Source of the DNA: Sideroxydans sp.
Lineage (GTDB): Bacteria; Pseudomonadota; Gammaproteobacteria; Burkholderiales; Gallionellaceae
Direction: 5' to 3'
Assembly (NCBI GenBank): GCA_029850585.1
Contig: JARCRQ010000029.1
Location: 1-47,409, forward strand
DNA length: 47,409 nucleotides
Shown here: in pieces, positions 1 through 47,409 of the stretch
How the letters are laid out: each line of letters starts with the position of its first letter
How positions within the stretch are numbered: position 1 is the stretch's first letter
The notes under the pieces: generated by a model
The model's database searches: none
Seen by the model: the letters and a program-made list of their open reading frames with translations, nothing else
Told to the model about the DNA's origin: nothing
Translations under genes and position numbers: made by a program

Positions 1-791
1 GCGAGGGGTAAACAAGTGATACGCGCAAACGGATAGGCGGGGTCGCGCTCAATTTTGACGATTTTGGCGACGGGGATTCCCGCCGGATACGTGCCATCTA
101 TCCCCGATGTAACCAGCACATCGTCGTTTTGTACATCGGCACTTATCGGCATATAACGCACGCTGAGCTGGCTGGTATCGCCCGCGCCAAAAACGATGGT
201 ACGCAAACCATTACGCAACACTTGCACGGGGACGACATGATCTTTTTCGGTAATCAAAGTGACTTCCGAGACGAACGGAAAAACACGCGTAATTTGCCCC
301 ACCACACCGTTGTCGTCTATCACCACCTGCCCTGCCAGCAACTGATCGCCCGCGCCTTTGCTGATGATGACTTTGCGCTTGAACAAATCCCGTTCGCTGT
401 AAATCACCTCAGCCAATTGCGAGCTTTGTGTCTGGCGTAACGGGAGCGCGGCAAGCGTGCGTAATTGTTGATTTTCAGCTTGCAGCGATTGCAACATTAA
501 CAGCTGCGCCACATCAGCGAGATGCTGCGCTTGCAGGGCTTGATTGTGCTGTTTGAGGTTGCTTTGCAAGGAGAAATACTCGCCTACCTGCCCCCACAAA
601 CGCGCGGGCAACGTCGCCACCGCCTGCACGGGTGACACTAACAATGACAGCGCACTACGGGCTGACTCCAGATAGCGATAACGCACATCTACAAACATCA
701 ACAACACCGATAAAATCGCAAAAAATAGCAGCCGTGCCAGAGGGCTAGGGCCGCGATTAAAAAAGCGAAATGAATGAGTGTTATCTATCAT
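1..791 (-). CDS. mreC: Rod-shape-determining protein MreC, 3' end beyond the window
   Basis: MreC is a bitopic inner-membrane protein whose periplasmic domain links the MreB cytoskeleton to the elongation peptidoglycan machinery. The minus-strand reading frame is open from an ATG at 791 to the window edge (263 codons), so the C-terminus is missing. Visible are a short Arg-containing cytoplasmic N-terminus, one membrane segment (about residues 17-34), a Gln-rich coiled coil (about 80-120) and the beta-rich periplasmic domain. The last part contains a stretch reading ISKGAGDQLLAGQVVIDDNG, followed by DVLVTSGIDGTYPAGIPVAK, which is typical MreC. It lies 108 nt downstream of mreB in the same direction, the usual mreBC order. 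Identification is confident from both sequence and neighbour. Confidence 0.93.
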   Translation of the reverse strand, partial: MIDNTHSFRFFNRGPSPLARLLFFAILSVLLMFVDVRYRYLESARSALSLLVSPVQAVATLPARLWGQVGEYFSLQSNLKQHNQALQAQHLADVAQLLMLQSLQAENQQLRTLAALPLRQTQSSQLAEVIYSERDLFKRKVIISKGAGDQLLAGQVVIDDNGVVGQITRVFPFVSEVTLITEKDHVVPVQVLRNGLRTIVFGAGDTSQLSVRYMPISADVQNDDVLVTSGIDGTYPAGIPVAKIVKIERDPAYPFARITCLPL

Positions 792-899
792 TGGGATGAG
801 CAGTCGCTAGTTATCGAACGTTAGTTGGAGCAATGAGCTTCACGGGAGCAGAAATCAATGCAGCGACTAAAAACGAACGTCTAACGACTTACCTTCTCA

Positions 900-2015
<1,116 letters not shown>

Positions 2016-2026
2016 TCATTTTTGCT

Positions 2027-2314
2027 ATGTCTTTAACCACGTCCGATGTTCAAAAAATCGCCCGCCTCGCGCGGTTAGCGATGAACCCCACCGAAATTGA
2101 AGCCGCCCGCACCCAACTGTCTGGAATTTTCGAGTTAATCGCCGAAATGCAAGCGGTCGATACCAACGGTATCGCACCGATGTCGCACGCGCAAGATTTG
2201 TCTCAGCAATTACGTCCTGATGTGGTAACGGAAAGTAATCAGCGTGAGGCTTTCCAAGCCATTGCGCCACAAGTCGAAAACGGTTTATACCTCGTTCCTC
2301 AAGTTCTCGAATAA
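2027..2314 (+). CDS. gatC: Asp-tRNA(Asn)/Glu-tRNA(Gln) amidotransferase subunit C
   Basis: GatC is the small subunit that clamps GatA to GatB in the tRNA-dependent amidotransferase making Gln-tRNA(Gln) and/or Asn-tRNA(Asn). The 95-residue protein starts MSLTTSDVQKIARLARLAM, the family's first helix, and ends in the conserved GLYLVPQVLE. An upstream in-frame start exists at 1997 but would add ten non-conserved residues, so 2027 is preferred. No strong Shine-Dalgarno is visible. A TATGAT hexamer at 1985-1990 is a possible -10 element. It is followed by gatA after 6 nt, the first gene of a gatCAB operon. Confidence 0.95.
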   Translation: MSLTTSDVQKIARLARLAMNPTEIEAARTQLSGIFELIAEMQAVDTNGIAPMSHAQDLSQQLRPDVVTESNQREAFQAIAPQVENGLYLVPQVLE

Positions 2315-2320
2315 TCCATC

Positions 2321-3781
2321 ATGCTGAATTTATCTCTGCAACAACAAGGCGATGCGCTGCGCGCCAAAAAAATCTCCAGCGTCGAACTGACCCAGCTTTA
2401 TTTGGATCGTATCGCCACGCATAACCCCGTGTTGAACGCCTACGTCACCGTGGAAGCTCACAAAAGCCTAGCTCAGGCGCGCAGTGCCGATGCCATGCTG
2501 GCAAATGGCACAGCGCAAGCGTTGACAGGGATCCCCATCGCGCAGAAGGACATTTTCTGTGCGCAAGGCTGGCGCACCACTTGCGGCTCTAAGATGCTGG
2601 ACAATTTCATCTCGCCTTACGACGCGCACGTCATCACGCAATTCAACGCGGCGGGCGCGGTGAATCTGGGCAAGACCAATATGGACGAATTCGCGATGGG
2701 TTCGTCGAATGAGACTTCTTACTTCGGTCCAGTGAGGAATCCGTGGGACATCAAAGCCGTTCCGGGCGGTAGTTCGGGCGGCGCGGCAAGTGCGGTTGCT
2801 GCACGTTTATGTGCCGCTGCGACGGGCACCGACACCGGTGGCTCTATCCGCCAACCTGCCGCGCTGTGCGGCATTTCGGGTATCAAGCCAACTTACGGCA
2901 CGGTGTCGCGCTACGGCATGATCGCCTTCGCTTCTAGTTTGGATCAGGCCGGGCCAATGGGCCGCAATGCGGAAGATTTGGGCTTGATGCTCAACGTGAT
3001 GACGGGACACGACCCGCGCGACTCCACCAGTTTGGCGCGCGACAAAGAAGATTACACGCGTGATTTAAGCAAGCCGCTAAAGGGTTTGCGCATCGGTTTG
3101 CCGCGTGAATTTTTTGCGGCAGGTTTATCGCAAGATGTGGCTCAATGTGTGCAAGCCGCCGTTACCGAATATCAAAAACTGGGGGCTGTCGTGGTGGATA
3201 TTTCCCTGCCCAACGCCAAGCTGGCAGTGCCCGTTTACTATGTGCTTGCACCCGCCGAAGCGTCTAGCAATTTGTCGCGTTTTGACGGGGTGCGTTACGG
3301 TTATCGTGCCCCCGATTACACCGACCTCACCGATATGTACGAGAAGACCCGCGCACAAGGTTTCGGTGAAGAAGTGAAACGCCGCATTATGATCGGCACC
3401 TATGTTTTGTCGCACGGCTATTACGATGCCTACTATTTGCAAGCGCAAAAAATTCGCCGCCTCATCGCGCAAGATTTTGTCGAAGCCTTCAAGCAGTGCG
3501 ATGTCATCATGGGACCCACCAGCCCGTCCACCGCATTTAATCTCGGCGAAAAAGGCGACGATCCCGTACAAATGTATCTGTCCGACATCTACACCATCGC
3601 GGTGAATCTGGCGGGCTTGCCGGGTATGTCGATTCCTTGTGGCACGGGTGCAAATGGGCTGCCAGTAGGCTTGCAAATCATCGGCGATTATTTCAAAGAA
3701 GCGCAGATGTTAAACGTCGCGCATCAATATCAAATGGCGACGGATTGGCATCAACGTGTGCCAGCCACCGTAGGGGCGTAA
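2321..3781 (+). CDS. gatA: Aspartyl/glutamyl-tRNA amidotransferase subunit A
   Basis: GatA is the amidase-signature subunit that hydrolyses glutamine and channels ammonia to GatB. The 486-residue protein has the full Ser-cisSer-Lys triad by family position: Lys76 in PIAQKDIF, Ser151 in PGGSSGG and Ser175 in [10 protein letters not shown]. Length is normal for the family. It is the second gene of gatCAB and is separated from gatB by 70 nt, looser spacing than gatC-gatA. Presence of the complex suggests that Gln- and/or Asn-tRNA is made by transamidation in this organism; which of the two cannot be told without knowing the glnS/asnS content. Confidence 0.97.
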
Positions 3782-3851
3782 GGCATACGCCCTTTATGTA
3801 TCAGGGCGCATGCCATATTGCCCCCACCATCGAATCAAAAGGAACATCGCA

Positions 3852-5306
3852 ATGAAATGGGAAATCGTTATCGGGCTGGAAGTGCATACCCAGCTTTCTA
3901 CCAACACTAAAATTTTTTCCGGCGCGTCCACCGCGTTCGGCTCTGAACCCAACACTCAAGCGGATGCGGTGAGTATCGCGTTGCCAGGCGTGTTGCCCGT
4001 GTTGAATAAAGGTGCTGTGGAACGTGCGATTAAATTTGGTCTTGCGGTCGGTGCGCACATCGCGCCGCGCTCGGTGTTCGCGCGCAAAAATTATTTCTAT
4101 CCTGACTTACCCAAGGGCTATCAAATCAGCCAAATGGAGCTGCCCGTGGTAGGAGCTGGCGCGTTGACGATACAAGTTGAACCTTTGTCGGGCAACGCCA
4201 AACCCTACGAAAAAACCGTGCGCATCACGCGCGCGCATTTGGAAGAAGACGCGGGTAAATCCGTGCATGGTGCGACGCAAGGATTGACTGGCATAGACTT
4301 AAATCGCGCTGGCACACCGCTGCTGGAAATCGTTTCCGAGCCAGATATGTGTTCCGCCGCTGAAGCCGTGGCATACGCTAAAGCCTTGCACACCGTGGTG
4401 CGCTGGATCGGCATTTGCGACGGCAATATGCAAGAAGGTTCGTTCCGTTGCGACGTGAACGTGTCGGTGCGCAAGCCCGGCGAGCCGCTAGGCACACGCC
4501 GCGAAATCAAAAACTTGAACTCGTTTAAGTTTATGCAACAAGCCATAGATTACGAGGTGCAATGGCAAATCGACACGCTGGAAAGCGGCGGAAAAATTCA
4601 GCAAGCGACGATTTTATTTAACCCCGACACGGGCGAAACACGCGCGATGCGCAGCAAAGAAGACGCGCACGATTACCGTTATTTTCCCGATCCCGATTTG
4701 TTGCCGCTGGACATTACGCCTGCGATGATAGAAACAGTGCGCGCCACCCTGCCAGAGCTGCCAACGACTAAGCGTGCGCGCTACACCAATGAATTTGGCT
4801 TGTCGGCTTATGACGCGAACAGTTTGACCAGCTCGCGTGAGATGGCAGAATTTTTTGATGCGAGCGTATCCATAGTCGGCGCAGCGCAGGCTAAACTTTC
4901 TGCAAACTGGCTAATCGGCGAACTCAGCGCGCAGCTCAATCGTGACGGATTGGACATCGCGCAATGTCCAATCAACGCGGCGCAATTCGGCGGGATGTTG
5001 GCGCGGATTGCCGACGGCACGATTTCAAATTCCGGCGCGAAAGAAGTGTTCCGCGCCTTATGGAGCGAAGGCGGCGAGGCGGATGCCATTATCGAAGCTA
5101 AAGGCTTAAAGCAAGTTTCCGACAGCGGCGCGATTGAAAAAATCGTGGATGACGTGATGGCGGCGAACGCTGAAAAAGTGGCGGAATATCGCAGCGGCAA
5201 AGATAAATTATTTGGATTTTTTGTCGGTGCGGCGATGAAGGCAAGTCAAGGCAAAGCCAATCCAGCGCAGTTGAACGAGGTGTTGAAACAGAAGTTGGCG
5301 GGCTAA
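3852..5306 (+). CDS. gatB: Aspartyl/glutamyl-tRNA amidotransferase subunit B
   Basis: GatB binds the mischarged tRNA, phosphorylates the side-chain carboxylate and amidates it with ammonia from GatA. The 484-residue protein opens [20 protein letters not shown], the diagnostic GatB N-terminus. It carries the cradle-domain sequences and ends in the helical and YqeY-like tail ([20 protein letters not shown]). The frame is open 14 codons further upstream, but the chosen ATG has an AAAGGA site at a good distance and starts at the conserved sequence. It is the last gene of gatCAB; a lipoprotein protease follows after 15 nt and may be co-transcribed. Confidence 0.97.
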
Positions 5307-5321
5307 TTACAGGAGCTAAAA

Positions 5322-6866
5322 ATGTTGCGTGCAATTTCTTTAACTATCGTTGCGTCCATTTTGTTGAGTGCGTGCGGGGTGAATCCCGTTACACACAAAC
5401 ACGAGTTGCAATTCGTTTCCGAAGAAAAAGAAATTGCCATGGGGCAGCAAAACTATGTGCCTGCACGTCAACAGCAAGGCGGTGATTACGTCATCGACCC
5501 TGAACTCACCGCTTATGTGCAAAGCGTGGGCAACAAACTCGCCGCCGTATCCGACCGTAAACTGCCTTACGAATTTGTGGTGCTGAATGACTCTGTGCCA
5601 AACGCTTGGGCGATGCCAGGCGGCAAAATTGCCTTCAATCGCGGACTGCTTTATGAACTCAATTCAGAGGCGGAATTAGCCGCTGTGTTGAGCCACGAAA
5701 TTGTCCACGCAGCGGCGCGGCACGGTGCGAAAAGCATGGAGAGCGGCATGTTGTTGCAAGGCGCGAGCGTACTCGCGGCAGCGGCAACGCAGAACACTCG
5801 CTATGGACAATTGGCGGTGGGCGGCGCGCAACTCAGCTCACAACTTATCTCAACTAAATTTGGTCGCGACGACGAATCGGAAGCGGACAAATACGGCATG
5901 CTGTATATGAAACGCGCGGGCTACGACCCGCGCGCCGCCGTCACCTTACAAGAGATCTTTGTGCGTTTGAGCCAAGGACAAAAAAGTGACTTTATCAAAG
6001 GTTTGTTCGCCAGCCATCCACCTTCCGATCAGCGCGTCGCCGACAACCAAGCCACACTTGCAGAGTTAGGCGCAGGCGGTGAATGGGGACGCGAAATTTA
6101 TGCGCAAAAAGTCGGGCATTTGAAAGCGACCAAGACCGCTTATCAAGACTACGACCAAGGCGTGCATAGCCTGCCGAACGACCCCAACAAAGCCGCTGCA
6201 CTTGCCAAGCAAGCAATTGCCATTGAGCCGCGCGAGGCACGTTTCCAAGAATTATTAGGCGACGTTTCTTTAGCGCAAAAAAACAATCAAGCGGCGTTGG
6301 GCTTTTACAACCAAGCCATCAAAATGCAGCCCGATTATTTCCGCCCGCATGTGCAAAGCGGCATCGCGCTAAACAACTTAGGGCGCAAAGCCGAAGCGGA
6401 AAAAGCACTCACGCACAGCAACGCCTTGCTGCCCACCGCGACCAGCCATTATTTATTGGGGCAACTCGCCGAAGGACGCGGCGATGTGAATGCGGCGATG
6501 CAAAACTATCAAGTCGCCGCCAGCTCCGATTCAGGCATAGGGCAGTCATCCAGTGCGCGTTTGTTGCAGCTTGATTTGCCGCGCAACCCTGCCAAGTATT
6601 TGCAGCTTGAAGTAAGTAATGATGCCGCAGGCAATGTGTATGCGCTGGTTGCCAATCCGACCTCGGCAACGCTGGCGCGTGTGCAACTGCGCGTGGTCAA
6701 ACTCGATGCGGCAAGCCAACGCATCACCGCGCAAACTGCACCGCTGTTCATCGCCAACTTAGCCAGCAATCAGCAAGGTCAAGTCGCGGCGGGGATACGC
6801 CTTAGTAACGCGCAAGAACTGGATTTATTACGGGTCGTGATTGAAGCGGTGCAAGTGGCAAAGTAA
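5322..6866 (+). CDS. Lipoprotein M48-family metalloprotease with TPR repeats (BepA/YfgC-like)
   Basis: This is a predicted periplasmic, membrane-anchored zinc endopeptidase. The N-terminus is a signal peptide with lipobox LLSAC (Cys18). The peptidase M48 domain has HEIVH at 125-129 and a candidate third zinc ligand, Glu187, in DDESEADKYG. TPR-like helices follow from about residue 270 to 400, and about 100 residues of beta-type sequence without recognised motifs come after. BepA of E. coli has the same protease-plus-TPR design and works in BAM-dependent outer-membrane protein quality control. At 514 residues with a lipobox this protein is somewhat longer than BepA, so orthology is inference. 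A clear AGGAG site precedes the ATG. It lies downstream of gatB and convergent with rimO. Confidence 0.88.
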   Translation: MLRAISLTIVASILLSACGVNPVTHKHELQFVSEEKEIAMGQQNYVPARQQQGGDYVIDPELTAYVQSVGNKLAAVSDRKLPYEFVVLNDSVPNAWAMPGGKIAFNRGLLYELNSEAELAAVLSHEIVHAAARHGAKSMESGMLLQGASVLAAAATQNTRYGQLAVGGAQLSSQLISTKFGRDDESEADKYGMLYMKRAGYDPRAAVTLQEIFVRLSQGQKSDFIKGLFASHPPSDQRVADNQATLAELGAGGEWGREIYAQKVGHLKATKTAYQDYDQGVHSLPNDPNKAAALAKQAIAIEPREARFQELLGDVSLAQKNNQAALGFYNQAIKMQPDYFRPHVQSGIALNNLGRKAEAEKALTHSNALLPTATSHYLLGQLAEGRGDVNAAMQNYQVAASSDSGIGQSSSARLLQLDLPRNPAKYLQLEVSNDAAGNVYALVANPTSATLARVQLRVVKLDAASQRITAQTAPLFIANLASNQQGQVAAGIRLSNAQELDLLRVVIEAVQVAK

Positions 6867-6904
6867 GACAAATCCGCACCACTCTCGCCTCGCCGTGTGA
6901 CAAA

Positions 6905-8245
6905 TTAAACCAGCTCCGCCCACAAATCATGCTCGTCAGAATCAATAATTTTGACCGTGACCAGCTCGCCGACTTTCAAGTGCGCGGCATTTTCGATAAA
7001 CACTGAGCCGTCGATTTCTGGAGCATCGGCGGCACTACGCGCCACCGCGCCTTCCTCGTCCACCTCATCGACCAACACCTGCATAGTGCGACCGATTTTT
7101 TTGGCTAAACGCGCCGCGCTAATTTCTTCCTGTAACGCCATCAAACGTGCCAAGCGTTGCTCTTGAATGTCAGGATGAATATGGTCGGGCAACTCGTTGG
7201 CGACTGCGCCTTCGACCGGTGAATACTTAAACGCGCCAACGCGATCTAATTGCGCTTCGCGTAAAAAATCCAACAGCTCTTCAAACTCCGCTTCGGTCTC
7301 GCCAGGGAAGCCAACGATAAAAGTACTGCGCAGGGTTAAGTCAGGACAAATCTCGCGCCATTTTTTAATACGCGCCAACACGCCGTCAGAATTACCCGGA
7401 CGTTTCATCAATTTTAGAATGCGCTGGTTGGCGTGCTGAAACGGTATATCCAGATACGGCAAAATTTTGCCCGCCGCCATGTAGGGAATCACCTCGTCCA
7501 CGTGCGGATAGGGATAGACATAATGCAAGCGCACCCATACGCCCAGATCGCCGAGTGCGACCGCTAACTCGGTCATACGCGTCTTGAGCGGGCGACCGTC
7601 CCAAAAGCCGGTGCGATACTTAATGTCCACGCCATACGCGCTGGTATCTTGCGAAATCACCAACAATTCTTTCACGCCCGACTTGACCAAACTTTGCGCT
7701 TCTTGCATCACCTCACCGACGGGACGGCTGACTAAATCGCCGCGCATCGACGGAATAATGCAGAAGGTACAACGATGGTTACAACCTTCGGAAATTTTCA
7801 AATAAGCAAAATGTTTGGGCGTGAGGCGAATGCCGTGCGCGGGGACTAAATCCATATAGGGGTCGTGCGGCTTGGGCAGATGTTGATGTACTACCGCCAT
7901 CACCTCATCGGTGGCGTGTGGGCCCGTTACCGCCAGTACGCTGGGGTGTGCGGTTTGCACCACGCCCTCTTTCGCGCCTAAGCATCCCGTCACAATCACT
8001 TTGCCGTTTTCGGCTAAGGCTTCGCCGATGGCATCCAATGATTCCGCCACCGCGCTGTCGATAAAACCGCAGGTGTTCACCACCACGAGGTCGGCATCTT
8101 GATAGCTGTTGGAAATCATATAACCCTCGGCGCGCAAGCGCGTCAGGATGTGTTCGGAATCCACCGTCGCCTTAGGGCAACCGAGCGAAATAAAACCAAC
8201 TTGCGGAATTTTTTTAGGCGCGTTCATGGCTTGTTTCTCATTCAT
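6905..8245 (-). CDS. rimO: Ribosomal protein S12 methylthiotransferase RimO
   Basis: RimO is a radical-SAM enzyme that adds a methylthio group to the conserved aspartate of ribosomal protein S12. The N-terminal UPF0004 domain has three iron-sulfur cysteines (Cys23, Cys59, Cys88). The radical-SAM motif CNHRCTFC holds Cys155, Cys159 and Cys162. A C-terminal TRAM domain follows from about residue 380. The sequence [14 protein letters not shown] distinguishes RimO from its tRNA-acting relative MiaB. Length (446) is normal. A second ATG six codons in (8227) is an equally possible start, since neither has a strong ribosome site. The next gene upstream on this strand is the ZIP transporter, 15 nt away, so the two may form an operon. 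Confidence 0.95.
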
Positions 8246-8260
8246 AACTGGCTTTCTGTG

Positions 8261-9043
8261 TTACATGCCAACCATTAAGTTGACGAAAAATATCGAGGAC
8301 ACGCCTAGCGCGATGAGCACCACTTGCTCAATGGTGTCGCGTAATTGCGTGCGTTTATGTAAGCCTGGAATCAAGTCAGCGACCGCGACGTAAATCATGC
8401 TGGCTGCTGCCAACGCCAATAAAATTGGCACGGCGTGCTGCATGGATTGCAAGGCGAAGTACGCCAAAATCCCGCCTAGCAAAGTCGCCAAACTGGACAC
8501 CAAATTCAGCATCAAGGCTTGGGCTTTGCTGTAACCGGAATGCAGCAAAATCATAAAGTCGCCGACCTCTTGCGGAATCTCATGCGCGATAATGGCTAAT
8601 GAAGTGACGATGCCTAGATGAATATCGGTCATAAATGCCGCCGCGATAATCACCCCATCGACAAAATTATGAAAAGTATCACCGACGATAATCATCATAC
8701 CGCTGCGCCCATGCGCGTGACTGCTATGTGACTCGTGCGCTTCGCAATGGTCGTGATGACAATGCCGCCAGATGAGCAATTTTTCTAGCGTGAAGAACAG
8801 CAAAATCCCCAGCAAAATCGTGCCACTCACCGCCGCAAAGTTGCCGCTCAAACGCATCGCCTCGGGCAGGATATCTAAAAAAACCGCGCCCAACAACGCG
8901 CCGATAGCGTAACTCACCAAGCCGTTCACCCAATGGGCGCGGGCGTTCAGCGCGAATAAGGCGGCGCACACAACGCTCAACGCGCCGCCTAAAAAGCTGG
9001 CAGCAACAATCCACAACAAAACACTCATGGGAATTTCAGGCAA
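8261..9043 (-). CDS. ZIP-family divalent metal transporter
   Basis: This is an inner-membrane transporter of the ZIP family, which moves Zn(II) and related cations into the cytoplasm. The 260-residue protein has about seven or eight hydrophobic helices. A His/Glu/Asp-rich cytoplasmic loop lies around residues 93-110, just before TM4. The two metal-site helices carry HNFVDGV and HEIPQEVGDF, with the HEIPQE motif typical of the family. Another start at 9028 (MSVLLWIV) is possible, because both ATGs lack an obvious ribosome site. It sits 15 nt upstream of rimO. Substrate cannot be fixed from sequence; zinc is the usual one, and a second zinc-type uptake cluster lies 7 kb away. Confidence 0.85.
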   Translation of the reverse strand: MPEIPMSVLLWIVAASFLGGALSVVCAALFALNARAHWVNGLVSYAIGALLGAVFLDILPEAMRLSGNFAAVSGTILLGILLFFTLEKLLIWRHCHHDHCEAHESHSSHAHGRSGMMIIVGDTFHNFVDGVIIAAAFMTDIHLGIVTSLAIIAHEIPQEVGDFMILLHSGYSKAQALMLNLVSSLATLLGGILAYFALQSMQHAVPILLALAAASMIYVAVADLIPGLHKRTQLRDTIEQVVLIALGVSSIFFVNLMVGM

Positions 9044-9282
9044 TCAAAAGGGCGCGGATTATAGCGCAGGCAATCGGTAACGCGGCGGTCTCGCTGCGAG
9101 TTGCTTAATTCTTCAAGGATAAGGGGTAAGGCGTTATTCCAGTGTCTCAAGAAATCCGAGCAAGGCGGTGCGTTTGGGCTGATGTCGCAGGGCGAAACAA
9201 CTCAGGAGCGAAGCAGATAGACGGAGCGCAAGTCTGCACCGCGAAGAAATCAAAAGCGGGCTCTCAATCTAGGAGTGATGCG

Positions 9283-9426
9283 ATGAAAACCAAATGCAAA
9301 TACATGAAAGGCACGGAGTTCAAAGAGCGGCAGCCGTGGCTTCCGTTTGTGGATGCGGCGGGCGTGGTGTTGCGCATCTTGGAAGAAGTCAAAAAGGGCG
9401 CGACGGACTGGTTTAAGGCTGGGTGA
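9283..9426 (+). CDS. Small ORF of unknown function, 47 codons
   Basis: I do not recognise this product. The ATG is preceded by an AGGAG site seven bases upstream, better than many genes here. The peptide begins MKTKCKYMKG, is basic at the start and continues with an amphipathic stretch (VVLRILEEVKKGATDWF). An in-frame GTG at 9142 would extend it, but the added sequence is low-complexity and looks non-coding. It lies between the ZIP gene and a toxin-antitoxin-like pair. It could be a real small protein, the leftover end of a larger gene, or chance. Confidence 0.4.
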   Translation: MKTKCKYMKGTEFKERQPWLPFVDAAGVVLRILEEVKKGATDWFKAG

Positions 9427-9523
9427 AGGGTTTTTAAGACGGCGCGCAAAATAAGTGCGCCAGAACAGCTTCTTTTGGGTTTTTCAGCTACGTTACGAAG
9501 AAAGGAATTAAACTAAGCGAAGC

Positions 9524-9802
9524 ATGAAAATAATCTATCGGCAACATGCATTACAGAGCATGCACGAAAGAGGAATTACTGAGCCTGAAATTGAACAAGC
9601 AATTAATGAAGGTGAGGTAATTAAAAACTATCCTGAAGACACGCCTTATCCGAGCGTTTTAGTTTTAGCACGGATACACGGTAAAGCGATACACATTGTC
9701 TATTCAGTCAGCGAAGAAGATGCAGTGAAAATGGTCATTACAACCTATGAACCAAACCCAGAAATTTGGCTAAGCGATATGAAAACAAGGAGAACAAAAT
9801 GA
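9524..9802 (+). CDS. DUF4258 protein, putative toxin of a type II toxin-antitoxin pair
   Basis: This is a 92-residue protein with the DUF4258 pattern: an opening beta strand followed by HALQSMHERGI, a conserved helix EPEIEQAINEGEVI, then strands around VLVLARIHGKAIHIVYSV and the end strand MVITTYEP. DUF4258 proteins are small RelE/HigB-fold-like products often found beside antitoxins. The stop codon overlaps the start of the next gene (ATGA), indicating translational coupling to a YgiT-type zinc-finger protein, an antitoxin-like partner. Toxicity is inferred from family and context only. Base composition is visibly more AT-rich than the flanking housekeeping genes, which fits acquisition. Confidence 0.75.
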   Translation: MKIIYRQHALQSMHERGITEPEIEQAINEGEVIKNYPEDTPYPSVLVLARIHGKAIHIVYSVSEEDAVKMVITTYEPNPEIWLSDMKTRRTK

Positions 9803-10026
9803 AATGCCCTATTTGTAAACATGGTGAAATGGTTAATGGTGTTGCCAGTATCACATTAGAGCGAGCGGGTTCTACCGTGATGTTCAAATGCGTGCCTGCT
9901 GGAATTTGCAATAATTGCGGCGAAGCCTTTTACAACGCAGAAACCACGAAATCTTTATTAGAACAAGCCGACCAAGTCGCAAAACGAGGGGTTGAGGTTG
10001 ATATTCGACGATATGCAACTGCTTAA
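9799..10026 (+). CDS. YgiT/MqsA-type zinc-finger protein, putative antitoxin
   Basis: This is a 75-residue protein opening MKCPICKHG, with a second CNNCGEAF motif around residue 38, giving the two CxxC knuckles of the YgiT/MqsA N-terminal zinc domain. The C-terminal part (TTKSLLEQADQVAKRG) resembles the linker after that domain. Full-length MqsA has a further HTH domain that is absent here, so DNA binding is uncertain. The longer reading frame starting at 9766 lies inside the upstream gene. The ATG at 9799 overlaps the preceding stop and has AAGGAG just before it. A strong terminator directly follows. It probably neutralises the product of the coupled DUF4258 gene. Confidence 0.75.
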   Translation: MKCPICKHGEMVNGVASITLERAGSTVMFKCVPAGICNNCGEAFYNAETTKSLLEQADQVAKRGVEVDIRRYATA

Positions 10027-10030
10027 AACT

Positions 10031-10055
10031 AAGCCCTCTTCGGAGGGCTTTTTCT
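10031..10055 (+). terminator. Rho-independent terminator of the DUF4258/YgiT pair
   Basis: An eight-pair stem AAGCCCTC/GAGGGCTT closes a TTCG tetraloop and runs straight into a T-rich tract. It starts five bases after the YgiT-type stop codon, so the pair is a self-contained transcription unit. Confidence 0.9.
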
Positions 10056-10190
10056 TTGGCAGTTATCCACGAATTTTGTTGATAAGGATGTTGGCAAAAA
10101 AGCGCACAGCGGCGCGGAGCATGGCGTAAAGGAAGGTTGTCATTTTTTAATCAGATGGATTGAGCTTCAATAAACAACAGGACTTCAGAA

Positions 10191-10574
10191 GTGGTGGCGT
10201 TTTTTTTGTTGCCCAGTAACCACCCAAACAAACGCGAATTCTTTGACTTTCTTGAGCATATTCTTCAAGCAATTAAACGCCTCAACACTTATACCAAAGA
10301 GACAGACGAAATCGTTTTTAGGCAAAGCGAACTCATTCAAGATGCCGTGATTCGTAATATCGAAATCATTGGCGAGGCGGCACGAAATATTGAGAAATAT
10401 CACCCAGAGCTTGCTGCGCAATATCATAACGTTCCTTGGGCGGACGTTTATTTGATGCGTAATCGGGTGGCGCATGGCTACTTTTCGGTTGACCTTGATG
10501 TGATATGGAAAACGTTTGAACGAGATATTCCAGAATTGGAACGTGAAATAAGAGCGATCGATTCTTGCCGTTGA
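10191..10574 (+). CDS. HepT-like (DUF86) protein without an adjacent MntA partner
   Basis: The protein is 127 residues and belongs to the HepT/DUF86 family, all-helical RNases that act as toxins with the nucleotidyltransferase antitoxin MntA. The family signatures are present: an opening helix EFFDFLEHILQAIKRL, the central QDAVIRNIEIIGEAARNI, and the Rx4HxY active-site motif as RNRVAHGY (Arg90, His95, Tyr97). The start is uncertain: GTG at 10191 has an AGGA site but is followed by an unusual run of eight T and a hydrophobic lead of about ten residues. No MntA-like gene (GSxARG signature) is visible on either side, so the gene is solitary. Antitoxin loss or another function are both possible. 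Confidence 0.75.
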   Translation: MVAFFLLPSNHPNKREFFDFLEHILQAIKRLNTYTKETDEIVFRQSELIQDAVIRNIEIIGEAARNIEKYHPELAAQYHNVPWADVYLMRNRVAHGYFSVDLDVIWKTFERDIPELEREIRAIDSCR

Positions 10575-10611
10575 GTATCTCGTGATGAGATTTATCCCGT
10601 TATTGCGAATC

Positions 10612-11463
10612 TTATTCCAGCCAAATAAACGTTGCCATACGTCCTGTCACACCATCGCGGCGGTAGGAAAAAAAGCTGTCGGATTCGCGGTAGGTGCAGC
10701 GATCGCCACCATAGATTTGCGTAATGCCTAAGGCTTGCAAACGTAGGCGGGATAAGGCGTACAGGTCGGCGTGGAATTTTTCGGGTGCGCTGCACTCCGC
10801 ACTCGTCCCCTCACTCTCCTTCGACAGATTCAGGACAGGCTGAACCTCTCCGTGTGGGGGCGAGGGCGTGAAAGCAGCGGCATTTGCGGGATTTTGTGCG
10901 ACGAAAATTTCGCGTACTTCTGCGCCGACTTCAAAGGCGGTTTGGCTAATTGCAGGACCTAGCCACGCCATAATTTGCAAGGATTGAGCGGCGTTTTCGC
11001 GTGCAAGATTTTTCTTTGATAAATTTTCATGTGCAGTCGTTTGCATCGCACTCACGGTCGCTTCAATCACACCCGCCGCCAAGCCACGCCAACCCGCATG
11101 AACCGCCGCGACCACCGTGCCGAGTGTGTCGCACAGCAAAATCGGCAGGCAATCTGCGGTCATCACCACGCATACCGCGCCGCCTTGGGTGGCGATGCAC
11201 GCATCGGCAATTTCACGACAGTTGGCGGCATCGGCATGGGCTACGCGTGTGCCGTGTACTTGCTCCAGCCACACGGGTTCGCTGGGCAGCAGGGTGTTGA
11301 GTGCGTTGCGATTACGCGCCACCACCAGCGGCGCATCGCCAACATGCGTGCCCAGATTGAGGCTGTGATAGGGCGCGCTACTAATGCCGCCGCTGCGCGT
11401 GGTTTGCAGTGCGCGCACATTTGCGGGGGCTGGCCAATCGGGAATGATGACGGGGATGTTCAC
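10612..11463 (-). CDS. pgeF: Laccase-domain purine nucleoside phosphorylase PgeF (YfiH), with a repeat-derived insertion
   Basis: The 283-residue protein belongs to the DUF152/YfiH family, described as purine nucleoside phosphorylase/adenosine deaminase and as a peptidoglycan-editing factor. Metal-site sequences are intact: QVHGTRV, MTADCLPILLCD (Cys and Asp), AAVHAGWRGL (His), and the C-terminal DRCTYR. Between about residues 198 and 219 there is a Pro/Ser/Glu-rich segment encoded by an inserted palindromic repeat (10807-10872). The enzyme core on both sides remains in frame. It converges with the HepT-like gene and lies downstream of rluD, with a 100-nt repeat-filled gap between them; rluD-pgeF order is common in proteobacteria. 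Confidence 0.9.
   Translation of the reverse strand: MNIPVIIPDWPAPANVRALQTTRSGGISSAPYHSLNLGTHVGDAPLVVARNRNALNTLLPSEPVWLEQVHGTRVAHADAANCREIADACIATQGGAVCVVMTADCLPILLCDTLGTVVAAVHAGWRGLAAGVIEATVSAMQTTAHENLSKKNLARENAAQSLQIMAWLGPAISQTAFEVGAEVREIFVAQNPANAAAFTPSPPHGEVQPVLNLSKESEGTSAECSAPEKFHADLYALSRLRLQALGITQIYGGDRCTYRESDSFFSYRRDGVTGRMATFIWLE
10807..10872. repeat. Palindromic repeat inserted in frame within pgeF
   Basis: The segment opens with CCCTCACTCTC and closes with GTGGGGGCGAGGG, which pair imperfectly, and contains a CCTTCGACAGATTCAGGACAGG-like core in between. Cores of this kind are a familiar dispersed repeat in proteobacterial genomes. On the minus strand it encodes PPHGEVQPVLNLSKESEG, unlike any part of the YfiH fold. 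Confidence 0.7.
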
Positions 11464-11480
11464 GAGAGAGGTAGATTCAG

Positions 11481-11551
11481 GATTGGAGGGTAGCTATCGT
11501 CCGATGTGCTCTGCATAAGCATCGACTAAGTGGCAAGCCACAAGTCGTTGC
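11481..11551. repeat. REP-like palindromes between rluD and pgeF
   Basis: The gap of 100 nt between the two genes is nearly all repeat. GTAGCTATCGTCCGA at 11490-11504 is the exact reverse complement of 30269-30283 in the ftsZ-lpxC gap. A second hairpin, CGACT/GTGGC-AA-GCCAC/AGTCG, spans 11523-11547. No gene is present here. Confidence 0.7.
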
Positions 11552-11563
11552 TAAATTCGGCCT

Positions 11564-12586
11564 CTACTCGCTACCCGCCTCTGCTGCTTTAACTTCGCGC
11601 TGCACTTCGCGCAATAAATTTTGCATATCTTGCGGCATAGGCACATGCCATTCCATTGCTTCGCCTGTGCTGGGATGTTCTAACGCCAAACGCGTGGCGT
11701 GCAAGGCTTGGCGCGGGAAGCTGTTCAACACCGTGCGCAAATAGACCACGCATTTTTGTCCGCCTTGGATATACACCGAGTCGCCGATTAGCGGATGTTT
11801 GAGGTGCGCCATGTGGACGCGAATTTGATGGGTGCGCCCTGTTTCTAAACGACAGCGCAGCAAGGTGCAGCTAGGGAATTGTCGTTCCACAACATAGTGC
11901 GTGACGGCCGGTTTGCCGCCTTCGACTACCGCCATTTTGACGCGATTGCTCGGATGACGGTCGATGTCGGCATCGACTGTGCCGCCGCGCGCAATTTCTC
12001 CCCACACCAACGCTAAGTATTCGCGTTTCACACTGCGATCTTGCAACTGGCGCACCAGCGCGGTTTGCGCAATCAAGGTCTTCGCCACCACCATCAAGCC
12101 ACTGGTGTCTTTATCTAAACGATGGACTATGCCCGCGCGCGGCACGTCTTTGAGCTGCGGCGCGTAATGCAGCAAGGCGTTGAGCAACGTGCCTTCCCAG
12201 TTGCCGCTGCCCGGATGGACGACCAAACCGACGGGCTTGTTGATGACGATTAAATCGTCGTCTTCAAACACGATGTCGAGCTGAATGTCTTCGGCGATAT
12301 AGGGTTGTTCGGCGATGTTGGCTTGCGGGTTGACGCTAATTTTTTCGCCGCCCCACACTTTTTCTTTGCTGAGCGAGGGCGCGCCGTTCACCAGCACTTG
12401 CTGTTGCACCACCCACTCTTGCAAGCGGCTGCGCGAATACTCAGGGAAAAATTTCACTAAGGCTTGGTCGAGACGCAAGCCTGCGTATTCGTCTGGGACG
12501 ACGCGCTGCTGAATGTCTGGATGGGAGGTCAAAGGAGCTTCGGGGTTTACGCTATAATCGCGCAAATTTTTTTCTGGATTAGTCAT
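11564..12586 (-). CDS. rluD: 23S rRNA pseudouridine synthase RluD
   Basis: RluD makes pseudouridines 1911, 1915 and 1917 in helix 69 of 23S rRNA. The protein has an S4 domain (about residues 38-100; LRLDQALVKFFPEYSRSRLQ) and the RluA-type catalytic domain with HRLDKDTSGLMVVAKT, whose Asp is the catalytic residue. The later GRTHQIRVH motif is also present. The ATG at 12586 gives 340 residues; an upstream start at 12619 would extend it into bamD. The chosen start overlaps the bamD start codon by two bases on the opposite strand (CATG), so the two genes are divergent with no intergenic DNA. RluC is the nearest alternative, but length and context favour RluD. Confidence 0.92.
   Translation of the reverse strand: MTNPEKNLRDYSVNPEAPLTSHPDIQQRVVPDEYAGLRLDQALVKFFPEYSRSRLQEWVVQQQVLVNGAPSLSKEKVWGGEKISVNPQANIAEQPYIAEDIQLDIVFEDDDLIVINKPVGLVVHPGSGNWEGTLLNALLHYAPQLKDVPRAGIVHRLDKDTSGLMVVAKTLIAQTALVRQLQDRSVKREYLALVWGEIARGGTVDADIDRHPSNRVKMAVVEGGKPAVTHYVVERQFPSCTLLRCRLETGRTHQIRVHMAHLKHPLIGDSVYIQGGQKCVVYLRTVLNSFPRQALHATRLALEHPSTGEAMEWHVPMPQDMQNLLREVQREVKAAEAGSE
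12553..12558 (+). promoter_or_regulatory. Candidate -10 element of bamD inside rluD
   Basis: A perfect TATAAT lies 26 nt before the bamD start codon, within the first codons of the opposing rluD. No convincing -35 box is seen 17 nt upstream. Because the two start codons overlap, any bamD promoter must lie in rluD coding sequence. Confidence 0.45.
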
Positions 12587-13367
12587 GCGCCACATTTTAA
12601 CTGCATTCCTGTTAGTCACGTTAGCTGCTTGTAGCTCCCTCCCCGAAGAAGATAAACAAAAGAACGCCTCCGCCGAGCAACTCTATACCGCTGCCAAGGC
12701 GAAATTAGACGATAAAGCCTATGACGGCGCGATTAAACAATACGAAAAATTGCAATCGCGCTATCCCTACGGTAGCTATTCGCAAACCGCTTTATTAGAA
12801 ATGGCGTACGCCTATATCAAACAAGGCGAACCCGACCCCGCCATTGTCGCGTGTGACCGCTTTATTAAAGAATTCCCAAACAATCCACGCGTTGATTACG
12901 CTTGGTACTTGAAAGGCTTGGCGAACTTTACCGCTGAAGATAGCGCGTTAAAATCGCTCAGCGGCACGGACATCAGCCAGCACGAAACCATCATGCCGCA
13001 AGACTCGTTTAACGCCTTCAAAGAATTGTTGGCGCGTTATCCGACCAGCCAATACGCACCCGATGCGCGTTTGCGGATGCAGTTTTTGGCGAATGCTTTA
13101 GCCAAGCATGAGCTGCTGATTGCCGATTTTTATTTGCGCCGTGGCGCGAATCTCGCCGCCGTGAGCCGTGCTCAAGACATCCTCACGCTCTACCCAGAAA
13201 CCCCCGCCAGCCGTGACGCGCTGCTGATTATGGTGAAAGCCTATGACGCACAAGGCATGACGACTTTGCGTGACGATGCGCAGCGCGTGTTAGACGCAAA
13301 TGGCGGCGCGACGAGTGCCACGGTGTTAGCCAGCGGCAAAAAATCTTGGTGGCAGTTCTGGAAATGA
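12585..13367 (+). CDS. bamD: Outer-membrane assembly lipoprotein BamD
   Basis: BamD is the essential lipoprotein of the BAM complex that folds beta-barrel proteins into the outer membrane. The 260-residue protein has a signal peptide with lipobox LAAC (Cys16) followed by SSLPEEDK. Five TPR-type helix pairs include the conserved YPYGSYSQTALLEMAYAYIKQGE segment in the first repeats. The ATG overlaps the divergent rluD start by two bases. It overlaps the following Nudix gene by an ATGA junction, so the two are probably translationally coupled. Confidence 0.95.
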   Translation: MRHILTAFLLVTLAACSSLPEEDKQKNASAEQLYTAAKAKLDDKAYDGAIKQYEKLQSRYPYGSYSQTALLEMAYAYIKQGEPDPAIVACDRFIKEFPNNPRVDYAWYLKGLANFTAEDSALKSLSGTDISQHETIMPQDSFNAFKELLARYPTSQYAPDARLRMQFLANALAKHELLIADFYLRRGANLAAVSRAQDILTLYPETPASRDALLIMVKAYDAQGMTTLRDDAQRVLDANGGATSATVLASGKKSWWQFWK

Positions 13368-13909
13368 AATTCTGCAACGCCTGTGGCGCAACCGTTGAAT
13401 TGCGCATCCCGCATGACGACAGTCGCGCGCGCCATGTCTGCACAGAGTGCGACATCGTTCATTACGAAAATCCTAAATTAGTCATTGCTGCGATTCCCGT
13501 TTGGCAAGACAAAATTTTGCTGTGCCGACGTGCCATTGAGCCGCGCTATGGGATGTGGACATTGCCCGGTGGCTTTATGGAAAACGGCGAATCGACGGGC
13601 GAAGCCGCGATACGCGAAACTTTAGAAGAAGCGGGCGCGCGCATTCAGCTCGATGGCTTGTATGCCATGTACAGCCTGCCTTACATCGCTCAAGTGCATT
13701 TAGTGTTCCGCGCTACTTTGCTCGATTTAGACTACGCCGCAGGCGTGGAAAGCCTAGAAGTTAAGCTGTTTTCCGAAGCGGAAATTCCTTGGCATGAACT
13801 GGCATTTCGCCCCGTGCGCTACAGCTTGGAACATTTTTTTGCGGAAGCGAAAACGGGGAAATTCACCCTGCACGAAGGCGAGTTACAGCCGCCCGCCCAT
13901 CCTATTTAA
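13364..13909 (+). CDS. Nudix hydrolase with N-terminal zinc ribbon
   Basis: This is a cytoplasmic hydrolase of nucleoside diphosphate-linked compounds. The N-terminus has two CxxC pairs (FCNACG and CTEC) making a zinc ribbon, then the Nudix fold. The Nudix box is complete (about residues 72-94): Gly, Glu after five residues, RETLEEAGA with the catalytic REUxEExGU pattern. At 181 residues it resembles the ADP-ribose/NADH-type zinc-ribbon Nudix proteins found near bamD in betaproteobacteria; the exact substrate is not predictable. The start at 13364 overlaps the bamD stop (ATGA). The frame extends six codons upstream, but only inside bamD. Confidence 0.87.
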   Translation: MKFCNACGATVELRIPHDDSRARHVCTECDIVHYENPKLVIAAIPVWQDKILLCRRAIEPRYGMWTLPGGFMENGESTGEAAIRETLEEAGARIQLDGLYAMYSLPYIAQVHLVFRATLLDLDYAAGVESLEVKLFSEAEIPWHELAFRPVRYSLEHFFAEAKTGKFTLHEGELQPPAHPI

Positions 13910-13926
13910 TTCACTTTAATACTGTT

Positions 13927-14685
13927 ATGCGTTTATTTAATCTGCCCCTGATGTTGCTGGCGATGAGCTTAACGGCCTGCGCCAGCGTCAAAAATCCCAA
14001 TCCCTCCGACCCATTTGAGTCGTTTAATCGTGGCGTATTTAGTTTGAACGAAGGAGTGGACAAAATCGCGCTCAAGCCACTGGCAAAAGGCTACGACTAC
14101 GCGGTGCCTAAGCTCGGCAAAATCATGGTGCATAACTTCTTTTCCAATTTGGATGATGTGGTCGTCACTGCCAACGACTTGTTGCAGCTCAAATTCAAAC
14201 AGGCTTTTTCCGATGCAACGCGGGTGGTGTTTAACTCCACTTTTGGCGTATTCGGCTTGCTCGAAATCACCACCCGTTTAGAAAAACATCACGAAGATTT
14301 TGGGCAAACCTTGGGCTACTGGGGTGTGCCGAGCGGTCCTTACTTAATGTTGCCGCTGTTGGGGCCGAGCTCAGTGCGCGATAGCGTTGGCATAGCCGTC
14401 GATACCGTGCCGAGCCAAATGAAGCAAATCAAACCCGTCACCGCACGCAATAGTGCTTATGGCGTAAAAATTGTGGACGTGCGCGCCAGCTTCCTCGCTG
14501 CTGAAAAATTCCTCGATGACACGGGCTTAGATCGCTACGACTTTTTGCGTAACGCCTATTTAGAACGCCGCCAGTCTTTAGTCTATGACGGCGATCCGCC
14601 TAAGCAAAAATATGATGATGGCGGCGATGACATGCCAGATGACCCTGTCGCGACACCAGAAGCCGCACCACCCGTCGCGCCTTGA
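13927..14685 (+). CDS. mlaA: Outer-membrane lipoprotein MlaA (VacJ)
   Basis: MlaA is the outer-membrane part of the Mla system, which removes phospholipids from the outer leaflet and passes them to MlaC. The 252-residue protein has a signal peptide with lipobox LTAC (Cys18). The DPFESFNRGVFSLNEGVDK motif follows, and then the conserved ETTRLEKHHEDFGQTLGYWG-type and GPYLMLPLLGPSSVRD segments (about 110-155). The C-terminal tail is acidic and proline-rich. No mlaFEDCB genes are in the window. It ends just before a strong bidirectional terminator shared with htpX. Confidence 0.95.
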   Translation: MRLFNLPLMLLAMSLTACASVKNPNPSDPFESFNRGVFSLNEGVDKIALKPLAKGYDYAVPKLGKIMVHNFFSNLDDVVVTANDLLQLKFKQAFSDATRVVFNSTFGVFGLLEITTRLEKHHEDFGQTLGYWGVPSGPYLMLPLLGPSSVRDSVGIAVDTVPSQMKQIKPVTARNSAYGVKIVDVRASFLAAEKFLDDTGLDRYDFLRNAYLERRQSLVYDGDPPKQKYDDGGDDMPDDPVATPEAAPPVAP

Positions 14686-14702
14686 GTTAGGCAAGGAGCC
14701 AT

Positions 14703-14732
14703 AAAAAAAGCCTGCAAACGCAGGCTTTTTTT
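14703..14732. terminator. Bidirectional terminator between mlaA and htpX
   Basis: GCCTGC-AAAC-GCAGGC is flanked by seven A on the left and seven T on the right, giving a 13-pair stem and a T-tract on either strand. It lies between the convergent stop codons of mlaA and htpX and can serve both. Confidence 0.95.
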
Positions 14733-14746
14733 ATGGCGAATGAAAC

Positions 14747-15625
14747 TTAACGTGCGGCGCGTAACGCTGCGATACGTTCTTCCAAAGGTGGATGGGTCAT
14801 AAATAATTTCATCGCGCTGCCCCCCGAAATACCCGATGCCGCCATGTCTTTCGGCAAGCTGGCTTGCTCGTGATTCATCTTCAGACGTTCCAACGCAGCA
14901 ATCATTTTTTCGCGTCCCGCTAACGATGCACCGCCTGCATCGGCACGGAATTCGCGATGACGCGAAAACCACATCACGATGATGCTCGCTAACACCCCCA
15001 ACACTAATTGCGCCACCATTTCGGCGACGAACGAACCGATGCCAGGGCCGTCGCGACCGTCGTGTTTGAGCAAAACTCTATCCACAAAAATGCCAAATAA
15101 TTTCGCGAACATAAACACAAAGGTGTTCACCACGCCTTGTATCAAGGTCAGGGTAATCATGTCGCCATTGGCAACGTGGCTGATTTCATGCGCCAACACG
15201 GCTTCGACTTCGTCCTTACTCATGTTGTCCAACAGACCGCGACTGACCGCCACCAGCGCGTTGTTTTTATTCCAACCGGTGGCAAACGCGTTGACATCAT
15301 CGGCTTCGTAAATCGCCACTTCAGGCATACCGATTTGCGCTGCCATCGCCTGACGTTTTACCGTATCGACTAACCAGCGTTCGGTTGGATCAGCAGGATT
15401 GCTAATGACTTGCGCATTCACCGAACGCTTCGCCATCCACTTCGACATCAGCAAAGAAATAATCGAGCCCGAAAAGCCCACCACCAGCGACATCACTAGC
15501 AAGCTATTAAAGTTGATCGCGCCGCTGGCATCCAGCACTTTGTCCACGCCGAGCAAGCGCAGCGTCACGTTAATCACCAGCATCACGGCCAAGTTGGTCA
15601 CAATAAATAAAAAGATACGTTTCAT
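14747..15625 (-). CDS. htpX: Membrane protease HtpX
   Basis: HtpX is an inner-membrane zinc metalloprotease (M48) that degrades misfolded membrane proteins under envelope stress. The 292-residue protein has two N-terminal membrane helices (about 4-22 and 40-60). The zinc motif HEISH lies at 146-150, followed by two more hydrophobic segments. A later FRADAGGASL gives the third ligand region, and the conserved THPPLEERI closes the protein. It is monocistronic and converges with mlaA through a shared terminator. The promoter region (15626-15774) faces the next gene; an AAGGA site precedes the ATG. Confidence 0.96.
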   Translation of the reverse strand: MKRIFLFIVTNLAVMLVINVTLRLLGVDKVLDASGAINFNSLLVMSLVVGFSGSIISLLMSKWMAKRSVNAQVISNPADPTERWLVDTVKRQAMAAQIGMPEVAIYEADDVNAFATGWNKNNALVAVSRGLLDNMSKDEVEAVLAHEISHVANGDMITLTLIQGVVNTFVFMFAKLFGIFVDRVLLKHDGRDGPGIGSFVAEMVAQLVLGVLASIIVMWFSRHREFRADAGGASLAGREKMIAALERLKMNHEQASLPKDMAASGISGGSAMKLFMTHPPLEERIAALRAAR

Positions 15626-15774
15626 GGTTGTCTGTCCTTAAAAAAATTTGCCGCGCAGTGTACCTGACGGGTCGCGATTAGATGGGGCGGGTGAAAAAAG
15701 TTTCAAGAGGCGAAGAGCGGCTAAAATGCGCAACTTTTTTAATCGCCGCATCAATTTTATAAAGGAGTCTCGCG

Positions 15775-16572
15775 ATGCAAACCTTATTGCACCATCCTTA
15801 TTTTGTCGCCGCTGCCGCCCCGTTTTTAGTTGCGCTACTTGCCGCCGAACTCTTGCTGCGTCTGCGTTTAAGCGGCTTGGCACTGATCGCAGGCTTTGCG
15901 CTGACGGTGTTTTTAGTTGCAAGTTTCGCGCTGCACCCACTCACCCTCACGCAGCAAATTATTTACACGGCACTGGCGGCGAGCTTGCTCGGCGTGTTGT
16001 TTAGCTTAATCGACTGGCCGTGGTTGAATGCCTTGCTGCCCTTGGCGGGCGTGGTGATTGCGCTGGTGTTGCTGTGGCCGTTAGTACAGCAGCACGCGCC
16101 ACTCAAAATGCTGATGTTGTTGGCGGGCAGCGCGGGTTTTGTCGGCTTGCTGGTGTGGGGCATGGACAATTTAATTGACGCACCGATACGCGCCGCTAAC
16201 GCCGCGACAGCACTAGGTTTAAGCACGGGCATCGCGGTATGGAGCAGCTCAACTTTATACGGCGAATTTGCCTTGAGTATGGGCTGCGCGGCGGCAGCGC
16301 ATTTGCTGATACAGATGGTGAGCAATCAAGCCTTAGCCGCTGAGCGCGGCTTCACTTTGCCCGCCAGTTTAGTGCTAGGCGTGATTGCCTGCGTAGCCTT
16401 AGTGGCAGGACATTTGCCTTGGTATTGCTTGCCCTTAATGGTGGCGATTCCACTGCTGGCGTGGGTGATGCCCTTGCCAAAAATGGCAGCACTGTTGCAA
16501 AGTTTAGTGCTCAGTGTGATGACAGCTCCGCTGGCGTTAGGCGTGGTGTATTTGGCGCGTCATCCGTTGTAA
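15775..16572 (+). CDS. Polytopic membrane protein of unknown function
   Basis: The 265-residue protein is almost wholly hydrophobic, with about eight predicted membrane helices and few charged residues. An AAAGGAG site lies seven bases before the ATG. I do not recognise the family; there are no ATPase, transporter signature or enzyme motifs. It is divergent from htpX and followed after about 50 nt by the small secreted protein that begins the zinc-type cluster, so it could belong to that unit. Leu/Ala-rich composition makes weak similarity searches unreliable. Confidence 0.7.
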   Translation: MQTLLHHPYFVAAAAPFLVALLAAELLLRLRLSGLALIAGFALTVFLVASFALHPLTLTQQIIYTALAASLLGVLFSLIDWPWLNALLPLAGVVIALVLLWPLVQQHAPLKMLMLLAGSAGFVGLLVWGMDNLIDAPIRAANAATALGLSTGIAVWSSSTLYGEFALSMGCAAAAHLLIQMVSNQALAAERGFTLPASLVLGVIACVALVAGHLPWYCLPLMVAIPLLAWVMPLPKMAALLQSLVLSVMTAPLALGVVYLARHPL

Positions 16573-16623
16573 CTGCGCCGCCAATGTTTTGCAGAATTTA
16601 ATTTTGCCTCTATAGTGCGCGCC

Positions 16624-16926
16624 ATGTTTCGCTCCCTACTCCCTCGCACTCTGCTCGTCACCGCCTTACTGTTCGCGCAGTTAGGCGGCTTGACGCATGG
16701 CATTTCACACGCGCTGGCGGAGCAAAATTCGGAACAATCGCTGCCGCACGATAAGCATTGCGATTTGTGCGCGGCGTATGCGCAAATCGGTGCGGCAGTC
16801 GCAAGTAGCGACATCGTATTTGTCAGCAGCGACACGCATTTCACCCCCGCTTCGCATTACTTCACCACTCACGCCAGCGACGCTTTTGTCGCCTTTGCCG
16901 CGCGCGCTCCGCCTTACTCCGCATAA
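16624..16926 (+). CDS. Small secreted His/Cys-containing protein of a putative zinc cluster
   Basis: This is a 100-residue protein with an N-terminal hydrophobic signal segment (FRSLLPRTLLVTALLFAQLG). Histidines and a CxxC pair follow (THGISHALA, LPHDKHCDLCAAY), a composition suited to metal binding in the periplasm. It resembles small DUF2946-type or cluster-associated proteins found with zinc or copper uptake genes, but I cannot assign the family firmly. A GTG nine bases upstream is an alternative start. A terminator-like hairpin separates it from the outer-membrane barrel gene. Its location next to binding-protein and permease genes is the main evidence for a metal role. Confidence 0.6.
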   Translation: MFRSLLPRTLLVTALLFAQLGGLTHGISHALAEQNSEQSLPHDKHCDLCAAYAQIGAAVASSDIVFVSSDTHFTPASHYFTTHASDAFVAFAARAPPYSA

Positions 16927-16940
16927 CGCTTATTCAACTT

Positions 16941-16970
16941 CCTCGCGATAATCATCGTGAGGATTTTTAT
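16941..16970 (+). terminator. Terminator or attenuator before the outer-membrane barrel gene
   Basis: CCTCGCGAT-AATC-ATCGTGAGG forms a nine-pair stem (one G-U) and is followed by ATTTTTATT. It lies 15 nt after one stop and about 20 nt before the next ribosome site, so it could end the first transcript or attenuate read-through into the barrel, ZnuA-like and ZnuB-like genes. Confidence 0.7.
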
Positions 16971-16991
16971 TGCTTTATGTGGAGTCAAAAA

Positions 16992-18290
16992 ATGTTCAAT
17001 CAGAAATTTCTGAGCGTGGCGGTTGCCGCGCTATTCGTGCCGTTTATCCATCCCGCTTATGCCGCCAGCGATGCCGAAATACAAACCTTGCGCAATGAAG
17101 TAAGGCAACTCGCGGAACGTATCAATCAAACTGACGCTAAAACTGCCGCGCCCGCCGCGAGTGCTAACGCCTTCAACCCCGCCGTGTCGCTGATTTTGGG
17201 CGGCACTTACGCCAAGCTATCGCGCGACCCCGCTATTCCTGCCACGGGTTTTGCGATGGCCGCCAATCTAGGTCATCCGCAAGGCTTTAATCTGGGCGAA
17301 TCTGAACTCGGCATTTCCGCTGACATCGACCCTGACTATCGCGGCGTTGCCACCATGGCACTTGCGCCGGCGGGCGGCATCACGGTGGAGAACGCTTTTA
17401 TTCAAAGCAGCGCGTTGGGCAACGGACTGAATGTGAAATTCGGTCGCTTCTTTTCAGGTCTCGGCTATCTCAATGAGCAACACGCGCACGCTTGGGATTT
17501 CGTCGATCAACCTTTGGTGTATGCGAGTTTGTGGAACAACCAAATCGGCGAAGACGGCGTGCAACTTAAATGGCTCGCGCCCACTGCAACTTTTGTCGAA
17601 CTGGGTGCAGAAGTCGGACGCGGACGCAGCTTTCCCGCCACCGACACCAACCGTAACGGTGCGGGGGCGGCCGCTTTATTTGCGCATGTCGCGGACGATA
17701 TTGGCATCGCACATAGCTGGCGCGCGGGCGCATCGCTGTATCAAACGCAACGCCAAAATGCGCAGAGTTTGAACGTGCCAGATTTGCTCGGTACAGTGGG
17801 CGGCGTGACCAATAGTTTTAGCGGCAACAGCCAAACGGCAGGCTTAGATTTTGTGTGGAAGTACTCACCCAACGGCAACATCCGTGACAAATACGTCAAG
17901 TTGCAAGGTGAATTTTTCCAGCGCAAAGAAAACGGCAACTTGACGTATGACACCGCCGCAGCCAACGTCAGCGACACTTATAGCAACACGCAAAACGGTT
18001 GGTATATGCAAAGCGTGGCGCAATTTATGCCGCACTGGCGCACGGGTTTACGCTATGACCGCATGAACGCGGGCAGGGCAAATGTCGGTGCGGCGAATCT
18101 AGCCAACGTCATTAGCAACGATGCCTACAACCCCACACGCACCTCGTGGATGTTGGATTACAGCCCCAGCGAATTTTCGCGTTTACGCCTGCAAGTCGCG
18201 CGCGACCTGACGCGACAAGGGCAGCCTGACAATCAGATTTTTGTGCAATACCTGATGAGTTTAGGAGCACACGGTGCGCACCAGTATTAA
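16992..18290 (+). CDS. Outer-membrane beta-barrel protein of a putative zinc-uptake cluster
   Basis: The 432-residue protein has a signal peptide (cleavage after HPAYA), a short heptad-like coiled coil (IQTLRNEVRQLAERINQ) and then alternating beta strands rich in Gly, Asn and aromatic residues, ending in an aromatic-terminated strand near FVQYLMSLGAH. This is a porin-like architecture of the coiled-coil-plus-barrel type. An ATG five codons upstream exists at 16977, but GGAG seven bases before 16992 supports the later start. It precedes a ZnuA-like binding protein, so passage of a metal or metal chelate across the outer membrane is a reasonable inference. No TonB box or plug domain is visible. 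Confidence 0.75.
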   Translation: MFNQKFLSVAVAALFVPFIHPAYAASDAEIQTLRNEVRQLAERINQTDAKTAAPAASANAFNPAVSLILGGTYAKLSRDPAIPATGFAMAANLGHPQGFNLGESELGISADIDPDYRGVATMALAPAGGITVENAFIQSSALGNGLNVKFGRFFSGLGYLNEQHAHAWDFVDQPLVYASLWNNQIGEDGVQLKWLAPTATFVELGAEVGRGRSFPATDTNRNGAGAAALFAHVADDIGIAHSWRAGASLYQTQRQNAQSLNVPDLLGTVGGVTNSFSGNSQTAGLDFVWKYSPNGNIRDKYVKLQGEFFQRKENGNLTYDTAAANVSDTYSNTQNGWYMQSVAQFMPHWRTGLRYDRMNAGRANVGAANLANVISNDAYNPTRTSWMLDYSPSEFSRLRLQVARDLTRQGQPDNQIFVQYLMSLGAHGAHQY

Positions 18291-18363
18291 CAACTGTCCT
18301 GCCACACCACGACCCTTATCCCTGCTGCGTGTACGAGCCATTCGTCACGCGGGAAAAAATTTA

Positions 18364-18381
18364 TAACGATGTACTTCGTTA
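18364..18381. promoter_or_regulatory. Dyad TAACGA-N6-TCGTTA before the ZnuA-like gene
   Basis: A perfect 6-6-6 inverted repeat ends directly at the AAGG ribosome site, 10 nt before the ATG. It might bind a regulator such as Zur or form an mRNA hairpin that hides the ribosome site. It is not a clear match to the gammaproteobacterial Zur box, so the call is tentative. Confidence 0.35.
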
Positions 18382-18391
18382 AGGAAAAATC

Positions 18392-19288
18392 ATGAAAAAA
18401 ATTATTTACACATTATTTGCAATTCTTATTAGCAACCCCACCCACGCCGCGCTCAATGTGTTCGCTTGCGAACCCGAATGGGCAGCACTCACTCAACAAC
18501 TGGCGGGCGAGCAAGCGCGCATTTATACCGCGACGACGGCCTTGCAAGACCCGCATCGCGTCGAAGCGCGTCCGAGCTTAATCGCCCAAGCGCGCCGCGC
18601 CAATTTGGTGGTTTGCACAGGCGCAGAGCTGGAGATGGCGTGGCTGCCTGTGGTGTTGCGCGAGTCGGGCAACACTGCTGTGGCGGCGGGCAGCTTGGGG
18701 AATTTTGAAGCAGCGGAATTTGTAAAAATGTTGGAAATCCCTAGCCGTTTGAATCGCGCCGATGGCGATGTGCACGCGGGCGGCAATCCACATATTCAAA
18801 CCGATGCGCGTAACTTTTTGCCCATCGCCGAGGCGTTAAGCAAACGTTTGATTCAGCTTGATGCGGGCAACGCCGCGCAATATCAGCAACACCTCGCAGC
18901 CTTTACCCAGCAATGGCGCGCCGCGATTGTGCGTTGGGAAAAACAAGCCGCGCCGCTCAAAGGTTTGCCTGTCATGGTGCAGCATCGAGGCTTTCCTTAT
19001 TTGAACAACTGGCTAGGTTTGCAACAAGTCGCCGAACTCGAACCCAAGCCCGGTATGGAACCGAGCGCGTCGCACTTGGGCGCGGTGCTGGCTGAATTGC
19101 AAACACACCCTGCCAAAGTCGTCATCCGCGCCGCCTACCAAGATGCGCGCCCCTCGGAATGGATTGCGCAACGCGCCAAAATATCGGCGGTGATGTTGCC
19201 CTACACCGTGGGAGGCACGCCGCAAGCGACGGATTTATTCACTTTGTTTGACGACACGATTGCGCGATTGTTGGCGGGGCTGAAATGA
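18392..19288 (+). CDS. ZnuA-like metal-binding protein of an ABC importer
   Basis: The 298-residue periplasmic protein is of the ABC-transporter cluster A-I (SBP_bac_9) type. It has a signal peptide (cleavage near THAA). Candidate metal ligands sit in the expected three places: PHRVEARP (about residue 53), GNPHIQTD (about 133) and QHRGFPY (about 197). A closing Asp lies in LFDDTIA. The His-rich loop typical of high-affinity ZnuA is absent. The end overlaps the permease start (ATGA). No ATP-binding subunit is encoded beside it. Zinc is the likely metal, manganese less so. Confidence 0.82.
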   Translation: MKKIIYTLFAILISNPTHAALNVFACEPEWAALTQQLAGEQARIYTATTALQDPHRVEARPSLIAQARRANLVVCTGAELEMAWLPVVLRESGNTAVAAGSLGNFEAAEFVKMLEIPSRLNRADGDVHAGGNPHIQTDARNFLPIAEALSKRLIQLDAGNAAQYQQHLAAFTQQWRAAIVRWEKQAAPLKGLPVMVQHRGFPYLNNWLGLQQVAELEPKPGMEPSASHLGAVLAELQTHPAKVVIRAAYQDARPSEWIAQRAKISAVMLPYTVGGTPQATDLFTLFDDTIARLLAGLK

Positions 19289-20037
19289 ACACGCTCGAAC
19301 TTTCCATCCTGATTCCCGCCTTGATTGCGGGCTTGTTGGTGCTTGCTACGCACATTCCGCTGGGCATCAAAGTATTGCAACGCGGAGTGATTTTTGCTGA
19401 CCTTGCCGTGGCACAAATCGCGGGCTTAGGCATCGTCATCGCGGGACTATTTGAACTCACTGACCAGCCTGTTTTAGTGCAGCTTATCGCCGCCTTAAGT
19501 GCCTTGTGCGGAGCGGCTTTGCTGACGTTTATCGAAGCGCGCTTTAACGACGTGAAAGAGGCGTGTATCGGGCTGACGTTTGTGTTGGCAGCGAGCGCGG
19601 GGGTGTTGTTGATGAGCCGCGATGTCCATGCGGGCGAGCATCTCAAAGATTTATTGGTCGGACAAATTTTGTGGGTCAGCAACGCGCAGTTAATCGCCAC
19701 CGCTGCCTTGACTAGCTTGCTGCTATTAGCTTTACGCTGCTTACCCGCACGTTTGCAACAGCACAGCTTTTACGCTTTATTCGCACTCGCCGTCACCGCT
19801 TCGGTGCAACTCGTCGGCGTGTATTTAGTGTTCGCCAGCCTGATTGTGCCTGCCCTCGCGACCTATCGCCTCATCCGTCACCGCCTGTTTTTCGCTGGCA
19901 TGGTGGGCATCACAGGCTACGCGACAGGGCTGCTGCTATCGGCCAGCTTCGATTTACCCGCAGGTGCGGCAATTGTGTGGGCGATGGCAACGGTGGGTGG
20001 CGTGATTTTGATTACAATGCGCGCCCTTAAAAATTGA
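19285..20037 (+). CDS. ZnuB-like metal ABC transporter permease
   Basis: The 250-residue protein has about seven or eight membrane helices of the ABC-3 family. It begins with the typical ALIAGLLVLATHIPLGIKVL and has the conserved GVIFADLAVAQIAGLG and VGVYLVFASLIVPALAT segments. The start overlaps the binding-protein stop (ATGA). The cytoplasmic loop that would contact an ATPase is present, but the cluster contains no nucleotide-binding gene, so the ATPase must be encoded elsewhere or is dispensable. A repeat region follows. Confidence 0.85.
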   Translation: MNTLELSILIPALIAGLLVLATHIPLGIKVLQRGVIFADLAVAQIAGLGIVIAGLFELTDQPVLVQLIAALSALCGAALLTFIEARFNDVKEACIGLTFVLAASAGVLLMSRDVHAGEHLKDLLVGQILWVSNAQLIATAALTSLLLLALRCLPARLQQHSFYALFALAVTASVQLVGVYLVFASLIVPALATYRLIRHRLFFAGMVGITGYATGLLLSASFDLPAGAAIVWAMATVGGVILITMRALKN

Positions 20038-20040
20038 ACA

Positions 20041-20103
20041 AAGTAATTAGCCGCTAGTCATTAGTTAAATCAACTAGCCACTAGCGACTAATCGCTAACG
20101 ACT
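20041..20103. repeat. CTAG-rich palindromic repeat upstream of aroE
   Basis: Multiple copies of GCTAGT/ACTAGC and TTAG/CTAA alternate, including CGCTAGT (20052-20058) against ACTAGCG (20080-20086). Related sequence occurs at 30330-30372 and 31573-31650. The repeat ends about ten bases before the aroE ATG and fills the whole gap. Confidence 0.65.
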
Positions 20104-20113
20104 GACCGCCCCC

Positions 20114-20917
20114 ATGACCGACCGTTACGCCGTTATCGGCAATCCCATCAATCACAGCAAATCGCCGCTGATACATCAAATGTTTGCCGCACAAACAGGC
20201 GAAGACATGAGCTATGAAAAAATCGCAGCTCCACTGGACGGCTTTGCCGCGACCATACAACGCTTGCGTAATGAGGGTTACAAGGGCTGCAACGTAACCG
20301 TGCCGTTTAAGTTTGAAGCGTTTGAATTAGCCAGTGAAAAACAGCCGCGCGCCGTCACCGCTCGTGCCGCCAACACACTGGTTTTTGCAGCTGAACAGAT
20401 AATTGCCGACAACACCGACGGGGCAGGCTTAGTGCGCGACATTGAGCAAAATTTGAACGTGAGTTTGCGCGGCAAACGCGTATTGCTGATGGGCGCGGGC
20501 GGGGCGGCGTATGGCGTGGCGTTGCCTTTGTTAATGACGGGCTGCGCGCTGAGTGTGGTGAATCGTACCGTCGTAAAAGCCCAGCAACTGGCTGCCAATT
20601 TCGCGCCACACGGCAACATCAAAGCCTATGCGTATGAAGATTTAACGGGCTTGCCATTCGACGTAATCATCAACGCCACGTCCAGCGGTTTAAGCGATGA
20701 ACTCGCGCCACTCCCCGCCAGCTTCGCCCCCCACGCACTCGCCTACGACATGATGTACGGACGCGCAACACCATTTATGCAGTTCGCTAAACAGCACGGC
20801 GCGCAAGTCGCGGATGGCTTAGGCATGTTGGTAGAACAGGCGGCGGAAGCGTTTTTCATCTGGCGCGGCGTGCGTCCCGCCACCGCCCCCGTCATCGCGG
20901 CGTTGCGCGCGCGATGA
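20114..20917 (+). CDS. aroE: Shikimate dehydrogenase (NADP+)
   Basis: AroE reduces 3-dehydroshikimate to shikimate in aromatic amino acid biosynthesis. The 267-residue protein has the substrate-binding opening YAVIGNPINHSKSPLIHQ and NVTVPFKFEAF (catalytic Lys). DNTDGAG gives the partner Asp, and the Rossmann motif is GAGGAAYG. NRT after the second strand is the usual NADP-specific turn. It overlaps mtgA by an ATGA junction, an association common in betaproteobacteria. Confidence 0.96.
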   Translation: MTDRYAVIGNPINHSKSPLIHQMFAAQTGEDMSYEKIAAPLDGFAATIQRLRNEGYKGCNVTVPFKFEAFELASEKQPRAVTARAANTLVFAAEQIIADNTDGAGLVRDIEQNLNVSLRGKRVLLMGAGGAAYGVALPLLMTGCALSVVNRTVVKAQQLAANFAPHGNIKAYAYEDLTGLPFDVIINATSSGLSDELAPLPASFAPHALAYDMMYGRATPFMQFAKQHGAQVADGLGMLVEQAAEAFFIWRGVRPATAPVIAALRAR

Positions 20918-21609
20918 AAAAACTGTGGAGTTGGCTGTGGCACGCGGTGTTGCTCGGCATCGCGCTGATACTTTTGTATCAAGTGTGGTTGTTTGCGCAG
21001 CTGTGTTGGTGGACAAAATTTAATCCCGACAGCAGTGCGTTTATGGACTCACGTTTGGAGCTGATGCAGGATAAAAATCCCGCTGCCGCGCTGCAACATC
21101 AATGGGTGGATTACGCCAAAATTTCTAATCATCTCAAGCGCGCCTTAATCGCCTCGGAAGATGCCAAGTTTGTCGATCACGAGGGCTTCGATTGGGACGG
21201 CATCCAGAAGGCTTACGAGAAAAATATCAAGCGCGGCAAAATCGTCGCGGGTGGCTCGACGATTAGTCAGCAGCTGGCGAAAAATTTATTTCTCTCCAGC
21301 AAACGCACCCCCTGGCGCAAGGCGGAAGAAGCCTTGATTACCTTGATGTTAGAGGCGGTGATGGACAAGCAGCGCATTCTGGAAATTTATTTGAACAGCA
21401 TCGAGTGGGGCGACGGCGTGTTCGGTGCGGAATCGGCGGCGCGTCATTATTATCAAATCAGTGCCGCGCAACTGTCGCCCTATCAAGCCGCCAAACTCGC
21501 TGCGATGGTGCCCAATCCGCGCTACTACGATAAGCATCGCGAGGCGGCAGGTTTAACGCAAAAAACCAACATCATTTTGGGGCGCATGGCAGATGCCGAT
21601 ATTCCTTAA
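20914..21609 (+). CDS. mtgA: Monofunctional peptidoglycan glycosyltransferase MtgA
   Basis: MtgA polymerises lipid II into glycan strands without transpeptidase activity. The 231-residue protein has one N-terminal membrane anchor (about 8-28) and a GT51 domain. The catalytic Glu82 lies in ASEDAKFVDHEG, and the second motif is GGSTISQQLAKNLFLS. The later KQRILEIYLNSIEWG and AAKLAAMVPNP motifs are also intact. It is coupled to aroE. It complements the wall-synthesis genes in the right half of the window. Confidence 0.96.
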   Translation: MKKLWSWLWHAVLLGIALILLYQVWLFAQLCWWTKFNPDSSAFMDSRLELMQDKNPAAALQHQWVDYAKISNHLKRALIASEDAKFVDHEGFDWDGIQKAYEKNIKRGKIVAGGSTISQQLAKNLFLSSKRTPWRKAEEALITLMLEAVMDKQRILEIYLNSIEWGDGVFGAESAARHYYQISAAQLSPYQAAKLAAMVPNPRYYDKHREAAGLTQKTNIILGRMADADIP

Positions 21610-21689
21610 TACCTAGCTATTTTCCAGCCCAAGGCACTCTGTAGAGTTTGTTAAACTCCAACCCTTGTCCTTGCCCTAACCATGCTGCC

Positions 21690-23345
21690 ATGAACTCGCT
21701 TGCTCGTCCTGATTTAGAGATTTTGCGTTACGCCCCTGAAGTCGTTTTCATCACTGAAGCGGATGGACGCATTGTGTTTGTGAATGACAATGCGGTGAAA
21801 ATTTTAGGCTATAGCGAAGCAGCATTATTGCGTATGACGGTACTGGATATTTCGCCTGAAGAATGGCGTGCGGTATATGCGCAACGCTTAGCCAGCGTAG
21901 TTGACGTAGGCGTGCGCGAGTTAATGGAAATTCGCATCATCAGCCAAACGGGACAGAAAATCCCGATGGAATTAAATTTGGTCAAAATGCCGAATGGCTT
22001 GCTGTACGGCTCGTGCCGCGACATTAGCGAACGCAAGCTGGCCGAACAATCGCTGCACCAACTCACCTACTACGACGCGCTCACGCAACTGCCCAATCGA
22101 CGCGCTTTGCTCAAAGAATTGCAACGCTGTTTGACTCAGCACACGCATCACTTTGGCGCACTACTGGTGATTGATCTAGACCACTTCAAATCACTCAAGG
22201 CCGTCGTCGGGGATGCCTTGCTCATCGCCGTCGCGCAACGTTTACGCGCGATGCAACACAGCAATCACACCTTGGCTTGTTTGGGCGGTGATGTATTTGT
22301 GCTGCTGCTAGAGCCTGGCAGCCCAAATCTTGCGAGTGCCGCCGAATTAGCCGACCTATTGGCGCAGCAGGTCAACACGCTGTTAAAGAAACCCTTCGTC
22401 ATTAACGAGCAAGCAATACGCATCTCCGCCTCTATCGGTATCGCGCTATTTAATGGCGATAAAGAGTCGCCCGATGAATTATTAAAACAAGCTAAATCTG
22501 CAATGGATGCGGCAAAAAAAGCGGGGCGCGATACCGTCAAATTTTATAACCCCGCCTTGCAAAGCACCCTCGCCGCACGCCACGAATTAGAACAACAATT
22601 ACGTCTCGCCATCGAGCAGCAACAATTCACTTTGTATTATCAAGTGCAGGTCGATAGCCAAGCACGCGCGGTCGGCGCGGAGGTGTTAGTGCGTTGGCCG
22701 CATCCGCAACGCGGCATGATTTCGCCCGCCGAATTTATTCCCTTAAGCGAAGAAACGGGACTCATCTTGCCCCTAGGTTTATGGGTGTTAGAACAAGCCT
22801 GCGCGCAACTCAAAGTTTGGCAAAAATCAGTGCAGCTACGCGATTTAGTGTTGGCGGTGAACGTCAGTGCCAAACAATTACAAGCCGCCAACTGTGTCGC
22901 GCAAGTACAAAAAATCTTGCTCGACACAGGCACTAAAGCCTCACAACTCAAGCTCGAACTGACCGAAAGCGCGGTGCTGGAAAACATCGAAGACTCGATT
23001 AACAAGATGCGCGCGCTGCAATTATTAGGCATCCGTTTTTCGCTGGATGATTTCGGCACAGGGCATTCATCCTTGCAGTATTTGAAACGCTTGCCACTAG
23101 ACCAAATCAAAATTGACCAATCGTTTGTGCGCGACATCACCACCGATGCGAACGATGCGGTCATCGTCAAAACAATTATTTCCATGTCGGATGCGCTGGG
23201 CTTAAACGTGATTGCCGAAGGCGTAGAAACCGCAGAGCAACGTGATTTTTTAGAAGCGCACGGCTGCCATGTTTTTCAAGGTTATTGGTTCGGCAGGCCG
23301 CTGCCGCTAGCGGCATTTATCGCCGCACTCACCCCGCTTAAATAG
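21690..23345 (+). CDS. PAS-GGDEF-EAL protein, probable c-di-GMP phosphodiesterase
   Basis: The 551-residue protein has a PAS sensor domain (about 10-130), a GGDEF-like domain (about 150-300) and an EAL domain (about 310-551). The cyclase site is degenerate: LGGDVF replaces GGDEF, and the segment after DLDHFKSLK lacks the usual ND.GH residues. The phosphodiesterase side is largely complete: EVLVRW for EALVRW, NVSAKQL, ELTES, DDFGTGHSSL, the Lys of IKIDQSF and AEGVET. The protein therefore probably degrades c-di-GMP, with the GGDEF domain perhaps sensing GTP. The TTG further upstream is less likely than the ATG at 21690. There is no membrane segment, so it is cytosolic. Confidence 0.88.
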   Translation: MNSLARPDLEILRYAPEVVFITEADGRIVFVNDNAVKILGYSEAALLRMTVLDISPEEWRAVYAQRLASVVDVGVRELMEIRIISQTGQKIPMELNLVKMPNGLLYGSCRDISERKLAEQSLHQLTYYDALTQLPNRRALLKELQRCLTQHTHHFGALLVIDLDHFKSLKAVVGDALLIAVAQRLRAMQHSNHTLACLGGDVFVLLLEPGSPNLASAAELADLLAQQVNTLLKKPFVINEQAIRISASIGIALFNGDKESPDELLKQAKSAMDAAKKAGRDTVKFYNPALQSTLAARHELEQQLRLAIEQQQFTLYYQVQVDSQARAVGAEVLVRWPHPQRGMISPAEFIPLSEETGLILPLGLWVLEQACAQLKVWQKSVQLRDLVLAVNVSAKQLQAANCVAQVQKILLDTGTKASQLKLELTESAVLENIEDSINKMRALQLLGIRFSLDDFGTGHSSLQYLKRLPLDQIKIDQSFVRDITTDANDAVIVKTIISMSDALGLNVIAEGVETAEQRDFLEAHGCHVFQGYWFGRPLPLAAFIAALTPLK

Positions 23346-23403
23346 CTGCGCCTAGAGGGCATTATTTCTTTACAATGCGCCGCGCTCAAAAACCCCTCTC
23401 GCC

Positions 23404-24858
23404 ATGACCGAACCACAAAATCCTCACTATAGCGACAACGTGCAAACTCACCTCAAACAGGTCGAGGCTTTGCTGGCGAAGCACGCTTTAGTTGAAGAGG
23501 TTGCGCACAAAGAAATGATTCCCCGCGCCGAGCGGCACGAGCTGATTGATCGCTTGCTGCATAAGCAACATCTCACCTTGCTACGCAGCAAACTGGACGG
23601 CTTACACGCAGCCGACATCGCCTATATTTTGGAAGCCTTGCCGATTGAGCAACGCTTGTTGGTATGGGATTTAGTCAAGTCGGATCGCGATGGTGAGATT
23701 CTGATTGAAGTCTCCGATGCGGTGCGCGAATCGCTGATTGCGACCATGAATCGCGAAGAATTAAGCGCGGCAGCGGGGCAACTCGACACCGACGAAATCG
23801 CCGACTTAGCCCCCGATTTGCCGCAAAACGTGATGCGCGATGTGTTCAAGTCTTTGTCGGTTGAAGAACGCGAACAACTGCGCTCGGCGATGACCTACTC
23901 CGAGGATTCGGTCGGCGCGTTGATGGATTTCAACATGGTGCATATTCGTGACGATGTCAGCTTAGAAGTGGTGTCGCGCTATCTGCGCCGCTTTGACGAA
24001 CTGCCCGATCACACCGATCAAATTTTTGTGGTCGATCGCGACGAACACCTCAAAGGCGTGCTGTCCTTAAACAGCATCGTGGTCAACGAACCCGAAGTCA
24101 TCGTCAGCAGCTTGATGCGCACCGACATCATCAAACTACACACCGATGAAAAAGCCGCGCAAGCCGCATTAGCGTTCGAGCGTTACGACTTAGTGTCCGC
24201 CCCCGTGGTGGATGAAGACGGCAAATTAGTCGGGCGCGTCACGGTCAACGTGGTGTTGGATTTTGTGCGTACCGAATCGGAAAGCGATTTGCTCAATCAA
24301 GCGGGGTTGTTAGAAGAAGAAGACGTGTTCGCGTCGGTGTGGAAGTCAGCAAAAAACCGCTGGGTATGGTTGGGCTTAAATTTATGCACGGCATTTTTTG
24401 CCTCACGCGTCATCGGCAATTTTGAAGGCACCATCGAAAAATTTGTCGCCCTCGCCGCGCTGATGCCCATCGTTGCTGGCATTGCGGGCAACTCCGCCAA
24501 CCAAACTACCACCATCATTATTCGCTCTTTAGCTTTAGGGCAAATCACCCAAGGCAACGCGGGTCGCTTGCTGTTCAAAGAGCTGGCGATTAGCGGCTTG
24601 AATGGCTTAGTGTGGGGCGGCGTGGCGGGTTTGTTCGCGTACTTTTTGTATCACAACACCGCACTGAGCGTGGTGATGATGAGCGCGATGTTGCTGAACT
24701 TAATTGCTGGCGCGCTGGTTGGTTTGCTGATTCCCCTCGCCATGCACCGCCTCGGTCGCGACCCCGCCATCGGCTCTAGCGTGCTGCTCACCGCCATCAC
24801 CGACAGCGGCGGCTTCTTTATTTTTCTAGGCTTGGCAACGATATTTTTGATGAAGTAA
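23404..24858 (+). CDS. mgtE: Magnesium transporter MgtE
   Basis: MgtE is a Mg2+-gated inner-membrane magnesium channel. The 484-residue protein has the N-terminal superhelical domain (about 20-150) and a CBS pair (about 155-285; it includes LMRTDIIKLHTDEKAAQAA). A plug helix and five membrane helices follow from about residue 310, with the pore-associated GIAGNSANQTT sequence and the conserved TDSGGFFIFLGLAT end. The start lies at MTEPQNPHYS. It appears to be monocistronic. The downstream gap contains an inverted-repeat-bounded fragment. Confidence 0.95.
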   Translation: MTEPQNPHYSDNVQTHLKQVEALLAKHALVEEVAHKEMIPRAERHELIDRLLHKQHLTLLRSKLDGLHAADIAYILEALPIEQRLLVWDLVKSDRDGEILIEVSDAVRESLIATMNREELSAAAGQLDTDEIADLAPDLPQNVMRDVFKSLSVEEREQLRSAMTYSEDSVGALMDFNMVHIRDDVSLEVVSRYLRRFDELPDHTDQIFVVDRDEHLKGVLSLNSIVVNEPEVIVSSLMRTDIIKLHTDEKAAQAALAFERYDLVSAPVVDEDGKLVGRVTVNVVLDFVRTESESDLLNQAGLLEEEDVFASVWKSAKNRWVWLGLNLCTAFFASRVIGNFEGTIEKFVALAALMPIVAGIAGNSANQTTTIIIRSLALGQITQGNAGRLLFKELAISGLNGLVWGGVAGLFAYFLYHNTALSVVMMSAMLLNLIAGALVGLLIPLAMHRLGRDPAIGSSVLLTAITDSGGFFIFLGLATIFLMK

Positions 24859-24876
24859 ATTTAGGATGGCAATGTT

Positions 24877-25134
24877 GTGCGAGCTGAATTAGCGAATACA
24901 TGGGGACGGGATAATTCGAGTCTGACCCTATTTCTTTTGGGGCAACACTTCCCTGAGTTATTTGATGCGCAAAGTGCTGGGAAACGTGCGGCTGAAAAAT
25001 CGAGTAGTTTATTGACTGCCTTGCGCGATATGGGCGGCATTGCCAACTCAAGTAAGGGGGATGTGGTCGGTGACCGATTTGCACCAGGTGGCTATAACCA
25101 AGCAAGTGATGGGGTCAGACTCGAATTCTTTTAA
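24877..25134 (+). pseudogene. Unrecognised 85-codon frame within an inverted-repeat unit, possibly a gene fragment
   Basis: A GTG-started frame runs through the region between two 16-bp inverted repeats. The central part (PELFDAQSAGKRAAEKSS, then LLTALRDMGGIANSSKGD) reads like genuine protein, while both ends are encoded by the repeats themselves. There is no ribosome site. I take it for a remnant of a larger acquired gene rather than a working gene, and I cannot name the family. Confidence 0.3.
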
Positions 25135-25147
25135 TCGAATCTGACCC
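24913..25147. repeat. Inverted-repeat-bounded element between mgtE and the SPOR gene
   Basis: AATTCGAGTCTGACCC (24913-24928) is a perfect 16-bp inverted match to 25112-25127. A third, slightly divergent copy (25133-25147) pairs with the second to form a hairpin. GGGTCAGACTCGAATT-type sequences are common repeats near REP-associated transposases, but no transposase is present here. The stretch from 24859 to 25184 otherwise holds only the fragment listed separately. Confidence 0.7.
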
Positions 25148-25184
25148 TTTCCCGATGCTAGCTACCCGTTAGTGGTAGCAGCTT

Positions 25185-25850
25185 CTACCGACACTCCACG
25201 CTCTTTAGCTCGCTACTGGCAAACTCTTTTTGCAGGGTTTTAAGTTGTTCGACCAGTGCCTCATCGACTTGTTTGAACACAAAAATGGTGGCTTTTAATT
25301 TGCTGGCGCGCTCGCCTGTTTTCGCGCTATTCACGCCCAACTCTTTGAGTGTTGCCAAATACTTTTGCGCTTTGTCTTCGCTCTTAAACACGCCTAGCGA
25401 GATGGCATGTAGCCATTCGCCCGCTTCTTGCACCACGAAATACTCTTCTACCCCGCGTGCTTTGAGTTGGGCAACTTTTTGCGCCACTGCTGCCTTATCT
25501 TTGAGCGGCGGGATGTACACCCAAAAGCCGCTGTTGTACTCAATTGGACGCAGGCTTAATTTATTGCCCAGCTTTAAGTTCGCCAATGCGGCATTGGCAT
25601 CTTGCAAATCGCGTCCCGAAAAATCACTCCACTCCCAACAGCTTGCAGACGCAGCGGGCGGCGAGCTGGGCACAACTTTAGCAATCGCTACCGCCGCTTG
25701 CGGTGCGCTGACGATGGTTATTTTTTCGGCGTGCAACGCGGGTAAGGCTTGCAGCTTACTGGGGTCATTTAACCAACTACTGCTCCACTGAAAATAGCTA
25801 AACAGCAGTGCGTTCGCCAGCACCAATCCAACTAGCCAAATTTTTTTCAT
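25185..25850 (-). CDS. SPOR-domain membrane protein
   Basis: The 221-residue protein has one N-terminal membrane anchor (about 5-20), a linker rich in Ala and Pro, and a C-terminal SPOR domain (about 105-190). It shows the typical GFWVYIPPLKDKAAVAQKVAQL and ISLGVFKSEDKAQKYLATL segments. SPOR domains bind denuded septal glycan. Cys71, in the linker, lies in a segment reading SCWEWSDFSG that is shared with other betaproteobacterial proteins downstream of coaX. The start overlaps the coaX stop (ATGA). It is the last gene of the patatin-birA-coaX unit. Confidence 0.85.
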   Translation of the reverse strand: MKKIWLVGLVLANALLFSYFQWSSSWLNDPSKLQALPALHAEKITIVSAPQAAVAIAKVVPSSPPAASASCWEWSDFSGRDLQDANAALANLKLGNKLSLRPIEYNSGFWVYIPPLKDKAAVAQKVAQLKARGVEEYFVVQEAGEWLHAISLGVFKSEDKAQKYLATLKELGVNSAKTGERASKLKATIFVFKQVDEALVEQLKTLQKEFASSELKSVECR

Positions 25851-26584
25851 TTTGTATGCTCCTGCGCAATGTGCGCGATTCCGTGTAACACTAAATTTTC
25901 TACGACGCGTACGGGCAGCTCTAACTGCGCTTGCAAAGCCCCCGCCGCCCCCCCCGTTAAAATCACTTGCGCAGCATTATTTTGCAACACGGCATATTGC
26001 TGCAACAGCGCGCCCAGCGTGGCTTGCAGCGCGCCGCTCATAATGGCATCCGCCGTATTGCGCGGGAATTTGGCATAGCGTCCATCGGCATGTTTAAGCT
26101 GTGCAGTACGCGCCAACAAACTGCTACGCATTAAATCTAAGCCTGGCAAAATCAGCCCACCTAAAAATTCACCTTGCGCATTCAACGCGTCTATCGTGGT
26201 TGCCGTGCCGCAACTCACCACCAGACAATCGTCCTGACACAGCGCACGCGCCGCTAGCAATGCCGCCCATCTATCGCTGCCTAATTGCGCCGCATTTTCA
26301 TAGCCATTTTGCACGCCACCCTGCGCGCGTTGCGCCTGAATAATATGCAGCGGCACCTTGTGCGCAGCGACGGCATCGCGGAGCTGCGCAGCCACGCCAT
26401 CGCCCGCTACATTGCTCGCCCACACCGCATTCACACGCGACCAATCTAGTTCGCGGCAAGCCTGCCAATGCGCGCTCAACTCGGCATGTTTGTGCGTGGC
26501 TAGGGGCGGCAAATCGTGCCAACTCGCCGCGCTGAGTAGCGCGAATTTCATCTGGCTATTACCTGCGTCGATTAGCAGTTTCAT
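25847..26584 (-). CDS. coaX: Type III pantothenate kinase
   Basis: CoaX phosphorylates pantothenate in the first step of coenzyme A synthesis. The 245-residue protein has the three acetate/sugar-kinase (ASKHA) motifs: DAGNSQMKFAL at the N-terminus, GSDRWAALLAARAL at about 121-134, and SCGTATTIDALNAQGEFLGG. A later LTGGAAGAL is the adenosine-side motif. It overlaps birA and the SPOR gene by four bases each. The birA-coaX order is typical of betaproteobacteria. Confidence 0.95.
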   Translation of the reverse strand: MKLLIDAGNSQMKFALLSAASWHDLPPLATHKHAELSAHWQACRELDWSRVNAVWASNVAGDGVAAQLRDAVAAHKVPLHIIQAQRAQGGVQNGYENAAQLGSDRWAALLAARALCQDDCLVVSCGTATTIDALNAQGEFLGGLILPGLDLMRSSLLARTAQLKHADGRYAKFPRNTADAIMSGALQATLGALLQQYAVLQNNAAQVILTGGAAGALQAQLELPVRVVENLVLHGIAHIAQEHTK

Positions 26585-27567
26585 CGCGCTGTCGTCCCCA
26601 CTTCGCCCGAATTAAAGTGGCGCACTTGTGTGCCACTTTGCACGCTCAATTCGCCGCGCTCGTTGATGCCCAGTGCCGTGCCGCTGACCACGCTGCCATC
26701 AGGCAACGACAGGCTAATCGGCAGATTTTGGTAAGCGTGATAGTCCTGCCATTCGGCGCGTAAATTTTGCAAACCATGCGCGGCGAACTCGTCCAACACG
26801 CTGGCTAATTCACGCAACAACCTCGCCAATAATTGATTGCGCGGCGGGACGATCGTGCTCAGATGATTGAGCGCGCTGGCGGCTTGGTCGATACGCTGCG
26901 CGAGTGGCAGCGGCAGCGAACAGTTGATGCCGATGCCAATGATTACCGCGCAACGCCCACTCATGTCGCCCTGCGCCTCGATTAACACCCCGCCTAATTT
27001 GCCCTCGGCACACACCACATCGTTCGGCCACTTTAATTGTGCTGCGTCAATTTTTGTCGCATGCAGAGCGCGCACAATCGCCACGCCCACCGCCAAACTC
27101 AAGCCAGACAAGGCATTCAAGCCGCAGTCAAATCTCCAGAGCAGCGAAAAAGTCAGCGCGTTACCTAAGCCTGTATGCCAAGTGCGCCCCATCCGTCCGC
27201 GTCCTGCACTTTGCAATTCCACTGCCAACACGCTGCCGCTCGGCGCACCCGCTGCGGCACGTTGCAACAGCAGCGCGTTGCTGGAAGTGGCTTGCGGCAA
27301 AATTTCTAACTTAAATTTTTGCTGTCCCGCGCCTAAGGCAGCGGTGATTACATCCGCATCCAACGCCGTCCACGCTTCGCTTAAACGATAGCCGCGCCCG
27401 TTGCCGCGCTGTACCAACACTCCCGCTGCTTCGGCTTGTTGCAACGCGTTAAATACCGTGGCGCGCGACACTTTGAGGTGCGCGGCGAGTGCTACACCCG
27501 ACTGAAATTTTCCATCTGCGAGGAGCTGCAAGAGTTGCCAAGTGCGTGCGGATAAAACGGTTTTCAC
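26581..27567 (-). CDS. birA: Biotin-protein ligase/biotin repressor BirA
   Basis: BirA activates biotin to biotinyl-AMP and attaches it to the acetyl-CoA carboxylase carrier protein. The 328-residue protein has an N-terminal winged helix (about 5-60; SGVALAAHLKVSRATVFNAL), so it may also repress biotin genes. The ligase domain contains AGRGRMGRTWHT, KWPNDVV and GIGINC, and a C-terminal SH3-like cap with LGINERGELSVQ completes the protein. The start is GTG and overlaps the patatin stop (GTGA). Confidence 0.95.
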   Translation of the reverse strand: MKTVLSARTWQLLQLLADGKFQSGVALAAHLKVSRATVFNALQQAEAAGVLVQRGNGRGYRLSEAWTALDADVITAALGAGQQKFKLEILPQATSSNALLLQRAAAGAPSGSVLAVELQSAGRGRMGRTWHTGLGNALTFSLLWRFDCGLNALSGLSLAVGVAIVRALHATKIDAAQLKWPNDVVCAEGKLGGVLIEAQGDMSGRCAVIIGIGINCSLPLPLAQRIDQAASALNHLSTIVPPRNQLLARLLRELASVLDEFAAHGLQNLRAEWQDYHAYQNLPISLSLPDGSVVSGTALGINERGELSVQSGTQVRHFNSGEVGTTAR

Positions 27568-28730
27568 GTTGTGGCGGGGGGCGCAACATCATGTTGATAA
27601 TTGATGAACTTGAGCAGCTCGTCGCGTTGCGCCATGGCATCGCGATAGCCCAAGTCGATTAAGGCATTGCAGAACTTTTTCTCCGACAATAAATAGCTCA
27701 CCAAGGACGTACCGCGATGATTGCTCGCACCGATTAAGCGCAGCAGCAAGCGTATCGTCCAAGGCAGCTCTTTACTATGTCGTTCGGCGAGTTTTTCGAT
27801 TGACGCACTCGGTACAATCGACAGCACCTCCACATGGCGTAAATTCATGCGCGCACTCACCTCGATAGGCATAGACGACACCAAGGCGTTAATTTGCCGC
27901 ACGCGCTCTAAATCGACTTCCATGCTGTCGAGAAAAATACTGTTCAGCGCGTGTCCCGCAATTTGCGCCAGCGTGGGGTAATCGTTGATGTTTTCGCGCT
28001 TGAAATTCACCGTGTCTTCATCGTTGTTCACGCCGATGACCAACACCTTAGTTGCACCTAAATGCAGCGCGGAACTAATCGGCGCAATCTGGCGCATCGA
28101 GCCATCACCAAAGTATTCGCGGTTGATTAAAGTGGCGGGAAACACAAAGGGAATCGCCGATGAGGCGAGTAAATGCTCGGTGTTAATTTGGGTGGGAATA
28201 CCCACGCGACGGGCGCGTTTCCACGGCATAATTTCTTTATCGCCCTGATAAAAGGTCACTGATTGCCCTGTGCCATAGCCTGATGCAGTGATGCTCAAGG
28301 CGAATAGCAGCCCCGCATCTATGCTGCCCTGAATTTTTTCACAGGGTAAAACTTGTTCGATGAGCTCAACTAAAGGCGAATTGTCCAGCAGCGAAATTTG
28401 CTTGGGCATACGAAAACCTAAGCTGCCAATGAGCAACCCTGCAAGCCACAAAACACTGTTGTTGAATACGCCAATGGCATCGGTGCGATACACCTGCTTG
28501 GCATGAAAGTCGCGCCAGATGGTGTGCAGCAAGCGCACCCCTTTGCGAAAATTTTGTGCGTTGATGGCGAGTGTCGCCGCATTGAGTGAACCTGCTGACG
28601 TGCCGCAAATAACGGGGAAAGGATTGTGTGCTGTGCGCGGCAGCGATTCGGCGATTGCTTTAAGCACGCCGACTTGGTACGCCACGCGCGCACCGCCTCC
28701 TGTTAAAACCAGTCCGACACGTTGTTTCAT
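27564..28730 (-). CDS. Patatin-like phospholipase
   Basis: The 388-residue protein is of the patatin (RssA-like) acyl hydrolase family. It has the glycine-rich oxyanion loop TGGGARVAYQVGVL, the nucleophile elbow GTSAG with Ser45, and the dyad Asp209 in YFGDGSMRQ. It is longer than RssA, with an additional C-terminal region (about 300-388) of helices. Activity on phospholipids is inferred from family only. It precedes birA with a 4-nt overlap; a small coiled-coil ORF ends six bases upstream. Confidence 0.87.
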   Translation of the reverse strand: MKQRVGLVLTGGGARVAYQVGVLKAIAESLPRTAHNPFPVICGTSAGSLNAATLAINAQNFRKGVRLLHTIWRDFHAKQVYRTDAIGVFNNSVLWLAGLLIGSLGFRMPKQISLLDNSPLVELIEQVLPCEKIQGSIDAGLLFALSITASGYGTGQSVTFYQGDKEIMPWKRARRVGIPTQINTEHLLASSAIPFVFPATLINREYFGDGSMRQIAPISSALHLGATKVLVIGVNNDEDTVNFKRENINDYPTLAQIAGHALNSIFLDSMEVDLERVRQINALVSSMPIEVSARMNLRHVEVLSIVPSASIEKLAERHSKELPWTIRLLLRLIGASNHRGTSLVSYLLSEKKFCNALIDLGYRDAMAQRDELLKFINYQHDVAPPATT

Positions 28731-28736
28731 AGCGGC

Positions 28737-28970
28737 TTATTGGCGTTGACGTTGAATCGCTTTCAGCGCGTCTTGCAAGGTTTCTTCGGGTAAGGCATTC
28801 AAGGCTTCGGAGAGCATTTCCGCCGCGCTGACTGCCGCATCGGGAATGTTTTCAGGCTCGCTATTGGCAATCAAAATGGCTGCTGCACCGACCGCTTTGA
28901 GCAAGATGCCACGCTCTTTCACCAGCATTTCCACTTCGCGTCTTAACAAATCAATTTCTTGCTTGGTCAT
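28737..28970 (-). CDS. Small coiled-coil protein of unknown function
   Basis: The 77-residue protein begins TKQEIDLLRREVEMLVKERG, a strong heptad pattern, followed by an Ala-rich helix (LLKAVGAAAILIANSEPENI) and a second amphipathic helix. An AAGGAG site lies five bases before the ATG at 28970; a GTG one codon earlier is the alternative. It sits six bases before the patatin gene, so the two are probably co-transcribed. I do not recognise the family. Composition matches its neighbours. Confidence 0.65.
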   Translation of the reverse strand: MTKQEIDLLRREVEMLVKERGILLKAVGAAAILIANSEPENIPDAAVSAAEMLSEALNALPEETLQDALKAIQRQRQ

Positions 28971-29025
28971 CACAACTCCTTCTCAATTTTGCGACTAGGG
29001 CGAGTTCAGCACACTCGCAATTCCT

Positions 29026-29226
29026 TTACAGTAAAACTCGCCAGGCTACCAAAACATAACGCTCCAGCACATACAGCAACGCAAATGCCGCCAGCAACAC
29101 AGCGGACAATCGCGCAATCTGCCAAGCTAAACGGTAATAGCGCGGATTGCGCGTGAGCAGATACAGGGCAATGTTTAACACCAACAGCAACGCAACCGCA
29201 ATTAAAAATATCCGCACGATTAACAT
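29026..29226 (-). CDS. Small two-helix membrane protein
   Basis: The 66-residue protein consists of two hydrophobic helices (about 3-24 and 40-60) with an Arg-rich turn (RNPRYYRLAWQIAR) between them, which predicts both ends in the periplasm. It lies 50 nt downstream of lpxC on the same strand, with an AAGGAG site before the ATG. Small proteins of this kind occur after lpxC in some betaproteobacteria, but the function is unknown. Confidence 0.6.
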   Translation of the reverse strand: MLIVRIFLIAVALLLVLNIALYLLTRNPRYYRLAWQIARLSAVLLAAFALLYVLERYVLVAWRVLL

Positions 29227-29275
29227 TTATCCGACTCCTTGCCACTCAGCAAAATAGTTCTAATACGAACTACTT

Positions 29276-30187
29276 TTAGCTTGCCTGCAATTGCAGTTTC
29301 ACAAAAGCGGGCAGCGTTTGTTCATCCTCAAAACTGACGTATTCCCATGCCGACGTATCTGCCAGCAACGCCCGCACCAGCGCGTTGTTCAAAGCATGTC
29401 CTGATTTATAGCCCGAAAAAGCAGCAATCACAGGGTGTCCGAGCAAGTATAAATCGCCAATTGCATCCAGCACTTTATGTTTGACAAACTCATCTTCAAA
29501 ACGCAGCCCATCGGGATTGAGCACGCGAAAATCATCCATCACGATGGCGTTATCTAAGCCGCCACCCAGTGCCAAGCCTTGCGCACGCAGGTATTCCACC
29601 TCTTGCATAAAACCAAAAGTACGCGCGCGACTGACTTCATGGATGTAGCTATGCGCATCTAAGTCCACCACCACATGTTGCTTGGTGGTGGCAAACACAG
29701 GATGCGCAAAATTGATGGTGAAGGTCAGTTTGTAGCCGTGATAAGGGTCGAAACGCACCCACTTGTCGCCGTCTTTTACCTCAATCGGTTTCAGCACACG
29801 GATGAATTTTTTCAACGCGGGTTGACTGACGATACCTGCCGATTGCAACAGAAAAATGAATGTGCCCGCGCTGCCATCCATAATCGGCACTTCAGGGCTA
29901 TCCAAATCCACATACAGATTGTCGATACCTAAGCCCGCCAGTGCCGACATCAAATGCTCGATGGTTGCCACGCGCACGCCGTTTTGCAACATGCAAGTGG
30001 ACATGCGCGTGTCGTTCACCAAATGCCCCAGTGCGGGCATTTGCTCAATAGGCTTTTGATCGACGCGACAAAACACAATGCCCGTATTAACAGGCGCGGG
30101 GCGCAACCCCAGCGTCACTTTCTCGCCACTATGCAAGCCCACACCCGTGACTTTCACAGCGGTTTTGATGGTACGTTGATTAACCAT
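29276..30187 (-). CDS. lpxC: UDP-3-O-acyl-N-acetylglucosamine deacetylase LpxC
   Basis: LpxC is the committed, zinc-dependent step of lipid A synthesis. The 303-residue protein has the three zinc ligands in place: His78 in TIEHLMSAL, then His237 and Asp241 in HKVLDAIGD. The catalytic His264 lies in KSGHALNN. Length and start ([21 protein letters not shown]) are typical. It ends the dcw block, downstream of ftsZ, separated from it by 186 nt of repeat sequence that could affect read-through. Confidence 0.97.
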
Positions 30188-30249
30188 ATAGCACTCAATG
30201 ACCCTAAATGAAGGCGCGCATTTTATAGGGAAAAGCTAGTTGCTCGTAG

Positions 30250-30321
30250 CTTGTAGGAGACCGACTTGTCGGACGATAGCTACTCCCTAAAACATCGCTC
30301 GATAAATCGAGCTCCCACAAG
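30250..30321. repeat. Pair of inverted REP-like palindromes between ftsZ and lpxC
   Basis: CTTGTAGGAG followed by CCGACTTGTCGG (30250-30282) is faced by the inverted relative TCGATAAATCGA followed by CTCCCACAAG (ending at 30321). Two head-to-head REP units make a BIME-like structure. The first contains a 15-mer repeated in inverse at 11490-11504. GCTAG repeats fill 30330-30372. No gene lies in 30188-30373. Confidence 0.75.
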
Positions 30322-30373
30322 TTTGGTGTTGCTACTAACTACCAGCTACCGACTAGCAGCTAGCAGCTAGCAT

Positions 30374-31543
30374 TTAGTCCGCCTGTTTACGCAAAAACGA
30401 GGGAATATCAAAAGTGTCCACGCCTGATTTTTCCATCGCTTCCACTTGCTCGCGGCGGTTAGAGCGGAATGCAGTCGGAATATCCAACTCGCTGTAGTTA
30501 ATCGCATTCACCACAGGCTGATTGTCCGTACCCGTACGGAGCATGGTTTCTTCGCGATACACCACTTCTGGCTTGGCAACTTTCTTTGCCATCGGCGCGC
30601 CTAAGCCTGTGGCGACAACTGTGACGCGCAGTTCATCACCCATACTTTCGTCGAACACTGAGCCCACAATCACGGTGGCTTCTTCAGCGGCAAATTTCAC
30701 GCAGTCCATGACCTCATCCATTTCGCGAATTTTCAATGAACTCGATGAGGTGATATTCACCAGCACACCACGCGCACCCGCCATGTCGATGTCTTCTAAC
30801 AAAGGACTGGCAATCGCACGTTGCGCCGCGATACGCGCACGGTCAGCACCGCCTGCAATTGCCGAGCCCATCATTGCCATGCCATTTTCCGACATGACGG
30901 TACGCACATCGGCGAAGTCCAAGTTAATCAGCCCTGGCACATTGATGACTTCGGCAATCCCTGCTACCGCGCCTTGCAGCACGCCATTCGCGGCTTTGAA
31001 GGCTTCTGGCACGGTCACATCGTTCCCTAACACTTCCATCAGTTTGGCGTTCGGCACGATGATTAAAGAGTCAACAAATTGCGCCAATGCTTCAATACCC
31101 GCTTGCGCAAAACGCATCCGATTGCCTTCATATTTGAACGGCTTAGTGACCACTGCCACGGTCAAAATATCCAGCTCTTTAGCAATCTGCGCCACGATAG
31201 GTGCCGCACCCGTGCCTGTGCCACCGCCCATCCCTGCGGTGATAAACACCATGTTCGCGCCCACCAACAATTCTTTGATGCGCTCACGATCTTCTTCAGC
31301 AGCCGCTTGTCCAACCGACGGCTTCGCGCCCGCGCCCAAGCCCTTGGTCAAAGCTGAACCAATTTGTAACTGGGTGCGCGCCTTGCTGCGTTTAAGGGCT
31401 TGCGCATCGGTGTTGATAACCACAAATTCCACGCCTTGCACGCCTTGCTCAATCATGTGATCGACCGCATTACCACCACAGCCACCCACGCCGATTACTT
31501 TAATCACGGCATCTTGATTTTGTGCTTCTAGGACTTCAAACAT
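30374..31543 (-). CDS. ftsZ: Cell-division GTPase FtsZ
   Basis: FtsZ is the tubulin homologue that forms the division ring. The 389-residue protein has the GGCGGNAVDHMIEQG opening, the tubulin signature GGGTGTGAAP (about 103-112), the T7 loop NLDFADVRTVM and a variable linker. The C-terminal peptide TFDIPSFLRKQAD binds FtsA. The chosen ATG (MFEVLEAQNQD) has GAAGGAG seven bases upstream; the five-codon TTG-started extension would begin inside that site. It follows ftsA after 115 nt containing palindromic repeats. Confidence 0.98.
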   Translation of the reverse strand: MFEVLEAQNQDAVIKVIGVGGCGGNAVDHMIEQGVQGVEFVVINTDAQALKRSKARTQLQIGSALTKGLGAGAKPSVGQAAAEEDRERIKELLVGANMVFITAGMGGGTGTGAAPIVAQIAKELDILTVAVVTKPFKYEGNRMRFAQAGIEALAQFVDSLIIVPNAKLMEVLGNDVTVPEAFKAANGVLQGAVAGIAEVINVPGLINLDFADVRTVMSENGMAMMGSAIAGGADRARIAAQRAIASPLLEDIDMAGARGVLVNITSSSSLKIREMDEVMDCVKFAAEEATVIVGSVFDESMGDELRVTVVATGLGAPMAKKVAKPEVVYREETMLRTGTDNQPVVNAINYSELDIPTAFRSNRREQVEAMEKSGVDTFDIPSFLRKQAD

Positions 31544-31572
31544 GTTTATCTCCTTCAAAAAATTAAACTCTA

Positions 31573-31650
31573 AGAATCTAGTTACTAGTCGCTAGTTGGT
31601 GGTTAAAACCAAACTGCGCAACTTGCGACTAGCAACTCACAACTAGCGAC
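31573..31650. repeat. CTAG-type inverted repeats between ftsA and ftsZ
   Basis: GTCGCTAGTTG (31588-31598) is an exact inverted match to 31640-31650, with another GCGACTAGCAACT copy between. The same motif family occurs before aroE and after ftsZ. It could form a hairpin in the ftsA-ftsZ message. Confidence 0.7.
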
Positions 31651-31658
31651 CACCCAAC

Positions 31659-32894
31659 CTAAAAATTATTACTCAACCACGTTTTCATTCTTGCCCAAAC
31701 CTCTCCAACTGAATTGCCTTGTACGCGTGCCCCAGCTTGCTTTTGATAGTCACGCAAGCCATATATCATCAGCCCTACACCGGTTGACATACGCGGCGTT
31801 TTCACCACATCCGCCAAGCTGCCCAAATACTTCGGCACGCCCAAACGCACGGGCATGTGAAAAATTTCTTCGCCCAATTCGACCATGCCTTGCATCGCGC
31901 TACTGCCGCCGGTAATGACAATTCCTGATGACAGCAAATCTTCAAAACCGCTGCGGCGTAACTCGGCTTGCACCAAGGAATACAGCTCCTCGATGCGCGG
32001 CTCGATAACCTCCGCCAGCGTCTGACGCGACAATATGCGCGGGCCGCGTTCACCCACACCAGGGACTTCGATTTGCTGGTCGTCGGCGAGTTGGCGCAAG
32101 GCGCAGCCGTGTTTCATTTTGAGATCTTCGGCATCTTGCGTCGGGGTGCGCAACGCCATCGCGATGTCGTTGGTGATTTGGTCGCCCGCAATCGGAATCA
32201 CTGCGGTGTGGCGTATTGCGCCCGCCGTGAACACTGCGATGTCGGTGGTGCCACCGCCAATATCGACGATGCACACGCCTAATTCTTTTTCATCATCTTG
32301 CAAAATCGCCTCGGCAGATGCCAACGGTTGCAACACCAAATCGTGTACTTCCAAGCCGCAACGATGAATACATTTCATAATGTTTTGCACCGCCGCCACC
32401 GCACCCGTGACGATATGCACTTCTACATTCAAACGTCCGCCGCTCATGCCCAGCGGTTTTTTAATGCCGTCTTGTCCGTCGATAGAAAACTCTTGTTCGA
32501 GGATATGCAGGGTCTGTTGGTCGCTCGGCAAGCTAATCGAATTGGCAGTTTCCAAGGCGCGGTCGATGTCTGACTGGGTGACTTCTTTGTCTTTAATTTT
32601 CACCATGCCTTGCGAATTACTGCTGCGAATATGGCTGCCCGCGATGCCGGTATACACACCGACGATTTTGCAATCCGCCATCAGTTCGGCTTCTTCGAGG
32701 GCGCGCTGAATCGCCCCCACGGTGGCATCAATGTTCACCACCATGCCTTTTTTCATCCCCGCCGACGGGTGCATACCCATGCCGATAACGTCCAAACTAC
32801 CGTCGTCTTTTATTTCGCCGACGATTGCGACGATTTTTGACGTGCCGATGTCTAGACCGACGATTAGATTTTTGCCCTCATTATTTTTGCTCAT
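31659..32894 (-). CDS. ftsA: Cell-division protein FtsA
   Basis: FtsA is an actin-like ATPase that anchors FtsZ filaments to the membrane and recruits later divisome proteins. The 411-residue protein begins [20 protein letters not shown], with the first phosphate motif. It contains [14 protein letters not shown]-type sequence ([14 protein letters not shown]), the SHI/1C subdomain and GIVITGGSSAMQG. The C-terminal amphipathic helix WARMKTWLSNNF is the membrane-targeting sequence. The ATG overlaps the ftsQ stop by one base (TGATG). Confidence 0.97.
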   Translation of the reverse strand: MSKNNEGKNLIVGLDIGTSKIVAIVGEIKDDGSLDVIGMGMHPSAGMKKGMVVNIDATVGAIQRALEEAELMADCKIVGVYTGIAGSHIRSSNSQGMVKIKDKEVTQSDIDRALETANSISLPSDQQTLHILEQEFSIDGQDGIKKPLGMSGGRLNVEVHIVTGAVAAVQNIMKCIHRCGLEVHDLVLQPLASAEAILQDDEKELGVCIVDIGGGTTDIAVFTAGAIRHTAVIPIAGDQITNDIAMALRTPTQDAEDLKMKHGCALRQLADDQQIEVPGVGERGPRILSRQTLAEVIEPRIEELYSLVQAELRRSGFEDLLSSGIVITGGSSAMQGMVELGEEIFHMPVRLGVPKYLGSLADVVKTPRMSTGVGLMIYGLRDYQKQAGARVQGNSVGEVWARMKTWLSNNF

Positions 32895-33616
32895 CACGCA
32901 CCCTTACTTAAACTTTGCTCATGTACTCCGCTCACCGCGAAGCCATTGCGATAACGTAAATCAACTGTTTTTACTGCGCTGTGTTGCGTCGCCAAACTAT
33001 AGGGATAGACCTGCACAAAGCGCGCCAAGCGTGCCTCCATGTCCTCGCTACCCAACTCCAAAACCATGCCGTTATCCAAGCGTAATTGCCAAGCAAAACG
33101 GGGCGATTGGGCAATCTGTTGCACCCGCAAATTAACCTTGGCTAATTGCGTATTACACAAAGCGTACTGTTCGGCGAGCTGTGCAGAATGTCCTGCTTGC
33201 CCAACAAAGTCGGGCAAAGTTGCCGCTGTGCTGGCGTTAAAAACCTCGCCATAGCTATTCACCAACGCCTGATTATTCCAATGCGCCAAGGCTTGGTGCT
33301 CGGCTAATTCCACGCTCAAACGATTCGGAAATTCGCGACGAATACTGACTTGGCGCACCCACGTTAATTTTTCCAACTCGACCCGCAACTGTTCAATATC
33401 GACAGTGAAAAAATTACCCCGTACTTGCTCACGCACCACTTGCAACACTTGTTCCGCATCCACCTGTACGGGTGCCGCCGCTAATTTCACCGCGCGTATC
33501 GGCAACAAGTTCGGCAGATGCAGCGCGTAATAAGCCGCGCTGTACAGCAGCATCAGCACACTCAGCGCGAACAGCGCGCGGCTGGTATTTTTCAGCAGAG
33601 TGGGGTTATCCCACAT
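32894..33616 (-). CDS. ftsQ: Cell-division protein FtsQ
   Basis: FtsQ is a bitopic divisome protein that scaffolds FtsL and FtsB. The 240-residue protein has a short cytoplasmic end, one membrane helix (about 13-32) and a POTRA domain ([20 protein letters not shown], about 38-110) with the [18 protein letters not shown] strand pair. The beta domain ends near the C-terminus. The start overlaps ddlB by 11 nt and the end overlaps ftsA by one base. Confidence 0.94.
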
Positions 33617-34571
33617 GCGCGCTCTCCAATACTTTCAGCACTAATTGCTCAAAACTAATCCCCGCATGGCGCGCCGCCATCGGCACTAAGCTGTGGTCGG
33701 TCATGCCAGGCGAGGTATTGGCTTCCAGTACATAAGGCTTGCCGTCTTCACTCATTAAAAAATCTACCCGCCCCCAACCTTGTCCACCAATCAGCGCGAA
33801 CGCTTGTTTTGCCAAATGTTGCATCTCGCTTTCTTGTGCAGCGGTGAGCTCGCAAGGGCACAAATAGCGCGTGTCATCGCGTAAATACTTCGCTTCAAAA
33901 TCGTAAAACTCATTGGCAGGGACGATGCGTATCACGGGCAAGGCGGTGTCGCCCAAAATCGCCGCTGTAAATTCGCCGCCGCCGACAAAACTTTCCGCCA
34001 TCACCAGCGTGTCGTACTTAACCGCCTCCGCATAGGCAGCGGCTAATTCGCCAACGCTTTTTACTTTGCTAATACCCACGCTAGAACCTTCGCACGCGGG
34101 CTTCACGAACAAGGGCAAGCCTAAATTTTTCACCACCTCCGCCGCATCAAAATCCGCCTTGAGCATTTGGAATTTTGGAATCGGCAAGCCTGCCGCTTGC
34201 CACACCAATTTACTGCGCCATTTGTCCATGCCCAAGGCGGAAGCCAATACGCCGCTGCCTGTATAGGGAATGCCCAATAATTCCAACGCGCCTTGCACCG
34301 TGCCATCTTCGCCCAAGCGTCCGTGCAGCGCGATAAATGCGCGCGCAAAACCTTGGTCGTATAGCTCTTGCAAATTGCGCTCGGCGGGGTCAAATGCGTG
34401 TGCATCCACACCTGACCGCTGCAACGCCGCCAACACCGCCGCGCCACTTTTTAACGACACTTCGCGCTCGGCGGATTTGCCACCAAACAACACCGCGACT
34501 TTGCCAAATGCAACCGTCGCGGATTGCGCATCGCGCGTCGCACCCGTGTCATTCATTTCATATTTGCTCAT
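33606..34571 (-). CDS. ddlB: D-alanine-D-alanine ligase
   Basis: Ddl joins two D-alanines for the peptidoglycan stem. The 321-residue ATP-grasp enzyme has [18 protein letters not shown] (about 27-44), [25 protein letters not shown] and the metal/ATP segment [16 protein letters not shown]. About 20 residues precede the usual start, giving a slightly long N-terminus ([20 protein letters not shown]). The start overlaps the murB stop (ATGA), which supports translation from here. Confidence 0.96.
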
Positions 34572-35542
34572 GCTGCTTCTCCGATAATTCTCACTTCGGG
34601 ATGGAGTTCCACCCCCGTTTGTGCGGCGACGCTGGCGCGCACTTCGCTAATTAAATTTTCTATATCGGCAGCACTCGCGCCACCCGTATTCACAATAAAA
34701 TTCGCGTGTTTCACCGACACCTGAGCGCCGCCGATTTGCTTGCCTTTTAAGCCACACAGCTCAATCAGCCGCGCCGCATGATCGCCCACAGGATTGCGAA
34801 ATACCGAACCTGCATTGGGCAAATTCAACGGCTGCGTGGCGATACGGGTACTCAGCCAAGCCTTGATAATTTGCCGTTCGATGTCGCCTTCGCCACGGCT
34901 AAATTTCAAGGTCGCAGAGACAAAGAATTCTTCTTGGTGAAAGGTGAAAGGTGAAAGGTGATGCGAACCCAGCTCTTTACCTTTCACTTTTCCCGTTTCA
35001 CTTTTCACAACATGTCTGTAACCAATCTCATAATCCTGCGCCGTGCGTGTCAGCAATTCACCGCTGCGCGTCAGCACTTGCACGCTCTCCACATGTTGCC
35101 AAGTATCCGAGCCATAGCAGCCTGCGTTCATCGCCAACATGCCGCCCATTGAGCCTGGGATACCCGCAAAAAATGCCGCTCCCGCCAAGTTGTGTAAGGC
35201 GGCAAAACGCGCCAACTTCGCACCCGCAATCCCCGCCTCGACATAGAGAGTCGAAGTATCAATACAGCGCAATTCGGTGAGTGCGCCGTGCAGCAAAATC
35301 ACCGTGCCGCGCAAGCCGCCATCGCGCACTAATAAATTGCTGCCCAAGCCCACTGCATAGACGCTTTCATCGCTAGGCAAACTGCGCAGAAACACTTGTA
35401 AATCCGCTAAATCCGCAGGCTGATACACACAATCTGCCACCCCGCCAACACGCCAACTGGTGTGCTTGCTCATGCGCACCTCGCGACGCAATTCGCCGCG
35501 TAAAGCCGTATCAGAAAAGTTGCGGATTTCGCTCATATTCAT
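34568..35542 (-). CDS. murB: UDP-N-acetylenolpyruvoylglucosamine reductase MurB, with a repeat-derived insertion
   Basis: MurB is the flavoenzyme that reduces UDP-GlcNAc-enolpyruvate to UDP-MurNAc. The FAD domain carries NTSWRVGG-type ([12 protein letters not shown]) and [13 protein letters not shown] sequences. [18 protein letters not shown] and [18 protein letters not shown] provide the catalytic region. Between YRHV and EEFFVSATL, around residues 179-203, is an unusual Lys/His-rich stretch encoded by a palindromic repeat. That region is a loop in normal MurB, and the frame is preserved. Starts and ends overlap murC and ddlB by 4 nt. Confidence 0.95.
34936..35008. repeat. GGTGAAA-type palindromic repeat inserted in frame within murB
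   Basis: Three GGTGAAA units (34936-34956) face CTTTCACTTTTCCCGTTTCA and CTTTTCAC (34981-35008) in inverted orientation, giving a long imperfect hairpin. The element replaces one loop of MurB with [19 protein letters not shown]-type sequence. Confidence 0.75.
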
Positions 35543-37002
35543 TTTTGCGTATTCGCTAACAACTGCGGCACGTTGCCTATCGTGCCCGCGCCCATCGTCA
35601 CCACTACATCGCCGTCGCGTGCCATCTGCATAATCGCGTTGGGCATGTCGCTAATGTTTTCGACAAACACCGCTGCCGTTTGTCCCGCCACGCGTAAGGC
35701 TTGCATCAGCGCGCGACCATCCGCCGCCACGATTGGTGCTTCGCCCGCGGCATACACTTCGCTCAATACCAGCGCGTCCACCGTGCCCAACACCTTCACA
35801 AAATCGTCGAACACATCACGCGTGCGCGTGTAGCGATGCGGCTGAAATGCCAGCACCAAACGCTTGTTTGGAAATGCGCCGCGCACCGCTGCCAAAGTTG
35901 CCGCCATTTCGACGGGGTGATGGCCGTAGTCGTCGATCAAAGTGAAGCTGCCAGAGGCAGCGGCGTTTGCCCCCTCGCCCTTTAAGGGAGAGGGTTGGGG
36001 TGAGGGTAAAATCTCAGCAGCACCTGATAATTTAATTTCACCATACCGTTGAAACCGTCTTCCGACCCCTTCAAATTCCGCTAACGCAGCAACAATCGCG
36101 TCCGCCTTCACGCCCACTTCCAACGCCACGGCAATCGCGGCGAGCGAGTTCAGCACGTTGTGTAAACCCGCTAAATTGAGCGTGATGTCTAAATCTTGTG
36201 GCACACCGTTTTGTCGACATTGCACGGTGTAGCGCATCTGCCCGCCTTCGTGGCGCACATTCACCGCGCGGATTTGCGCACCCTCACTCAAGCCATAAGT
36301 ACAAACAGGTTTACTGATGCGCGGCAAAATTTCGCGGATGTTGGCATCGTCCACACACACCATCGCCATGCCGTAAAAAGGCAGATGCTCGACAAAATCA
36401 ATAAACGCTTGCTTGAGTTTATTGAAATCGTGTCCGTAGGTTTCCATGTGGTCGGCATCAATGTTGGTGATGACCGACAAAATCGGTTGCAAATACAAAA
36501 ACGACGCGTCCGATTCGTCGGCTTCGGCAACGATGTAATCGCCTTGTCCCAAGCGCGCATTGGTGCCGCTGCTATTGAGTTTGCCGCCAATCACGAAGGT
36601 TGGATCAAAGCCGCCTTTCGCCAAAATGCTGGCAGTCAAAGAAGTGGTGGTGGTTTTGCCATGCGTACCCGCCACCGCGATGCCCTGACGTAGCCGCATC
36701 AGCTCCGCCAACATCATGGCGCGTGGCACAACGGGGATGCGCCGCGCGCGCGCCGCAACCACTTCAGGATTGTCGGCACGCACCGCCGTCGAGACCACTA
36801 CCGCATCGGCATCGCACAAATTGGCTTCGGCATGACCGCGATAAATGGTCGCGCCTAATTTTTGCAGGCGCAGCGTTGCGGCGTTTTCTGCCAAGTCCGA
36901 GCCGCTCACTTGAAAGCCCGAATTGAGCAACACTTCGGCAATGCCGTTCATGCCAGAACCACCAATACCGATAAAATGAATATGTTTGATTTTGTGTTTC
37001 AT
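35539..37002 (-). CDS. murC: UDP-N-acetylmuramate-L-alanine ligase MurC, with a repeat-derived insertion
   Basis: MurC adds L-alanine to UDP-MurNAc. The protein has [17 protein letters not shown] at the start and the ATP P-loop [11 protein letters not shown] (about 111-121). [11 protein letters not shown] and [15 protein letters not shown] (carbamate-lysine and third-domain regions) follow. Between [13 protein letters not shown] and [11 protein letters not shown] (about residues 329-351) there is an inserted Pro/Gln-rich segment encoded by a dispersed repeat. The start at 37002 overlaps the murG stop (ATGA); six upstream codons are less likely to be translated. It overlaps murB by 4 nt. Confidence 0.96.
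35971..36006. repeat. CCCTC/GAGGG palindromic repeat inserted in frame within murC
   Basis: CCCTCGCCCTTTAAGGGAGAGGG and the adjoining GGGGTGAGGG form a nested palindrome. It is a member of a widely seen family reading CCCTCACCCCAACCC on the other strand. In MurC it encodes [12 protein letters not shown], foreign to the fold. Confidence 0.8.
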
Positions 37003-38060
37003 TGCGCTAACTCCCCACACCCGTTTGCCACGCTTAACGCCGCATCTGGCTTTGCCAAAGCGCGCGCGGCAACAGCCATGTTCAATAACTTTGCTCGATC
37101 TAAATTTTGTAAATAACGCGCCAAAGTCACCGCGCTTAATGCGCTTTGTGGCAGCAGAATCGCCGCCCCCTGCGTGCTCAAAAATTGCGCGTTATAAGTT
37201 TGGTGATCGTCCACCGCATGAGGGTAGGGAATCAAAATACTTGCCACCCCAGCCGCTGCCAATTCCGCCACCGTCAACGCGCCAGCACGACAAATGACGA
37301 TGTCAGCCTCGGCATACGCAGTGGCCATATCGTCCACAAACGCTTGTATCTGTGCCGCCACGCCCGCCCCGCTGTATAAGGCTTGCACGCTGTCGAAATG
37401 TTTTTTGCCCGTTTGGTGTAACACCTCTGGACGCGTCGCTTCAGGAATTAACGCTAATGCTTGTGGCATCGCTTCATTCAAGGCTTGCGCACCCAAACTA
37501 CCGCCTACCAACAACACTTTTAACTTGCCAGTGCGTGACGCAAAACGTGTTGCGGGCGATGCCAACTGCGCAATCTCCGCACGCACTGGATTGCCGCACC
37601 AGCGCGCTTTTGGCAACACATCGGGAAAGCCGCTCAGCACGCGCTGCGCGATTTTTGCCAACAGTTTATTGCTCAGTCCTGCCACCGAATTTTGTTCGTG
37701 GATGACTAACTGCTTACCCAACAAACGCGCCATCACGCCACCTGGAAAAGTGATGTAACCGCCCATCCCCAGTACCACATCGGGACGCACCTCGCGAATC
37801 ACCGCCGCACTTTGCACACAGGCGCGCAACAACTGCATCGGCAAGGACACCAAGCGCAGCAAGCCTTTGCCGCGTACGCCTGAAAAATTCACCAAGCGTA
37901 TTGAATAGCCATGTTTAGGTACGAGCTCGGCTTCCATGCTGTTAGGCGCGCCCAACCACACCACCTGCCAGCCCTGCGCGCGCAACACGTCGGCAACCGC
38001 CAAGGCGGGGAAAATATGACCGCCTGTGCCACCCGCCATAATCAGGATAGTTTTGCTCAT
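36999..38060 (-). CDS. murG: Lipid II synthase MurG
   Basis: MurG transfers GlcNAc from UDP-GlcNAc to lipid I. The 353-residue protein has the [16 protein letters not shown]-terminal motif and the [14 protein letters not shown] and [15 protein letters not shown] segments. The C-terminal nucleotide-binding domain shows [13 protein letters not shown] and [16 protein letters not shown]. Length is normal. It starts within an ATGA junction that is shared, not with ftsW as it stands, but with a residual frame matching an FtsW end (38061-38172). Confidence 0.97.
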
Positions 38061-38172
38061 GCTGCAATCCCTCTTGCCATAAGGCGATTCTGTCTACGTC
38101 CGCCCCCTTGGGACTTAACTTGCTGACGCAAGTTAGTCTTCGCCGAAACAGAAAATCCGAAAATGTTCGCGC
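38061..38172 (-). pseudogene. Palindrome-bearing insert with a probable displaced ftsW 3' end
   Basis: The 112-nt gap between ftsW and murG contains a strong hairpin (GACTTAACTTGC-TGAC-GCAAGTTAGTC, around 38112-38136). Next to murG, a minus-strand frame reads [12 protein letters not shown] and ends with TGA overlapping the murG ATG. This resembles a normal FtsW C-terminus (ENR..ARG) and restores the expected ATGA coupling. The real ftsW instead ends [12 protein letters not shown] read it as the old gene end pushed away by an inserted element, but the match is short. Confidence 0.45.
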
Positions 38173-39336
38173 TCATATTGGAAGTCCCCGCGCGGCTTTT
38201 CTGTTTTCATAATCTACTCGGAGCAACACCGCCGCTGCCACGCAATTCACCAGGATGCCGCTGCCGCCAAAGCTCAAGAACGGCAAGGTCAAGCCTTTGG
38301 TCGGTAGTACGCCCATGTTCACGCCGATGTTAATCATGGCTTGCACGCCGATCCAAATGCCGATGCCTTGTGCCACCAGTGCGGCGTAATTGCGATCTAA
38401 AAATGCCGCTTGGCGACCGATTTGGAAGGCGCGTATGAGTACGAACATAAACAACAACAACACCGCTGCTACGCCCACTAAACCTAGCTCTTCAGCTATT
38501 ACCGCCATCAAAAAATCGGTGTGCGCTTCGGGCAAATAAAATAATTTTTCTACACTCGCGCCCAAGCCCACGCCCAACCATTCGCCACGTCCAAAGGCAA
38601 TCAGCGCGTGGCTTAATTGATAACCTTTACCGTATGGATCTGACCAAGGGTCGAGGAAGCCAATCACGCGCTGCATCCGATACGGCGAGGAGACCACCAA
38701 GACCACAAAGACCGTAGGCAAGGCGAACAACAACAGCCCAAATACTTTGAGATTGAAGCCGCCTAACCACAAGGTGCAAATCGCAATCGAGGTAATCACG
38801 CCTAACGCGCCCATGTCGGGTTCGAGCAACAACAATGCCCCGACCACGCCCATCACCAAAAACATCGGCACAAAGGCTTGCAAAAATTTGTGTCCAACAT
38901 GCGCTTTGCGCACGGTGTAATCGGCGGCATACAACACCGCGAATAACTTCATCAGTTCAGAGGGTTGCAAATTGATGACGAACAACGACAACCAACGCCG
39001 GCTGCCATTGACTTCGCGACCGACATGCGGAATCAGCACCAGCAACAACAACACCGTGCCAATCACGAATAACGGCATAGCGAGGTTTTGCCAAATTTGC
39101 AGCGGCACTTGAAACGCGGCGATGCCAGCGAGGATGCCCAGCGCGATAAAAATACCGTGGCGAATTAAATAGTAGCTGGCATTAAAACCTGTGAACTTAC
39201 TGGCTTCGGCGGTGGCAATCGACGCGGAATAGACCATCACTAAACCGACAGACAACAATGCGACCAACACCCACAACAACAGCGCGTCGAATTGCGTTTG
39301 CGGGGGGCGCGCGCCTGATTTAACTAATGAGACCAT
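38173..39336 (-). CDS. ftsW: Septal peptidoglycan polymerase FtsW
   Basis: FtsW is the SEDS-family glycosyltransferase that polymerises lipid II at the septum with FtsI. The 387-residue protein has ten membrane helices. The SEDS motifs include [15 protein letters not shown] (about 118-132), [19 protein letters not shown] and the [18 protein letters not shown] region with the conserved Asp/Glu residues. [19 protein letters not shown] ends the core. A GGAGG site lies within the upstream murD tail, with a 13-nt overlap. The last ten residues appear to be supplied by an inserted element. Confidence 0.96.
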
Positions 39337-40751
39337 GCGCCCTCCGCGTTAATCTTTCCCTCTGACAAGGGGGAGGTAGAAGGGGTTAACTCGCGCACCG
39401 CCGCGATAAAAACTTGCGCGCGATGTTCGTAGTTGCGGAACATATCAAAGCTCGCACAAGCAGGCGACAGCAACACCGCATCGCCCTCTTGTGCCAAGCG
39501 CGCTGCGGCTTGCACGGCGGAGGGCATATCGGCAGCGCGTTCAATTTTGACGGCGGTAGTCGCGAGGGCAGCGGCGATTAACTCGGCATCACGCCCAATC
39601 AAAACTACTGCGCGCGCATGATTTTTTACCGCAACAGCGAGCGCCGCAAAATCTTGTCCTTTGCCTTCACCGCCCGCAATCAACACCGCCTTGCACCCCA
39701 AGCCCTGTAAGGCGGCAACCGTTGCGCCGACATTGGTGCCTTTGGAATCATCGTAGTAGGTCACGCTGGCAATTTGCGCGACTTTTTCGACGCGATGCGC
39801 CAAACCGTGGAAGCTGCGCAAGCCGTCCAATAATGCCGCCATCGGCACATCTATCGCACGGCACAACGCCAAGGCTGCCAAGGCGTTCGCCACGTTATGT
39901 AAGCCACTCAATTGCAACTCATTGGCGCGCATTAAGCGTTGCGTGCCTTGCATTAAATACAACTCGCCATCGAACCTTGCCACGCCAAAATCTTGCTCAC
40001 GCGTGGGGGTGTCTAAGCCAAAAGTCACCGTCGCCACATCAGCACGCGCCAGCTCTAACGTCGCCGTATCGTCGCGATTCAACACTTGCAAACGGCAACC
40101 CAGCAGCGCGCGCGCCTTCGCTGCGATATAGCCGCTCATGCCGTCATAGCGGTCGAGATGATCTTCGCTGAGGTTCAAAACCGTTGCCGCCGCTGCACGC
40201 AAACTCGTCGTCGTTTCCAATTGAAAACTCGACAGCTCCAACACCCACACATCAGGCTGTGCTGCGCCGCGCTGCATCATCACGTCCAATACCGCAGGCG
40301 AAATGTTGCCCGCTGCCACAGCATCTAAGCCCGCCACTTGGCACAGATGTGTGACTAAAGAAGTCACCGTGGTTTTGCCATTACTGCCCGTGATGGCGAG
40401 AACTTGAGGATTGAGGGTCGCGGCGCACGCTGACAAATGTTGAGCAAATAATTCGATGTCGCCAACCACTTCAATCCCGCGTGCGACCGCTTTAGCGACG
40501 ACAGGGTCGGCAAGCGGCACACCGGGGCTCATCGCGATGCAATCTATGTCGTCAAACAAAGCGTCGCTAAATGCGCCACAGAAAATTTGCTCAGGCTGAA
40601 CGTAGCTCGCGGCAACAGCCAAACTCGCTGGCGCAGTCCGACTATCCGCCGCGCGCAACCGCGCGCCCTGCGCACTTAAATAGCGCAGCATGGATAACCC
40701 TGTCTCACCGAGACCGAGTACCAAAACGAATTTGTCAGACCAAATTTTCAC
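39324..40751 (-). CDS. murD: UDP-MurNAc-L-Ala:D-Glu ligase MurD with repeat-derived C-terminal tail
   Basis: MurD adds D-glutamate to UDP-MurNAc-L-Ala. The 475-residue protein starts with GTG ([20 protein letters not shown]), has the P-loop [14 protein letters not shown] (about 129-142), [12 protein letters not shown], and [17 protein letters not shown]. The normal family end is the [11 protein letters not shown] helix. About 21 further residues ([19 protein letters not shown] and on) are encoded by a palindromic repeat at the gene's 3' end. The tail also contains the ftsW ribosome site. It has no strong ribosome site of its own; the residual mraY end stops nine bases before it. Confidence 0.96.
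39356..39389. repeat. CCCTC-type palindromic repeat at the 3' end of murD
   Basis: TTCCCTCTGACAAGGGGGAGG followed by AGAAGGGG is an imperfect palindrome. It belongs to the same general class as the murC repeat and encodes the extra MurD tail. Confidence 0.6.
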
Positions 40752-40759
40752 AGTGTTTT

Positions 40760-40825
40760 TTAACGTAACTTAAGTGTTGCAAGACCAATCAACACCAACA
40801 ACATCGTGATAGTCCAAAACCTCAC
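40760..40825 (-). pseudogene. Residual second 3' end of mraY (21 codons plus stop)
   Basis: On the minus strand this reads VRFWTITMLLVL then IGLATLKLR and a TAA. It is the same peptide as the end of the intact MraY at 40918, with one difference (Thr for Ile). The DNA differs at about 17 of 63 positions, nearly all synonymous, so the two ends diverged while under selection in separate genes. The copy stops nine bases before the murD GTG, where a normal mraY end would lie. An ATG inside it could still allow a 14-residue leader peptide. It is separated from mraY by an inverted-repeat element. Confidence 0.85.
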
Positions 40826-40889
40826 GTTAGCGTTTGGTGTCGCCATAACGTTCGCTACGCTCACATGAGTCTCCCCCAACGCTAACGTG
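40823..40889. repeat. Inverted-repeat element between mraY and its residual copy
   Basis: CACGTTAGCGTT (40823-40834) is an exact inverted match to AACGCTAACGTG (40878-40889). The unit is 67 bp, with ACGTTCGCTACGCTCA in its middle, and carries no frame. It abuts the residual mraY end exactly. The sequence on to 40917 shows nothing recognisable. Confidence 0.75.
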
Positions 40890-40917
40890 CCACGCTTCTT
40901 CACAGTCATTTCATTTC

Positions 40918-42021
40918 TCATCGCAGTTTGAGTGTTGCCAGTCCTATTAAGACTAGCAACATTGTGATAATCCAGAAGCGCACCACCACTTGCGTTTCTT
41001 TCCAGCCTTTTTGTTCAAAGTGATGATGCAAGGGAGCCATTAACAAAATGCGTTCGCCTTTGCCGAAACGCTTTTTGGTGTATTTGAACCAGCTCACTTG
41101 CAACATCACCGACACCGCTTCCACCACAAACACGCCGCCCATGATGAACAGCACTAATTCTTGGCGCACCATCACCGCCACTACGCCTAACGCTGCACCC
41201 AATGCCAACGCACCTACGTCGCCCATAAACACTTCGGCGGGATAGGCGTTGAACCATAAAAATGCCAAGCCAGACCCCGCAATTGCGGCACAGAAAATTG
41301 CCAATTCACCCGCGCCTGGAATGGCTGGCTCGCCCAAGTATTTGGAAAATTCAGCGTGACCTGCAACGTAGGCAAACACCGCCAACGCACTCGCCACCAT
41401 CACCGTCGGCATAATCGCCAGCCCATCTAAACCGTCGGTTAAATTGACCGCGTTACTGGTGCCTACGATTACCAAATACACCAGCACCATAAAGCCGACC
41501 ACGCCCAAGGGAAAAACCCAATGTTTGAAGAACGGCACGATCAGTTCGGTGTGCGCGGGCAAGGTCGCGTGCGACCACAAAAACGCGCCCACCGCTAAGG
41601 CGATGAGCGATTGCCAAAACATTTTTGCCTTCGCCGACAAACCATCGGGATTGCGATGTACCACTTTGCGATAGTCGTCCACCCAGCCGATTGCGCCCAC
41701 GCCTATCGTGGTGAGCAATGCGACCCACACATAGGCGTTGCTTAAATCTGCCCACAACAAAGTGGTCAACACCACCGAAGTTAAAATCAGCGCGCCACCC
41801 ATGGTCGGCGTACCCGCCTTAACCAGATGGGTTTGCGGACCATCCGTGCGCACCGACTGACCGATTTTTAGCGCGGTCAAGCGTCGTATCATCCAAGGCC
41901 CCAGCGCGAACGAAATCAGCAACGCCGTCATTGCCGCCATCACCGCGCGCAGCGTGATGTAATTGAACACACTAAAAGTGCGTACATCGAGTGCCAACCA
42001 TTGTGCTAACGCTAATAACAT
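40918..42021 (-). CDS. mraY: Phospho-N-acetylmuramoyl-pentapeptide transferase MraY
   Basis: MraY makes lipid I by transferring phospho-MurNAc-pentapeptide to undecaprenyl phosphate. The 367-residue protein has ten membrane helices. The catalytic aspartates lie in [14 protein letters not shown] (about 120) and [11 protein letters not shown], and the third in [16 protein letters not shown] (about 268). [18 protein letters not shown] is the HHH motif. Length is normal and it has an AAGGAG site. It is followed not by murD but by a repeat element and a residual second mraY end. Confidence 0.97.
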
Positions 42022-42045
42022 TGTGTGAATCTCCTTGGATAGCTT

Positions 42046-43410
42046 CTAGTCGTCTGCTAAATTTTTAACCACGCGCTCCATCTGCATAAAGCGCGAGCCT
42101 TTAACTAATACCGTGGTGCTTTTATCTAATACGTTGGCAACGGCGGCGCATAAATTTTCTAGCGTCGCAAAATGCTCTGCGCCTGCGCCAAATTCTGCGA
42201 CTGCGCCTTGGCTTAACTCACCTAACGCAAATAATTTTGCTATGCCAAGTTCGTGTGCAGTTCGACCGATTTCGCGATGAAACTGCGCTGCGTCGTCGCC
42301 TAATTCGCCCATGTCACCCAACACAAAAATGCGCTGCCCTGAAGCTGCGGCTAACACATCAAGTGCGGCGCGCATTGACGCAGGATTGGCGTTGTAAGTG
42401 TCGTCGATTAAAGTCGCACCCGCCAAGCCCTGCTTGCGTTGCAAGCGTCCTGCCACGCCGCCAAAATTTTGCAACGCGCGGGTGATGGTCGCCAGCGGAA
42501 TCTCTAAAGCAATAGCAGCAGACGCGGCAGCGAGTGCATTGCGAGCGTTATGTGCGCCTGGTACTTGCAGCAACACATGTAACTCGCCTGCGGGCGTGAG
42601 CGCGTGCAATACGCCGCCAAAACCTTGCGCTGCCCACTGTCCTTGCACGCTAGCGGTGTGCTCTAGCGAAAAATCTACGCAGCGATGTTCTGCTGCCAAA
42701 TCGCGCCACACGGCAGCGTGCGCGTCATCGCCATTGATAATCGCCACGCCAGTATTTTTTAAGCCCGCAAAAATTTCGCCCTTAGCGCGTGCCACATTTT
42801 CGATTGTGCCCAAGCCTTGCAAATGCGCACCCGCCGCGTTGTTGACCAAGGCGACATCGGGCATGGCGAGGCGGGTTAAATAATCAATTTCCCCCGCGTG
42901 ATTCATGCCCATTTCGATGACCGCATAACGATGTTGCGCAGTCAGTTTGAGCAAGGTCAGCGGCATCCCAATGTCGTTATTAAAATTGCCTTGCGTCGCC
43001 AACACCGCATCGCCTGCGTGTTCACGCAAAATCGCCGCGAGCATTTCTTTTACTGTTGTTTTGCCATTGCTGCCCGTAATCGCCACCAACTTAATTTCGC
43101 ATTGCGCGCGCCAAAAAGCCGCCAGCTTGCCTAATGCAATGCGCGTGTCGGCAACCAATAACAGCGCGGCATTGGCTGGCAAGTCCGCGCGTAATGCGGC
43201 GTAACTTTGTTCGTTCACCATCGCTGCCAGCGCGCCGCTGTGCAGCGCGCTGGCGACATATTCCGCACCATCAAAATTTTCGCCGCGCAGTGCGATAAAT
43301 AAATCGCCCGCAACAATTTTGCGGCTGTCGGTGTTGACGCTGTTAAACGTCACATCCGCGCCGATAAGCTGCGCGTCGAGTGCGGCGGCGATTTGCGATA
43401 AACGCATCAT
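42046..43410 (-). CDS. murF: UDP-MurNAc-tripeptide:D-Ala-D-Ala ligase MurF
   Basis: MurF adds the D-Ala-D-Ala dipeptide. The 454-residue protein has NSVNTDSRKIVAGDLFIALRG at the N-terminus, the P-loop [18 protein letters not shown] (about 111-128), EMGMNHAGEIDYL, and the DDTYNANPASMRAAL and LGDMGELGDDA motifs. The end is normal. A second ATG directly follows the first; the upstream one makes an ATGA overlap with murE. It is 24 nt upstream of mraY. Confidence 0.96.
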   Translation of the reverse strand: MMRLSQIAAALDAQLIGADVTFNSVNTDSRKIVAGDLFIALRGENFDGAEYVASALHSGALAAMVNEQSYAALRADLPANAALLLVADTRIALGKLAAFWRAQCEIKLVAITGSNGKTTVKEMLAAILREHAGDAVLATQGNFNNDIGMPLTLLKLTAQHRYAVIEMGMNHAGEIDYLTRLAMPDVALVNNAAGAHLQGLGTIENVARAKGEIFAGLKNTGVAIINGDDAHAAVWRDLAAEHRCVDFSLEHTASVQGQWAAQGFGGVLHALTPAGELHVLLQVPGAHNARNALAAASAAIALEIPLATITRALQNFGGVAGRLQRKQGLAGATLIDDTYNANPASMRAALDVLAAASGQRIFVLGDMGELGDDAAQFHREIGRTAHELGIAKLFALGELSQGAVAEFGAGAEHFATLENLCAAVANVLDKSTTVLVKGSRFMQMERVVKNLADD

Positions 43411-44903
43411 GCTGACACCTCGGCGGGCCAGTTTTGCAGCGCGTGCTGGGCGATTTTTACATCGCTAAAAGCATGGCGCACGCCACTGATTTCTTGATAG
43501 TCCTCATGCCCTTTGCCCGCAATCAAGACAATGTCGCAGGGCTGCGCGTGCGCGATGGCGTGACAAATCGCAGCGTCGCGCTGCAACATAATTTTGTGTT
43601 TATGCGTGGCCATGCCCGCGACAATTTCCGCGACAATTTCGGCAGGATTTTCAGCGCGTGGATTGTCCGAAGTGACGATGCAGCGATCCGCTAAAGCTTC
43701 AGCGATTGCGCCCATCAGCGGGCGTTTGCCCTTGTCACGATTGCCGCCGCAGCCGAATACGCAAATCAATTTCCCGTCGCTGGCGTTGCTCATTTCGCGC
43801 AAGGTTTGCAGTACTTTTTCCAGCGCGTCCGGCGTGTGCGCGTAATCGACAATTACGCTAGGCACGCCCGCGCCGCCTAGCCGTTGCATCCGTCCCGCCA
43901 CCGCCTGCACGCGGCTTAACGAGGCGACGGCGGCGTTGAGTGCGATGTCGCTAACTAACAACACCGCCAATACGCCCAATAAATTTTCGGCATTAAAGCG
44001 ACCGACAAGCTGGCTAGTTAATTGTGCCGCGCCCCACGAGCTATGAATGTCGAGTTGCAAACCGTGCGCATTTACCGTATTCAAACTGCCATACACCATG
44101 CGGATGTTTAAGCGCGTTGCGTGTTGCAAAGCGGCATCGGTCAAGCCGTAGCCCACCACATTTTTATCTGCCGCGACCAGCTCATCCGCCCAGACCACGG
44201 CTTGCGCATCGTCTAAATTCAGCACCACCGATTGCAGGCTGGCAACGTCAAAAAATTTGCGCTTGGTCGCCGCGTACGTTGCCATGTCGCCGTGATAATC
44301 GAGATGGTCGCGGCTAACATTGGTGAGTAGCGCGACATCAAAATGCACGCCGTTGATGCGTCCTTGATCGAGCGCGTGCGAAGACACTTCCATCGCCACC
44401 GCTGCCGCTCCCTGAGTCACAAAATCAGCACACAGCTTGTGTACATAAATCGCTTCGGGCGTGGTGTTGGCACTGGCGTGTAAGGCATCAGCAAAACCAT
44501 TGCCGAGCGTGCCAATCAGCGCGCATTTTTTGCCCGCGTCGTGCAAGCCTTGCGCAATCCAATGGGTGGTGGAAGTCTTGCCGTTGGTGCCCGTCACGCC
44601 CACCATCCACAGCTTTTTCGTGGCATGTGCGTAAATCGCATCGGCTAATTCACCCGCTTGTGCGCGCAAATTTTGCACTGCTAAATGCGGCACTTTGTGC
44701 GCGTTATCCCAGACGAAATCAGTCGCTTCAAACAGCACCGCATTCGCGCCTTGCGCAATGGCTTGTGCAATAAATTTGCGCCCGTCATTCAGGTCGCCTG
44801 GGTAGGCTAAAAAGGTGTCACCTTTTTTAACCGCGCGACTGTCGGCAACTAAATGTTGGATGGGTAAATTCAGCGCGAGGAGTTGGGCGTAAAGCGTGTT
44901 CAT
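43407..44903 (-). CDS. murE: UDP-MurNAc-L-Ala-D-Glu:meso-diaminopimelate ligase MurE
   Basis: MurE adds the third stem-peptide residue. The 498-residue protein has LVADSRAVKKGDTFLAYPGD, the P-loop GVTGTNGKTSTTHWIAQG (about 103-120) and NVSRDHLDYHGDM. The substrate motif DNPRAENP specifies meso-diaminopimelate rather than lysine, as expected for a Gram-negative. A GGAGGAGG site lies four bases before the ATG at 44903, which overlaps the ftsI stop by one base. Confidence 0.97.
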   Translation of the reverse strand: MNTLYAQLLALNLPIQHLVADSRAVKKGDTFLAYPGDLNDGRKFIAQAIAQGANAVLFEATDFVWDNAHKVPHLAVQNLRAQAGELADAIYAHATKKLWMVGVTGTNGKTSTTHWIAQGLHDAGKKCALIGTLGNGFADALHASANTTPEAIYVHKLCADFVTQGAAAVAMEVSSHALDQGRINGVHFDVALLTNVSRDHLDYHGDMATYAATKRKFFDVASLQSVVLNLDDAQAVVWADELVAADKNVVGYGLTDAALQHATRLNIRMVYGSLNTVNAHGLQLDIHSSWGAAQLTSQLVGRFNAENLLGVLAVLLVSDIALNAAVASLSRVQAVAGRMQRLGGAGVPSVIVDYAHTPDALEKVLQTLREMSNASDGKLICVFGCGGNRDKGKRPLMGAIAEALADRCIVTSDNPRAENPAEIVAEIVAGMATHKHKIMLQRDAAICHAIAHAQPCDIVLIAGKGHEDYQEISGVRHAFSDVKIAQHALQNWPAEVSA

Positions 44904-46633
44904 CACACCTCCTCCTTAACAACTTCAGCAGGTGGCGCGATGACGTTATTAAGCGGCGCATCGTTAGGCACATTCAGCTCACGCAAAGTTTGCCCAGCCA
45001 CTTGACTAAATACCGGAGCTGCCACAATACCGCCGTAATACTGACCGTTATTCGGCTCGTCTATCATCACCGCGACAATAATTCTGGGGTGCGAAACGGG
45101 GGCAAAACCAACAAACGACGCGACATATTTATCGACATATTTGCCGTTGGCTAATTTATGCGCGGTGCCTGTTTTGCCTGCCACGCGATAACCTGCCACT
45201 TGCGCTAACGGTGCAGTCCCCCCTGGCATCACCACGCTTTCCAACATGGTGCGCATTTCGGCTACCGTCTTGTCCGACCAAACTTTTTTACCCACGCTAG
45301 GCGCGTCTAATTTGAGCAAGGAGACACTTTGTAATTCGCCATGTTCGGTAAAAATCGTATAAGCGCGCGCCAGTTGCAATAAGGATACCGAGATGCCGTG
45401 TCCGTAAGCCATGGTCGCTTGTTCGATAGGTCGCCAAGTTTTTGCGTCGCGTAATTTGCCCGACGCTTCGCCTGGAAAATTGCTGCCCGTACGTTCGCCA
45501 AAGCCGCTGTCCGACAAACTTTGCCACAGCACTTTAGGCTCTAACATCAACGCCATTTTTGCTGCGCCGACATTGCTGGATTTTTGAATCACTTGCGAGA
45601 CGGTTAAGCTCGCTTCAGGATGCGTATCATGGATTTTTTTACCGCCCACCATAAACGCGCCGTGCTCGGTATTGATAACCGTATCCGCCTGCACTTTGCC
45701 AAGTTCTAACGCCGTCGCCACGGTGAACGGCTTGAGCGTCGAACCTGGCTCAAACAAATCTGCCACGGCGCGATTACGCATCGCAGCGGGACTGACTTTG
45801 GCGCGATTATTGGGGTTGTAGCTAGGATAGTTGGCGAGTGCCAACACTTCGCCAGTGCGTGCATCCAACACCACCACCGCACCTGCTTTGGCTTGCTGTT
45901 TTTGTACCGCTGCTTGCAGCTCGCGATAGGCTAAGTATTGAATTTTGCTGTCGATGCTGAGTTGTACATCCGCGCCCGCTTTAGGCGCGCTCAAGCTCGC
46001 CACGTCTTCTACGATATGCCCGCGTCGATCTTTAATCACACGCTGGCTGCCCGCTTGACCGCCCAATTGCGCTTGCGCACCCAGCTCCAACCCCTCTTGG
46101 CCGTTATCGTCTTGCCCAGTAAAGCCTAATAGCTGCGCGGCGACTTCGCCAGTCGGATAGTAGCGGCGATACTCCGCTTGCAAGGACACGCCTGGCACAT
46201 TCAAGCGCATTACCCGCCCCGCATCATCGGGTGAAATTTGTCGTTTCAAATAGACAAAATCGCGCGAACTATCGGCAAGCTGAGTGCGTAAAGCGTTTTC
46301 ATTCAAGCCTAATACACTGGCTAATTGTTTGTTTTGTGCGGGGGTGAGGGTTACATCGGCAGGACTTGCCCACACCGATTGCACGGGCGTACTCACTGCC
46401 AACACTTCGCCATTGCGATCGCTAATCATGCCGCGATGCGCACTGACTTCAATCACGCGGCTGTAGCGCGCATCCCCTTTTTGTTGCAAGAAATCATTGT
46501 TGATGCCTTGCAGATAAATCGTACGCCCCAACAAGCCGAACAGTCCCGCCAGTAAAACCAAGAACAAAATAGACGCGCGCCAGCCTGGCAGTTTTGCCGG
46601 GCTATGTGCTGTGTGCTGGGTCGCGTAATTCAT
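44903..46633 (-). CDS. ftsI: Septal transpeptidase FtsI (PBP3)
   Basis: FtsI cross-links septal peptidoglycan. The 576-residue protein has a cytoplasmic tail, one membrane helix (about 20-42) and a PBP dimer domain. The penicillin-binding domain has the three motifs STLK (298-301, Ser298 nucleophile), SSN (352-354) and KTGT (487-490). It is preceded by ftsL after 50 nt and followed by murE. Confidence 0.97.
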   Translation of the reverse strand: MNYATQHTAHSPAKLPGWRASILFLVLLAGLFGLLGRTIYLQGINNDFLQQKGDARYSRVIEVSAHRGMISDRNGEVLAVSTPVQSVWASPADVTLTPAQNKQLASVLGLNENALRTQLADSSRDFVYLKRQISPDDAGRVMRLNVPGVSLQAEYRRYYPTGEVAAQLLGFTGQDDNGQEGLELGAQAQLGGQAGSQRVIKDRRGHIVEDVASLSAPKAGADVQLSIDSKIQYLAYRELQAAVQKQQAKAGAVVVLDARTGEVLALANYPSYNPNNRAKVSPAAMRNRAVADLFEPGSTLKPFTVATALELGKVQADTVINTEHGAFMVGGKKIHDTHPEASLTVSQVIQKSSNVGAAKMALMLEPKVLWQSLSDSGFGERTGSNFPGEASGKLRDAKTWRPIEQATMAYGHGISVSLLQLARAYTIFTEHGELQSVSLLKLDAPSVGKKVWSDKTVAEMRTMLESVVMPGGTAPLAQVAGYRVAGKTGTAHKLANGKYVDKYVASFVGFAPVSHPRIIVAVMIDEPNNGQYYGGIVAAPVFSQVAGQTLRELNVPNDAPLNNVIAPPAEVVKEEV

Positions 46634-46683
46634 GGTTATTTTTTTACTCCGCTTTACCTAGTTAGCAAGGTTTACTACCCCCA

Positions 46684-46959
46684 CTATTTCGGCTGTATAA
46701 ACTGCACTTCACCGCTTTTGGGTCGCTGCATTTGCAAATACTGCGCAGCGATTTTTTCTACTCTGGCGGGGGCAGCCCAAGTACTTTGCTCTAATTGCAA
46801 CTGCCCCCACTCCACTTCCATTTGCAGCGCGTGTTGTTTTTCTTGTTGCAACAATTGCAAAGTTTTGCGTGCCTGATGTTGCGAGGTCACCAAGCTCAAC
46901 GCCAACAGCACCACCAGCAATAGCAACAAGGCATTGAACAAATTGCCACTAAACCGCAT
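46684..46959 (-). CDS. ftsL: Cell-division protein FtsL
   Basis: FtsL is a small bitopic protein that forms a coiled coil with FtsB and activates FtsWI. The 91-residue protein has a membrane helix (about 9-25) and then a Gln/Glu-rich leucine-zipper region (ARKTLQLLQQEKQHALQMEV). The C-terminal motif ARVEKIAAQYLQMQRPKSGE resembles FtsL proteins generally. It overlaps rsmH by 11 nt and lies before ftsI. Confidence 0.92.
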   Translation of the reverse strand: MRFSGNLFNALLLLLVVLLALSLVTSQHQARKTLQLLQQEKQHALQMEVEWGQLQLEQSTWAAPARVEKIAAQYLQMQRPKSGEVQFIQPK

Positions 46960-47409
46960 TGCTACGCTCCGCCACTCTTAACACCGCACTGCGCGCACGC
47001 GGATTAACCGCTAACTCTGCCGCACTCGCGCGTATCGCTTTACCGCACAATTTCATTCGCCCTGCGGGTACTTCGCTGGCGCGTATCGGCACATTGCGCG
47101 GCAACTTGTCGCCCTCCGCCATGTCGCGCATAAAGTGCTTCACAATGCGATCTTCCAAGGAATGAAAACTAATCACGGCTAAGCGTCCTTGCGGTTTTAG
47201 CTGTGTGACGCAGTCGGGCAAGATGCGCGCAAGCTCTTCGAGCTCTTGGTTGATATAAATCCGTATAGCTTGAAAAGTCCGTGTCGCCGGATTTTGCCCA
47301 GGCTCGCGGGTGCGTACCGTTTGACCAACCAGCTCGACGAGCTGTTTCGTGGTGAGGATAGGTTGAAGTGCGCGCGCAACAACAATCGCTCTTGCAACCT
47401 GCTTAGCAA
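46949..47409 (-). CDS. rsmH: 16S rRNA m4C1402 methyltransferase RsmH, 5' end beyond the window
   Basis: RsmH methylates N4 of C1402 in 16S rRNA. The minus-strand frame is open to the window edge (153 codons seen). It contains GQNPATRTFQAIRIYINQEL and the core RLAVISFHSLEDRIVKHFMR, then the conserved NPRARSAVLRVAER end. Normal length is about 310, so roughly the first half is missing. mraZ would be expected just beyond. A shorter frame overlapping it in another phase is not used. Confidence 0.95.
   Translation of the reverse strand, partial: AKQVARAIVVARALQPILTTKQLVELVGQTVRTREPGQNPATRTFQAIRIYINQELEELARILPDCVTQLKPQGRLAVISFHSLEDRIVKHFMRDMAEGDKLPRNVPIRASEVPAGRMKLCGKAIRASAAELAVNPRARSAVLRVAERSNAV

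Follow-up and report, generated by a model that had tools for sequence, protein, structure and literature searches.

Between mraY and murD in Sideroxydans sp. lies a small hairpin together with a second, apparently displaced, 3' end of mraY. It is one member of a dispersed family, REP/MITE-like in character, of the host's order (Betaproteobacteria, to judge by named relatives; the mraY records nearest to the window place the host close to Gallionella and Sideroxydans). In many copies the hairpin sits just inside the end of a gene and that end is repeated directly on its other side, which leaves the gene whole. The reading that we favor is that the second end, or ghost, is probably the native mraY 3' end, displaced by a cassette made up of a replacement tail, a spacer of about 28 nt and a 67-nt hairpin. 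All coordinates refer to the window, the 47,409-nucleotide stretch (contig JARCRQ010000029.1) that was analyzed.

A second mraY end at the mraY–murD junction

Direct reading of the minus strand gives the order mraY, 28-nt spacer, 67-nt hairpin, ghost mraY end and murD (Table 1). Throughout, T1 denotes the working end of a gene and T2 the leftover duplicate end (the ghost), and genomes that carry the hairpin at mraY are referred to as inserted. The start of the ghost overlaps the last three bases of the 3' arm of the hairpin. When set against the intact mraY end (40983-40918, minus strand), the ghost is identical at 20 of 21 residues and different at 17 of 63 bases; these figures, given in an earlier note made on this DNA, were correct upon rereading of the sequence, and the 67-bp inverted repeat that it placed at the seam is likewise real (arms 40823-40837 and 40875-40889, 93% complementary). 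By codon position the 17 differences fall 3, 1 and 13 over the 21 codons compared, corresponding to 13 silent codons and one amino-acid change, a pattern that upholds the earlier proposal that the two ends diverged inside functional genes. The stop codons of T1 and T2 also differ (TGA and TAA, respectively). Local alignment of T1 with T2 scored 65, as against at most 26 for controls with the same stretch and at most 32 for all control pairings.

Table 1 Features of the mraY–murD junction and the second copy of the hairpin in the host genome
Feature	Position	Strand	Basis
mraY, intact	40918..42021	-	ORF list; homology to mraY loci
Working tail T1 (last ~80 bases of mraY)	40918-40997	-	Tail/body conflict
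Spacer, mraY stop to hairpin	40890..40917	-	Aligned with L088-L091 and L023
Hairpin element	40823..40889	-	Inverted repeat; covariation; covariance-model match of 91.1 bits, the window copy itself being among the model's building sequences
Ghost T2, displaced mraY 3' end with stop codon	40760..40825	-	Sequence reading, alignment, codon comparison
Putative coupling micro-ORF (53-codon open frame from an ATG overlapping the mraY stop, through the hairpin, to the ghost's stop)	40760..40921	-	Frame reading
murD, next gene	39324..40751	-	ORF list
Second host-genome copy (L087, L144), nuoC-nuoD junction	G000:C30:50577-50644	antisense	Exact 33-bp duplicate of nuoD start

The same ghost and hairpin are found at mraY in nine other genomes (L023, L035, L071, L076, L088-L091 and L098), and because the arrangement recurs in this way it is no assembly artefact of the window. 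A further candidate, L007, was rejected as a ghost case; two identical tails flank a run of N there, with no hairpin match, and the locus was counted as an assembly gap.

Other repeats are present in the window. An inverted repeat at 34937-35001, with 23-nt arms that are 87% complementary, lies inside murB (34568-35542, minus strand), in a stretch apparently translated as 23 residues, and resembles a palindromic repeat of a different kind that was inserted in frame. Each of murC (35539-37020, minus strand) and the C terminus of murD contains an 11-residue stretch, and both stretches have the look of translated fragments of one shared low-complexity repeat.

A dispersed hairpin family, often flanked by repeated gene ends

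The inverted repeat, which the earlier note mentioned in passing and whose significance it overlooked, is the main feature of the locus, being a member of a dispersed hairpin family with like ghosts at unrelated genes. Among the best 80 mraY loci from public genomes, four have the hairpin (L023, L035, L071 and L076), and whole-genome searches added the mraY copies L088, L089, L090, L091 and L098. A model (R1) built from six mraY copies and searched against 150 genomes of the host family at E <= 0.02 detected the hairpin in 38 of them; a refined model (R2), searched against 300 genomes of the host order at E <= 1e-4, detected it in 63, representing 34 of 134 genera. Eight genomes picked because they already had hits contained from 2 to 22 copies each (R2, E <= 0.5). 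The host genome has two copies, that of the window and one at the start of nuoD. At mraY, a similar core subtype occurs in Gallionella-like genomes, in a genome named as Thiobacillus (L076), in a proteobacterium (L071) and in a genome named as Methylophilus (L035).

In layout, the hairpin comprises a 12-nt outer arm, a core in which GGGGGAGACTCAT, a stem with a GTA loop and GTTATGGCGACACCA follow one another with G.A mismatches, and a second 12-nt outer arm; most cores, as judged by eye, begin near GGNGNAGNCT and end near GNCGNNACCA. Folding exceeded that of shuffled sequences by 3.8 SD for the window copy, 6.7 SD for L071 and 4.3 SD for L076; the L023 copy did not fold better than its shuffles (0.5 SD). 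The hairpin shows strong compensatory changes. In particular, 9 of 24 pairs are changed on both sides among the six mraY copies, and in 36 copies, aligned by fitting to the model (a procedure that favors the structure), 87.3% of cells pair (64.5% in shuffles) and 202 cells are changed on both sides (67.5 in shuffles), with 0 of 500 shuffles as high.

The conserved structure and the similar core subtype at mraY in these relatives would be consistent with an ancient cis-regulatory RNA, passed on vertically at the mraY–murD junction and retaining the ghost as one of its parts. Nevertheless, we consider such an RNA quite improbable, given the patchy occurrence of the hairpin (four of the best 80 mraY loci), its use of other genes and of both strands, and the failure of the inserted mraY bodies to group together. 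Searches of Rfam 15 gave no match overlapping the hairpin in the window or L023 at E <= 10; among 14 other loci searched at E <= 0.1 there was one match, BjrC68 in L129, which was below the cut-off and outside both hairpin copies.

To describe the surroundings of the hairpin, we aligned upstream against downstream DNA around 54 copies (L023, L118, L119 and later copies being left out) and retained repeats that scored at least 36 and whose downstream copy adjoined the hairpin. By this filter a direct repeat of the gene end flanks the hairpin in 23 of the 54 copies; the other 31 fall below it, some of them with short atpG repeats. Three hand-picked copies with visible repeats (L195, L197 and L200) were added to give 26 loci, for 10 of which the coding strand was set by hand, overriding the automatic choice in five (L096, L105, L129, L195 and L200). 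The hairpin lies between T1 and T2 at mraY, atpG, nuoD, murG, dps and other genes, where names other than mraY and murD (atpG, nuoD, murG, dps, ruvC, acs, dksA, argB, purL and so on) were read from translations. The repeats at nuoD in the host genome (33 bp) and at murG in L104 (38 bp) are exact and look recent. Others include 44 columns in L128, dps tails (L129, L133 and L134), a ruvC-like start (L135), an acs-like tail (L110), a repeat of about 112 bp in L197 (a single-contig genome from another family) and an exact 50 bp in L136 that is part of a tandem duplication including the hairpin. Units consisting of an atpG tail, spacer and hairpin also form tandem arrays of two and of four copies (L105, L210), closed by a final atpG tail. 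At nuoD, protein patterns revealed a second start in 11 of 20 fetched loci, the host genome included; with the decayed second starts of L145 and L152, an intact or decayed ghost is present in 13 of the 20.

At all 26 loci T1 is the end that adjoins the body of the gene, the hairpin being in the sense orientation at a 3' end in 20 and antisense at a 5' end in 6. We read this bias as survivorship, in that a gene stays whole only if the insertion points outward and falls within one duplication length of the end. Because the hairpin can face either way along a gene, as these sense and antisense loci show, we rejected the idea that the segment separating T1 from T2 is spliced out of the RNA.

Several individual copies were noted by eye. 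One lies in frame inside a purL-like gene (L125), and another apparently breaks an ABC-transporter gene (L126). In the single-contig genome G148, the hairpin appears to form part of a longer dispersed repeat (L202-L209 and L211), the flanks being similar in several copies. In G043, three identical 65-nt cores (L192, L193 and L194) adjoin, or lie within, a different repeat that contains CTTTCTTTGCTCGTGCAAAG, perhaps as a nested insertion.

The outer arms of the hairpin also bear a relation to neighboring DNA. In 17 of 57 copies, host DNA lying up to 150 bases upstream is complementary to the 5' arm with a score of 10 or more out of 12; in 6 of 57 the start of T2 is so, the downstream stretch searched being shorter. 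Because of this complementarity we consider the host to be the source of part of the outer arms. Such host-derived arms could be generated by template switching within inverted repeats, from one arm to the other, which is described as an established mutation process in the accessible parts of two papers (PMC7202029, PMC8794818).

Divergence of the two ends and origin of the working tail

When differences between T1 and T2 were pooled over 25 loci and 410 codons (L089, a near-duplicate of L088, having been dropped from the 26), there were 127 silent and 24 non-silent codons, with base differences of 37, 14 and 127 at the three codon positions. Rough reasoning suggests that a T2 drifting freely after a local duplication should show more non-silent than silent changes. 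Because the differences are mostly silent, against this expectation, T1 and T2 appear for the most part to have diverged while each was functional. The nuoD comparisons, 12 in number, gave 26 silent codons and one non-silent codon (a start codon), figures biased toward silent changes by the use of protein patterns to find the nuoD T2s. Within a genome, the nuoD T1 and T2 carry the same protein variant, which fits close donors and also fits local copying. Some ghosts (L071, L076 and L145) have mainly non-silent changes, as expected of older relics; the mraY ghost of L071 has no silent and five non-silent changes, and the nuoD ghost of L145 has four changed residues. In L071 and L076, T1 and T2 have species-specific codons in common even though the ghosts look commonly inherited, which suggests gene conversion.

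The end might alternatively have been duplicated locally on insertion, with T2 then held under protein-level selection as a translated micro-ORF that keeps operon coupling, as proposed for MIRUs, which are thought to do so by internal frames of this sort (PMC12548453, in the part available). Consistent with such a role, the frame from the mraY stop is open through the hairpin to the stop of the ghost in all seven of the mraY copies read (the window, L023, L035, L071, L076, L088 and L089), beginning in L035 three bases after the mraY stop, and at nuoD a frame of roughly 40 codons begins at the start of the ghost and closes a short way before or beyond the true start. Local duplication would also accommodate the excess of silent codons at nuoD, biased as that sample is, and the protein variants shared there by T1 and T2. 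However, the dps ghosts of L129 and L134 have no in-frame upstream start and yet show silent differences only, the ghosts of L071, L076 and L145 decay, and the working tails of four species are more alike than their gene bodies. We therefore regard local duplication with selection on T2 as unlikely. Judged from the reading frames, the candidate micro-ORF may lower the cost of an insertion, but it leaves the dps ghosts unexplained.

Displacement of a native end by a foreign tail, the explanation that we favor, bears on the relationships of the tail and the body of mraY. These were compared for five inserted genomes (the window, L088, L090, L091 and L098), with L089 and L023 serving as partners only and L035, L071 and L076 left out. 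The body of the window gene is nearest to that of the uninserted L002 (0.798, and 0.85 over the last 300 bases), followed by the inserted L091 (0.783 and 0.803), whereas its tail is nearest to those of L090 and L091 (0.857 each), with L002 at 0.762. L091 resembles the window, its body and tail affinities conflicting alike. For L088, the closest bodies are those of its inserted sisters L023 and L089, followed by those of the uninserted L010, L011 and L017, and the tail of L088, sisters aside, is nearest to L090 (0.905). The body of L090 is about equally near to the uninserted L010, the inserted L091 and the uninserted L002, and the tails closest to its own are those of L089 and L023 (0.921). 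L098 is a misfit, with a body nearest to L004 and a tail nearest to L005 (0.857), both uninserted. Taken together, the inserted mraY bodies do not group. At informative sites, which separate inserted from uninserted relatives, the window body sides with L090 at 43 and with L002 at 108, versus 7 to 1 in favor of L090 in the tail (Fisher p = 0.0013); three more trios gave p = 0.030, 0.0043 and 0.0034, where the trios overlap, were picked after the tail and body distances had been seen, and each rest on 8-12 informative sites in a tail of 63 bases. In four of the five inserted genomes, then, the working tail is closest to the tails of other inserted species and the body is not, and these sequence comparisons support a putatively foreign origin for the tail.

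The earlier note had proposed that mraY, and perhaps more of the cluster, was replaced by the allele of a related donor. The conflict between tail and body speaks for such a replacement of the tail only, if at all; replacement of the whole of mraY or of more of the cluster is at odds with a shift of affinity that lies within the last ~87 bases. A plain allele replacement from a donor with a different mraY–murD junction, the hairpin being incidental, would fit both this conflict and the silent divergence. The presence of the same hairpin with the same type of ghost at unrelated genes argues that the hairpin is not incidental and that the junction in the window does not represent a one-off allele exchange; plain replacement is accordingly disfavored, and we think it very improbable.

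The case for T2 being native can be considered in the same terms. Identity between T1 ends among L086, L088, L090 and L091 is 53-60 of 66, as compared with 46-52 of 66 between T2 ends; versus the more distant L035, identity between T2 ends equals or exceeds that between T1 ends in several pairs. Single uninserted tails come close to T1 (L003, 54 of 66; L005, 59 of 66). The ghost of the window is not closest to the adjacent intact end, the relationship that the earlier note had tied to a local duplication: it shares 48 of 66 bases with that end and 52 of 66 with L002, T1 sharing 50 of 66 with L002. The corresponding counts for L091 are 51 and 51. The native status of T2 follows mainly from T1 being foreign and, taken by itself, is weakly supported.

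Proposed movement of the hairpin, known elements and significance

Phages and islands integrate into the 3' ends of genes and restore the end, leaving a working replaced end and a leftover native end that often differ silently. The mraY–murD junction resembles such a site in having a working, probably replaced end and a leftover, probably native one, with mostly silent differences, and differs from it in that only ~92 bp separate the two ends, leaving no room for an integrase (and holding no integrase gene), and in that several target genes share one core. A prophage or island integrated at the 3' end of mraY by a tyrosine recombinase and later deleted would bear this classic signature of a restored end with a leftover original end, but the ~92-bp spacing, the same core at different genes and the tandem copies in L105 and L210 make such a remnant hardly credible. 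Among the inserted mraY loci inspected, no larger element was seen. Rickettsia palindromic elements are palindromes able to lie in frame inside genes, as does the copy in the purL-like gene of L125; unlike them, many copies of the hairpin are found at gene ends with a duplicated end.

The family is like REPs and REPINs (GTAG and CGTC families), as described in the accessible part of PMC3733652, in being a short imperfect palindrome that is dispersed, often lies just 3' of genes, is sometimes inside them and occurs in tandem groups; unlike those elements, it has longer, partly host-derived outer arms and often a duplicated gene end. The outer feet of the aligned copies are apparently neither GTAG nor CGTC, as judged by eye, and some copies have CGTC inside the core; CGTC REPs are said all to end in CCA-like tails (PMC3733652, accessible part). 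A Y1 transposase (PF01797, E <= 1e-10) does not track the hairpin, being present in 6 of 11 genomes with it and in 9 of 13 without, the latter defined as genomes with no match under the strict filters of the R1 and R2 searches. Because CGTC REPs lack a Y1 transposase, as far as the same part of that paper goes (PMC3733652), the absence of such a link is not decisive against REP membership. Like MIRUs, as covered in the available part of PMC12548453, the hairpin is small and apparently mobile, and it lies at the ends of genes, where an open frame might maintain coupling; unlike MIRUs, it has a conserved core, variable arms and a gene-end duplication of 20-115 bp.

MITEs have terminal inverted repeats and a target duplication in common with an autonomous transposon; direct repeats flank many copies of the hairpin, and no autonomous partner was seen in half-site searches of six genomes. 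Matches in these searches exceeded those of reversed-pattern controls (83 versus 14 and 58 versus 17), except in the second search of G360 (5 versus 8), and no kilobase-spaced pair of half-sites, such as an autonomous copy with a gene in its loop would show, was seen in the six genomes. Three exact patterns returned nothing from viral contigs. BLAST with the mraY-type copy L076 matched no more than short pieces of the query (up to 38% of it in plasmids and up to 31% in phages), all from the half that holds the ghost and many of them annotated as mraY; the murG-type copy L104 gave nothing in plasmids at E <= 0.1. In the literature searched (full text of open-licence PMC papers only) we found no description of the hairpin family, which is real, recurrent and undescribed in that literature. 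Among small palindromic interspersed repeats, it is distinctive in its duplicated and, at mraY, probably foreign gene end.

How the cassette moves, we infer as follows. At mraY, it would have passed between related species by homologous recombination, making T1 foreign and leaving T2 native, with the left exchange near the tail and the right one within the ghost. Short-tract homologous recombination is enough to transfer the mraY tail, and site-specific homing may be an alternative route. First entry into a new site would involve the copying of 20-115 bp from the end of the gene together with a short inverted copy of its start, perhaps through strand displacement and template switching at the hairpin. 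Our confidence in displacement by a cassette is lowered by L098, by L091 and by the weak evidence for a native T2. A bolder reading, which we put forward tentatively and think rather unlikely, is that the elements spread between species as gene-specific spare-end cassettes, each a common core joined to the replacement start or stop end of one gene; each insertion would then leave the host gene whole and its native end stranded as a ghost that could be dated. To the eye, core subtypes seem to go with particular target genes (a mraY type and an atpG type), which would hint at target-guided homing by some enzyme.

If these interpretations are true, the host order contains a widespread repeat family so far undescribed in the papers searched, and the ghosts that it leaves document the passage of short DNA segments from one species to another at essential genes (mraY, murG, atpG and nuoD). 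Restoration of the gene by the duplicated end would provide a way for an insertion near a gene end to be harmless, and the ghosts would permit a dated test of how small hairpins move.
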